A DNA stretch of 44,971 nucleotides. It comes from Hyphomonas pacifica (lineage in GTDB: Bacteria > Pseudomonadota > Alphaproteobacteria > Caulobacterales > Hyphomonadaceae). The notes below the pieces were generated by a model. The model had not been told where the DNA came from. It did not search any database and worked only from the letters and a program-made list of their open reading frames with translations. Below are positions 1 through 44,971 of this stretch, piece after piece. The translations under genes were made by a program, and so were the position numbers. Each line of letters opens with the position of its first letter. The first letter of the stretch is position 1. Location: assembly GCF_000682675.1 (NCBI RefSeq), contig NZ_AWFA01000018.1, positions 1 through 44,971 of the forward strand, read 5' to 3'.

Positions 1-110
1 CCAGTCCGGCTTTAGGCGCAGGAGGAAAGACATAACAGAGAACGGAGTTTTGCACGCCTCCGCCGATACAGCCCCAAACACGGGACAAGGAAAACAGAAA
101 GGACAACTCC

Positions 111-527
111 ATGCCACGCCGTAAAGCCCGCATCAGAAACACGTTTCGCATGAAATTCATGTGGCGCTTCGCGGACGCGTCGCATTCAACCCATGTCAAA
201 TTCTTGCGCCGGATCGCCCGTAATATTCCGCAGGCGCGGGAATGGGTTGAAAGGTGCGTCTATGATCCGGATCTGGTTGCGGAAACATATGATCGTATCC
301 TGAGAGAGCTGGGGCCAAGGGAAGACGATTTCACCATTCAGTACAAAAAACTCATGGCTGCCGAGCGGGCCCGGACCGCCGCAGAAACAGATAAAACGCC
401 CCTGAGCCCCCATGACGCGCATGGGCCTCTGAATAGCCAGACACATGCTGGCTCGCATCCGGCGTCTGAACCCAGTGCAGAAAGTTCCGCCGAAGAACCC
501 CCTCGCCCCCGCGTCCTTTTCCTGTAA
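111..527 (+). CDS. Small basic hypothetical protein
   Basis: I do not recognise this 138-aa protein. The first 95 or so residues are rich in Arg and aromatic residues and look like a compact helical cytoplasmic domain. The remaining residues are low in complexity (Ser, Pro, Glu, His). The ATG at 111 follows GAAAGGAC at a suitable distance, so the start is credible. There is no signal peptide or membrane segment. The last 176 bp run antisense over the end of the smr gene, which is unusually long for a convergent overlap. The low-complexity tail may therefore be ordinary antisense sequence read until a chance stop. The N-terminal part looks real; the C-terminal part is uncertain. Confidence 0.5.
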   Translation: MPRRKARIRNTFRMKFMWRFADASHSTHVKFLRRIARNIPQAREWVERCVYDPDLVAETYDRILRELGPREDDFTIQYKKLMAAERARTAAETDKTPLSPHDAHGPLNSQTHAGSHPASEPSAESSAEEPPRPRVLFL

Positions 528-903
528 TCACCAGAACGCAGCGCGCGCCTTGCGTGCGGCTGCGGGTGACGAATTGCATCAGGCGCAGCTCTGCGGTCGT
601 CTGTGTCATGCCGTGCAGATCTATCGTCCCGGCCAGTTCCAGCCGGCCGCGGCGCACACGCTTTTCACCGCCGCGGTCAGCGGCTTTTGCCGTGGGCTTT
701 TGTTTGTCTTCCGCCTTGCCGGCCGCCGCGATCAATCCGTCAGCTGAATGTTTGCGCGGACGCATCGGATTGACCGGCCCGCCGGATTCAAGGGCGCGCT
801 CAAATTCTTCCAGATTTGCCGTAGGCGGACCAATCGGCTTTACCGTGCGTGCAACCCTGGCCCAGGCGCGGGATTCCTCAGGGGTCAGGCGGCGCTTGGT
901 CAT
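352..903 (-). CDS. Smr-domain protein
   Basis: This 183-aa protein has a charged N-terminal half (residues 1-90) and a C-terminal Smr (MutS2-related) domain. The domain shows the DLHG motif at residues 95-98, the TGKG motif at 127-130 and the HGGSGAFYL-type ending near residue 164. Smr domains are nucleic-acid endonuclease or binding modules. Stand-alone alphaproteobacterial versions of about this size are common and poorly characterised. The gene starts 3 bp after the mltA stop on the same strand, so the two are very probably co-transcribed. Its 3' end is covered antisense by the small ORF at 111-527. The family assignment is firm; the cellular role is not known. Confidence 0.88.
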   Translation of the reverse strand: MTKRRLTPEESRAWARVARTVKPIGPPTANLEEFERALESGGPVNPMRPRKHSADGLIAAAGKAEDKQKPTAKAADRGGEKRVRRGRLELAGTIDLHGMTQTTAELRLMQFVTRSRTQGARCVLVITGKGRGGEGVLRRNFLHWVQTPDASQHVSGYSEAHARHGGSGAFYLFLRRSGPARQP

Positions 904-906
904 GGC

Positions 907-2130
907 CTATGGCGCTGTCAGCTTCAGGGACGGATTGGCGACATTCTCATCCATCAGGCGCCGCGCCACCTTGCGCGGCAGGAACACCCACAGCCGGCCA
1001 GGCGCATTCATTGTGCCGGCGCGCTCGCCCGCTTCCTTGCCGGTCCCGAAATAGAGATCACCGCGCACGGCGCCCTTTATGGCGCCGCCCGTGTCCTGCG
1101 AAATCAACAGGCCCGCCCATTTGCCGCCCAGGCCTGGGGCTTCGGTCTCCACATACATCGGCACGCCCAGCGGGTGGATCGACGTGTCCACCGCCATGGA
1201 CGACAGCGGGGTCAGCGGAATGCCCTGCGCTCCTTCCGGGCCAAGCGACGGGTCGCCCTCCGGTAGCGCGCGGAAGAACACAAAGCGCGGATTGTGGTTC
1301 ATCGCCTTGCGCGTCTCAACAGGGCCGGCTCGGTCCATCCAGGCGCGGATGCCCTGCATGCTCGCCTCGCCTGCACTGATGCGGCCCGTCTCCATCAACC
1401 AGTTGGCAGTAGAGCCGAAACGGTGGCCATTATGCGCCGCATAGGCCGCTCGCACGGTTCGCCCGTCCGGGAAATGCAGGCGTCCACTGCCCTGGATCTG
1501 CAGGAAGAAGACATCCGCTGGGTGGGCATAGGCAATCGCCGTCACGCCATTTGTCGTGATGTCTGCCCGGGGTGGATAGGGCCGCAAACTACCATCCGGC
1601 ATACGCTGTTTCGGGTTCGCCCCATTCGGCACCAGATCCGCCGGCAGCGCCGGAACAGGTTCGGTGAAAGGAGGCGTCGGCGTGTAGCGCGCTTCATACA
1701 TCGGCTCGAAATAGCCGGTGAACCGGCTCTCACCCGTGGGAGAGGAGATTTCGACCGGCAGAAATTCGGCCTCCAGAATGGCCTTGGCGCTGGCATCATC
1801 CTCCGCCCTGTTGACCGCGTCACACACCGGCAGCCATTCGGCGACAAATCCGGCCCAGGGCGCCTTGGCGGACAGATAATCGCCCGCAGACCGGTCCTGT
1901 AGCTTCACACAGGATCGCTTGAACGCGCTGATCGGCAATTCAATCGGGGCCTCCTGCCAGTTCGGCAGGGCGGCAAAACTGCTTGGGCGCTCAATCGCCT
2001 CAACCTGTTTCGGCGGGGTGGAGACTTTCGGCGGAATATCCGGCACCACAGGGGACGGCGCAGGCGGCGGGGCACTCTGACAGGAGGCCAGAATGGTCAT
2101 CACAGACAGGCAAAGCAAACGGCGGAGCAT
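907..2130 (-). CDS. mltA: Membrane-bound lytic murein transglycosylase A (MltA)
   Basis: This is a 407-aa outer-membrane lipoprotein that cleaves peptidoglycan glycan strands to 1,6-anhydro-muropeptides. The N-terminus is a lipoprotein signal with lipobox LASC (Cys17), followed by a Pro-rich linker. The MltA domain follows, with TGYFEP at residues 138-143 and QIQGSGR at 211-217. The C-terminal 3D domain shows AVDTSIHPLG (313-322), QDTGGAI (345-351) and GDLYFG (357-362), which hold the conserved aspartates including the catalytic one. Length is normal for alphaproteobacterial MltA. The gene lies 70 bp downstream of the Tim44-like gene and 3 bp before smr, an arrangement common in this class. 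Confidence 0.95.
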   Translation of the reverse strand: MLRRLLCLSVMTILASCQSAPPPAPSPVVPDIPPKVSTPPKQVEAIERPSSFAALPNWQEAPIELPISAFKRSCVKLQDRSAGDYLSAKAPWAGFVAEWLPVCDAVNRAEDDASAKAILEAEFLPVEISSPTGESRFTGYFEPMYEARYTPTPPFTEPVPALPADLVPNGANPKQRMPDGSLRPYPPRADITTNGVTAIAYAHPADVFFLQIQGSGRLHFPDGRTVRAAYAAHNGHRFGSTANWLMETGRISAGEASMQGIRAWMDRAGPVETRKAMNHNPRFVFFRALPEGDPSLGPEGAQGIPLTPLSSMAVDTSIHPLGVPMYVETEAPGLGGKWAGLLISQDTGGAIKGAVRGDLYFGTGKEAGERAGTMNAPGRLWVFLPRKVARRLMDENVANPSLKLTAP

Positions 2131-2200
2131 ACCGCCACTTATGGCTTGCTTCAGGTCAGTCTGTCACGCCCCAGATGTCGGACGTACAGCAGAAGATGGC

Positions 2201-2815
2201 CTAATTGGCCTCTTCCACATCATCGAGGATCCAGTTCGGATCCGTTCCGGTCACATCGCGCATGAAGGCCCACAGCTCTTTCGCCGTGCGCGTCGTCTCG
2301 CCATCGCCCAGTTCGGCTTCATAGCGGACCCAGACGCGCGCCATCTTGCCGTCCAGCTCTGCGCTTTCGATCTCGGCCTTCTTGATGCGAAGAAGATCAA
2401 AAGCGGGCGTGTTGTTAGCTTCGCGATCGCTAATCGCCTGATCCCAGGCTTCATACACGTCATCATCCAGCAATGGACGCAAAGTCTCCCGGTCCCCCCG
2501 GGCAAAGGCCCCGACAATCATCGTATAGGCGGCCCGGGCCCCGCGCATGAAATCCGGCTCATTGAACCGGCGGTCAGCATTATAGATCTCTTCCATTCCA
2601 CCCGCGGCAGGACCGGTAAAGATCGGTGTTTCCGGCTCAGCCGGCTGCATGGGCCGGTCCAGAGGCGTGACGGGACTATCGCTGCGCTTCGCAGACGGTT
2701 CTGTCCGGCGCATGGGCGTGTCGTCTTCCCCCTTCCCCAGTACGGTGTAGAGACGGAAAAGAACAAACAGCGCAATCGCTGCAAGAATGATTACCTGGAC
2801 CACAGGATCGAACAT
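2201..2815 (-). CDS. Tim44/TimA family protein
   Basis: This 204-aa protein has one N-terminal membrane segment (about residues 4-22), a charged Pro-rich linker (about 25-80) and a C-terminal Tim44-like domain (about 85-200). The family contains the matrix subunit of the mitochondrial import motor; alphaproteobacterial members, called TimA, are membrane-anchored proteins of unclear function. The gene is divergent from secB across about 134 bp and upstream of mltA-smr on the same strand. This setting next to the export chaperone SecB is typical of Caulobacterales and relatives, and hints at an envelope or protein-transport role, but that is inference. Confidence 0.87.
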   Translation of the reverse strand: MFDPVVQVIILAAIALFVLFRLYTVLGKGEDDTPMRRTEPSAKRSDSPVTPLDRPMQPAEPETPIFTGPAAGGMEEIYNADRRFNEPDFMRGARAAYTMIVGAFARGDRETLRPLLDDDVYEAWDQAISDREANNTPAFDLLRIKKAEIESAELDGKMARVWVRYEAELGDGETTRTAKELWAFMRDVTGTDPNWILDDVEEAN

Positions 2816-2949
2816 AAGGACGGAATATCCTCCAAAGAAGTGTCTGGTATTCTAGATAGGGTGAACGGCCCTGTCATGCCAGTGATACATTGCGCGTTAA
2901 GGGGCCGCATGCTAGGCGGCGCGACGTCAAGTGTAGAGGGAGAACAAGC
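2816..2949. promoter_or_regulatory. Divergent promoter region timA-like / secB
   Basis: This 134-bp gap separates two divergent genes, so it must carry both promoters. A GAGGGAGAACAAGC stretch immediately before the secB ATG at 2950 provides its ribosome binding site. I cannot assign -35/-10 boxes confidently. Confidence 0.45.
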
Positions 2950-3450
2950 ATGACAGATGCCAGCACACCGGAAAACCCCCAGCCGCAGGGCACCGGCCAA
3001 GAGGCGCCGTCCATGCGGGTGCTTGGTCAATATGTCAAAGACCTGTCCTTCGAAAATCCGGGCCATGGCCCTGTTCAGGCCCAACCGAACATTGATCTCG
3101 GTATTGATGTTGGCGCGACACCTCACGCCGACGGGAATGGCCTTTTCGAAGTTTCCCTGAAACTGTCCGCCAAGGCGACATCCGAGCAAACTGTGCTGTT
3201 CCTCTGTGAACTTGAATATGCCGGCCTGTTTCAGCTGCAAACAGTCCAGCAGAACCAGATCGAGCCCATGCTTCTGATCGAATGCCCGCGCCTCCTCTTC
3301 CCGTTCGCGCGTCGCATCATTGCAGAGATCACACGCGAAGGCGGCTTCCCGCCGCTGCTGATCGATCCGGTAGATTTTGTTCAACTCTACCAGGCCCAGT
3401 ATCAGCGCGCCGCTGAGCAATCTGCTCAAAACGGCACCGGCCAGGCCTGA
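2950..3450 (+). CDS. secB: Protein-export chaperone SecB
   Basis: SecB is a homotetrameric cytosolic chaperone that keeps preproteins unfolded and hands them to SecA for Sec-dependent export. The 166-aa product has the family core from about residue 22 (MRVLGQYVKDLSFENP) through LLIECPRLLFPFARRIIAEITREGGFPPLLIDPVDF, with the Gln-rich C-terminus usual in alphaproteobacteria. I start it at 2950 because the ATG there follows a GAGGGAGA ribosome binding site; the in-frame upstream extension is Arg-rich and unlike SecB. The gene is convergent with dnaQ: the secB stop ends at 3450 and the dnaQ stop begins at 3451. Confidence 0.97.
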   Translation: MTDASTPENPQPQGTGQEAPSMRVLGQYVKDLSFENPGHGPVQAQPNIDLGIDVGATPHADGNGLFEVSLKLSAKATSEQTVLFLCELEYAGLFQLQTVQQNQIEPMLLIECPRLLFPFARRIIAEITREGGFPPLLIDPVDFVQLYQAQYQRAAEQSAQNGTGQA

Positions 3451-4152
3451 TCAGCAGACCTTTTTCCAGATCGCGTCGTCGCCCAGGCTCACAATGAAGG
3501 CTTCATGGGCGGCGCGCTCTTCCTCAGTGATGGATGAGGCAAGTGGTTGAGGCCTTTGCTTTGCTGTCCGTTTCCGAGACCCCAAATCCCTTTCCTCTGC
3601 CGTCTCGAACGAGAAGGCCCGCGCGCGACCGCCTAGCAATTCCAGATACACGCTGGCCAACAGCTGGCTGTCGAGCAGAGCGCCGTGGAATGTCCGGCTT
3701 TCGAGCGAAATATCATAGCGTCGGCAAAGTGCATCCAGACTGGCCGGGGCGCCGGGATATTTCTTGCGCGCCATGGCGGCCGTATCAATCCAGCGCTCTT
3801 CCGGAATCGGCGGACGCCCGCAGCGCTCCAGCTCCATATTGATAAAGCCCCGGTCAAACCCGGCATTGTGCGCAACAATCGTCGCGTCGCCCAGGAATTC
3901 CAGGAAAGCATCGACGACTTCCGGATGCTCAAAATAGGGGGCATCTTTCAGATGCTCATCCGTGATGCCGGTGATACGGACCGTGTCTTCAGAAACGGAT
4001 CGCTTCGGATTAATCAGTACACGAAACGTACGCCCGGTCGCAATGTGGTTCAGCATTTCCACTGCGCCAATTTCGATGACCCGGTCCCCGTCAGCAGGGT
4101 TCAGACCGGTTGTTTCGGTATCGAATGCGATTTCGCGAATAACATCACTCAT
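3451..4152 (-). CDS. dnaQ: DNA polymerase III epsilon subunit (3'-5' proofreading exonuclease)
   Basis: This 233-aa DEDDh exonuclease proofreads within the replicative polymerase core. Exo I is FDTETTG, with metal ligands Asp11 and Glu13. Exo II is HNAGFDRGF, with Asp100. Exo III is HGALLD, with His156 and Asp161. The C-terminal tail, which binds the polymerase alpha subunit, is present and ends in the family-typical DAIWKKVC. The gene is the last of a leftward operon; its ATG overlaps the coaE stop by 4 nt, indicating translational coupling. The dnaQ-coaE-aroE-maf order next to the origin is shared with Caulobacter and relatives. Confidence 0.96.
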
Positions 4153-4760
4153 GCGTCACTCTCTTCCTCAGCCAGGCGATTCATCAGGCGCACTATGGCC
4201 TGAACACAGTCGCGTGCAAATTCGAAACCATGAGCAGTGGAGATAATGAAATCTGCCTTGGCGCGCTTATCCGCATCCGGCATTTGCCGCGCGAGAATGG
4301 ACTCGAATGTCTCCGCCGTCATGCCGGGGCGGGAGAGCACCCTTTCGCGCTGCACCTCTGCCGGGGCGCTTACAACCGCGACATAATCGCAATAGGCATA
4401 TCCGCCCGCTTCATAAAGCAGCGGAATATCCAGCACAATGAAGGGTGCGCCGGATTTGTGCGCAGTATCCCGAAAGTGTTTCTGCGCATCGCCGGCGAGT
4501 GGATGGACGATTTTTTCCAGCGTCTTCATCGCTTCAGAATCATTCAGAACGCGCGTGCGCAGCGCAGTGCGGTCAATCGCGCCATCCTTGGTGACACCGG
4601 GAAAGGCCGCCTCAACCGGGGCAACCGCAGCGCCGTCCTTGGCATAGAGCGCGTGCACTTCGGCATCAGCGTCATAGACGGGCACGCCTTCCTCGCGGAA
4701 GAGTTCTGCTGTCGCGGATTTACCCATTCCTATGGAACCTGTCAGTCCAAGGACAATCAT
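4149..4760 (-). CDS. coaE: Dephospho-CoA kinase
   Basis: CoaE phosphorylates dephospho-CoA at the 3'-hydroxyl, the last step of coenzyme A synthesis. The 203-aa protein starts [19 protein letters not shown], with the P-loop GSIGMGKS at residues 8-15, and has the acceptor-site stretch [13 protein letters not shown] prefer the start at 4760, not the upstream in-frame ATG at 4787, because it gives the conserved N-terminus and creates a 4-nt ATGA overlap with the aroE stop (4757-4760). The same overlap logic links it to dnaQ downstream. Confidence 0.95.
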
Positions 4761-5572
4761 GTCGTGGCCTCCACCAGCTTGCGACAACGCTCCTGTGCGG
4801 ACACCATATCCGGCAACACGCCGAACCAGTGTTCAAAACTGAACGCCGCCTGCGCCACCAGCATACCAATTCCATCGACAGGCTTCCAATCCTGCGCGCT
4901 TGCCGCATCCAGCATAGGTTTTGCCGCCTTGCCATAGGAAATATCGTAGAAGATACGGGACTTGCCATCAGGCATTTCAAGCGCCCCGCCTGAATGCCCG
5001 AGGCTGAGCGTATTGATCACAATATCCGCCTCACCCATGGCCGCAACAGCCTGGTCCAGGCTGCAGATTTCCGCTTCGATATTCAGATGGTTCGTCATTT
5101 CCTCTGCGCGTGAAACAGTCCGATTACAGATTGTCAGCTCTGCACGCATATCGGAGATAGCAAGTGCCACAGCGCGGGCTGCGCCCCCTGCCCCCAGCAG
5201 ACACACATGCTGGCCGGAAATATCAATATCAATCTGGCCAAGCGTTTCGGCAAATCCCGGCGCGTCAGTATTCTCTGCGTGCCAGCCACCCTTCTTCAAA
5301 TGGATCAGCGTATTCGCCGCGCCAATACGGCGCGCGACATCACTGACCGTTTCAGAGAGCGACAGGGCTTTTTCCTTGTGCGGCAAAGTTATGTTCAGAC
5401 CCTTTGCGCCGCGCGACTCCAATGTCTTGAGCCCTTCGTCCAGTTCGCCTTTGGCAACGTGCAGGGCTTCATAGGTCGCATCGATTCCATGCTCGCGAAT
5501 CCATGCCTTGTGAATCACAGGCGACAAAGAATGTGACACCGGATCGCCAACAACACCATACAGCAAGGTCAT
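4757..5572 (-). CDS. aroE: Shikimate dehydrogenase
   Basis: AroE reduces 3-dehydroshikimate to shikimate with NADPH in aromatic amino acid synthesis. The 271-aa product has the substrate-binding SHSLSP motif near residues 13-18, the catalytic lysine in NITLPHK (Lys66), NT at 87-88 and the NTDAPG motif with Asp103. The Rossmann signature GAGGAARA lies near residue 127. Both ends overlap neighbours by 4 nt (maf upstream, coaE downstream), so it is embedded in a translationally coupled operon. Confidence 0.96.
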
Positions 5573-6165
5573 GAGGGCACTACCTTCCGAACACGCAGAT
5601 AATCAAGCAGGGGCAAAAGCGGTAGACCGAGAATGGAGAAATAATCGCCTTCGATGCGCGTAAACAATTGTGCCCCCAAGCCTTCCAGCTGGTACGCGCC
5701 CACTGTGGACAAGAGCGGCGCGCCGACCTTTTCGACATAGTCTTCGATAAAGTCTTCGCTCAGCACACGCATGGTAAGCTTCGGCCGCGCCAGATAGCGC
5801 CAGACCGGTTCACCATTTTCGGAAATGACAATCCCTGTTTCCAACGTGTGCGTCTTACCGGACAGTTTACGCAAATGGTCGCGCGCACCCTCCAGATCCA
5901 CGGGCTTGTCGAAGGCTTCATTCTCCAGCGACAGCATCTGATCACAGCCAATGATCAGACCGTTTTCTCGCATCGAAACTTTCATGGATTTCATCTCGGC
6001 CAGCTTCATGGCCTGATCACGCACGGACATGTTCTCGGCCCGGAATGCAGCCTTGGCAGCATCCTCATCCACGTTGGGCTTGATGGTTTCGGCTTCCACA
6101 CCCGCAGCGGTCAACACGGCGCGCCGACTCTGGCTGCCGGAAGCGAGAATAATGCGTGGGCTCAT
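5569..6165 (-). CDS. maf: Maf/YceF-family nucleotide pyrophosphatase
   Basis: Maf proteins hydrolyse non-canonical or modified nucleoside triphosphates; some members inhibit septation when overproduced. The 198-aa protein begins with the family signature ILASGSQSRRAVL and has GCDQMLSL (about 73-80) and STVGAYQLEGLG in the C-terminal half. Which sub-family substrate (dTTP/UTP or m7GTP) it prefers cannot be settled by eye. The ATG at 6165 overlaps the ppsR stop by 4 nt. Confidence 0.93.
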   Translation of the reverse strand: MSPRIILASGSQSRRAVLTAAGVEAETIKPNVDEDAAKAAFRAENMSVRDQAMKLAEMKSMKVSMRENGLIIGCDQMLSLENEAFDKPVDLEGARDHLRKLSGKTHTLETGIVISENGEPVWRYLARPKLTMRVLSEDFIEDYVEKVGAPLLSTVGAYQLEGLGAQLFTRIEGDYFSILGLPLLPLLDYLRVRKVVPS

Positions 6166-7007
6166 ACTTGTGCTTTCCGTTCGTTCAGCAGGTTCAGGAT
6201 CGCGGCAGCCGTTTCCTCAACCGAGCGGCGGGACACATCAATGGTCTTCCACTTGTTGCGTTGGAAAAGGCGGTTGGCCTGGGTCACCTCATCGCGCACG
6301 GCCGCTTCATCGGCATAGATGGTGTGTTCATCTTGATCCAGCGAGATCAGGCGCTGACGGCGGATCTGCACAAGGCGCTCTGCGCTGATCTTCAGGCCAA
6401 TGATCAGCGGGCCCTTCGGTCCGAGCTTTTCAATAAAAGGCGGCAGCGGCACGCCCGGAACCAGAGGAATATTCCCCGCCTTCACCTTGCGGTTTGCCAG
6501 ATACACACAGGTCGGCGTCTTGGATGTGCGGCTGACCCCCAGCAGGATAACGTCCGCGCCGACCAGCCCGTCAACATTCTGGCCATCATCATGCGCGAGT
6601 GTGAAATTGATTGCTTCCATCCGTTCGAAATAGTCATCATCCAGCGCGTGCTGGCCGGCAACTTTCTGGTTGGCCGAAATGCCGAGGTGGCGGCCCAGCA
6701 TGGCGATCGACGCATCCAGAACGGGCAGCGTCGCCACACCATGCTCACGACAGAAGGATTCCAGCTTCTGGCGCAGGACTTCATCAGAGATCGTGTACCA
6801 GACAACGCCGGGTGCGGCCTCTATCTCCCGCATCACGCGTTCCAGCTGGCGCTCGGAGCGGACGAGATAATAATTGTGTTCAAGCGGCTGTACGTTTTCG
6901 AACTGTGCACAGGCCGCTCGCTGAATCGCATTAAGGGTCTCACCCGTACTGTCAGACACGAGGTGGACATTGAAATAAATGCTGAAGCGCTGAGGGGTCG
7001 TATTCAT
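6162..7007 (-). CDS. ppsR: PPDK regulatory kinase/phosphorylase (DUF299)
   Basis: This 281-aa member of the DUF299 family is a bifunctional kinase and pyrophosphorylase that controls pyruvate phosphate dikinase or PEP synthase. The nucleotide-binding loop GVSRTSKT lies at about residues 157-164. I start it at 7007 because MNTTPQRFSIYFNVHLVSDS matches the usual N-terminus and an AGGGGGT ribosome binding site precedes it. A longer frame opens at 7070 but would run through the origin repeats. The gene is first in the leftward operon ppsR-maf-aroE-coaE-dnaQ and abuts the putative origin on the same side as the DUF299 gene in Caulobacter. Confidence 0.93.
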   Translation of the reverse strand: MNTTPQRFSIYFNVHLVSDSTGETLNAIQRAACAQFENVQPLEHNYYLVRSERQLERVMREIEAAPGVVWYTISDEVLRQKLESFCREHGVATLPVLDASIAMLGRHLGISANQKVAGQHALDDDYFERMEAINFTLAHDDGQNVDGLVGADVILLGVSRTSKTPTCVYLANRKVKAGNIPLVPGVPLPPFIEKLGPKGPLIIGLKISAERLVQIRRQRLISLDQDEHTIYADEAAVRDEVTQANRLFQRNKWKTIDVSRRSVEETAAAILNLLNERKAQV

Positions 7008-7121
7008 ACCCCCTGTGTTGCCGAGGTTGGCGAAACACACAAGACCTGTGAGTCGCCTGTGGATAGCCATTTTTCCCCAACTGGATTCACAATTGACTCA
7101 CAGGAGGCAGAATCCGACTCC

Positions 7122-7136
7122 TTAAGAATCCCTTTA
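7122..7136 (+). promoter_or_regulatory. Candidate CtrA site (TTAA-N7-TTTA)
   Basis: TTAAGAATCCCTTTA departs from the CtrA consensus TTAA-N7-TTAA by one base in the second half-site. The N7 spacer contains a GANTC site. It is centred 44 bp left of the perfect site. Confidence 0.5.
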
Positions 7137-7165
7137 TGTTCGACTCTGTGAGTCCCGCTAAGGTG

Positions 7166-7180
7166 TTAACCCCTCATTAA
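7166..7180 (+). promoter_or_regulatory. CtrA box (perfect TTAA-N7-TTAA)
   Basis: TTAACCCCTCATTAA is an exact CtrA binding consensus in the middle of the putative origin. In Caulobacter, phosphorylated CtrA bound to such boxes silences the origin in swarmer cells. Regulation here by the same route is inferred. Confidence 0.75.
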
Positions 7181-7198
7181 CCCTGTCGCGGCGGGTAG

Positions 7199-7213
7199 TT
7201 AATGAAACCTTAC
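7199..7213 (+). promoter_or_regulatory. Candidate CtrA site (TTAA-N7-TTAC)
   Basis: TTAATGAAACCTTAC has one mismatch to the CtrA consensus. It is centred 33 bp, about three helical turns, right of the perfect site, so dimers on the two could stack on one DNA face. Confidence 0.5.
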
Positions 7214-7349
7214 CCGGGTGCGACACCCTGTGACTCACCTGTGGAATTAGCTGGACAATTCCTGTGTGTGGCCTTTCTCCACGAATTACACGGTCTAATA
7301 GTTATAAGCGCCCTGTCGGGCTTTGTTTGAATTTGGAATGGATGGGGCG

Positions 7350-8387
7350 ATGGGCGAGAACACCAAGCCGAAACTGATTCAGGTACTCGAGGGACATGCG
7401 GTTTCTCCGCCTCCGGTATGGATGATGCGCCAGGCCGGGCGGCATCTGCCCGAATATCTTGAGCTTCGGGCGAGAGCTAAGAACTTCCTGGATTTCTGCT
7501 ACACGCCTTCAATGGCCGCTGAAGCGACCCTGCAGCCCGTCCGCCGATATGGCATGGACGGGGCTATCCTGTTCGCTGACATCCTGTTGATCCTGGACGC
7601 GATGGGCCTGGGTGTGCGGTTCGAGAAAGGTGTCGGGCCTCTGGTCGAAGAGATCGCCAGCGCATCGGACCTCTCTCGCGTACCACCACAACAGGCGGCA
7701 GACCGTTTGTCTCCCGTCTATGAAACTGTTTCTCGCGTGAAAGCCGGTTTGCCGTCAGGTACAGCGCTGATCGGATTTGCCGGCTCTCCCTGGACCGTTG
7801 GGCTTTATGCCATCGAGGGACGTGGCAAGACCGACAAGTCCACCGCCTGGCGCTGGGCCCATGGCAAGCCGGATGAACTGGCCGCTGTGCTGGACCAGAT
7901 CATTGATGCGACGGCCTATTATCTCAGCGCGCAAGTCGAGGCAGGCGCCGATGCGCTGATGCTGTTCGATAGCTGGGCCGAGGGCCTGCCGGACAATATT
8001 TTCCGCGAAGTCATTATTGCGCCGACAAAGAAACTTGTCGCGCGTCTTCGGGAGATGGGCATCACCGTGCCGATCATCGGCTTTCCGCGCGGCGCCTCAG
8101 CCATGATTGGCGAGTATGTGGCCGAAACCGGCGTGACAGCTGTGGGCCTCGATACGGCGGCTGTGCCAAGCTTTATCAATAGCGCGCTGCCGGAAGGCTT
8201 CCCGGTTCAGGGCCATCTGGACCCGCTATTGTTGATCGAAGGCGGTGAAAGACTCGACGCCCGCGTTCGTGAGCTTATCTCTGTCTATTCCGGCCGCCCG
8301 CATATTTTCAATCTTGGACATGGCATCCGGCCGGAAACCCCCATCGCGCATGTTCAGCGCGTTCTGGAAATCATTCGGGAAGGCTGA
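7350..8387 (+). CDS. hemE: Uroporphyrinogen decarboxylase
   Basis: HemE removes four carboxyl groups from uroporphyrinogen III to give coproporphyrinogen III in heme synthesis. The 345-aa product has the first family signature PVWMMRQAGRHLPEY near its N-terminus and the second, GFAGSPWTVGLYAIEG. I favour the ATG at 7350 because a GGGG ribosome binding site lies just upstream and the length then fits the family; an in-frame ATG at 7338 is possible. The gene begins at the edge of the origin, as in Caulobacter. It heads a hemE-hemH-hemJ cluster with a 5-bp gap to hemH. Confidence 0.96.
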   Translation: MGENTKPKLIQVLEGHAVSPPPVWMMRQAGRHLPEYLELRARAKNFLDFCYTPSMAAEATLQPVRRYGMDGAILFADILLILDAMGLGVRFEKGVGPLVEEIASASDLSRVPPQQAADRLSPVYETVSRVKAGLPSGTALIGFAGSPWTVGLYAIEGRGKTDKSTAWRWAHGKPDELAAVLDQIIDATAYYLSAQVEAGADALMLFDSWAEGLPDNIFREVIIAPTKKLVARLREMGITVPIIGFPRGASAMIGEYVAETGVTAVGLDTAAVPSFINSALPEGFPVQGHLDPLLLIEGGERLDARVRELISVYSGRPHIFNLGHGIRPETPIAHVQRVLEIIREG

Positions 8388-8392
8388 CTTTT

Positions 8393-9475
8393 ATGGCCCG
8401 CAAGATCGCTGTCGTACTGTTCAATCTGGGCGGACCGGATACGGAGAAGGATGTTCAGCCTTTTCTGAAAAACCTTTTCCGCGATCCGGCGATTATCGGC
8501 GCACCGCTGCCGGTGAGATGGTTCCTGGCGCGGCTGATTTCGTCCACGCGGGCGCCGTCGGTGAAAAAGAATTACGCCATGATGGATGCGGGCGGCGGAT
8601 CACCCCTGCTGCCAGAAACAAAGATACAGGCAGAGGCGCTGACCGAGGCGTTGGCGAAGCGTTATCCGGAAGATGAAGTGCGCTGCTTTATCGGCATGCG
8701 CTACTGGCACCCCTTCACCGAAGAGGCCGCCGCAGAGGTAAAAGCCTGGGGCGCGGATGAAGTCGTGCTGTTGCCACTCTATCCGCAATTCTCCACAACG
8801 ACGACAGGCTCCTCGCTGACGGCTTGGAAGAAAGCCTACAAGCAGCCTGTGAAGACGGTGTGTTGCTATCCTTTCGCCGAGGGCCTGATCACGGCGCATG
8901 TCGAGCGTATCATGGATGCGCACAAGCGCGCGGGCGAGCCGGGCAATGTGCGCTTGCTTCTGTCGGCGCATGGTCTGCCGGAAAAGATCGTCAAATCGGG
9001 TGACCCCTATCAGTGGCAGTGCGAGACCATGGCCGACATGATTGCTGGCCGGGTGCCGTCCGACTGGGAAGTCGTGGCGTGCTACCAATCCCGGGTTGGC
9101 CCGCTGAAATGGATCGGGCCGCCGACCGAGGAGTGCATCGCGGAAGCTGCCGATGAAGGAAAGAACATCCTCATCGCGCCGATAGCCTTCGTGTCAGAGC
9201 ATATTGAGACACTGGTGGAGCTGGGCGAGGAATATCGCCTTGTTGCCGAACAGCATGGCGCGCCGAGCTATACCCGCGTGGAAGCCGTCGGCGTGCATGA
9301 GGAATTCATCTCCATGCTGGCCGACCAGGTGGAAGATGCGCTGCGCGAAGATCTTGCCATTCGGTCCTGTGCAGGGTCTCGCCTGTGCGCGGGCAACTGG
9401 AGTGGATGTCCGAACACACAAGCCCATGCCGGCGCGGGCAAGCTGGTGAATGCAGATCAGAAAGCCGGCGCGTAA
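8393..9475 (+). CDS. hemH: Ferrochelatase
   Basis: HemH inserts ferrous iron into protoporphyrin IX, the last step of protoheme synthesis. The 360-aa sequence has the core stretches FNLGGPDT near the start, ARLISSTRAP, LLSAHGLPEKIV (with the catalytic-type histidine) and CYQSRVGPLKWIGP. The C-terminal tail holds three cysteines in SCAGSRLCAGNWSGC. Together with an upstream Cys this resembles the ligand set of [2Fe-2S] ferrochelatases described from Caulobacter. The stop TAA overlaps the hemJ ATG by one base (TAATG), indicating coupled translation. Confidence 0.95.
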   Translation: MARKIAVVLFNLGGPDTEKDVQPFLKNLFRDPAIIGAPLPVRWFLARLISSTRAPSVKKNYAMMDAGGGSPLLPETKIQAEALTEALAKRYPEDEVRCFIGMRYWHPFTEEAAAEVKAWGADEVVLLPLYPQFSTTTTGSSLTAWKKAYKQPVKTVCCYPFAEGLITAHVERIMDAHKRAGEPGNVRLLLSAHGLPEKIVKSGDPYQWQCETMADMIAGRVPSDWEVVACYQSRVGPLKWIGPPTEECIAEAADEGKNILIAPIAFVSEHIETLVELGEEYRLVAEQHGAPSYTRVEAVGVHEEFISMLADQVEDALREDLAIRSCAGSRLCAGNWSGCPNTQAHAGAGKLVNADQKAGA

Positions 9476-9903
9476 TGCTGTATCTCTGGGTGAAGGCGCT
9501 GCATGTGATTTTCGTGATTGCCCTGATGGGTGGTCTGCTTGTCTATCCGCGCTACAAGATCCATCAATTGTCCAGCAAGCCGGGTGATGAATTGTTCGAG
9601 ACGATGAAGGATGCCTCGAACAGGCTGCGCAAGATTATCCTCAACCCCAGTATTATTTTAGTCTGGATTCTGGGAATCACGATGCTGGTCATGAATCAGA
9701 GCCTGCTGAGCCAGCCATGGATGCATGTGAAACTGCTGCTGGTGCTGATCCTGTCCGGTTTGCACGGCTACTTCATCGGTGTTGGCAAAAAGATCGACCG
9801 CGGCACACCGAATGTTACGGCCAAGCGGTTGCGCATGATGAATGAAGTACCGTTTCTGCTGATGATCGGCATCGTCATCATGGTGATCGTGCGCCCGTTC
9901 TGA
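9475..9903 (+). CDS. hemJ: Protoporphyrinogen oxidase HemJ
   Basis: HemJ is the membrane protoporphyrinogen IX oxidase used by many alphaproteobacteria in place of HemG or HemY. The 142-aa protein shows four hydrophobic segments (about residues 4-23, 54-73, 81-100 and 121-140). Family features include the early histidine in WVKALHVIFVIALMGG and the NEVPFLLMIGIVIMVI ending. I start it at 9475, where the ATG overlaps the hemH stop; an open extension upstream to 9385 is only shadow over hemH. Its position after hemH supports the assignment. Confidence 0.92.
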   Translation: MLYLWVKALHVIFVIALMGGLLVYPRYKIHQLSSKPGDELFETMKDASNRLRKIILNPSIILVWILGITMLVMNQSLLSQPWMHVKLLLVLILSGLHGYFIGVGKKIDRGTPNVTAKRLRMMNEVPFLLMIGIVIMVIVRPF

Positions 9904-10057
9904 GTCGTCGACTCTGGCACAACCCTTGACGAAATGCCCCTTTAGGAGGCATATGCAGCAAAACCGCTGCGCAGTCCTTGCGCGGGCGATGATCCCCCGA
10001 TTTCTAAAATCCGGCTCCTGATATTATTTGCAGCAGCCCCTTATCCGGAATTCCCTC
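9904..10057 (+). promoter_or_regulatory. rho promoter/leader region
   Basis: This 154-bp gap holds two GANTC sites (9902-9906 and 9910-9914) arranged as an inverted pair, a TTGACG -35-like element at 9926-9931 with only a weak -10 candidate, and two small overlapping hairpins: GCAGC/GCTGC at 9955-9970 and GCGCA/TGCGC at 9969-9983. The hairpins share two bases, so they could be mutually exclusive. Rho genes are often autoregulated by attenuation in the leader; that is only suggested here. Confidence 0.35.
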
Positions 10058-11347
10058 ATGGCATCTTCCATGCTCGACGACATAACCAGTGTGAAACTCA
10101 GCGACCTGAAGGCGAAGTCGCCTGAAGAACTGCTCGCCTACGCAGAAGAGCTGGAAGTCGAAAACGCCTCCTCTATGCGGACGCAGGACATGCTGTTCGC
10201 CATCCTGAAGGAACTTGCCGACAGCGAAGTGGAAATCACGGGCCAGGGCGTTCTGGAAGTACTGACCGATGGCTTCGGCTTCCTCCGCTCTCCGGAATCC
10301 AACTATTTGCCTGGCCCGGACGACATCTATGTCAGCCCGGAAGTTCTCAAGAAGGGTAATATCCGCACCGGCGATACGGTTGAAGGTCCGATCGTCGCCC
10401 CGCAGGATAATGAGCGCTACTTCGCGCTGACCGATGTCTCCCGCATCAATTTCGAGGAGCCTGACAAGGCCAACAAGAAAGTCCACTTCGACAACCTCAC
10501 GCCGCTCTATCCTGAAGAGCGCCTGCGCATGGAAAGCCAAGACCCGACCCGCAAGGATCGCTCCGGCCGCGTGATTGACATTGTTGCGCCGATTGGTAAG
10601 GGCCAGCGTGCGCTGATCGTTGCGCCGCCACGGACCGGTAAGACCGTTCTCTTGCAGAACATCGCGTCTGCCATCGAAGAGAATCACCCGGAATGCTATC
10701 TGATCGTTCTGCTGATCGACGAGCGTCCGGAAGAAGTGACCGACATGCGCCGCACGGTGAAGGGCGAAGTCGTCGCTTCCACCTTTGACGAGCCGGCGAC
10801 CCGCCACGTTCAGGTGGCTGAAATGGTCATCGAAAAAGCCAAGCGTCTGGTTGAGCACAAGCGCGATGTTGTCATCCTGCTCGACTCGATCACCCGTCTC
10901 GGCCGTGCCTACAACACGACAGTACCAAGCTCCGGCAAGGTGCTGACTGGTGGTGTGGACGCCAACGCCCTGCAACGTCCGAAGCGTTTCTTCGGTGCCG
11001 CACGGAACGTGGAAAACGGTGGTTCGCTGACCATCGTCGCAACGGCTCTGATCGATACCGGCAGCCGGATGGATGAAGTGATCTTTGAGGAATTCAAAGG
11101 GACAGGTAACTCCGAAGTCGTGCTTGACCGGAAGATTGCCGACAAGCGGACCTTCCCTGCCATCGACATCATGAAGTCCGGCACGCGGAAAGAAGAACTG
11201 ATCACGCCGCAGGCGCAGCTGTCGAAAATCTATATCCTGCGCCGTATCCTGGGGCCGATGGGTACGAATGATGCCATCGACTTCCTGCTTGATAAGCTGC
11301 GCCAGACGAAGAACAATGATGAATTCTTCGAAGCGATGAAGAACTAA
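10058..11347 (+). CDS. rho: Transcription termination factor Rho
   Basis: Rho is a hexameric RNA-dependent ATPase that terminates transcription. The 429-aa protein has the N-terminal [20 protein letters not shown] helix bundle, the RNA-binding cold-shock-like domain containing [23 protein letters not shown], the Walker A loop in [12 protein letters not shown] and the [10 protein letters not shown] segment. The ATG at 10058 is my choice; another in-frame ATG at 10070 sits even closer to the conserved start, and the ribosome binding site does not decide between them. The order rho-mnmE-mnmG-rsmG-parA-parB is typical of alphaproteobacteria. Confidence 0.96.
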
Positions 11348-11364
11348 AGGGAGCGCGATTGGCC

Positions 11365-12699
11365 ATGAGCGAGCGCGACACTATCTGCGCCCTCGCCTCG
11401 GGCCAGCCCCCTGCTGCCATCTGTATTATTCGCCTCTCCGGAGATGCGATCTGGAAACTGGCCGGTGCGCTGCTGGATTGTGGGCTGCCGGAACCGCGCC
11501 GGGCAACCCTGACCAAGTTTCGCGATGAAGATGCCAATCTGATTGATGAAGGCCTCGCCCTGTTCATGCCGGGGCCACATTCCTATACAGGCGAAGATAC
11601 GCTGGAGCTGTACCTGCATGGCGGGCCTGCGGTCATCGAACATGCAATCAGCACACTGATTAAAGAACCGAACGTGCGGATGGCTGAGCCAGGCGAGTTC
11701 ACGCGCCGCGCGTTTGAAGCCGGCAAGATAGACCTGACAGAGGCCGAAGGCGTCGCGGACATCATCGAAGCAGAGACGACCGCGCAGAAAGCCCAGGCTT
11801 TGCGCCAGCTGACAGGCGGTCTGACCGAGCAGTATGACCGTTGGCGCGCTGAGCTGACCGGTATTTTGGCGCTTATCGAAGTCGCCGTGGATTTCCCGGA
11901 TGAAGAGGATGCCCCGGAAGAAACAACGGCACCGGTGATCATAAAACTGAACCGGTTGATCGGAGAATTGGAAGAAGCTCTCGGCGACCGGGGCATCGGA
12001 GAGAAGATCCGCGACGGCTTCCGCATCGCAATTATCGGCGCGCCCAATGCGGGCAAGTCAACCTTGCTGAACCGGCTCGCGCGCCGTGATGCGGCCATCG
12101 TGACGTCCCGTCCTGGGACGACGCGGGATGTGATCGAGGTCCGCCTAGTGCTTGGCGGGCAAATTGTCTGGATCTCTGACACCGCTGGATTGCGCGAAAC
12201 GGAAGACGAGATTGAAGCCGAAGGCGTGCGCCGTGCAGAACGTGTTGCCGCTGAAGCTGATCTGCGCCTGTTAATGGTTGACGGATCAGCCCCCGAGCTG
12301 GGGGTGCTGACCTCCCCTTACCGCCAATCGACGGATATAGTCATCGTTAACAAGGCCGACGTGAATTTGTCGCCTGATCTGCCAGAGTTTAACTATAAAA
12401 TCTCGGCAAAGGATGGCGCGGGCGTTGCGGAAGTGGAAGCCGCGCTCGCGGATTTCATTGCAAATAAAGCGGCCTCAGTTGAGGCGCCTGTGATCACGCG
12501 TGCGCGCCACAGGGCCCGCCTGGTTGAGGGTCTTGGCTGTCTTATCGCGGCACGAGATGCGCTGGACCTAGGTACCGGAGCGGAACTTGCCGCGGAAGAT
12601 GTACGCCTCGCGATCCGTCATCTGGGCGCGATTGTCGGCACGGTCGGCGTGGAAGATGTGCTTGGCGCTGTCTTCTCCCAGTTCTGCATCGGCAAATGA
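11365..12699 (+). CDS. mnmE: tRNA modification GTPase MnmE
   Basis: MnmE works with MnmG to place carboxymethylaminomethyl groups on wobble uridine 34 of certain tRNAs. The 444-aa protein has the folate-binding N-terminal domain and a helical domain interrupted by a G domain with GAPNAGKS (G1), TTRD (G2), DTAG (G3) and NKAD (G4). It ends in FCIGK, the conserved C-terminal CxGK motif. The ATG at 11365 follows AGGGAGCG and gives the natural start; a TTG six bases upstream is unlikely. Confidence 0.96.
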   Translation: MSERDTICALASGQPPAAICIIRLSGDAIWKLAGALLDCGLPEPRRATLTKFRDEDANLIDEGLALFMPGPHSYTGEDTLELYLHGGPAVIEHAISTLIKEPNVRMAEPGEFTRRAFEAGKIDLTEAEGVADIIEAETTAQKAQALRQLTGGLTEQYDRWRAELTGILALIEVAVDFPDEEDAPEETTAPVIIKLNRLIGELEEALGDRGIGEKIRDGFRIAIIGAPNAGKSTLLNRLARRDAAIVTSRPGTTRDVIEVRLVLGGQIVWISDTAGLRETEDEIEAEGVRRAERVAAEADLRLLMVDGSAPELGVLTSPYRQSTDIVIVNKADVNLSPDLPEFNYKISAKDGAGVAEVEAALADFIANKAASVEAPVITRARHRARLVEGLGCLIAARDALDLGTGAELAAEDVRLAIRHLGAIVGTVGVEDVLGAVFSQFCIGK

Positions 12700-12770
12700 C
12701 CCCTAGGGTTTGAGCGCCCGAGCCGCTATATAGCGCCTTTCTGAAAACACCGGACCAGAAGCGGCGCGCG

Positions 12771-14636
12771 ATGAGCGAGACAAACCAGTTTGATGTGATT
12801 GTGGTGGGCGGCGGCCATGCCGGCTGCGAAGCAGCGGCAGCGGCGGCGCGGACGGGTGCACGCACAGCGCTCGTAACCCACAAGATCGCAACCATTGGCG
12901 AGATGAGCTGTAACCCGGCCATTGGCGGTTTGGGGAAGGGACATCTCGTGCGCGAGATTGATGCGCTGGATGGTTTGATGGGGCGCTTGGCAGACAAGGC
13001 AGGCATCCAGTTCCGGATGCTCAACCGCTCGAAAGGCCCGGCCGTCTGGGGACCGCGGTCTCAGATTGATCGCAAGCTTTATCGCGAAGCGATGCAGGCG
13101 GAACTCGCCGACTATCCGAACCTCACTATTATCGAGGATGGCGCGGAAGACCTGATTGTTGAGAACGATCATGTGGCCGGTGTGATCGGCCTCAAGGGCG
13201 ATGCATATCATGCGCCTTCTGTAGTAATTACCACAGGAACTTTCCTGAAAGGCCTGATCCATATCGGTGAGAAGCGCATCCCGGCGGGCCGTGTAGGGGA
13301 AGCCCCGGCGATTGGTCTTTCGGATCGACTCTATGGTCTGGGTCTGCCGATGGGGCGCCTCAAAACCGGAACCCCTGCCCGTCTCGATGGCCGCACGATT
13401 GCGTGGGATCGTCTGGAGATGCAGCCGGCCGATGAGCGCCCTATTCCGTTCTCCTATCTGACGGACGAAATCACTGTGCCGCAGGTCCAGTGCGGCATCA
13501 CATGGACGACCCCCGAAACCCACGCGATTATTGCAGAGAATATCACGCAATCGGCTGTTTATTCTGGCGCGATTGCCGGTCGTGGTCCACGCTATTGCCC
13601 GTCGATTGAAGACAAGGTGCATCGCTTTGCGGATAAGGATCGGCATCAGATATTCCTCGAGCCGGAAGGCCTGGAAGATCACACCGTGTATCCGAATGGT
13701 ATTTCGACGTCATTGCCGGAGGAGATTCAGGAACGCTTTTTGAAAACCATTCCCGGTCTCGAAAACGCGAAGATCCTGCAATACGCCTACGCGATTGAAT
13801 ATGACTACGTGGATCCGCGTGCGCTTTCCTCCGCCCTGGAAGTTCAGCTCCTGCCCGGCCTTTATTTGGCGGGACAGATCAATGGTACCACGGGATATGA
13901 AGAAGCTGGCGCCCAGGGCCTCGTCGCAGGTCTGAATGCCGCGCGCGCGACGGCTGGGAAAGATCCGATCATTTTTGACCGGGCCGAAGCCTATATCGGT
14001 GTTCTGATTGATGATCTCGTCACACGTGGCGTGACGGAGCCATACCGGATGTTCACGTCCCGCGCGGAATACCGTCTGGCACTACGGGCAGATAATGCGG
14101 ATCAGCGCCTGACCGCCAAGGGTATTGCCGCCGGATGTGTCGGGTCAGACCGTGCCTCTGTGTTTCACGTGAAACAGGAAAAACTGGAAGCGGCTCGGAC
14201 TCTTCTCAATACTCTCACGCTTTCTCCAGCCAAAGCCGCTTTGTCTGGATGGTCGGTCAATCAGGATGGCCGCGTCCGGACGGCGTGGGAATATCTCTCA
14301 TATAAAGACATAGGTCTCCCTTCACTAGCCAAAGTCTGGTCAGAGCTATCGGACATCGCGCCAGAGATCGCAACACAGATCGAGATCGAGGCGACCTATT
14401 CCGCCTATCTGGATCGCCAGGCGGAAGATGTCGCAGCACTGCGCCGGGATGAGGATCTGATGATCCCGGGTGATCTGGACTATTCCTCGATTGGCGGACT
14501 TTCCAATGAAGTACGCCAAAAGCTCGAAACCGTACGCCCCTCCACCCTTGGACAGGCCGGACGGATCGAAGGCGTCACTCCCGGAGCGCTGACCGCACTA
14601 CTCGGATATGTTAAGCGCCGTAAGAAGGCCGGTTAA
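12771..14636 (+). CDS. mnmG: tRNA uridine-5-carboxymethylaminomethyl modification enzyme MnmG
   Basis: MnmG (GidA) is the FAD- and folate-dependent partner of MnmE in tRNA wobble-uridine modification. The 621-aa sequence has the FAD-binding [10 protein letters not shown] at residues 13-22, the CNPAIGG motif and the GTFLKG and [10 protein letters not shown] family stretches. It is full length for the family. A perfect parS site is embedded at 14161-14176, where the codons read FHVKQ. The gap to mnmE is 71 bp and contains a 12-bp palindrome CGCTATATAGCG (12724-12735) that may belong to its promoter. Confidence 0.97.
14161..14176. other. parS: parS centromere site 1 (inside mnmG)
   Basis: TGTTTCACGTGAAACA is a perfect 16-bp parS palindrome. 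ParB loads here as a CTP-dependent clamp and ParA moves the complex to segregate the origin. It lies 1.9 kb before parB and 7 kb from the putative origin. Confidence 0.95.
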
Positions 14637-14641
14637 TACTC

Positions 14642-15265
14642 ATGACGAATTCTCAGGATCGCGCGGCTTTTTTGGCCGATTTCGATGTTTCACGTGAAAC
14701 ATTGGAAAGATTGGACACGATCATCTTAACCCTCGACGACTGGCGCAAGCGGTCAAACTTGATTGGCCCACGCGAATGGCCTCAGATCTGGACACGTCAT
14801 GTCGGCGATTCCTTCCAGATCCTTGACTCTGTATCTAATGAAACGCGTGTGGTGGATTTCGGTTCCGGCGCGGGCTTTCCAGGATTGATCATGTCGGCGG
14901 CCCGCCCAGCGTCTCACGTGACCATGATGGAGAGTGTCGGGAAGAAATGTGCGTTTCTACGCGCCGCGATAGATGCAGCCGGTCTCAATGCCGCCGTCTA
15001 TCAGGGACGGATCGAAACCGCCCCGGCGAGTGAGGCAGATATCGTCACCGCGCGGGCCTTTGCGCCACTTCCCAAATTGCTCGACTATGCGGCTCCATGG
15101 ATGGAAAACGGTGCAAAAGGGGTTTTTCTGAAGGGCGAACGCTGGAAAGAAGAATTGACGGACGCGCAACAAAGATGGAGTTTCGCCTATGAGGCGATTC
15201 CAAGTCGCACCGGTGGGTCAGGCGTGATTTTGATCGTGAGGGAGCTCAAACGTGGCAGGCGGTAA
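14642..15265 (+). CDS. rsmG: 16S rRNA (guanine-N7) methyltransferase RsmG
   Basis: RsmG (GidB) methylates N7 of G527 in 16S rRNA using S-adenosylmethionine. The 207-aa product has the SAM-binding VVDFGSGAGFPG motif near residues 75-86 and the family N-terminus, in which DVSRETLERL is encoded over the second parS site. It starts 5 bp after the mnmG stop. Its last 14 bp overlap the GTG start of parA, so the genes are probably one operon. Confidence 0.95.
   Translation: MTNSQDRAAFLADFDVSRETLERLDTIILTLDDWRKRSNLIGPREWPQIWTRHVGDSFQILDSVSNETRVVDFGSGAGFPGLIMSAARPASHVTMMESVGKKCAFLRAAIDAAGLNAAVYQGRIETAPASEADIVTARAFAPLPKLLDYAAPWMENGAKGVFLKGERWKEELTDAQQRWSFAYEAIPSRTGGSGVILIVRELKRGRR
14686..14701. other. 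parS: parS centromere site 2 (inside rsmG)
   Basis: This is a second perfect TGTTTCACGTGAAACA, 525 bp after the first. Flanking bases extend the palindrome to 18 bp (14685-14702). It encodes the conserved V-S-R-E-T of RsmG, so protein and centromere constraints coincide. Confidence 0.95.
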
Positions 15266-16064
15266 ACCTAGAATTTTTGCGGTTGTGAACCAGAAAGGCG
15301 GTGTCGGGAAGACGACCACGTCGATCAATCTGGGAACGGCTTTGGCGGCTGTGGGGCGCCGTGTTCTGATCGTGGACTTCGATGCCCAGGGCAACGCGTC
15401 GACCGGTCTTGGCATTGAGCGCCAAGATCGCCTGAAAACATCTTATGATGTGGTCGTGGACCGGATTCCCCTGGAAGAGGCGGTTCTGTCAACCATCGTG
15501 CCGCGTCTGGACATTGTTCCAGGTGACGAGAACCTTTCCGGTGTCGAGACGGAATTGGCCAATGATGCACACCGGTCATACCGTCTGCGCGATGGTCTGC
15601 ATGATTATGTGAACCGGTCTATGGCCGGTAGTCTCGTCAAGTATGACTACATTCTGATTGATTGCCCGCCTTCCTTGTCGTCTCTCACATTGAACGCCAT
15701 GACGGCGGCGGACGCGCTTCTGGTGCCGCTGCAATGTGAGTTCCTCGCTCTGGAAGGTCTTAGCCAATTGCTGCGCACCGTGGAAGTTGTGCGCGCGGGC
15801 CTCAATCCAAACCTTGAGATCCAGGGCGTAGTTCTGACCATGTATGACCGCCGCAATAATCTGTCCGATCAGGTGGCCGACGAAGTGCGCGCTTTCTTTG
15901 GCAACAAGGTCTACAATACAGTCATCCCCCGGAATGTCCGACTGTCGGAGGCGCCATCCTTTGGTAAGCCGGCGCTTCTGTATGATTATCGTTGCCCGGG
16001 CAGTGAAGCCTATATCCGCCTGGCATCAGAAGTTCTGCAAAGAGAGAAGGCCCGGGCGGCCTGA
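15252..16064 (+). CDS. parA: Chromosome partitioning ATPase ParA
   Basis: ParA is the deviant Walker ATPase that binds DNA non-specifically and pulls ParB-parS complexes. The 270-aa protein has the deviant Walker A motif KGGVGKTTTS near residue 15, Walker A' VDFDAQGNAS and Walker B LIDCPPSLSSLT. The start is a GTG at 15252 inside the end of rsmG; it gives MAGGKPRIFAVVNQKGG, matching the family. parB follows after 5 bp. Confidence 0.97.
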   Translation: MAGGKPRIFAVVNQKGGVGKTTTSINLGTALAAVGRRVLIVDFDAQGNASTGLGIERQDRLKTSYDVVVDRIPLEEAVLSTIVPRLDIVPGDENLSGVETELANDAHRSYRLRDGLHDYVNRSMAGSLVKYDYILIDCPPSLSSLTLNAMTAADALLVPLQCEFLALEGLSQLLRTVEVVRAGLNPNLEIQGVVLTMYDRRNNLSDQVADEVRAFFGNKVYNTVIPRNVRLSEAPSFGKPALLYDYRCPGSEAYIRLASEVLQREKARAA

Positions 16065-16069
16065 ATATC

Positions 16070-16984
16070 ATGAGCGAAGACGCAAAGAGCAAACCTTCCC
16101 GCCTTGGACGCGGACTTTCGGCCCTGATCGGAGAGGTCGAGGGTATCTCTCGCCCTGAAGCCGACACTACAGGCGGCAAGTCTGAAGGCGGTAGCGAGAT
16201 TGCGATTGATCTGATCCGCCGCAACCCGTCGCAGCCGCGGCGTACGTTTGACGAAAGTGCGCTGAAGGAACTGGCTGAATCCCTGAAAAGCCGCGGTGTT
16301 CTGCAGGCGATCCTGGTGCGTCCGGATCCGAAGGAAACCGGGAAGTACCAGATAATCGCAGGCGAGCGTCGGTGGCGGGCCGCCAAAATGGCGGGTCTTA
16401 CCAGTATTCCTGCGGTCATACGTGATACTGATGAGCTGGAACTGCTTGAAATCGGCATCATCGAGAACGTTCAGCGATCTGACCTCAACCCGATTGAAGA
16501 GGCCGAGGCCTATGAAGCGCTGATGAAGCGGTTTGGCCGGACGCAAGACAGCCTGGCGACCAGTGTCGGCAAGAGCCGCGTGCATATCGCCAACACATTG
16601 CGTCTTCTGCAATTGCCGGAAGCAGCTCGGGAGCATGTCCGTGAGGGTCGTATCACAGCTGGCCATGCACGAGCCGCGCTCGGCGCGCCAGACCCGGAAG
16701 CGCTGATCGATATGGCCGTCGAGAAGGGGCTGACGGTTCGCGATGTGGAAGCGCGCGCCAAAGCGGCCCGCGAAGGCGGCCCGATTGAAACCAAATCTGC
16801 GAAGCCCAAGCCGGATGAAAAGGATGTCGATACGGAGGCGCTGGAAGCAGATCTGTCCCGCCAGCTAGGCCTCGATGTTGATATTCGTCACGGCAAGAAT
16901 GGCGGAGAGCTGCGCATCAAGTATCGCGATCTGGAACAGCTGGATGATGTGTGCCGCCGCCTGACAGCAAAGCGGAAGCTGTAA
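16070..16984 (+). CDS. parB: Chromosome partitioning protein ParB
   Basis: ParB binds parS, hydrolyses CTP and spreads as a sliding clamp. The 304-aa protein has the N-terminal ParA-interacting stretch RLGRGLSALIGE, the CTPase motifs NPSQPRRTF and GERRWRAAKMAG, the helix-turn-helix region DSLATSVGKSRVHIANTLRLL and a C-terminal dimerisation domain ending near LTAKRKL. It ends 3 bp before the convergent holA stop, with no obvious terminator between them. Confidence 0.97.
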   Translation: MSEDAKSKPSRLGRGLSALIGEVEGISRPEADTTGGKSEGGSEIAIDLIRRNPSQPRRTFDESALKELAESLKSRGVLQAILVRPDPKETGKYQIIAGERRWRAAKMAGLTSIPAVIRDTDELELLEIGIIENVQRSDLNPIEEAEAYEALMKRFGRTQDSLATSVGKSRVHIANTLRLLQLPEAAREHVREGRITAGHARAALGAPDPEALIDMAVEKGLTVRDVEARAKAAREGGPIETKSAKPKPDEKDVDTEALEADLSRQLGLDVDIRHGKNGGELRIKYRDLEQLDDVCRRLTAKRKL

Positions 16985-16987
16985 GGT

Positions 16988-18022
16988 CTAGCCAACCATT
17001 TCAGCTGCGCGAGCGATCTCATTCATCAGTACACGTACAACAGGATCGGCACTTCCGGAGCTGGACTTTGCCTGCTGCTCGGCTTCATAGATCCGTTCCA
17101 TGATCCGCATAAGACGCTTGGCTGGCCATTTGCGCAGACGGGCATTGAAGGCCGGCCAGTCATTCTGCCAGACGGGCGGGCGCAGTTTCATGCCGGGATT
17201 GGAATTGCCCGCCGCCATTTTTGAGTGCGCGTCCAGCATACGCACCGTTTCGAATTGCAGGGACCGGAGAATGGAGATGCCACTTGTGCCGGCAACAGCC
17301 AACCGGTCCAGCGCTGCATGTACGGCAGCAGGCTGGCCATTCAGTGTGGCACGGATTGCAGCCGACAGATTGTGATCAATATCCGTTGCCGAGAGGGCGC
17401 GAATGTCGCTGACATTGATCGGACGGCCGAGGTTCAGTGCGTAGAGCGAAAGCTTTTCGATCTCCGCATTTGCCAGATTTCTATGGCCTGGCAGGTCACC
17501 CACAAACAGGTTGAGCGCATCCGGTTGAATCTCGATGTTCGCTTCGGCCAGAACAGACTTCACCCGGCCTTCAATGTCGCCAGCTTCATCTGCGAACAAT
17601 TGCAGGCATGCGGTCAGTTTGGCGGCTTCGGCAGCAGCGCGGATCTTTGAGCGCTTTTGCAAGCTGCCGGCTTCGATGATGAGACGGGCGGAATAAAAGC
17701 CTTCCTGAGAGTCGCCTTTCTGGATGGCTTCGATAAGTAGTGCGGCGATCTTGTCGCCATTGGTCCGCACGCGAATGACACGCGGATCGCCCAGAAGAGA
17801 CACAGCCTCCAAACCATCGAACAACAGGGATGGGTCTTTCCGAATGGAATCATCATCCAGAGGGGTAACATCCATGGTTCCGGATTTCGGCGTCCAGGCC
17901 CTGATCAGGCTGAGAGCGGCATCAGAGGCCAGCCCCTCATCTTCCCCGAATGCAAGCACAGCCCAGATTGACGGCTTGGGCTTACGGGCAAAATCAGCGG
18001 CCTGTTTGCCCTTCAGCAGCAT
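16988..18022 (-). CDS. holA: DNA polymerase III delta subunit
   Basis: HolA is the clamp-loader subunit that opens the sliding clamp. The 344-aa protein has the family N-terminus (VLAFGEDEGLASDAA), the AAA-like fold without a Walker A motif, and the C-terminal collar region with RLRKWPAKRLMRIMERIYEAEQQAKSS. It is last in the leftward operon DUF3576-leuS-lptE-holA; its ATG overlaps the lptE stop by one base (TGATG). Confidence 0.92.
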   Translation of the reverse strand: MLLKGKQAADFARKPKPSIWAVLAFGEDEGLASDAALSLIRAWTPKSGTMDVTPLDDDSIRKDPSLLFDGLEAVSLLGDPRVIRVRTNGDKIAALLIEAIQKGDSQEGFYSARLIIEAGSLQKRSKIRAAAEAAKLTACLQLFADEAGDIEGRVKSVLAEANIEIQPDALNLFVGDLPGHRNLANAEIEKLSLYALNLGRPINVSDIRALSATDIDHNLSAAIRATLNGQPAAVHAALDRLAVAGTSGISILRSLQFETVRMLDAHSKMAAGNSNPGMKLRPPVWQNDWPAFNARLRKWPAKRLMRIMERIYEAEQQAKSSSGSADPVVRVLMNEIARAAEMVG

Positions 18023-18495
18023 CAGTCTTCAACAAGTTCAAGACGTAGATCATCGACGATACGCTTGGCGAGAAGACGCATGGCACGATCGGAAGCCCCT
18101 TTCTGAGCGGAGATATCTCCATAGGGACTATCTGGAACGGCAAAATTGACTTCACTGGATGATCTACCACTCAACGATCCGCTTTCACGGGAGAGCGTGT
18201 AGCGGGCATTGGCAACAACGCTTGAGCGTGAGGCTGCGCCATCCGGTTTGAAGGTCAAACGCGTGAGGTTTTCATCAACTTCCACTCTCAGCGTAGCTGG
18301 CTCGGTCACATTGGGCAGGCCGATTGCCAGTTCTTCTTGCAACGCCCGGCGCAGCATGTAGCCGGACCGGCCTGCAATCGGGGGTACGGTAATCATGCCG
18401 CTCGCATAGTTTGCATTGGAACCCGTTGCGTAAACAGGCCGGAAGCCGCAGCCGGAAATCAGGGCGAAAGCTAAGATGGCGAGAAGATATTTCAT
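18022..18495 (-). CDS. lptE: LPS-assembly lipoprotein LptE
   Basis: LptE is the outer-membrane lipoprotein plug of the LptD translocon that inserts lipopolysaccharide. The 157-aa product has a lipoprotein signal with lipobox ISGC (Cys16) followed by GFRPVYA, typical of alphaproteobacterial LptE. Sequence conservation beyond this is low, as usual, so the call leans on the signal, size and conserved place between leuS and holA. The ATG overlaps the leuS stop by 4 nt. Confidence 0.88.
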
Positions 18496-21059
18496 GCCAC
18501 CACGATATTCACGATGCGGCCGGGAACGACAATGGTTTTCTTCACGGACTTGCCTTCAATGAAACTGGTTACTTCCTTCTGAGACAGGGCCAGAGCCTCA
18601 ACGTCATCCTTGCTCATTGCCTTGGGTACGGTGATTTCCGCGCGGCGCTTGCCATTCACCTGAACAGCCATTGTCACACTGTCATCAACTGTCAGGGAGC
18701 TGTCGACTATAGGCCAGTCGGCTGCGGAAACAAATCCTTCCTTGCCGAGACGCTCCCAACAGGTTTCAGCCAGATGCGGCATGAAAGGTGTCAGGCAGCG
18801 GGCCAGCATGGAAGCCCCTTCCTGTCGCGCGCCCAGAATGGCGTCTCCAGCAGATTCCGCCTTCTTGAGCGCGCTGACCCATTCATGGATTGTGGCCACT
18901 GCGCTGTTGAAACGGAATTCTTCAATCGCCTTGTCGATGGCGGCGACAGCCTTGTGGCTCACCTTGCGAAGGTCAAGGGAGTCGGCATCATCACCAGGCT
19001 GCACGGTGGCATCCTCAGGCAGGTTGTCAAAGACGCTCCACAAGCGTTGGGCGAAGCGCGCTGCGCCTTCTACACCGGCCTGCGTCCACTCGACATCGCG
19101 CTCCGGCGGAGAGTCAGACAGCACGAACCAGCGGGCCACGTCTGCACCGAACTGCGCAATAATGGCGTCGGGGTCGACCGTGTTCTTCTTTGATTTGGAC
19201 ATCTTCTCGATTGGTCCCGGCGTGGCGATGGCGCCCGTTGCGGTTTCGATCCAGATGTCTCCGTCCTTCTGGACTTCCGACGGTTGCAACCATTTGCCGG
19301 CAGCAGATTTGTAGGTCTCGTGCGTCACCATACCTTGCGTGAACAGACCTGCGAAAGGCTCTCCACTCGGCAGGTCCAGCAGTCCGACATCGCGCATGGC
19401 TCGGGCAAAGAAGCGCGAATACAGCAGGTGCAGCACAGCGTGCTCAACCCCGCCGACATATTGGTCAACCGGCATCCAGTAGGCGCGCTCTTCCAGGTCT
19501 CTCACGCTTGCAAAGCGGGAGTAGTACCAGGAGCTATCGACGAATGTGTCGAGTGTATCGGTTTCGCGGCGTGCAGCGGATCCGCATGTCGGGCAGTCGA
19601 CATGCTTCCAACTTGGGTGACGCTCCAGCGGATTGCCCGGTTTATCAAAGCTGACATCCTCCGGAAGTCTGACCGGCAGGTCTGTCTCCGGCACCGGCAT
19701 AATTCCGCAACTGTCGCAATGTATGACCGGGATCGGGCAGCCCCAGTAGCGCTGACGGGAAACCCCCCAGTCACGCAAGCGGTAGTTCACCGTGCCTTCG
19801 CCAAGGCCCATGGATTCGATTTTCTCAATCGCCCCGCGCTTGGCGTCTTCAATAGACAGGCCATTCAGGAAGCCGGAATTGAAGATCGTGCCGGGGCCGG
19901 TATAGGCCTCTGTATCAACATTAAAGGTCTGACCGTCTGTATTTGGCGGCAATACGACAGGTTTTACCGGCAGGTCGTACTTGCGGGCAAAGTCCATATC
20001 GCGCTGGTCATGGGCCGGGCAGGCGAAAATCGCGCCGGTGCCGTATCCCATCAGCACAAAATTCGCGACCCAGACCGGCAGGGTGATGGACTCATCGAAG
20101 GGATGCTTCACAGTAAGGCCGGTGTTGAAGCCCAGCTTGTCTGCCTTCTCGATGGCTTCCTCGCTGGTGCCGATCTGCGCACATTTTGCGCGGAAGGCTT
20201 TCAGCTCTTCCGAGTGCTCGGCCAGCTTGATGGTCAGCGGGTGATCAGGTGACAGGGCCACAAAGCTCGCGCCGAACAGCGTGTCGGGCCGCGTCGTGAA
20301 GATCTCCAAGCCATCAGCATAGCCTGTCGGGGCATCGCTTGCGAACTCGAACCGCATCTGCAGGCCTTCTGACCGTCCGATCCAGTTCGCCTGCATGGTG
20401 CGGACCTTTTCAGGCCAGCGCTCCAGCTTCTGCACTTCTTCCAGAAGGTCTTCGGCATAATTTGTGATCCTGAAGAACCACTGGGTCAGCTCACGCTGTT
20501 CCACCAGAGCACCAGAGCGCCAGCCACGGCCATCAATCACCTGCTCATTAGCCAGCACCGTATTGTCGACCGGGTCCCAATTCACCTTGGAGGCTTTGCG
20601 ATAGACAAGGCCCTTTTCCAGAAATTTCAGGAACAGGGCCTGCTGGTCGCCATAATATTCCGGATCGCAGGTTGCGAACTCCCGACTCCAGTCCAGAGAC
20701 AGGCCGAGCTTCATGAACTGCGCTTTCATGGCGGCGATGTTCTGATAGGTCCATTCGCCTGGATGGACGTTTCGCTCCATCGCAGCATTCTCTGCGGGCA
20801 TGCCAAACGCGTCCCAACCCATCGGGTGAAGTACATTGTAGCCTTTGGCGCGCTTGTAACGGGCAACTACGTCGCCCATCGCATAATTACGTACATGGCC
20901 CATGTGCAGACGCCCCGAAGGATAAGGGAACATCTCCAGCACATAAGCCTTAGGGGCATCACCCGCCTCGGCAGGTGATTTCGCTTCGAACAGCGCAGCC
21001 TTGTCCCAAGCTGCACGCCATTTTTCTTCCGCTGTTTGCGGATCGTAACGGGTCGCCAT
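18492..21059 (-). CDS. leuS: Leucyl-tRNA synthetase
   Basis: LeuS is a class I synthetase that charges tRNA-Leu. The 855-aa protein has the HIGH-type motif in [16 protein letters not shown] (about residues 46-61), the large CP1 editing domain, a [12 protein letters not shown] catalytic stretch, and [12 protein letters not shown] near residue 618. Length is normal. It follows the DUF3576 lipoprotein gene by 42 bp and overlaps lptE by 4 nt. Confidence 0.98.
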
Positions 21060-21101
21060 GCCCCTAGACCTTTCCGGATGAAAAGAGTGCCCCTGAGGAC
21101 T

Positions 21102-21527
21102 CTATCCCAATTGTGAATTCTTCAGAATACGAGCGCGTTCGAGGATTTTGTTTTCCAGCTGGACACCTGTCACCGGATCGACCGGGGCATCCACCCATTC
21201 ACCATTTTCATTCGTCTGACGGAAAACGGAAACCTTCACGCCGTCAGCGCGTAGGCGTGTATCGAGAATATAGACGGTTGCTTTGATGCGCTCCCCCGGA
21301 GCTTTATCGAAGGTTTTCCAGTCATAAACGATAAGACCGCCGATGGGATCGGCCGACTTTACGGGAAGATCATCAAATGTATCGAGGGCCGCGCGCCATA
21401 GATACGGATTCACACTGCCAATATTCTGCTGTGCAACTTTTTGTTCTGTGTTGGCGACTGACCTGGACTGGCAGCCAGAAACCAACAGCATTCCGGCCAC
21501 TGCCGCAGAGAAGACAAATTTGATCAT
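21102..21527 (-). CDS. DUF3576 lipoprotein
   Basis: This is a 141-aa predicted lipoprotein with a hydrophobic signal and lipobox VSGC near residue 19. The central segment PYLWRAALDTFDDLPVKSADPIGG and the following DW and ILD stretches are those of the DUF3576 family, which in alphaproteobacteria is usually found just upstream of leuS. Function is unknown; an envelope role is likely from the lipidation signal and from co-transcription with lptE. I start it at 21527, dropping a 7-residue extension. Confidence 0.88.
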   Translation of the reverse strand: MIKFVFSAAVAGMLLVSGCQSRSVANTEQKVAQQNIGSVNPYLWRAALDTFDDLPVKSADPIGGLIVYDWKTFDKAPGERIKATVYILDTRLRADGVKVSVFRQTNENGEWVDAPVDPVTGVQLENKILERARILKNSQLG

Positions 21528-21633
21528 GAAGAAAGTTCCCGAAAGCAAGACCTTGTTGACGCGCGTTTGTATAACAAGGGGTGTACAGGCTCGCCAGTGC
21601 TGATCTGCGTGTCATCACCCCAGGAGTGACTGA
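21528..21633. promoter_or_regulatory. Divergent promoter region DUF3576 / porin
   Basis: This 106-bp gap holds promoters for both divergent genes. A 7-bp inverted repeat CCTTGTT/AACAAGG lies at 21551-21557 and 21573-21579 and could be an operator. A TTGACG element overlaps its left arm. The porin ATG at 21634 has CAGGAGTGAC just upstream as ribosome binding site. Confidence 0.4.
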
Positions 21634-22815
21634 ATGAGATATGCCCTGATCTGCCTTGCCCTCAGCCCGGCTTTGGCCCCCATCGCGTCTGCCCAATGGG
21701 AAGATGACTGGCAGGTCTGGGAAACCAAAACCGAAATTGGCACAACCCTGCTTGGGGCAACGCATGCGGACGAACCTGTGCTGTATCGCTTCTGGTTGGA
21801 TACCTCGCGCAATCGCATTCTGGACAATGGTGTGGAGATTGGCGCAGCTGGCAGGCTGGAAGTGCAGCGCGATCATCCCGCGCGCGCAGGCTTCAGCGGT
21901 GTTCCGAATGGAACAGAAGGCAGCGGTTTTGGTTTGCAGGGTGCCTTTACTGGTCTCGCCACCGGCATTCCGGCGGAGAATGAAGATGCGCGCCTGCAAC
22001 TGGAGCAGGCCTATGTCTATGCCAATGGCGGCTATGGCGAACTCCGCCTTGGGCGCGATGCTGGTGTCGCGCTGCGCTTTCGGGAGGGGTCGCCTTCCAT
22101 TTTCAACACGGTGGCCATTGGCGCGCAGACGTTGGACCCCAGCGGCACGGACGTCATAACGACCCGTCATGATTTGACCGGCCCTTCTGCCAAGCTGACC
22201 TATACGACCCCGCGCCTGATCGGCTTTCGCGCCGGGCTCAGCTTTACGCCGCGCGTCGCTGTGCGTGGCATGGACCGGGATGCGGACCGCAATTTGCCCA
22301 GCACGGCCCCGGTAACCCTCAAAAATGCTGCGGAAGGCGCTGTGAATTTCTCTCACCTTCTGCGCCAGAGCGGTGTGCGTGTACGTGCCTCGGTGGCGGC
22401 GAGCACAGCCGAGGTGGATGTTCCTGCCTATGCCGCAGCAAGCTATGACCGCGTATCAACTTGGTCGCTCGGCGGTTCTCTTGAATATCAGGACTTTAGT
22501 TTCGGCGCGTCTTACCTAAACTCTGACAACGGAATGGCATCTCAAGGAGATTATGATGCCTGGACTCTGGGCCTGACCAGGAAGGTCGGGAACTATCTTC
22601 TAGGTGCAGAGTATGGAGAGGGTGAAGACAATCTCACCAATTTGGATGGAAAAGTCTGGAGTGTAGGGGTGGCGCGCGAGTTCGGCGATCATGTAAAAGG
22701 CTCGCTCGGTTATCGTGAAACCGATCTGGATTTTGTCCCGATTCCCGCATCAGCTGGTGTGCAAACAGGCAATTCGCTCGATGGGATTGTGATAGAAATC
22801 ACACTATCGAATTAG
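21634..22815 (+). CDS. Outer-membrane porin
   Basis: This 393-aa secreted beta-barrel protein resembles general porins of alphaproteobacteria. A cleavable signal peptide ends at IASA-QW (about residue 20). The mature part alternates short amphipathic strands with Gly/Asn/Asp turns, and includes EQAYVYANGGYGELRLGRD (the porin constriction-loop area) and repeated LGGSLEYQDFSFGASYL-type strands. Oddly, the C-terminus is EITLSN rather than the final aromatic residue that usually signals barrel assembly. Substrate is unknown. It has its own promoter region upstream; no operon partner is evident. Confidence 0.82.
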   Translation: MRYALICLALSPALAPIASAQWEDDWQVWETKTEIGTTLLGATHADEPVLYRFWLDTSRNRILDNGVEIGAAGRLEVQRDHPARAGFSGVPNGTEGSGFGLQGAFTGLATGIPAENEDARLQLEQAYVYANGGYGELRLGRDAGVALRFREGSPSIFNTVAIGAQTLDPSGTDVITTRHDLTGPSAKLTYTTPRLIGFRAGLSFTPRVAVRGMDRDADRNLPSTAPVTLKNAAEGAVNFSHLLRQSGVRVRASVAASTAEVDVPAYAAASYDRVSTWSLGGSLEYQDFSFGASYLNSDNGMASQGDYDAWTLGLTRKVGNYLLGAEYGEGEDNLTNLDGKVWSVGVAREFGDHVKGSLGYRETDLDFVPIPASAGVQTGNSLDGIVIEITLSN

Positions 22816-22836
22816 AATCTCAACCTTGTTGGAATG

Positions 22837-22851
22837 TTAATCTTCTATTTA
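22837..22851 (+). promoter_or_regulatory. Candidate CtrA site upstream of NtrZ-like gene
   Basis: TTAATCTTCTATTTA fits TTAA-N7-TTAA with one mismatch and lies 41 bp before the next start codon. A TTGACT element follows at 22861. A chance match is possible in this AT-rich gap. Confidence 0.35.
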
Positions 22852-22892
22852 CCCGGCCCTTTGACTATTCTGACTACAGAGGTGCGTTTATT

Positions 22893-23345
22893 ATGAAGCT
22901 CAGCTTCGCTATCACGGCAGGGATTTTGTTCGCTGCGCTGGCCATGCCGGCGACAGCGCAAGACGCCATGCCTGCACCTTCGATTGAGGTCAAAGCGCCG
23001 ACCCTTTCGGAAACCGAATCTGCTCAGTCTGAATGGTATCGTCAGTTTGCCCAGCCGAAGCCAGCCGACAGCAAGCCGGTCTGGCAGGCAGAACCGACGC
23101 AGGATTTCTCCATGCAGTTCGGTGGCGACAAGCGGCTCCGCTTCAGCCTCGACAAGGTATCCCGTCCGGGGTTGACACCGCTTCCGCGTGAAGAAATGCA
23201 GGCCGGTGCCACCTTCCTGATCACGCCGCGTTTCTCCGTTGGGGGTGAAGTCAGCGTCGGAGCCGACAAGCTGGATGACAAATCCACTTGGGAATCCCGA
23301 GAAGTCGAAGCTGGCATCCGCCTCAAATCCGCGTTTAAATTCTAG
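22893..23345 (+). CDS. Small periplasmic or outer-membrane protein, NtrZ-like
   Basis: This 150-aa protein has a clear signal peptide (cleavage after ATAQ, about residue 23), a Pro/Ala/Glu-rich spacer and a C-terminal half of beta strands ending in phenylalanine: GATFLITPRFSVGGEVSVGAD and AGIRLKSAFKF. The pattern resembles, from memory, the NtrZ family of Caulobacterales, a periplasmic modulator of the NtrY sensor kinase, but no ntrYX genes are in the window. It could also be a small two- to four-strand outer-membrane protein. A ribosome binding site AGAGGTG precedes the ATG. Its stop overlaps the thiE-like stop by 4 bp. Confidence 0.65.
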   Translation: MKLSFAITAGILFAALAMPATAQDAMPAPSIEVKAPTLSETESAQSEWYRQFAQPKPADSKPVWQAEPTQDFSMQFGGDKRLRFSLDKVSRPGLTPLPREEMQAGATFLITPRFSVGGEVSVGADKLDDKSTWESREVEAGIRLKSAFKF

Positions 23346-23965
23346 CGCTCAAACGCGTCCACAATTCCCTCAATCGCGGCCAGGCCTGCCGCATTGCTTA
23401 TGCTGCTGGCTGTTTGTGCGTTCAGCCCGCCCAGCGCGTAGAGCGGCAAGGGGGTGTGGCCTGACAGTGCGCGCAGCGTATGCGCACCCAGGGGGCTGCT
23501 GGCTGAGGGGCTGTTGGATGGAAACACGGCCGAAACCAGTGCGGCATCAAACGTGTTCGCATCCAGGCGCCGCAATTCCCTGCCCCCATGCGCACTGACA
23601 GTCATCAGCTTAAACCGCGTTCGCCATTTCCGGGCTGTGGCCAGCTGCGCAAAGGGCCAGTGCACACCGGCTGCCCCAACTTGCATTGCAAGCTTCGGGT
23701 CCGCCGCGATCAGCAGGTCCAGGCCGCGCCGATTGGCAATCTCTACCAGCTGTGTTGCCTGCCATGCACGGTCCGCGGCGCCATAATGGCGATAAATGAT
23801 GCCCCATCCCTGCGGCAGCTGCTCAGCCACGGGGAGAGGGTCCGGTGTACGCTTGGGATCTGTCAGGAACAACGCAGGTGGAAGCCCCGCTGGCAGATGC
23901 CGCATGGCACGTCTTGCCGCAGAGATCAGCTTGCGTCTTTCGCCATATTGGGGTTTCTGCGCCAT
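23342..23965 (-). CDS. Thiamine-phosphate synthase-like protein (ThiE/TenI family)
   Basis: This 207-aa TIM-barrel protein has weakened ThiE motifs: LLIAADPKLAMQVGAAGVHWP in place of the NDR and GVHLG motifs, LMTVSAH for the GVS motif, and LYALGGLNAQTASSISNAAGLAAIEGI for the phosphate-binding C-terminal loop. The conserved NDR metal-binding motif is replaced by AAD, so true thiamine-phosphate synthase activity is doubtful and a TenI-like role is possible. The start is uncertain: ATGs at 23971, 23965 and 23905 are in frame. The first shares its bases with the divergent yggS start. Confidence 0.72.
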   Translation of the reverse strand: MAQKPQYGERRKLISAARRAMRHLPAGLPPALFLTDPKRTPDPLPVAEQLPQGWGIIYRHYGAADRAWQATQLVEIANRRGLDLLIAADPKLAMQVGAAGVHWPFAQLATARKWRTRFKLMTVSAHGGRELRRLDANTFDAALVSAVFPSNSPSASSPLGAHTLRALSGHTPLPLYALGGLNAQTASSISNAAGLAAIEGIVDAFER

Positions 23966-23969
23966 CAGC

Positions 23970-24638
23970 ATGACTGATACGGATATTACCGAAATTGCCA
24001 AGCGTCGCCGCGCGATCCTGGATGAGCTTTCCGATATTTCGGAAACGCCGCCGGTTCTGGTGGCTGTCACCAAAACACAGCCGGATGAGGCGCTAGAGGC
24101 AATCCTGTTGGATGGACAGCGCGTCTTCGGGGAAAACCGCGTTCAGGAAGCCTATGAGCATTGGGAAGCCCGCCGCGAGAGTATTCCGGATCTGGAGCTG
24201 CGCCTGATTGGACCCCTGCAGTCCAACAAGTCCGAAGACGCTGTCCGGCTGTTTGACGTGATCGAGACGATCGACCGGGCAAAGCTCTGCCGCGAACTTG
24301 CCAAGGCGGAAGAGAAAACCGGCCTGAAGCGCACCTATCTGATTCAGGTAAACACCGGGGAAGAGCCGCAAAAGGCGGGGGTGAGTCCGGACGGTGTTGA
24401 GGATTTGCTGGCAACAGCCCGTGAGCACGGCCTGAATGTTGTCGGCCTGATGTGCATCCCCCCGGTTGAGGAGCCTGCAGGCCCGCATTTCGCGCTGCTG
24501 GCTAAGCTCGCCGACAAGCTGGGGCTCAACCAGCTCTCCATGGGGATGAGCGCAGACTATGACCTCGGTGCGCGGTTTGGCGCGACACATGTGCGGGTTG
24601 GTTCGGCCTTGTTTGGCGCGCGGGACTATAGCGCCTAG
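23970..24638 (+). CDS. PLP homeostasis protein YggS/PLPBP
   Basis: This family binds pyridoxal 5'-phosphate and maintains vitamin B6 balance; it has an alanine-racemase-like barrel without known catalysis. The 222-aa protein has the PLP lysine in VAVTKTQPDEAL, then GENRVQEAYEHWE, LRLIGPLQSNK, LMCIPP and the ending LSMGMSADYDLGARFGATHVRVGSALFG. The start at 23970 shares the palindrome CATG with an in-frame ATG of the divergent thiE-like gene, and no Shine-Dalgarno sequence is visible, so leaderless translation is possible. The stop overlaps the convergent L,D-transpeptidase gene by 4 bp. Confidence 0.93.
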   Translation: MTDTDITEIAKRRRAILDELSDISETPPVLVAVTKTQPDEALEAILLDGQRVFGENRVQEAYEHWEARRESIPDLELRLIGPLQSNKSEDAVRLFDVIETIDRAKLCRELAKAEEKTGLKRTYLIQVNTGEEPQKAGVSPDGVEDLLATAREHGLNVVGLMCIPPVEEPAGPHFALLAKLADKLGLNQLSMGMSADYDLGARFGATHVRVGSALFGARDYSA

Positions 24639-25138
24639 AAGCTGATCTCGATCAGCGTGTCGGGTGTCATCATTTCCAGCGCCGCGAGCAGGTCTTCCTT
24701 TTCCATCGCGATGCAGCCCTCGGTGGGCCGAAAGTCCGGCTGGGCGATATGCATGAAAATGGCGCTGCCATGCCCTGGCACGATCGGGTCGTCATTGTAG
24801 CCAAGCTCGACAATCACGTCATAGACATGATCGTCCCGCCACAGCTTCTCATGGCTGTGTTTGAAAGGCAGTGACACGAACAGATTGTAGAGCGGATGGT
24901 GTGCTTCATCGCACCAGCCATCGTCTGGCGTCAGGGGCACTTTTTCGAGCGCTGTTTTGGGTGGGGCAACCCTGTCAGGCCGATAGAAGACACGGCGGAT
25001 GGGCCAGCTACCAGCCGGTGAAGCGCCGTCGCCTTCGCGCTTCTGGCCGGCCACGACAACGCCGCCCTTGCCTAGCACGCAGCGCGCCGTAAATCCCGGA
25101 CCGGAGAATTTGCCATTTGGACGCGCCGTGAACTTCAT
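24635..25138 (-). CDS. L,D-transpeptidase-family (YkuD) protein
   Basis: This 167-aa protein has a YkuD-type catalytic domain. The catalytic stretch GHGSAIFMHIAQPDFRPTEG is followed by CIAM, with the active cysteine and upstream histidine in place. Such enzymes make 3-3 peptidoglycan cross-links or attach proteins to the wall. No signal peptide is seen from the ATG at 25138 or the nearby GTG at 25144, so export would need another route; cytosolic-looking YkuD proteins of this size are common in alphaproteobacteria. It is divergent from an OmpR-type regulator across 105 bp, which suggests a regulatory link. Confidence 0.83.
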   Translation of the reverse strand: MKFTARPNGKFSGPGFTARCVLGKGGVVVAGQKREGDGASPAGSWPIRRVFYRPDRVAPPKTALEKVPLTPDDGWCDEAHHPLYNLFVSLPFKHSHEKLWRDDHVYDVIVELGYNDDPIVPGHGSAIFMHIAQPDFRPTEGCIAMEKEDLLAALEMMTPDTLIEISF

Positions 25139-25243
25139 GCTCACATCTTGCTCCCAGACTTGTGATTGCCCATTTTGGGAACTCTTATGGCATCTGGCGG
25201 ACGCGACAAGATGCGGTGTGATCCCGCAGAGAAGGAGACCCGC
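25139..25243. promoter_or_regulatory. Divergent promoter region ldt / response regulator
   Basis: This 105-bp gap lies between divergent genes. A GAAGGAG ribosome binding site precedes the regulator ATG at 25244. No confident promoter boxes or operators are seen. Confidence 0.35.
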
Positions 25244-25930
25244 ATGACAGGCAAGAAGACAATCCTGCTGGTGGATGATGATCCAGACCTGCGCGAGGCC
25301 TTGGCCGAACAGTTTGAGCTCCACGAAGGCTTTGAAACCCTGCAGGCTGAAAATGCACATGAGGGCATAGCCACTGCCTTGGCCGAGCGGATAGATTTGA
25401 TCCTGCTGGATGTTGACATGCCGGACATGGATGGCCGCGAAGCCTGTAAGCAGATGCGCCAGAAAGGTGTGCGCACGCCGGTCATCATGCTGACCGGGCA
25501 GGATGGCGATGCAGACACGATCCTCGGCCTGGAATCCGGTGCCAATGATTATGTGACCAAGCCATTCAAATTCTCCGTCCTTCTGGCACGGGTGCGCGCA
25601 CATCTACGCAGCTTCGAACAGTCTGAGGATGCGACCTTCCAGATCGGGCCCTATGATTTTCGCCCGGCCATGAAGCTGTTGATCACGCAAGAAGGGCGCA
25701 AGGTGCGTTTGACGGAAAAGGAAACCAATATCCTGAAATATCTCTACCGCGCGCAGGGCAAGCCGGTTGCGCGGGATGAGCTGTTGTCAGAGGTCTGGGG
25801 CTATAATGCCACCGTTACAACGCACACGCTGGAGACGCATATCTACCGCCTGCGGCAGAAGGTGGAGCCGGACCCGGCCAATGCACGCCTCTTGCTGACG
25901 GATGCTGGTGGTTATCGCCTGCAGCCCTGA
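25244..25930 (+). CDS. OmpR-family response regulator (orphan)
   Basis: This is a 228-aa two-component regulator. The receiver domain (about 1-115) has the acidic pocket in LLVDDDPDLREA, the phospho-acceptor in LILLDVDMPDMDG, the switch Thr in VIMLTGQD and Lys in TKPFK. The C-terminal winged helix (about 125-228) includes LTEKETNILKYLYRAQGKPV and ETHIYRLRQKVEPDP. No histidine kinase gene is adjacent, so its partner is elsewhere. The start at 25244 follows GAAGGAG. Its 3' end overlaps the convergent CPBP gene by 19 bp. Confidence 0.92.
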   Translation: MTGKKTILLVDDDPDLREALAEQFELHEGFETLQAENAHEGIATALAERIDLILLDVDMPDMDGREACKQMRQKGVRTPVIMLTGQDGDADTILGLESGANDYVTKPFKFSVLLARVRAHLRSFEQSEDATFQIGPYDFRPAMKLLITQEGRKVRLTEKETNILKYLYRAQGKPVARDELLSEVWGYNATVTTHTLETHIYRLRQKVEPDPANARLLLTDAGGYRLQP

Positions 25931-26799
25931 TCAGCCATGCCTGAAACAGGGCGTGCGCGGCGGTAAAACCAGATACCGGCCCATCCGGCCAATACCAGCG
26001 CAAAGCCTTCCAGGCCCAACAGTCCCATATGTGGCCACTCAACAGAGGGCATCCACAAGAGCGACGCACCCGCCACGGCGTTGATACTGCCATGAAAGGC
26101 ACCTGCGCCCCATGCGCCTGCCCCGCGCTCACGCAGCAGTGAGAGGTAGGGCGTTATCAGCATGCAGAAGACGCACATTGCGAGGACGCCGCCCCAGCCC
26201 AGTCCCGGATAATTGAAGCCCATCAGGATGATTGGTGCATGCCAGAGGCCCCAGATCAGGCCGATCAGAGCGCTCATCTTCCAGAAGCCAAGATGCGCCA
26301 GCCGCGGTTGCAGCCAGCCGCGCCAGCCGAGTTCCTCGCTAAAGGTCAAAGCCAGTGTGTTGATCAGGATGCCGATGGGAACGCCCACGCCGATCTGAAT
26401 CCAAAACAGCATGTCAGCGGGCATCGGCAGGGGTGTTCCTGTGGCCTCCACGGCATCGGCCAGTTTCTGCGCAGGATCGGCCGGGGCAGCGCCCATCACG
26501 AGCAGGCACAGTACAACTGAGAGCGCCGCGAGTATGCATGGCATCATCCAGGCATAGGGCAGCCACAGGAAAAACCGCTTCCAGCTTTCAACTCTCAGGC
26601 CCAAAGTCCTCGCTCGGTGACCCCTGTCATAAAGATAGGCGCACACCAGGGCCCCAATAGCAGGCCCGAACATGGCCAGTGTGACCAGCCCCCCTGCGTA
26701 AATGCCTGCACCGTTAAATCCACCCAATCCGTACAACACGCCAAAACACGTCCATGAGAACGTGAAGGCAACAAGCAGGAAAAGGCGAATGGGCGTCAC
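25912..26799 (-). CDS. CPBP-family intramembrane protease
   Basis: This is a 295-aa polytopic membrane protein of the CPBP (CAAX protease and bacteriocin-processing) family. Motif 1 is SEELGWRGWLQPRL, with the Glu-Glu and Arg of the EExxxR signature; a later motif is LWHAPIIL, with the metal-binding His. About seven to eight hydrophobic segments are visible. I start it at the GTG at 26799, whose GTGA overlaps the xthA stop by 4 nt; longer upstream frames only shadow xthA. Substrate is unknown; relatives act in immunity to bacteriocins or protein processing. Confidence 0.88.
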   Translation of the reverse strand: MTPIRLFLLVAFTFSWTCFGVLYGLGGFNGAGIYAGGLVTLAMFGPAIGALVCAYLYDRGHRARTLGLRVESWKRFFLWLPYAWMMPCILAALSVVLCLLVMGAAPADPAQKLADAVEATGTPLPMPADMLFWIQIGVGVPIGILINTLALTFSEELGWRGWLQPRLAHLGFWKMSALIGLIWGLWHAPIILMGFNYPGLGWGGVLAMCVFCMLITPYLSLLRERGAGAWGAGAFHGSINAVAGASLLWMPSVEWPHMGLLGLEGFALVLAGWAGIWFYRRARPVSGMADQGCRR

Positions 26800-27599
26800 G
26801 TATTGAGCACTACACTGATCGGGGCATGGTCGGAAGGTTTCCATCCACCGCGCCAGCCAAGATGGATCTTGTAGCTGCTGACGTCCGTATCCGGCAGAGC
26901 CGCAGGATTCACCCAGATATGGTCCAGCCGTCGGCCACGATTGCTTTTTGCCCAGTCCTTCGCGCGGTAGCTCCACCATGTGTAGAGCTTCTGTTTGTCA
27001 TCTACTGACAGGCGGCCGATGTCCGCAAACTCCGCCTGTTTGCGGGAGTTTTCCAGCCGCTCGGTCTCTTCCGGCGTATGGGAGACGATCTTCAATAGCT
27101 GCTTGTGAGACCAAACATCATTCTCGTGCGGTGCGACGTTCAGATCACCGACCAGTACGCGCGGCGTTGTCGACTGTTTCTTGTAGGCCGGGCCGAGGCG
27201 CTCCAGAAAGTCCAGCTTGTGGGCGAACTTGTCATTGATGGCGGGGTCCGGTTCGTCTCCGCCAGCGGGCAAGTAAATATTGTGCACCTCAACGCCTGCG
27301 ACTTTCCCGGCGATGACACGCGAATGGCCGTGTCGGCAGAGGTCTGGCGCCTCAATCCGTTCAATGGGCAGGCGAGAGGCGATGGCCACACCATGATGGC
27401 CGCCTTTTTGCCCATTCAGGACCAGATGCGGCAGTCCCATTTCGCGGAAGGCCTTTTCCGGAAATTCGCCATCTTGGCACTTGGTTTCCTGAAGGCAGAT
27501 AACATCCGGCTGCTCGGCGGCAACGAAGGCAGCAACATTGGGTGCACGAAGCCGGACAGAGTTGATGTTCCAGCTGACGATCTTGAGAGGTTTTGACAT
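26796..27599 (-). CDS. xthA: Exodeoxyribonuclease III
   Basis: This 267-aa AP endonuclease and 3'-exonuclease of base-excision repair has the family motifs VSWNINSVRLR, LQETKCQDGEFP (metal Glu), VGDLNVAP and the C-terminal SDHAPISVVL with the catalytic Asp-His pair. It shares a transcript with the downstream CPBP protease through a 4-nt overlap. Upstream lies a 280-bp gap with several hairpins that separates it from lolA. Confidence 0.96.
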   Translation of the reverse strand: MSKPLKIVSWNINSVRLRAPNVAAFVAAEQPDVICLQETKCQDGEFPEKAFREMGLPHLVLNGQKGGHHGVAIASRLPIERIEAPDLCRHGHSRVIAGKVAGVEVHNIYLPAGGDEPDPAINDKFAHKLDFLERLGPAYKKQSTTPRVLVGDLNVAPHENDVWSHKQLLKIVSHTPEETERLENSRKQAEFADIGRLSVDDKQKLYTWWSYRAKDWAKSNRGRRLDHIWVNPAALPDTDVSSYKIHLGWRGGWKPSDHAPISVVLNT

Positions 27600-27633
27600 G
27601 AAAGCTGCGTAGCAGTGTTTCCCAAAACGTCAA

Positions 27634-27794
27634 CGCGCCCGAACGCGGGGAAGTTCGGGCGCGCCTGACGCGAGTTTCCAACGTCTCGCCGGGAGGGGAA
27701 GGCTCCGGCGGTGACAGTATGATGGTTCACAGCGGGGGGTCGGCTGCTGCGCGGGGTCTTCATACCGTCGACAGTTGCAAAGATGTCACTCCCA
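27634..27794 (-). ncRNA. Candidate structured small RNA with C-rich loops
   Basis: Between xthA and lolA lies about 160 bp of palindromic sequence. Hairpin C (27634-27663) has an 11-bp perfect stem. Hairpin B (27687-27710) has an 8-bp stem with one bulge. Region A (27711-27789) can fold by GTGACA/TGTCAC and GTATGA/TCATAC. Read on the minus strand, the loop regions of B and C both contain CUUCCCC, complementary to Shine-Dalgarno-like GGGGAAG. Hairpin C followed by TTGACGTTTT could terminate. No convincing promoter is seen, and the sequence might equally be the xthA leader. Confidence 0.4.
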
Positions 27795-27847
27795 GAAATA
27801 TTTTCAAGTAAAATATACGTTATGTTCTTGCGTGTGTCGGAAATGAC

Positions 27848-27870
27848 GGTGGGCGCTTGTCGCGCCCACC
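27848..27870 (-). terminator. lolA terminator hairpin
   Basis: GGTGGGCGC and GCGCCCACC form a perfect 9-bp stem with a 5-base loop, 9 bp beyond the lolA stop. The T-run after it is weak (CATTTCC on the minus strand). Confidence 0.65.
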
Positions 27871-27879
27871 TTGATTGCC

Positions 27880-28539
27880 TCAGTTTTCATTAAGATCCTT
27901 CAGAACGAACAGGCGCGGATTGAGGCGTTTGCCATATTCCACATTGCTCAGCTGAACCGAGGTGATGTTGTTGCCTGAATCCAATGTGCGCCAGCCGGTC
28001 AACTCCATATCGGACTCGCGCATCTGAAGCGTCAGCGTGCCATCCATCTCGCCGGACTTGTCCCGCAGCGTGATTTCGACATGGCCATTTGCCTGCGTGA
28101 CATCCAGAATGTCTGCTTCGCTGGCAAGGTCGATCTTGTCGTCCAGCAGTAGGGCGAGCGGTGTGGTGCCCAGCGGCACACGATCCGTCGTTTCCAGTTC
28201 TGAATCTTGCAAGGCGACGGTAGTGCCGTCGCTGACCATAAGCAGCGGGGTCGGCGCGTCATAGTCAAACCGCATCTTGCCGGGGCGTGACAGGGCAAAC
28301 CGGCCGGTGGTGACGCTCATGTCCGGGGACAATTGCTGGAACGTGCCGGTTGCGGTCTTCACCTTGGCCAGTGCTGCAGAGGCTCGCTTCAGCAGGGTCT
28401 GCTTTTGCGCATCGGTGAGCGCTTTCTTCTCGGCGGTCTGCGCCGCCGGGACGGCAGGGGCAGGCGATTGCAGGGCCAGCGCGATCGGGCTGGTCGCGAT
28501 GGCCGTGACGGCGCCAAGCGTTGCCAGGAAATTCAACAT
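27880..28539 (-). CDS. lolA: Outer-membrane lipoprotein carrier protein LolA
   Basis: LolA ferries lipoproteins across the periplasm from LolCDE to the outer membrane. The 219-aa product has an N-terminal signal sequence (about residues 1-23), an Ala/Pro-rich spacer and the LolA fold: TATGTFQQLSPDMSVTTGRF, SRPGKMRFDYDAPTPLLMVSDG and ITSVQLSNVEYGKRLNPRLF. No lipobox is present, as expected for a soluble carrier. It is divergent from cnoX across 241 bp and has its own terminator hairpin. Confidence 0.9.
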   Translation of the reverse strand: MLNFLATLGAVTAIATSPIALALQSPAPAVPAAQTAEKKALTDAQKQTLLKRASAALAKVKTATGTFQQLSPDMSVTTGRFALSRPGKMRFDYDAPTPLLMVSDGTTVALQDSELETTDRVPLGTTPLALLLDDKIDLASEADILDVTQANGHVEITLRDKSGEMDGTLTLQMRESDMELTGWRTLDSGNNITSVQLSNVEYGKRLNPRLFVLKDLNEN

Positions 28540-28780
28540 GGGTCAGGTCTCCTTGTTCGTTGACCACGGCTTCGTATTTAAGGGCCTTAGTCCTTCCGAA
28601 ACAGGGCAGTAAAAAGGTATTTTGGCCGCTTTTCGTTGGGCAGTGTTCAGCTTCACAGGTTGCGGCATTTGGCATGAGCGGAGCATGAACGCTGTTCATG
28701 AAGTAAGGTTTCAGGGGAAACGCTTGCGAAAGGCAGGGCAGAGGCCCATCTTCGCCCCAGACAGTCAAGGAATACACACA
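28540..28780. promoter_or_regulatory. Divergent intergenic region lolA / cnoX
   Basis: This 241-bp gap must carry promoters for lolA and for the cnoX operon. An AAGGA ribosome binding site precedes the cnoX ATG. I see no distinct operator, stress promoter or RNA gene. Confidence 0.3.
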
Positions 28781-29668
28781 ATGACCGACATGGCCTCCCT
28801 CTACACCAAGGACACAAACGATCAGGATTTCATGGCGGATGTTGTAGAGGCATCCCAGGAACAGCCTGTGATCGTGGATTTCTGGGCCCCCTGGTGCGGG
28901 CCGTGCCGTACGTTGGGCCCGATCATTGAAAAGGCCGTCGAGGACCGCAAGGGCCAGGTCAAACTGGTCAAGATCAATATTGACGAGAACCCGGCCTATG
29001 CGGGCCAGCTTGGCGTGCGCTCCATCCCGGCCGTGTATGCCTTTGACAAGGGCCGCCCGGTCGATGGCTTCATGGGCGCGCTGCCGGAAAGCCAGATCAA
29101 TGCGTTTATCGACAAGCTGGTCAGCGGCACGGATGCCGGCCAGATGATCGCTGAAGCGCTGGCACAGGCCGAAGCCGCCAGCCAGGCAGGCGATGCGGGG
29201 ACTGCCGCGCAGATCTATGCCGCCATCATTCAGGAAGATCCGGAAAACGTGACGGCGATTGCGGGTCTTGCACGCTGCTACCTTGCCAATGGGGATGCAG
29301 AACGGGCCAGGGCGACCCTGGACATGGTGCCGGAAGACAAGCGCAATGATCATGCCGTAAAAGGTGTGCTCACAGCGCTGGAAATGATGGAAGACGCCGG
29401 CTCTCCGGATGAATTCGAGGAAGCCCTCTCCGCTGTTCTGGCCAATCCTGACGATCATGCCCTGCGCTTTGACCTGGCAGAGAAATATGCCGCCGCCGGT
29501 CGATACGCTGATGCCGTCGATCATCTACTGATCATCCTTGGCAAGAATCTCAACTGGGAAGAAGGCAAGGCGAAGGAAAAACTGCTTCAGGTGTTCGAAG
29601 CGGCAGGAGCAACAGACCCGGCCACAGTGGACGGTCGCCGCCGTCTCGCCTCCCTTATGTTTGCCTGA
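28781..29668 (+). CDS. cnoX: Thioredoxin-TPR chaperedoxin CnoX/YbbN
   Basis: This 295-aa protein joins a thioredoxin domain (about 5-110) with an intact WCGPC site (Cys39, Cys42) to C-terminal TPR-like repeats (about 120-290: AEAASQAGDAGTAAQIYAAI, ALRFDLAEKYAAAGRYADAV). The family protects proteins from oxidative aggregation and hands them to GroEL; the E. coli protein has lost the redox cysteines, this one has not. I start it at 28781, after AAGGA, dropping an upstream in-frame extension. It is first of a cnoX-lonN-trm112-DUF971 gene run. Confidence 0.92.
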   Translation: MTDMASLYTKDTNDQDFMADVVEASQEQPVIVDFWAPWCGPCRTLGPIIEKAVEDRKGQVKLVKINIDENPAYAGQLGVRSIPAVYAFDKGRPVDGFMGALPESQINAFIDKLVSGTDAGQMIAEALAQAEAASQAGDAGTAAQIYAAIIQEDPENVTAIAGLARCYLANGDAERARATLDMVPEDKRNDHAVKGVLTALEMMEDAGSPDEFEEALSAVLANPDDHALRFDLAEKYAAAGRYADAVDHLLIILGKNLNWEEGKAKEKLLQVFEAAGATDPATVDGRRRLASLMFA

Positions 29669-29728
29669 TCCCGTAATCGCCCCACATCTGTCTCACGTAA
29701 TAAATTCAACAAGCGAGACAGTCAGGCG

Positions 29729-30379
29729 ATGAGCCAGCACCCCATCAGGACAATGTCAGACCTGCCAACTGAGCTGCCGGTCTTTCCCTTGCCCGGTGCG
29801 CTGCTGTTCCCGAGATGGCAGCTGCCGCTGAACATATTTGAACCGCGCTATCTGAACATGATTGACGATGTCATGCAGGAAGAGCGCGTCATCGGCATGA
29901 TTCAGAGCATGGGCGGGCCAAAATCACGCCCCCATCTTGCCCATACTGGCTGTGCCGGCCGGATCACGGCATGGTCAGAGACAGGCGATGGCCGCTACCT
30001 GATTACGCTGACGGGCGTTGCCCGCTTTGATGTGAAGGAAGAGCTGTCTGTTACAACGCCTTACCGTCAGGTAGTGGCAGAATGGTCGCCTTATGAGGAT
30101 GACCTTTATGAGGTCGCGCCGTCTTCGATGCCGGATAGGCAAAAGCTGGTCCGGGCGTTGCGAGAGTATACAGATGCCAATGGCATGGCGACCGACTGGC
30201 TTGCGGTTGAGGAGGCGCCCTTGGAAACGCTGATCAATGCGCTCTGCTCGGGCTGTCCGTTCTCCGTCATTGAAAAGCAGGCGCTGGTTGAGGCGCAGAC
30301 CTTGAAAGATCGCGCGGAAACGCTCATCACGCTTCTGGAAATGGATGTGTCCGGCTCCAATGGCGGCACGCTGCAATAG
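29729..30379 (+). CDS. Lon N-terminal (substrate-binding) domain protein
   Basis: This 216-aa protein is just the LON substrate-binding domain, without the AAA ATPase or Ser-Lys protease parts. The signature is [33 protein letters not shown], followed by [29 protein letters not shown]. Such stand-alone proteins are widespread and their job is unclear. The ATG at 29729 is used; ATG 29753 is an alternative. It sits 60 bp after cnoX and 8 bp before the Trm112-like gene, a combination common in alphaproteobacteria. Confidence 0.9.
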
Positions 30380-30387
30380 GATATCCG

Positions 30388-30624
30388 ATGACGGACGAAA
30401 AAGACCTCCCACGTGACAATACGTCTGGTGTCGATCCGCGCCTTCTGGAAGTGCTGATTTGTCCGGTCACCCGTCAGGGGCTGACTTATGACCGCGCCGC
30501 GAATGAGTTAATCTCTCCCAAGGCGCGCCTCGCCTATCCGATCCGCAACGGTATCCCGATCATGCTGGCGGAAGAAGCGCGCGATCTGGATATGGCTGCG
30601 TCTGAGAAAGGGCCGTCTGAATGA
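30388..30624 (+). CDS. Trm112-like protein (UPF0434 family)
   Basis: This 78-aa protein has the Trm112/UPF0434 core [25 protein letters not shown] followed by [17 protein letters not shown]. Eukaryotic and archaeal Trm112 activates several methyltransferases; bacterial versions like this one have mostly lost the zinc cysteines (only one Cys is left here) and have no settled function. The stop overlaps the next ATG by 4 nt (ATGA, 30621-30624). Confidence 0.92.
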
Positions 30625-30938
30625 GCGCCGCACCCTGGCCGACCCGTTTGGCCTTTCGCAAGTCAGCCGCGGAACTGGCTGTTCAGTTCGATGACGGCGC
30701 CGCGGGTACTATTCCCTATGTGACCCTTCGCAAGGAAAGCCCGTCCGCTGAAGTGCGCGGGCATGGCGGGGGGCCACCTCCGCCCCAAGCACCTGTTCCG
30801 GCAGACATCAGCGTCACAGGTGCAGATCCGGTCGGGCGCTACGCTGTGCGCATTCATTTTTCCGATGGCCACAATTCCGGCCTCTATACCTGGGGCCAGC
30901 TGAGACAGCTTGCAGTGGGTGATACGGTCGGGGCCTAG
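30621..30938 (+). CDS. DUF971 / GBBH-like N-terminal domain protein
   Basis: This 105-aa protein has the DUF971 pattern: an N-terminal strand pair ([17 protein letters not shown]), a middle section, and the ending [24 protein letters not shown]. The domain also forms the N-terminal part of gamma-butyrobetaine hydroxylase. As a stand-alone protein it is often near iron-sulfur or Mrp-type genes, but no function is settled. The start overlaps the Trm112-like gene by 4 nt and the stop overlaps the convergent ubiH stop by 4 bp. Confidence 0.88.
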
Positions 30939-32173
30939 CGCATCAGGCTCGGCTGATGGGTCTGATCGGCGCTTGCCTGACGGGCCATGGCGCGGCGCAG
31001 CGGCCCAATCTTGTTGGCCGCCGTCAGGGCAAGTCCGCGAAAAGGCTTCAGAAGGGCGCTGTCATTCGAGAAGGCCCGGTCCACACCATCCATGAACATG
31101 GCAGAGGCGGCAGCATCGAAGCGGCGCCACTTTTCGTATTTCTCCAGCATCACATCAGATCCCGGATCCAGGCCCGTATCACGCGCTTCGCACATCACAT
31201 CGATTAGAGCGCCGACATCCTTGATGCCCAAATTCAGTCCCTGCCCGGCCAGCGGATTGATGCGGTGGGCAGAATCACCCAACAGCGCCGTGCGCGGGCC
31301 CACCATACGGGTCGCAAGCTGCATCACCAACGGATAGGCGGAAACAGGCCCGACAATCTTCATCGGGCCGGCAAAATCAGCAAAGCGTCCATTTAGCTCG
31401 GCCTCGATATCCTCGACCGGTAATTCAGCCAGAGCCTCGGCTGCGCCGCGTTTCATGTACCAGGCAAGATTTGCCTGATTGTCAGGCATCGGCAGCGTGG
31501 CGAACGGGCCTTCTGGTGTGAACAATTGCCGCGCGACACCGTGGTGAGGGCTGCTGAGCTGCACATTGGCGGCAAAAACGGACTGTTTGTAGTCATGTCC
31601 TTCGGTCTTGATGCCTGCATCGCCGCGCACGGCAGACTTCATGCCATCACAGGCAGCGACGAGTCCGGCTTCAATCGTGCGGCCTTCGCTCAAGGTCAGG
31701 GTTGCCCCTGCGGCATGTGTCTCCATGCGTTCAAACAGCGTGTTGCGCAGCCAGGTTAGGCTGTCTGTTTCGGCGCAGAGCTTGTCCAGCGAAGCCTGCA
31801 AGGCGCCGGCCGGAACCATCTGGCCAAGCGGCTCTCCATCATCGTCTTCCGGCAAGTCTTCATTTGTAAACAATACAGAAGGGCGGCCAAACACGTGTGT
31901 GCCGCCATCAATGGCTTCCAGGCCATTCAGGGGCTCGATCAGCTCCATAAGATCCGCTGTTGCGCCTGTCGCGCCCAGCAATCGCCAGCTGCCGCGCACA
32001 ATCGCAAATGTCCTCGTATCCGGACGGGGCGTGATGTCCGGATTGCGGGCATCTATCAGCACAACTGAAAAGCCGCGCTGCGCCGCCAGGATGGCGAGCG
32101 ATGTTCCAACTGGCCCTGCCCCTACGACGGCAAGGTCATACTTACGGTCAGACTCTGCATGAGGTGTTTTCAT
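30935..32173 (-). CDS. Ubiquinone-biosynthesis FAD-dependent hydroxylase (UbiH/UbiL family)
   Basis: This 412-aa flavoprotein monooxygenase has the dinucleotide-binding GAGPVGTSLAILAAQRG near residue 18 and the UbiH/COQ6 motif GDSAHRINPLAGQGLNLGIKD near residue 294. It hydroxylates the quinone ring in ubiquinone synthesis; which carbon it attacks (UbiH, UbiF, UbiI or the alphaproteobacterial UbiL) cannot be told by eye. The ATG at 32173 follows AAGGGG and gives the family start; a longer frame upstream is unlikely. It is divergent from amtB. Confidence 0.88.
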   Translation of the reverse strand: MKTPHAESDRKYDLAVVGAGPVGTSLAILAAQRGFSVVLIDARNPDITPRPDTRTFAIVRGSWRLLGATGATADLMELIEPLNGLEAIDGGTHVFGRPSVLFTNEDLPEDDDGEPLGQMVPAGALQASLDKLCAETDSLTWLRNTLFERMETHAAGATLTLSEGRTIEAGLVAACDGMKSAVRGDAGIKTEGHDYKQSVFAANVQLSSPHHGVARQLFTPEGPFATLPMPDNQANLAWYMKRGAAEALAELPVEDIEAELNGRFADFAGPMKIVGPVSAYPLVMQLATRMVGPRTALLGDSAHRINPLAGQGLNLGIKDVGALIDVMCEARDTGLDPGSDVMLEKYEKWRRFDAAASAMFMDGVDRAFSNDSALLKPFRGLALTAANKIGPLRRAMARQASADQTHQPSLMR

Positions 32174-32230
32174 GCCCCTTAGGTAATCCACGTCCGGGCA
32201 TGCGTCTAGCGATGACGCAGATTTGGGCGA

Positions 32231-32247
32231 TTGGCCGCAACGCTGCC
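32231..32247 (+). promoter_or_regulatory. Possible sigma-54 promoter of amtB
   Basis: TTGGCCGCAACGCTGCC has the invariant GG-N10-GC spacing of -24/-12 promoters and lies about 140 bp before the amtB start. Ammonium transporter genes are often under NtrC and sigma-54. The match outside the GG and GC is only partial. Confidence 0.3.
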
Positions 32248-32388
32248 CATGCTTTGACCATGCGGGGTGAGAAAAACCTGTCACACACGCAGCCCGTGCG
32301 ACTTTCCTGCGTGGGCGCAATCATATCGGTTCTGGGAGAGCGCGGGGGGTCCCACGCTCTGAAGTCTTGATGACGAAGGAGGGGCCAG

Positions 32389-33783
32389 ATGGGCCATAAA
32401 CTAAACAACTGGATACGCGGCGCGGCGCTGTTGCCAGCCGCACTGATGGTGGGGGCAGCAGCCTACGCCCAGGAAGCAGATTTGGAATCACGCCTCGCGG
32501 CACTGGAAGAAACTGTTACAGGCAGTGCTTCGGCATATGTTGATAACAGCTACCTGTTCCTGATCGGCGGCATCATCGTAATGTTCATGGCCGCCGGGTT
32601 CTGCATGCTGGAAGCGGGCCTTGTCCGGTCCAAGAACGCGGCCATGCAGTCTACCAAGAACGTGGCCCTCTACTCCGTTGCCGGCCTCATGTTCTGGATT
32701 GTCGGCTACAACATGGCTTATCCGGGCGCGACGACGCTTGGCGGCCTTCTCGGCACGACGCCTGGACTGTGGAACGGCGGCGACCTCAGCGTTGAAAGCG
32801 ATGCAGGCTACGCACCGGCTTCCGACTGGTTCTTCCAGATGGTCTTTGTTGCAACGGCAGCGTCCATCGTCTCCGGTACGATTGCCGAGCGCGTCAAAAT
32901 CTGGCCGTTCCTGATCTTCACGGCTTTCCTCACCGCGTTCATCTATCCGATCGTGGCATCCTGGGAGTGGGGCGGCGGCTACCTCGACTCTGAATGGGCC
33001 TTCTCTGACTTTGCAGGTTCTACGCTGGTGCACTCCACCGGTGGCTGGGCGGCGCTCGCGGGTGCCCTGATCATCGGCCCGCGGATCGGCAAGTATTTCG
33101 GCAAGCAGGTGAACCCGATGCCGGGCAACAACATCCCGCTCGCTGCACTCGGTACATTCATCCTGTGGTTTGGCTGGTTCGGCTTCAATGGTGCCTCCCA
33201 GCTCGCTGCTGGCACAGCTGCTGACATCAACTCTGTCAGTCAGATCTTCGCCAACACAAACCTGGCTGCGGCTGGCGGCGTGATGGCGGCCATGGTCACC
33301 ACGGCCCTGCTCTACAAAGGCAAGATCGACGCAACCATGGTCTTCAACGGTGCGATTGGCGGTCTCGTCTCCATCACGGCTGAGCCGCTGGCTCCGTCCA
33401 TGGGCGCGTCTGTCCTGATCGGTGCTGTTGGCGGTGTCCTGGTTGTCGTGACCGTTCCGCTGCTCGACAAGCTGAAAATCGACGATGTCGTCGGCGCCAT
33501 CCCGGCCCACCTTGTGTGCGGTATCTGGGGCACGATGGTCGTCGCAGCGTCTTACGGCAACCACATCATGCCGGTCGAAGTTGAGGGAGAGATGCAGGTC
33601 AGCTACCTGGGTCAGCTCGTCGGTGTCGTCCTGACGGGGGTGTTCGTCATGGCAGCCTCCAGCGCCATCTGGTTCGCCCTCAAATTCACGCTGGGCCTGC
33701 GCCCGAGCGCGGAAGAAGAGGAAATGGGTCTCGACAAGGCAGAAATCGGCCTCGAAGCCTATCCGGAATTCACGAACGGCTAA
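32389..33783 (+). CDS. amtB: Ammonium transporter Amt
   Basis: This 464-aa ammonium channel has a cleavable signal peptide (about residues 1-27, AYA-QEA), a short Glu-rich periplasmic stretch, and about eleven membrane helices. The twin-histidine pore is seen as VHSTGGW near residue 215 and AHLVCGIWG near 371; MFMAAGFCMLEAGLVR and FGWFGFNGASQL are further family stretches. A strong AAGGAGGGG ribosome binding site precedes the ATG. No glnK (PII) gene is adjacent, unlike the usual glnK-amtB pair. A perfect 13-bp terminator follows. Confidence 0.95.
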   Translation: MGHKLNNWIRGAALLPAALMVGAAAYAQEADLESRLAALEETVTGSASAYVDNSYLFLIGGIIVMFMAAGFCMLEAGLVRSKNAAMQSTKNVALYSVAGLMFWIVGYNMAYPGATTLGGLLGTTPGLWNGGDLSVESDAGYAPASDWFFQMVFVATAASIVSGTIAERVKIWPFLIFTAFLTAFIYPIVASWEWGGGYLDSEWAFSDFAGSTLVHSTGGWAALAGALIIGPRIGKYFGKQVNPMPGNNIPLAALGTFILWFGWFGFNGASQLAAGTAADINSVSQIFANTNLAAAGGVMAAMVTTALLYKGKIDATMVFNGAIGGLVSITAEPLAPSMGASVLIGAVGGVLVVVTVPLLDKLKIDDVVGAIPAHLVCGIWGTMVVAASYGNHIMPVEVEGEMQVSYLGQLVGVVLTGVFVMAASSAIWFALKFTLGLRPSAEEEEMGLDKAEIGLEAYPEFTNG

Positions 33784-33807
33784 GCCAGCTTCGTATCTCC
33801 CAAAAGG

Positions 33808-33839
33808 AAAGCCCCGGCAGAGTTATCTGCCGGGGCTTT
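33808..33839. terminator. Bidirectional terminator between amtB and fasciclin gene
   Basis: AAAGCCCCGGCAG and CTGCCGGGGCTTT form a perfect 13-bp stem with a 6-base loop. A-rich and T-rich flanks let it work on both strands for the convergent genes. Confidence 0.9.
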
Positions 33840-33894
33840 CTCTATTCAGGGCCGTAGGTGTGGTTGGACCGGCCCCAAACAGGCAGCGGCGCGA

Positions 33895-34896
33895 TTATTG
33901 CTGCTCTGGTTCGTCTTCAGGAATGATCACCGTATCAACGGCATGGATCACACCATTGGAGGCAACAATGTCAGCGCCGATGACTGCAGACTGATCCGCT
34001 TTCACGCTGTCGCCTTCTTTCTCAACCACCAGATTGGTGTTGGCCAAGGTCGTGACGGTCGTGTCGCCTTCCGCAATGTCCCCGCTCATGATTTCGCCTT
34101 CCACGACATGGGCTTTCAGGATCATCGCCAGCTTGTCATTGGCTTCACCGGATTTCAGCTTGGCCAGGGTTTCCGGGTCCAGCTTGTCAAAGGCCGCATT
34201 GGTCGGCGCAAAGACCGTCCATTCGCCGTCGGCATTCAGCTTGTCAGCCAGACCAGCCTGTTGAACCAGTGTGACAAGCGTGGTGAAGCGCGGGTCTTCT
34301 GCGGCCAGTTCGCCGATCGTGCCCTGCATGGCCAGATCACTCATGGCATCAATTTCGGAGGCATATTCCGGTCCGCCCACAGCGGTAACATCCTCATCCA
34401 CGTCTGCGTCTGCCGTCATTGCGACATCGACGTCCATCTCTGGCGATTCAACATCCGCCGTCATTGTCGTGTCAGATTCGATCATCTCGCTTGGCGGGGT
34501 GTCCATTTCGTCAGAGGCATAGACTTCGCTTGTTTCGGAATCCATTTCTTCTGAATTCACCTCGGCGGAGGCCATGGTTTCTTCTGATTGAGTGGTCACC
34601 GTCATATCGGCGTCTGCCATCACCTCGGCTTCCGCAGGCGTCTCCTCGCTATCCTCCGTCACCTCGACAATCACCTTTTCGGCGTTTTCAGCATAGGCTT
34701 CCGGTTTTTCCAGGGCCTGAAGCTGAACCGCGTTCAGTTCATCAACCTCCAGATCATCAAGCGCCTCTTCATTTTCTGTCGCTGTGACAGCAGCGGAGGC
34801 GTTAATTTCTGTGCTGCTTGTGTTATTTTCTTGTGCGGTCGCGGACATACCCGTTAACAGGGCGATGGTCGCTGGAATGATCAGTGTGCGTCTCAT
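33895..34896 (-). CDS. Secreted fasciclin-domain protein with acidic linker
   Basis: This 333-aa secreted protein has a signal peptide (about 1-22, ending SATAQ). A long strongly acidic region (about 23-190) rich in Glu, Asp, Ala, Met, Ser and Thr, with loose repeats such as DMTVTTQSEETM and DTTMTADVESPEMD, follows. A C-terminal fasciclin (FAS1) domain completes it: FTTLVTLVQQAGLADKLN, GEWTVFAPTNAAFDKL and NGVIHAVDTVIIP. FAS1 domains mediate adhesion. I start it at 34896, after AGGAGA. The linker has almost no Lys or Arg, is probably disordered and might bind cations. Confidence 0.88.
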   Translation of the reverse strand: MRRTLIIPATIALLTGMSATAQENNTSSTEINASAAVTATENEEALDDLEVDELNAVQLQALEKPEAYAENAEKVIVEVTEDSEETPAEAEVMADADMTVTTQSEETMASAEVNSEEMDSETSEVYASDEMDTPPSEMIESDTTMTADVESPEMDVDVAMTADADVDEDVTAVGGPEYASEIDAMSDLAMQGTIGELAAEDPRFTTLVTLVQQAGLADKLNADGEWTVFAPTNAAFDKLDPETLAKLKSGEANDKLAMILKAHVVEGEIMSGDIAEGDTTVTTLANTNLVVEKEGDSVKADQSAVIGADIVASNGVIHAVDTVIIPEDEPEQQ

Positions 34897-35163
34897 TTTG
34901 GTGTCTCCTCTTGAACTACTGTCTTGCCTGACCAATAGCCAGAAAGCCCCGTAGTTCCGGAGATTACAGGGAATACATGTTCGGAAACGACGTTTTGGAA
35001 CGGCTATTGCTTGAGGTAGAAATGCTGCTTTCTGCAGCAATTGATGGCTTCCCAGAAGTTAACAAAGCCGCTGCAAATCCTTTTTCGGCGTTTGCCGGGC
35101 GTTAAGCGTGTTGAGGCAGGGTGCAGGTTCCCAGACAACACAGATGGAGCCTGGCGTCCCCCC
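34897..35163. promoter_or_regulatory. Divergent intergenic region fasciclin gene / ftsK
   Basis: This 267-bp gap holds both promoters. It contains GGAAT-N16-CGTT at 34970-34994 (imperfect ECF-type match pointing to ftsK) and a 6-bp hairpin TGCTGC/GCAGCA near 35025-35041. Nothing in it is decisive. Confidence 0.3.
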
Positions 35164-37623
35164 ATGACAGATTATGTATATACCGATGACGATAGCCCGA
35201 GTGTCAGCGATCCGGTTTGGCGGATTCTGACGGGGGCGGCCGCCTTCGGTCTGGGGGTGTTTATCTGCGGTAGTGTTGGCTCTTATGTGCCGAGCGACCC
35301 CAGCTGGAATGTTGCCACTGAATCCGATGTCCAGAATTTGTTTGGCGGGGCAGGGGCTATCTTTGCGGACTTTTCCCGTCAGACACTTGGCTGGTCGGCC
35401 TGGACTGCAGGTCTGGCGCTGATGATCGGCGGCGCCATGCGCACGGTTCTGATTGGTGCACCGCGCGTTCGTCGCTGGCTGATGGGCCTGATGTTCGTGC
35501 CGCTGTCTGCGGCCTTCTTTGCGGCCTGGCCGGTGCCACAGAGCTGGCCGCTCTCTGCCGGGCTGGGTGGTATCGTTGGGGATGCCCTTTTCTATTATGC
35601 CTCCATGCCCTTCCGCGCGCTTTTGCTGCCGTCACCCAATGTCTGGGCTGGCGTGCTGCTGGGCATCCTGGCTGCCTGGACGGCCTTGTCCGCGCTCGGC
35701 TTCCGCCGCGATGACGCCCACCTCCTGAAACAGGCCGCGACCAATTCCGGTCGCCGTGCGGCCCGTCAGGCCACGGGGGTCGGCGGCTTCCTGATCTCCG
35801 TCATCGGCGCAATCCTTCCACGCCGCAAAGTGGCAGAGGACTACCTCGAAGAAGAGGATACTGACGATCGCGCCCGCGTCATCAAGACCGATGACAGCTA
35901 TGAAGAAGATGACAGCTATGTCGACGACTATGAAGACGATGAGGATGATTTCGAGGAAGACGAAACGTTGCTCGAAGATGACTATGAGGATGATGAGGAA
36001 GACGAAGTCGAAGATATGCGTCCGCCGCGCTTCGCTCTGCCGATGACGAATTCCCGTCAGGCTTCCCGTCCGAAAGTCACCAAGAATGACCGCCGACGCT
36101 CCTCCAGTCGGCTCCCGTCCATTGACCTTCTGCAAATGCCGGAAGAGCGCGGCGACACGGTTGACGAAGACGCCCTACTGCAAAAGGCGGCGCGCCTGAC
36201 CGAAGTGTTAAAGGAATTCGGCGTGCGTGGACGCATCAAGGAAGTGCGCCCCGGCCCGGTGATCACCCTGTTCGAAATGGAGCCGGCTCCGGGTGTCAAA
36301 TCTTCCCGCGTGATCTCGCTCGCAGACGATATCGCTCGCTCCATGAGCGCCATCTCTGCCCGTGTTGCGGTTGTGCCTGGCAAGAACGCGATCGGTATCG
36401 AACTGCCGAACGAAGACCGCGACACGGTGTTCCTGCGCACATTGCTGCAATCGGAGGCCTATGTTGGCACCCGCGCCAGCCTGCCCATGGCGCTCGGTGA
36501 GGACATTGGCGGCGTGCCGAATGTTGTTGATCTCGCAAAGATGCCTCACCTGCTGATCGCCGGTACGACGGGCTCTGGTAAGTCGGTCGGCGTGAACGCG
36601 ATGATCCTGTCCCTGATCTATCGTCACACGCCGGAACAGTGCCGCTTCATCATGATCGACCCGAAGATGCTGGAACTCTCCATCTATGAAGGCATTCCGC
36701 ACCTGCTGGCACCGGTTGTGACCGATCCGAAGAAGGCGGTGAATGCGCTGCAATGGACTGTCCGCGAGATGGAAAGTCGTTATGAGCTGATGTCCAAGGC
36801 AGGCGTGCGTAACCTGGCAGGCTTCAATGACAAGGCCGCCAAGTATCGCAATAATGGCGAGACCCTGACCCGCAAGGTACAGACCGGCTATGATGAGCGC
36901 GGCAAGCCGACCTATGAGACGGAAATGCTGCCAACGGACCATATTCCGAACATCGTGGTTGTGATCGACGAGATGGCAGACCTGATGATGGTTGCCGGCA
37001 AGGAGATCGAAAGCTGCGTGCAACGCTTGGCCCAGATGGCTCGTGCGGCCGGCATCCACCTGATCACCGCCACGCAGCGTCCATCGGTTGACGTGATCAC
37101 AGGCACGATCAAGGCGAACTTCCCGACACGGATTTCTTATATGGTCACCACCAAGATCGACTCCCGGACGATCCTGGGCGAACAGGGTGCGGAACAGCTG
37201 CTTGGCATGGGTGACCTGTTGTATCAGGCCCCAGGTAAGAAATCCCAGCGTCTGCATGGTCCGTTCGTATCTGATGAGGAAGTCGGCAGTGTGGTCGAAT
37301 GGCTTCGTGACCAGGGCGAGCCGGACTATGTCATGGACATTCTCGAATCGCCGGATGACGGCTCCACCGGCTCTGCTGTGATGGACGCCATGCTCGGTAC
37401 CAGCACGGGCGATGAGGAAGATGATCTCTACGCCCAGGCCATCGCTATTGTTGTGCGCGATCAGCGGGCCTCGACCTCTTATCTTCAGCGCCGCCTGAAG
37501 ATCGGTTACAACAAGGCTGCAGGCCTGATTGATCGGTTGGAAGAAGAAGGCGTCATTTCCGCGCCCAACCATGCAGGCAAGCGCGAAGTTCTGGCCAGCA
37601 ACCGCGCGAGTGACGCCGCCTGA
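35164..37623 (+). CDS. ftsK: DNA translocase FtsK
   Basis: This 819-aa septal DNA pump clears and resolves chromosome termini at division. It has about four N-terminal membrane helices (residues 20-190), an extremely acidic linker (about 227-284, rows of Asp and Glu), the alpha/beta motor with Walker A GTTGSGKS near 467 and Walker B VVVIDEMADLMM near 597, and the C-terminal winged-helix gamma domain (about 753-815) that reads KOPS. The start is uncertain: the frame is open upstream to 35041, but the ATG at 35164 best precedes the conserved N-terminus. Confidence 0.95.
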   Translation: MTDYVYTDDDSPSVSDPVWRILTGAAAFGLGVFICGSVGSYVPSDPSWNVATESDVQNLFGGAGAIFADFSRQTLGWSAWTAGLALMIGGAMRTVLIGAPRVRRWLMGLMFVPLSAAFFAAWPVPQSWPLSAGLGGIVGDALFYYASMPFRALLLPSPNVWAGVLLGILAAWTALSALGFRRDDAHLLKQAATNSGRRAARQATGVGGFLISVIGAILPRRKVAEDYLEEEDTDDRARVIKTDDSYEEDDSYVDDYEDDEDDFEEDETLLEDDYEDDEEDEVEDMRPPRFALPMTNSRQASRPKVTKNDRRRSSSRLPSIDLLQMPEERGDTVDEDALLQKAARLTEVLKEFGVRGRIKEVRPGPVITLFEMEPAPGVKSSRVISLADDIARSMSAISARVAVVPGKNAIGIELPNEDRDTVFLRTLLQSEAYVGTRASLPMALGEDIGGVPNVVDLAKMPHLLIAGTTGSGKSVGVNAMILSLIYRHTPEQCRFIMIDPKMLELSIYEGIPHLLAPVVTDPKKAVNALQWTVREMESRYELMSKAGVRNLAGFNDKAAKYRNNGETLTRKVQTGYDERGKPTYETEMLPTDHIPNIVVVIDEMADLMMVAGKEIESCVQRLAQMARAAGIHLITATQRPSVDVITGTIKANFPTRISYMVTTKIDSRTILGEQGAEQLLGMGDLLYQAPGKKSQRLHGPFVSDEEVGSVVEWLRDQGEPDYVMDILESPDDGSTGSAVMDAMLGTSTGDEEDDLYAQAIAIVVRDQRASTSYLQRRLKIGYNKAAGLIDRLEEEGVISAPNHAGKREVLASNRASDAA

Positions 37624-37652
37624 TCAAAGGCTTTGGTGGGCGTTAAAGGGGC

Positions 37653-37688
37653 AAACCCCCGTCCGACATTAGAAGCGGGCGGGGGTTT
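37653..37688 (+). terminator. ftsK terminator
   Basis: AAACCCCCGTCCG and CGGGCGGGGGTTT form a 13-bp stem with one G-U pair and a 10-base loop, followed by TATTTTG. Its right edge touches the stop codon of the convergent trehalase gene (37688-37690). Confidence 0.88.
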
Positions 37689-39340
37689 TATTTTGTCTGG
37701 GCATAACGCTCGCAGGTCTCACCCGGCATCGTGTCTCCGTAGGCAGAGTAATTGGGGTTCGTGTCGATGAGTGCGGCGGTGACGCCATTCGTCCAGCCAA
37801 ACCCGTCCTGCAACGGATATTCACCGCCGCCACCAGGGCGCACCGTGACGACATCATATTTCTCCACCAGTTTGCCGGTCTCACAATATGTGCGCGATAC
37901 AGTGGTCAGCCAGCGTTCGGCGATGTCATCGGCCAGGGGCACATGGCCATAGTCTTCCAGTCCCTTTACCGCGATCCAGTGCAGCGGCGCCCATCCATTT
38001 GGCGCGTCCCATTGCTGGCCCGTATTCAGCGGTGTGGTCATCAGCCCACCCGGCGCGAGCAAGTGCTCAGCAGTATAGGCCGCCGTCCTGTCGGCTTGCG
38101 TCTGTGTCGCGAGGCCCAGGAAAAGCGGATAGAGACTGGCGGCAGAATCGCGCTGCGTTGGCACAGTGGCGTCCAGATCATAATCGCCAAAAACGCCGCG
38201 CGCCTCATCCCACAGCCAGATATTCATGGCAGCCTTGCGCGCCTCGGCCTTTGCCATGAAAGCTGCATTGCAGACCGGATCTTCTGCCTGCTCACATCCA
38301 GCGGCAATCGCCAGCTCCAGTCCATAGAGTAAAGCGTTCAGATCCACCGGAAGAATGCGCGTCGTCTGAATGGTCGAAAGGTCCTTCGGGTCTTCCAGCC
38401 AGCGGGAAGAGAAATCCCAGCCGCTTTCGGCCCCTGCCCTCAGCTCACGGTAGAGTTCGGCTTTAGGCCGGTCTGACTGGTGGGCGGTTTCGGTATCCTG
38501 AATGAAGGATTCGTCACGCGGTACATCGCGCCCGTCCCAATAGCGGTTCAGCACGTTGCCATCCTGCAGGGTGACCGCCCGCTCGCCTTGCATCCAAAAA
38601 GCATATTCTGCTTTCAGCTCCGGCAGATAATCAGCCCATGCGGCGGCTTCGTCTCCGGGCGAGAGTAATCCTACCATGGCGAAGAAGAAGGGCGGCTGCG
38701 AGCGGCTGAGATAATAGGTGCGATTGGCATTCGGGACATGCCCTGTTTCGCGGATAAGCCACGCGAAATTGTCGACCATGCTCTGCTTGATGTCATCATG
38801 GCCGGGCCCCAGCCCGGTCATTGTGAAATAGGCGTCCCAGTAATACACTTCGCGAAACCGTCCGCCGGGCACGATATAGGGATGAGGCAGCGGAATGAGC
38901 GATGTGACGCGCACCGAATCATCAGCATTGCGCGTCAGATGAGGCCAAAGCGCCTCTATATGCTTGCGGAGAGACAAATCTTCCGCCAAAGCAACATAAT
39001 CTGTGATCGGATTATTATCCGGAAGGTCAAAATAGGTGTCAATGAACTCTGCCAGGTCTTCCCGTGTCTGCGGCCGGGCCTCGGCATAGGCTTCATTGAT
39101 CAGCGGCGGCGGCAATTTGGGCTTGGCATCCACCCAATCCTTCGGATCGACAAGCCCGCTAAGCGCGACCCTCTGGAAGAGTCCCGGATAGGCCAGCGAC
39201 GGCGGATCACGCTCCGCTAGCGCAGAGGGTTGCAAGACAGGCTGTGCCGGAATGACGGCAACAGGTGTGACCTGCTGGCATGCGTTGAGGAGAAACGCCG
39301 CCAGCCCGATCAAAACTCCGTTTCGTCCCTGCGTCGCCAT
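37688..39340 (-). CDS. treA: Alpha,alpha-trehalase (GH37), predicted lipoprotein
   Basis: This enzyme hydrolyses trehalose to two glucose. The 550-aa protein has a lipoprotein signal with lipobox LNAC (Cys21), which suggests membrane anchoring in the periplasm. GH37 signature 1 is PGGRFREVYYWDAY (158-171); signature 2 is QWDAPNGWAP near residue 445, within the (alpha/alpha)6 barrel. I start it at 39340 rather than an upstream in-frame ATG because the signal peptide then begins properly. It is 4 bp from the aldo/keto reductase stop, so the two may be co-transcribed. Confidence 0.93.
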   Translation of the reverse strand: MATQGRNGVLIGLAAFLLNACQQVTPVAVIPAQPVLQPSALAERDPPSLAYPGLFQRVALSGLVDPKDWVDAKPKLPPPLINEAYAEARPQTREDLAEFIDTYFDLPDNNPITDYVALAEDLSLRKHIEALWPHLTRNADDSVRVTSLIPLPHPYIVPGGRFREVYYWDAYFTMTGLGPGHDDIKQSMVDNFAWLIRETGHVPNANRTYYLSRSQPPFFFAMVGLLSPGDEAAAWADYLPELKAEYAFWMQGERAVTLQDGNVLNRYWDGRDVPRDESFIQDTETAHQSDRPKAELYRELRAGAESGWDFSSRWLEDPKDLSTIQTTRILPVDLNALLYGLELAIAAGCEQAEDPVCNAAFMAKAEARKAAMNIWLWDEARGVFGDYDLDATVPTQRDSAASLYPLFLGLATQTQADRTAAYTAEHLLAPGGLMTTPLNTGQQWDAPNGWAPLHWIAVKGLEDYGHVPLADDIAERWLTTVSRTYCETGKLVEKYDVVTVRPGGGGEYPLQDGFGWTNGVTAALIDTNPNYSAYGDTMPGETCERYAQTK

Positions 39341-39344
39341 CGCC

Positions 39345-40361
39345 CTATCCCATGGGGTACATGATGTCTTTGGCGACCGCGTCACAGGCCTTCATCACAT
39401 CATCTGTCAACGTCATGTCAGACGCGGCCAGAATATCCGCCAGCTGATCATAGGTTGAGACACCGACAATGGTGGAGGCAACAAAATCATGCTGCTTGGA
39501 CCAGGCCGTGGCCAGCGTGACAGGCGCCATGCCGGCCTCCTTGGCAATTTCCATATAGCGGCGGGTCGCTTCCAGGGATTTCTCGTTCACAAAGCGCTCG
39601 GCCATGACGCTCTGGCGTCCGCCCATCTTCAGATAGTTGGAGAACCGCGCCCCATCCGGCCGTGCGCCATTCTGATACTTGCCGGACAAAACCCCGCCGC
39701 CCAGCGGAGAATAGGGGATCAGGCTGACCCCCTCACGGCGGCAGACTTTTGCCAGCGCATCTTCAAAGCGGCGATTGTTCAGGCTGAAATTGTTCTGGAT
39801 CGTCTGATACCGCACCGTACCCAGACGTTCAGATGTCTCGATACTCTTCATCAGGCCCCAGGCATCTTCATTGCTGCAGCCGACAATGCGCATTTTCCCG
39901 GCGCGGACCAGATCGTCCAGCGTCTCCATCGTCTCGTCAAAGGCCGTGCCATGGTCAGGCCAGTGCGTCTGGTAGAGATCAATATAGTCCGTCTGCAGGC
40001 GCGTCAGGCTAGCTTCGACCGCTTTGATGATATTGTGCCGGTCCAGCGCTGTCATGCCCGCGCGTTGGGACCCGCGGATCCAGCCATGGGATGGCCCGCA
40101 CACTTTGGTCGCCAGGATGATGGAATCGCGGTCTTTGGTCTTCATCCAGCGCCCGAAGATTTCCTCTGTCGTCCCGGCCCATTCATCCTTGGGCGGCACC
40201 GGATAATTCTCGGCCGTATCAAAGAAATTGATACCGGCATCCAGAGAGGCATCTAGAATACGGTGGGCTTCGGCCTCATCCGTCTGGGATCCGAACGTCA
40301 TCGTGCCCATGCAGATGTCGGACACATAAATGGCACTCTTGCCAAGGCGGCGGTGTTGCAT
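39345..40361 (-). CDS. Aldo/keto reductase
   Basis: This is a 338-aa NADPH-dependent oxidoreductase with a TIM barrel. The catalytic tetrad is visible as GINFFDTAENY (Asp and Tyr), LATKVCG (Lys) and YQTHWPD (His). LIPYSPLGGGVLSGKY is the cofactor-binding loop. It resembles the Tas/YajO-like branch. Substrate is unknown. It precedes treA on the same strand. Confidence 0.92.
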   Translation of the reverse strand: MQHRRLGKSAIYVSDICMGTMTFGSQTDEAEAHRILDASLDAGINFFDTAENYPVPPKDEWAGTTEEIFGRWMKTKDRDSIILATKVCGPSHGWIRGSQRAGMTALDRHNIIKAVEASLTRLQTDYIDLYQTHWPDHGTAFDETMETLDDLVRAGKMRIVGCSNEDAWGLMKSIETSERLGTVRYQTIQNNFSLNNRRFEDALAKVCRREGVSLIPYSPLGGGVLSGKYQNGARPDGARFSNYLKMGGRQSVMAERFVNEKSLEATRRYMEIAKEAGMAPVTLATAWSKQHDFVASTIVGVSTYDQLADILAASDMTLTDDVMKACDAVAKDIMYPMG

Positions 40362-40399
40362 CGTGTTTTCCTCAATCCTGTTCGGGCAAAGTGTAGGCG

Positions 40400-40897
40400 C
40401 TAAAGCTGCGTGAAGTCCACGATTACAAAATCATGGCCGGTCGCTTCAACGAATTTGCGAAAATCCGCCCGGCTGATCGCGGTCGTGCCGGTATTGGTCA
40501 TCGGGTGGAAATTGACCGGTTCATGTTCCGTCAGCGCGGCATCGACCAGAAAGTGCACGCGGCCCGCCCGGTCATTCATCAGAGCAAAGGCGGTGACAGA
40601 GCCCGGCTGAACACCCAGCACCTCCTGCATCAATTCCGCCGGGCCGAAAGATAGCCGTTTCGTGCCGATCAGCTTGTGCAGCTGGTTCAGCTTTAGCTGA
40701 GAATGGGCCTCTGCCGCGATCAGCACGAGAGTACCGTCCTTGTCTTTCAGGAACAAATTCTTCGTGTGCCCGCCGGGCAGTCTGGCTTTCAGATCGCGGC
40801 CTTCCTCCACGGTGAAGGTTGGCTCATGCCAGTGCGTGCTGTGGGCAATGCCCAATTCATCAAGATAGGCGAACAGATCATCAGGGCTTGCAGTCAT
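40400..40897 (-). CDS. YbaK/ProX-type aminoacyl-tRNA deacylase
   Basis: This 165-aa protein is a stand-alone editing domain related to the prolyl-tRNA synthetase insertion domain. It has the family strands HSTHWHEPTFTVEEG, GGHTKNLFLKDKDGTLVL and the substrate-pocket segment PGSVTAFALMND; the lysine in TKNLFLKDK is conserved. Such enzymes hydrolyse mischarged tRNA, for example Ala-tRNA-Pro. The ATG at 40897 is the family start; an upstream in-frame ATG at 40933 adds 12 unrelated residues. It is divergent from the DUF6065 gene across 58 bp. Confidence 0.88.
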   Translation of the reverse strand: MTASPDDLFAYLDELGIAHSTHWHEPTFTVEEGRDLKARLPGGHTKNLFLKDKDGTLVLIAAEAHSQLKLNQLHKLIGTKRLSFGPAELMQEVLGVQPGSVTAFALMNDRAGRVHFLVDAALTEHEPVNFHPMTNTGTTAISRADFRKFVEATGHDFVIVDFTQL

Positions 40898-40955
40898 GGG
40901 GGCCTTTGGGCCAAGACTTGGGCCTCTCGTCAAGCACCGTTAGGACAGGCCTTCC

Positions 40956-41690
40956 ATGCATCTCGATTGTTACAAGATCTACGACGTCGCACCGGATCTG
41001 GTGCCCGCCCGCTCCAACCGGGACTGGATGGATGCCTTTACGGATCGCCACCCCTATCGCTGCCTGCCGCTGACCATGGCGAATTCTACGGGCTGGGAAC
41101 TGCTCTGCCCGATGGATATCAAGATCAAATGGAATGGCGGTCCCCGGAATGAGGATATTCAGCTGCTGACACGCGGCGACCCAAAGGCGATTTCCAGCTT
41201 TGCCGACGCGCACTTCATGCGCGGCATCGTCACCTTCCATACCGGCCATTTGTTCCGCACGCCGCCGGGCTGGGGCGTCTGGGTCACCGGCGCGCCGAAC
41301 TGGCCGAAGGATGGCATCTATCCGCTGACGGGCCTGGTTGAGACTGACTGGCTGCCCTTCCCGTTCACGATGAACTGGCAGATGACAAGGCCGGGCGAGG
41401 TCGTCTTTGAAAAGGGAGAGCCCTTCGCCTTCATCACGCTGATGGAGCATAAAAAGCTCGAAGAGGTTCAGCCCGAACGCAAGCTGCTGCGCTCGAATGA
41501 GGAACTCGTGAAGGAATACACTGCCTGGAGCGAAAGCCGGGCGGACTTCAACACGCGCCTCAAAAGCGGCGAGGAAAACGCCATGAAGGAACGTTGGCAG
41601 CGCCACTATATGAAGGGCCAGAAACCCACCGGCGACAAGGCTGACAGCCACCAGACCAAACGCCGCCTGAAGCCGCCGAAAGACGTTTAG
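40956..41690 (+). CDS. DUF6065-type hypothetical protein
   Basis: This 244-aa soluble protein resembles the DUF6065 family. Visible stretches are RPLPLTM-like YRCLPLTMANSTGWELLCP near residue 35, HFMRGIVTFHTGHLFRTPPGWGVWVTG near 90 and LPFPFTMNWQMTRPGEVVFEKGEPFAFI near 135. The cupin-like run of strands with His and Glu residues may hold a metal, but this is a guess. The C-terminus is a charged helix ending in a Lys/Arg-rich tail. No function is known. Confidence 0.78.
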   Translation: MHLDCYKIYDVAPDLVPARSNRDWMDAFTDRHPYRCLPLTMANSTGWELLCPMDIKIKWNGGPRNEDIQLLTRGDPKAISSFADAHFMRGIVTFHTGHLFRTPPGWGVWVTGAPNWPKDGIYPLTGLVETDWLPFPFTMNWQMTRPGEVVFEKGEPFAFITLMEHKKLEEVQPERKLLRSNEELVKEYTAWSESRADFNTRLKSGEENAMKERWQRHYMKGQKPTGDKADSHQTKRRLKPPKDV

Positions 41691-41699
41691 GGCCGCGAC

Positions 41700-41725
41700 T
41701 CATCCTGAGCGTAGTCGAAGGATGA
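41700..41725. repeat. Palindromic dispersed repeat (TCATCCT...AGGATGA)
   Basis: A 7-bp inverted repeat, TCATCCT at 41700-41706 and AGGATGA at 41719-41725, encloses GAGCGTAGTCGA. From memory, this unit is a common intergenic REP-like element in alphaproteobacteria. It sits between the convergent DUF6065 and hisE genes and may act as a transcript end. Confidence 0.65.
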
Positions 41726-41741
41726 AGCGTTGCTTGCAGGA

Positions 41742-42089
41742 CTAACCGGCCCGTCCCGCCTTTTCGTCAATGCCGCTGATGCCCTGGCGTTTTTCCAGCT
41801 CGGCGGCGACGTCATTCAGGCTTACGCCCCGTGCGCGCAGGGCCACAAAAGCATGGTACAGCACATCGGCGGCTTCGCTGGCGACACGGTCATCGCTTTC
41901 CTTCATCACGGCCTCAGCCAGTTCCTGGCCTTCCTCATGCACTTTTTCGGCGCAGGCCTCCGGCCCTTTGGACAGCAGCTTGGCCGTCCATGAGGTGGAG
42001 GCATCGCCCTCTTTTGCCCGGGCGTCGATAGTGGTGCCGAGATGCGCAAGCGCTGCAGCGAGGCGGTCGGAAGAGCCAAGATCAGTCAT
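41742..42089 (-). CDS. hisE: Phosphoribosyl-ATP pyrophosphatase
   Basis: HisE hydrolyses phosphoribosyl-ATP to phosphoribosyl-AMP, the second step of histidine synthesis. The 115-aa all-alpha MazG-like protein has STSWTAKLLSKGPEACAEKVHEEGQELAEAV with the metal-binding glutamates and SEAADVLYHAFVALRARGVSL. I start it at 42089; an ATG at 42101 is also possible. hisF lies 1 kb upstream on the same strand with a crotonase gene in the opposite direction between them. Confidence 0.94.
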   Translation of the reverse strand: MTDLGSSDRLAAALAHLGTTIDARAKEGDASTSWTAKLLSKGPEACAEKVHEEGQELAEAVMKESDDRVASEAADVLYHAFVALRARGVSLNDVAAELEKRQGISGIDEKAGRAG

Positions 42090-42201
42090 GCCCCGCGCCA
42101 TAGCGCACTTACGCGACGTGAGGAAGCCTGACCGCTTGACCTTCCCCGCCCGACCGTCACTTTAGGCAAAGAGGAACGCCACAAGATCAGGAAAAAGAGC
42201 C

Positions 42202-43014
42202 ATGAAAGACCGGGTCTCCATCACCATGCTGGATGACGGCATTGCCGATGTCCGCTTCATTCGCACCGACAAGATGAATGCGCTCGACACCGCCATGTTC
42301 AATGGCATCGTTGAGGCCATCGAGCAGCTGAAGACCATGAAGGGTCTGCGCGCCGTGGTTGTCTCTGGGGAAGGCCGCGCCTTCTGCGCTGGTCTCGACC
42401 TGTCCAGCCTTGGCAGCAATGAAGACAGTGACGACAAGGTCACGAAAGATCCGACCCGCAGTCTCGGCGATCGTACCAATGGCATCGCCAACCGCGCGCA
42501 ATATGTCGCCTGGGGCTGGCGCGAGGTGCCTGCACCGGTAATCGCTGCGGCGCATGGTGTCGCGTTTGGCGGCGGCTTTCAGGTTCTCTCCGGTGCCGAC
42601 ATTCGTTTCATCCATCCCGATACGCGCTGCGCCATCATGGAAATGAAATGGGGCCTCGTGCCGGATATGGCGGGCTTTCCGCTCTGGCGGGGCAATGTTC
42701 GCGATGATGTGCTGCGGGAGCTGACCTACACCAATCGCGAATTCAGTGGCCGCGAGGCGCATGAGATGGGCTTTGCCACCCATATCTCCGACACGCCCTA
42801 TGAAGACGCACTGGCGCTGGCGAAGCAGTTCGCGCAGAAGAATCCGGATGCCATGAAGGCCTCCAAGCGTCTGTTCAACATGATGCAGGACGCGACCGAT
42901 GCGGAACTGCTGCAGGCCGAATCCGACGAACAGTCAAAGATCATGCGCACGCCAAACCAGATGGAAGCCGTCATGTCCCAGATGCAAAAGCGCAAGCCGG
43001 AATTCACAGATTAG
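42202..43014 (+). CDS. Enoyl-CoA hydratase/isomerase (crotonase) family protein
   Basis: This 270-aa protein has the crotonase fold. The oxyanion-hole segments are VVSGEGRAFCAGLDL and AAHGVAFGGGFQVLSGADIRF; MEMKWGLVPDMAG is the third conserved block. The Asp/Glu pattern does not let me pick hydratase, isomerase or another CoA reaction. It is read against hisE and hisF, which flank it, and so probably has its own promoter in the 112-bp gap after the divergent hisE. Confidence 0.9.
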   Translation: MKDRVSITMLDDGIADVRFIRTDKMNALDTAMFNGIVEAIEQLKTMKGLRAVVVSGEGRAFCAGLDLSSLGSNEDSDDKVTKDPTRSLGDRTNGIANRAQYVAWGWREVPAPVIAAAHGVAFGGGFQVLSGADIRFIHPDTRCAIMEMKWGLVPDMAGFPLWRGNVRDDVLRELTYTNREFSGREAHEMGFATHISDTPYEDALALAKQFAQKNPDAMKASKRLFNMMQDATDAELLQAESDEQSKIMRTPNQMEAVMSQMQKRKPEFTD

Positions 43015-43045
43015 ATACCAGCCCGGTTCGGGCCGCAGCGGATGC

Positions 43046-43807
43046 CTAAAGCGGCCGCACCGGCGCGCCAGCCTCAGACAATGCCCGCCGGGCATCGGCC
43101 ACCGTTGCTTCCCCGAAATGGAAGATCGAGGCCGCGAGCACCGCCGTCGCCCCGCCCTCCAGCACTGCCGGCGGCATGTCATCCACACTGCCCGCGCCGC
43201 CGCTGGCCACCACCGGCACATTCACCGCAGACGTCACCGCCTTCAGCAACGGGATGTCATAGCCGGATTTCGTGCCATCCTTGTCCATACTGGTCAGCAG
43301 GATTTCGCCGGCGCCCTTCTGCTCGGCCAGGCGCGCAAATTCCACCGCATTGATGCCGGTTTCCTTGCGCCCGCCATGGGTGAAGATCTCCCAGTGATCG
43401 CCCACGCGGCGCGCATCAATGGCGACGACCACGGCCTGCGCGCCGGCCTTCGCGGCGCAGCGGCTGATCACATCCGGGTCTGCCACGGCGGCGGAATTAA
43501 TCGCCACCTTGTCCGCCCCGGCCCTCAGCAGCGCGACCATATCCTCCGCGCTGCGCACGCCCCCGCCCACAGTCAGCGGCATGAAACATTGCTCGGCCGT
43601 CGCAGAGACAATGTCCATCAGCGTGCCGCGCCCTTCATGGCTGGCGGTGATATCCAGAAAGCACAGCTCGTCGGCGCCCTGCGCGTCATAGGCTTTCGCC
43701 AGCGCCACCGGGTCGCCGGCATCTTTCAGGTCCACAAAATTGACGCCCTTCACGGTGCGTCCGTCTTTCACGTCGAGGCAGGGGATGATGCGGGTTTTCA
43801 GGCTCAT
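43046..43807 (-). CDS. hisF: Imidazole glycerol phosphate synthase cyclase subunit
   Basis: HisF with the glutaminase HisH forms imidazole glycerol phosphate and AICAR. The 253-aa TIM barrel has the catalytic aspartates Asp12 (PCLDVKDGR) and Asp131 ([10 protein letters not shown]), and the phosphate-binding VGGGVRS and VASGGAG loops. It begins 150 bp from the small-protein gene on the right. hisH and hisA, its usual neighbours, are not in the window and may lie to the right or elsewhere. Confidence 0.97.
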
Positions 43808-43868
43808 GCTCCGGCTTTACCCTCCTCGGCGCCAGAAGAAAAGCGAAAGCGCCTTACCCGGCTGTAAC

Positions 43869-43894
43869 GGAACAAGTCCGCCGGCCCATGCATT
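43869..43894 (+). promoter_or_regulatory. Possible EcfG-type promoter (GGAAC-N17-CATT)
   Basis: GGAAC at 43869-43873 and CATT at 43891-43894 are separated by 17 bp. The EcfG consensus is GGAAC-N16/17-CGTT, so there is one mismatch in the -10. It points to the small gene at 43958, 64 bp downstream. Confidence 0.4.
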
Positions 43895-43957
43895 GATTAG
43901 GCGATACCCGAGGGCAAGAGGCCCCGGCGAATGAAACGAACGAAAGGAGCAAGACTC

Positions 43958-44176
43958 ATGAAACGCCAGAACAAGCTTTTCCTTGCTGCCGGTCTCGTTA
44001 CGGCAGCGGGCGCTGCCTTCGCAGGCCAGAAATATGGCCGCAAATATCTGCGCAAGCGTCGCGCGGAAAATACCGATGAAACGCCCCGTCTGAACGGCAA
44101 GTCCGGCATCCAGGCTACGCCGCGCCAGCAGGCGCCGCAAACAAAGCCACAGGGCGACCAGATGACAGCGCACTGA
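43958..44176 (+). CDS. Small membrane-anchored hypothetical protein A
   Basis: This 72-aa protein has an N-terminal hydrophobic segment (about residues 7-23, LFLAAGLVTAAGAAFAG), then a very basic block QKYGRKYLRKRR and a polar Gln/Pro-rich tail. AFA may be a signal-peptidase site, or the segment may stay as an anchor. The ATG follows GAAAGGAGC, a strong ribosome binding site. A terminator follows the stop closely. The hydrophobic/R-x-Y-L pattern resembles the 63-aa protein at 44629, suggesting distant paralogues. No known family is recognised. Confidence 0.72.
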   Translation: MKRQNKLFLAAGLVTAAGAAFAGQKYGRKYLRKRRAENTDETPRLNGKSGIQATPRQQAPQTKPQGDQMTAH

Positions 44177-44202
44177 TAACGCTTCATCCCCACGCGAAAT
44201 AT

Positions 44203-44226
44203 GGGCCGCCTTTTGCGGCCCTTTTT
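44203..44226 (+). terminator. Terminator of small gene A
   Basis: GGGCCGC and GCGGCCC form a perfect 7-bp stem with a CTTTT loop, followed by five T. It lies 27 bp beyond the stop of the 72-aa gene. Confidence 0.9.
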
Positions 44227-44344
44227 CGTACGCGCCATATGACAGGGAATTCATGCCAAAGCGGGTTCAGTCCGCGGCATGACGGGCGTATATTTTCCTC
44301 ACATGGGCAACAGACCCATGACATAAAGGTAGAGGAGACTTCCC

Positions 44345-44554
44345 ATGAATCTCTGGAAAACACGTATCACAGCCTCACAAACGGTCTGTGCTGATGCGCA
44401 GTCTACTATACGCCGCGCCATGCATCATGCCCGTCTCGGGACAGGTGAGTTTGACCATGATGTCAGCGCTCCGATGACTGACATGGCCCATGCCCTGCGC
44501 ACACGGCGACAGATTCGCCTGATGCCCGGCCCCCGCACACGCCACGGAATATAG
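44345..44554 (+). CDS. Small hypothetical protein B
   Basis: This 69-aa soluble-looking protein starts MNLWKTRITASQ and has a Ala/His/Arg-rich body with no membrane segment and a basic tail. AGAGGAGA precedes the ATG at good distance, and the frame is clean. A small hairpin CATGGG/CCCATG (44302-44320) lies in the leader. The opening N-L-W-K resembles M-Q-F-W-K of the next small protein. A TATATT element at 44289-44294 might be its -10. No family is recognised. Confidence 0.6.
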   Translation: MNLWKTRITASQTVCADAQSTIRRAMHHARLGTGEFDHDVSAPMTDMAHALRTRRQIRLMPGPRTRHGI

Positions 44555-44566
44555 AGGCCCCTTGCC

Positions 44567-44592
44567 GGAACTCTCCTGTCAGGTGCCGCGTT
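44567..44592 (+). promoter_or_regulatory. EcfG/SigT-type general-stress promoter
   Basis: GGAAC at 44567-44571 and CGTT at 44589-44592 are separated by exactly 17 bp, an exact match to the EcfG general-stress consensus of alphaproteobacteria. The start codon of the 63-aa gene lies 36 bp beyond the -10, which leaves room for a short leader with its ribosome binding site. Confidence 0.75.
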
Positions 44593-44628
44593 TACTTTTC
44601 AGACACGAAATCTGATAGGAGACCCATC

Positions 44629-44820
44629 ATGCAATTCTGGAAAAAAGCTGCCATCTTTACAGGCTCTGCCCTCGCCACCGCTGGCGCGGGCTATGCCGCG
44701 CGTACGCTGCTGCGCCGGTATCTCGGCCACCACACCAACACGGCCAGCCCCAAACTGATTCCCGCCGTGGCAAACCGCGTCACCAGCACGCCCAATAAAC
44801 AGCGCACCGGCGCGCGCTGA
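44629..44820 (+). CDS. Small stress-promoter-linked membrane protein C
   Basis: This 63-aa protein has MQFWKK, a hydrophobic segment (about residues 7-23), then RTLLRRYLGHH and a polar basic tail. It is preceded by TAGGAGA and by a perfect GGAAC-N17-CGTT promoter, and followed by an 11-bp terminator, so it forms a complete monocistronic unit. The layout of anchor plus Arg-rich tail parallels the 72-aa protein A. It belongs to no family I recognise; a role in general stress is inferred from the promoter. Confidence 0.75.
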   Translation: MQFWKKAAIFTGSALATAGAGYAARTLLRRYLGHHTNTASPKLIPAVANRVTSTPNKQRTGAR

Positions 44821-44846
44821 TACGATTTATCAAAATCAAAACACCC

Positions 44847-44876
44847 AAACGGGCCAGCATAGTCTGGCCCGTTTTC
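44847..44876. terminator. Terminator of small gene C
   Basis: AAACGGGCCAG and CTGGCCCGTTT form a perfect 11-bp stem with a 6-base CATAGT loop; the descending arm ends in TTTTC. The rest of the window to 44971 shows no gene. Confidence 0.9.
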
Positions 44877-44971
44877 TACGTGCACGTAATATTGGGATAG
44901 GCACGCCCGCCCTCTCTTCCCCTCACCTTGGCGCATGCCTGGGTCCAGAGCTGCAGGTGCGGAAGTTTGTG

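Follow-up and report, generated by a model that had tools for sequence, protein, structure and literature searches.

The intergenic region at positions 7008–7349 of the 44,971-nt stretch of Hyphomonas pacifica DNA analysed here (the window) is located between ppsR and hemE, from which the genes on either side diverge, as in origins of the hemE type. The left flank, ppsR (6162–7008, minus strand), encodes a protein of the PEP synthase regulator family (NF003742, 313 bits). Its open reading frame extends to 7070, but the start is probably at 7008, since the family profile aligns only from residue 32 of the long reading frame onwards. The right flank, hemE (7338–8387, plus strand, starting at 7338 or 7350), was assigned by TIGR01464 (356 bits, over the cut-off), and the HemE of the H. 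pacifica genome is 76–81% identical to that of named Hyphomonas, a genus of stalked bacteria that multiply by budding. Leftwards from the gap run ppsR, a Maf-like gene, aroE, coaE and dnaQ, while hemE, hemH, rho, mnmE, mnmG, rsmG, parA and parB run rightwards. An earlier note on this DNA had described the gap between these two genes, with genes pointing away from it on both sides, as a putative replication origin; position and orientation are as it stated.

Within the window, the cumulative GC skew has its minimum at approximately 7 kb, where the skew switches from negative to positive. A complete relative (G213), sampled every 190 kb, has positive skew in all ten stretches of the right arm and negative skew in 8/10 of the left arm (p = 3e-4), and its switch lies after the stretch at −143 kb and before that at +47 kb, values that refer to this relative and not to the strain of the window. 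The skew switch at the locus, a feature of hemE-type origins and a check proposed in the earlier note, is thus seen in both the window and the relative. Two perfect parS consensus sites (14161–14176 and 14686–14701) are located ahead of parA and parB, approximately 7 kb from the gap, the distance claimed before. According to nearest-neighbour energy, the least stable stretch of the gap and candidate unwinding element is found at 7267–7308; of 44931 40-mers across the window, only 176 have a lower stability than that at 7269. A scan for IHF sites gave only one match, with two mismatches. An RNA element was rejected as an explanation of the gap, as no Rfam match was obtained in 6500–8000.

One single-contig genome of the genus (G195) has a record ending 93 nt upstream of its HemE match, inside the ppsR–hemE gap. 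This genome is presumably that of H. neptunium; if so, the published maximum at about 0 degrees corresponds to the ppsR–hemE gap. Marker-frequency sequencing placed the H. neptunium origin close to hemE; the same source states that neither GC skew nor the dnaA gene nor DnaA sites had been conclusive (PMC6650430). CtrA ChIP-seq in H. neptunium is described as locating CtrA beside the origin, with the consensus TTAA-N7-TTAAC (PMC7200025). Because of the skew switch, the conserved box arrays described below, parS, the synteny and the marker frequency published for the same genus, the ppsR–hemE gap is likely, and with good support, the chromosome replication origin of this Hyphomonas, and the main proposal of the earlier note is upheld. 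An ordinary divergent promoter region would also have two divergent genes, yet neither the skew switch and parS nor the marker-frequency maximum close to hemE (PMC6650430) and CtrA beside that origin (PMC7200025) would be accounted for, which makes this reading of the gap extremely improbable.

The gap contains nine GANTC sites in 342 nt. When the gap was shuffled 5000 times with dinucleotides preserved, six sites at most were obtained. Away from the gap, the highest count in any 342-nt stretch of the window is five, equal to the maximum among 7880 windows from 400 kb sampled from the complete relative. The GANTC cluster is therefore as extreme as claimed in the earlier note. Four of the sites (7110, 7116, 7126 and 7142; together 7110–7146) lie outside the boxes described below and five inside DnaA-like repeats. 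With a ccrM gene present in the genome, adenine methylation of the GANTC sites is predicted. A perfect CtrA box, TTAA-N7-TTAA, as in hemE-type origins, is located at 7166–7180 (plus strand) and occurs only this once in the 45-kb window. Just one near match (TTAA-N7-TTAC, 7199–7213, plus strand) was found in the window, where two had been reported before. Both CtrA boxes are positioned between a left group of DnaA-like boxes and a right pair. Among 41 gaps of the genus, 31 have at least one perfect CtrA box, and 40 a perfect or near-perfect one. Control by CtrA is supported by the ChIP-seq result beside the H. neptunium origin. The suggestion that a CtrA-bound origin outside the Caulobacteraceae would be new does not hold, since marker frequency and CtrA ChIP-seq of H. 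neptunium, reported in 2019–2020, had already established CtrA beside the origin in Hyphomonas.

The DnaA-box-like repeats noticed earlier are present, but they are not features separate from the GANTC cluster: repeats and cluster are largely the same elements. Five of the seven predicted DnaA boxes of the gap read TGTGANTC, a DnaA-type TGTG core merging into a CcrM site (GANTC), with words at 7047, 7084, 7095, 7147 and 7229. On the plus strand, the fused box L1 (TGTGAGTCG, 7047–7055) is followed at 11 bp by the canonical-like DnaA box L2 (TGTGGATAG, 7058–7066), and the fused box R1 (TGTGACTCA, 7229–7237) likewise by the canonical-like R2 (TGTGGAATT, 7240–7248). The left pair, TGTGAGTCG-CC-TGTGGATAG, and the right pair, TGTGACTCA-CC-TGTGGAATT, hence have the same strand, spacing and order of fused and canonical-like box. 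Two fused boxes, r1 (TGTGAATCC, 7083–7091) and r2 (TGTGAGTCA, 7094–7102), form a minus-strand pair, also 11 bp apart, and a single fused box, M (TGTGAGTCC, 7147–7155, plus strand), completes the set. The gap accordingly holds a cluster of predicted DnaA boxes, with the conserved canonical-like L2 and R2 and fused boxes in phase with them. E. coli-type DnaA boxes were rejected as a description of the cluster, as only one 9-mer of the gap, at 7058, is within one mismatch of TTATCCACA. The fused boxes have the TGTG half of the TTATCCACA type, while the G at the fifth position and the following A-T are absent in TGTGANTC, for which reason they are termed DnaA-like rather than canonical. Judged from these deviations at and after position 5, binding of DnaA to TGTGANTC could be very weak.

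Shuffles of the gap gave at most two fused boxes in 5000, compared to five observed. Genome-wide (3.42 Mb), TGTGANTC is not favoured, since it occurs 89 times, compared to 102 for a reversed-pattern control. Five of these 89 words lie within 190 nt at the gap, and nowhere else are more than two found within 1 kb.

For conservation of the boxes, the gaps of 41 of the 42 genus genomes were aligned with all 17 gaps found for the sister genus, g2, and those of G190 and UBA5336; one genus genome (G221) was left out as its contig starts 123 nt before hemE. Box counts refer to this one alignment, and counts of changes to one hemE tree of the 34 genus genomes with a whole hemE. Genus g2 contains Henriciella: two of its loci, L110 and L111, have the same gap sequence as the Henriciella-named loci L009 and L008, respectively. 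Three to five fused boxes were found in 40/41 Hyphomonas gaps (five in 14, four in 19 and three in 7), and one in the remaining gap. In total, 168 of 322 GANTC sites are fused in the 41 Hyphomonas gaps compared to none of 86 in the 17 g2 gaps. L1 is fused in 34/41 genus gaps and begins with TGTGT, neither fused nor canonical, in 6/41, while 17/17 g2 gaps have TGTGGA. L2 has TGTGG in 33/41 genus and 16/17 g2 gaps, and R2 has TGTGGA in all 41 genus gaps. The fused form was found for r1 in 40/41, for M in 39/41 and for R1 in 39/41 genus gaps, R1 reading TGTGACTTG in two genomes. Box r2 is fused in 16, has TGTGG in 22 and another sequence in 3 of the 41 gaps, with at least three swaps between canonical and fused form on the hemE tree within the genus. 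In g2, r1 and M are without a clear box counterpart, and the place of R1 is weakly DnaA-like, of the type T[AG][TG]GGA in 13/17 gaps and xTTGGACTC in 4/17. The latter sequence (L104, L110, L111 and L172) introduces a GANTC site into this box, one base later. In G190, which lies just outside the genus, L1 is canonical and R1 and r1 are fused, an arrangement intermediate between the canonical and the fused one. In a fragmented metagenome-assembled genome (G216, 74% complete), the left half of the gap is absent and replaced by unrelated coding-like sequence (L117); this contig is probably chimeric. In four loci (L085, L086, L112 and L113, the hemE of G115, G031, G220 and G207, respectively), the HemE match extends across a single TGA.

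The pattern of substitution inside the fused boxes bears on what is selected there. At r1, TGTGA and the terminal TC are fixed in 40/41 gaps, while the base between them takes all four identities (A in 15, C in 9, G in 8 and T in 9). This N changed at least 5, 5 and 3 times on the tree at r1, M and R1 (three columns), compared to four changes over the nine columns of A5, T7 and C8 at the same boxes. A base N that changes often, with A5, T7 and C8 changing rarely, would be expected if GANTC itself is selected. The contrast is weaker at L1, with six changes of N and 1, 3 and 3 of A5, T7 and C8, respectively. A reading of the fused boxes as no more than weak TGTGA-type DnaA boxes, in which the CcrM site is incidental, could build on the TGTGA cores that serve as DnaA sites elsewhere (PMC5043019), on the single TGTGAATC found before hemE in several Devosia-named and further loci and on an N that is not fully free at R1 (C in 37, G in 4 of 41) and M (never A in the 41 gaps). 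Since a constraint by DnaA only should hardly leave the middle base of r1 free while fixing the outer T and C, and in view of the 168 fused sites among 322, this explanation is decidedly unlikely. The r1 pattern would rather fit a GANTC constraint added to a TGTG constraint.

A different role of the GANTC sites would be in transcription, with the diverging promoters of ppsR and hemE controlled by methylation-dependent GcrA/sigma-70 activity or in another way, in which case the overlap with TGTG would be irrelevant to DnaA. GANTC is described as a promoter mark in Alphaproteobacteria, with GcrA acting at methylated promoters (PMC8116508); the genome encodes GcrA, two divergent starts lie in the gap and four GANTC sites lie outside the boxes. 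A strong sigma-70 promoter was rejected, as the scan, confined to the sigma-70 type, gave one weak match in 6900–7400, compared to a mean of 0.5 in shuffles. A role in transcription leaves unexplained why TGTG is fixed beside GANTC at r1 in 40/41 gaps, why fused boxes keep an 11-bp phase to canonical ones and why they exchange with TGTGG at L1 and r2, and it is considered rather unlikely.

CcrM, GcrA, CtrA and DnaA are encoded in the genome of H. pacifica. CcrM was identified with 615 bits (NF050803), under the strict cut-off of 830, with its RAMA domain over the Pfam cut-off. GcrA is over the Pfam and under the NCBIfam cut-off, CtrA is over its cut-off, and DnaA reached 333 bits (cut-off 344). 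Despite scores below the curated NCBIfam cut-offs, the matches of CcrM, GcrA and DnaA are near full length. SeqA gave no match in the genome (G000), while the same search was positive in the E. coli control. All seven DnaA proteins retrieved from eight Hyphomonas genomes searched have the recognition helix RDHTT, which aligns to E. coli DnaA domain IV (1j1v). An altered recognition helix was therefore rejected as the cause of the TGTGA boxes. Four DnaA proteins retrieved from g2 (L143, L146, L147 and L149) have KKDHTT in place of RDHTT.

The Hyphomonas gap shares with Caulobacter Cori and the H. neptunium origin its location beside hemE, a TTAA-N7-TTAA CtrA box and weak DnaA boxes, and in H. 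neptunium parAB is likewise reported approximately 7 kb away. As an origin, the H. pacifica gap is ordinary; it is unusual in its boxes. Cori is described with G-boxes (TGATCCACA) and weak W-boxes, while the weak class in Hyphomonas is TGTGANTC with a CcrM site inside. A TGTGA core, with T at the fifth position on the other strand (TTCAC), is reported as the core of epsilonproteobacterial DnaA boxes; the same source describes footprints of E. coli DnaA on H. pylori boxes and a TGTGA core in the E. coli R5 box (PMC5043019). Epsilon- and deltaproteobacterial DnaAs are described as having mostly K and S at the positions corresponding to E. coli 432 and 435, residues absent from the seven Hyphomonas proteins, which have R and T (RDHTT), and, unlike the epsilonproteobacterial type, Hyphomonas still has TGTGGA boxes.

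A further likeness is to E. coli oriC, where weak DnaA sites are described as overlapping the methylase target GATC and being blocked by SeqA. The E. coli oriC sequence retrieved here contains TGTGATC and TGTGAATGATC, TGTGA cores overlapping GATC (Dam sites). Hyphomonas differs from this in the methylase, CcrM with its target GANTC, and in the genome of H. pacifica lacking a SeqA match, which sets it apart from Dam/SeqA sequestration. The intergenic stretch of E. coli has a single TGTGATC, compared to five fused boxes in the H. pacifica gap. In the origin of V. cholerae chromosome 2, methylation acts inside the repeats of the initiator, which is of the plasmid type and works with Dam, in place of DnaA and CcrM. 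The likeness to this origin with Dam and RctB consists in adenine methylation and replication control at the origin (PMC2865523). In the open-licence literature searched, as far as its texts could be covered, no description of DnaA boxes with GANTC inside was found; the overlap of DnaA-like repeats with the GANTC cluster is the new aspect of this locus, the CtrA-bound origin in the genus being known.

On the best reading, the fused boxes would be weak DnaA boxes under the control of CcrM methylation, comparable to the Dam sites in E. coli oriC but working without SeqA. It is marginally probable that the gap is an origin in which the five TGTGANTC boxes, each with its CcrM site, would bind DnaA in a methylation-dependent manner. 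The wider proposal of a CcrM-licensed Hyphomonas origin, with methylation inside DnaA boxes as in Dam-controlled oriC, without SeqA and with ancestral boxes converted one by one, is slightly less likely than not. The canonical boxes L2 and R2 would anchor DnaA, and the fused boxes would be weak neighbours one helical turn away, to be filled by a DnaA filament opening AT-rich DNA next to the R pair, perhaps at 7267–7308. After passage of the fork, the fused boxes on both copies would remain in a hemimethylated state that disfavours filling by DnaA, up to the late action of CcrM in the cycle, so that the origin is used once. In swarmer or bud cells, the origin would be blocked by CtrA~P bound between the left boxes and the R pair. 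The methyl group would sit on base five of the box, beside the TGTG half, and could plausibly alter the affinity of DnaA; least certain in this scheme is whether methylation favours or disfavours binding. Control by CcrM, as suggested in the earlier note, is thereby given a concrete anatomy and is plausible, judged from sequence alone. Alternatively, TGTGANTC might be recognised by a separate protein that reads hemimethylated GANTC and keeps the origin sequestered in place of SeqA, in which case DnaA would be displaced without the methyl group itself acting on it. The SeqA-negative genome with its positive E. coli control, the clustered, repeated and partly paired TGTGANTC sites and the described blocking of weak GATC-overlapping DnaA sites by SeqA in E. 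coli would be consistent with this. A plain methyl reader would not need the replacement of canonical by fused boxes seen at L1 and r2, and such a reader is unlikely.

Methylation-gated DnaA boxes would address a point unsettled in Caulobacter, namely whether CcrM affects replication initiation directly. Additional copies of the chromosome are reported on over-expression of CcrM (earlier work, cited in PMC3973325), and a model of the Caulobacter cell cycle requires a fully methylated origin, while cells without CcrM are described as having a DNA-content profile like wild type in minimal medium (PMC3973325). CcrM of Caulobacter acts late in the cycle (PMC8116508). Since the profile remained wild-type-like without CcrM, CcrM need not act at origins, and gating by CcrM would be a trait of Hyphomonas rather than a general one. 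With a methylation site inside conserved DnaA-type boxes, a direct link between methylation and initiation becomes testable; the fused boxes would let DNA methylation act directly on the timing of replication start. The TGTGANTC boxes may also partly explain why searches for DnaA sites at the H. neptunium origin were unclear.

Fused boxes were considered as a general alphaproteobacterial feature and rejected as such: among 75 named non-Hyphomonas loci (L007–L081, up to 450 nt upstream of hemE and fewer where the contig ends), 14 have exactly one TGTGANTC and none has more. Of 20 gaps examined in further families of the same order, one contains a single TGTGANTC. The signature to be sought elsewhere is TGTGANTC at 11 bp from TGTGGA, and one Sphingobium already shows such a pair: upstream of hemE in Sphingobium scionense (L080), CTGTGAGTCCCCTGTGGATAAAG combines a fused and a canonical box at 11 bp. 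This pair, far from Hyphomonas, is possibly convergent. A single TGTGAATC is found upstream of hemE in 7 of 16 Devosia-named loci (L022, L026, L038, L044, L065, L066 and L071) as well as in L020, L030, L043, L045 and L074. In these sites N is always A, and most of them are reverse-strand sites at around nucleotide 310 of the 450 nt upstream. Three Hyphomonadaceae-like loci (L012, L013 and L014) have 13–15 GANTC sites in the 500 nt upstream of hemE, denser than in the H. pacifica gap, of which, over the three loci together, one (in L013) is fused to TGTG.
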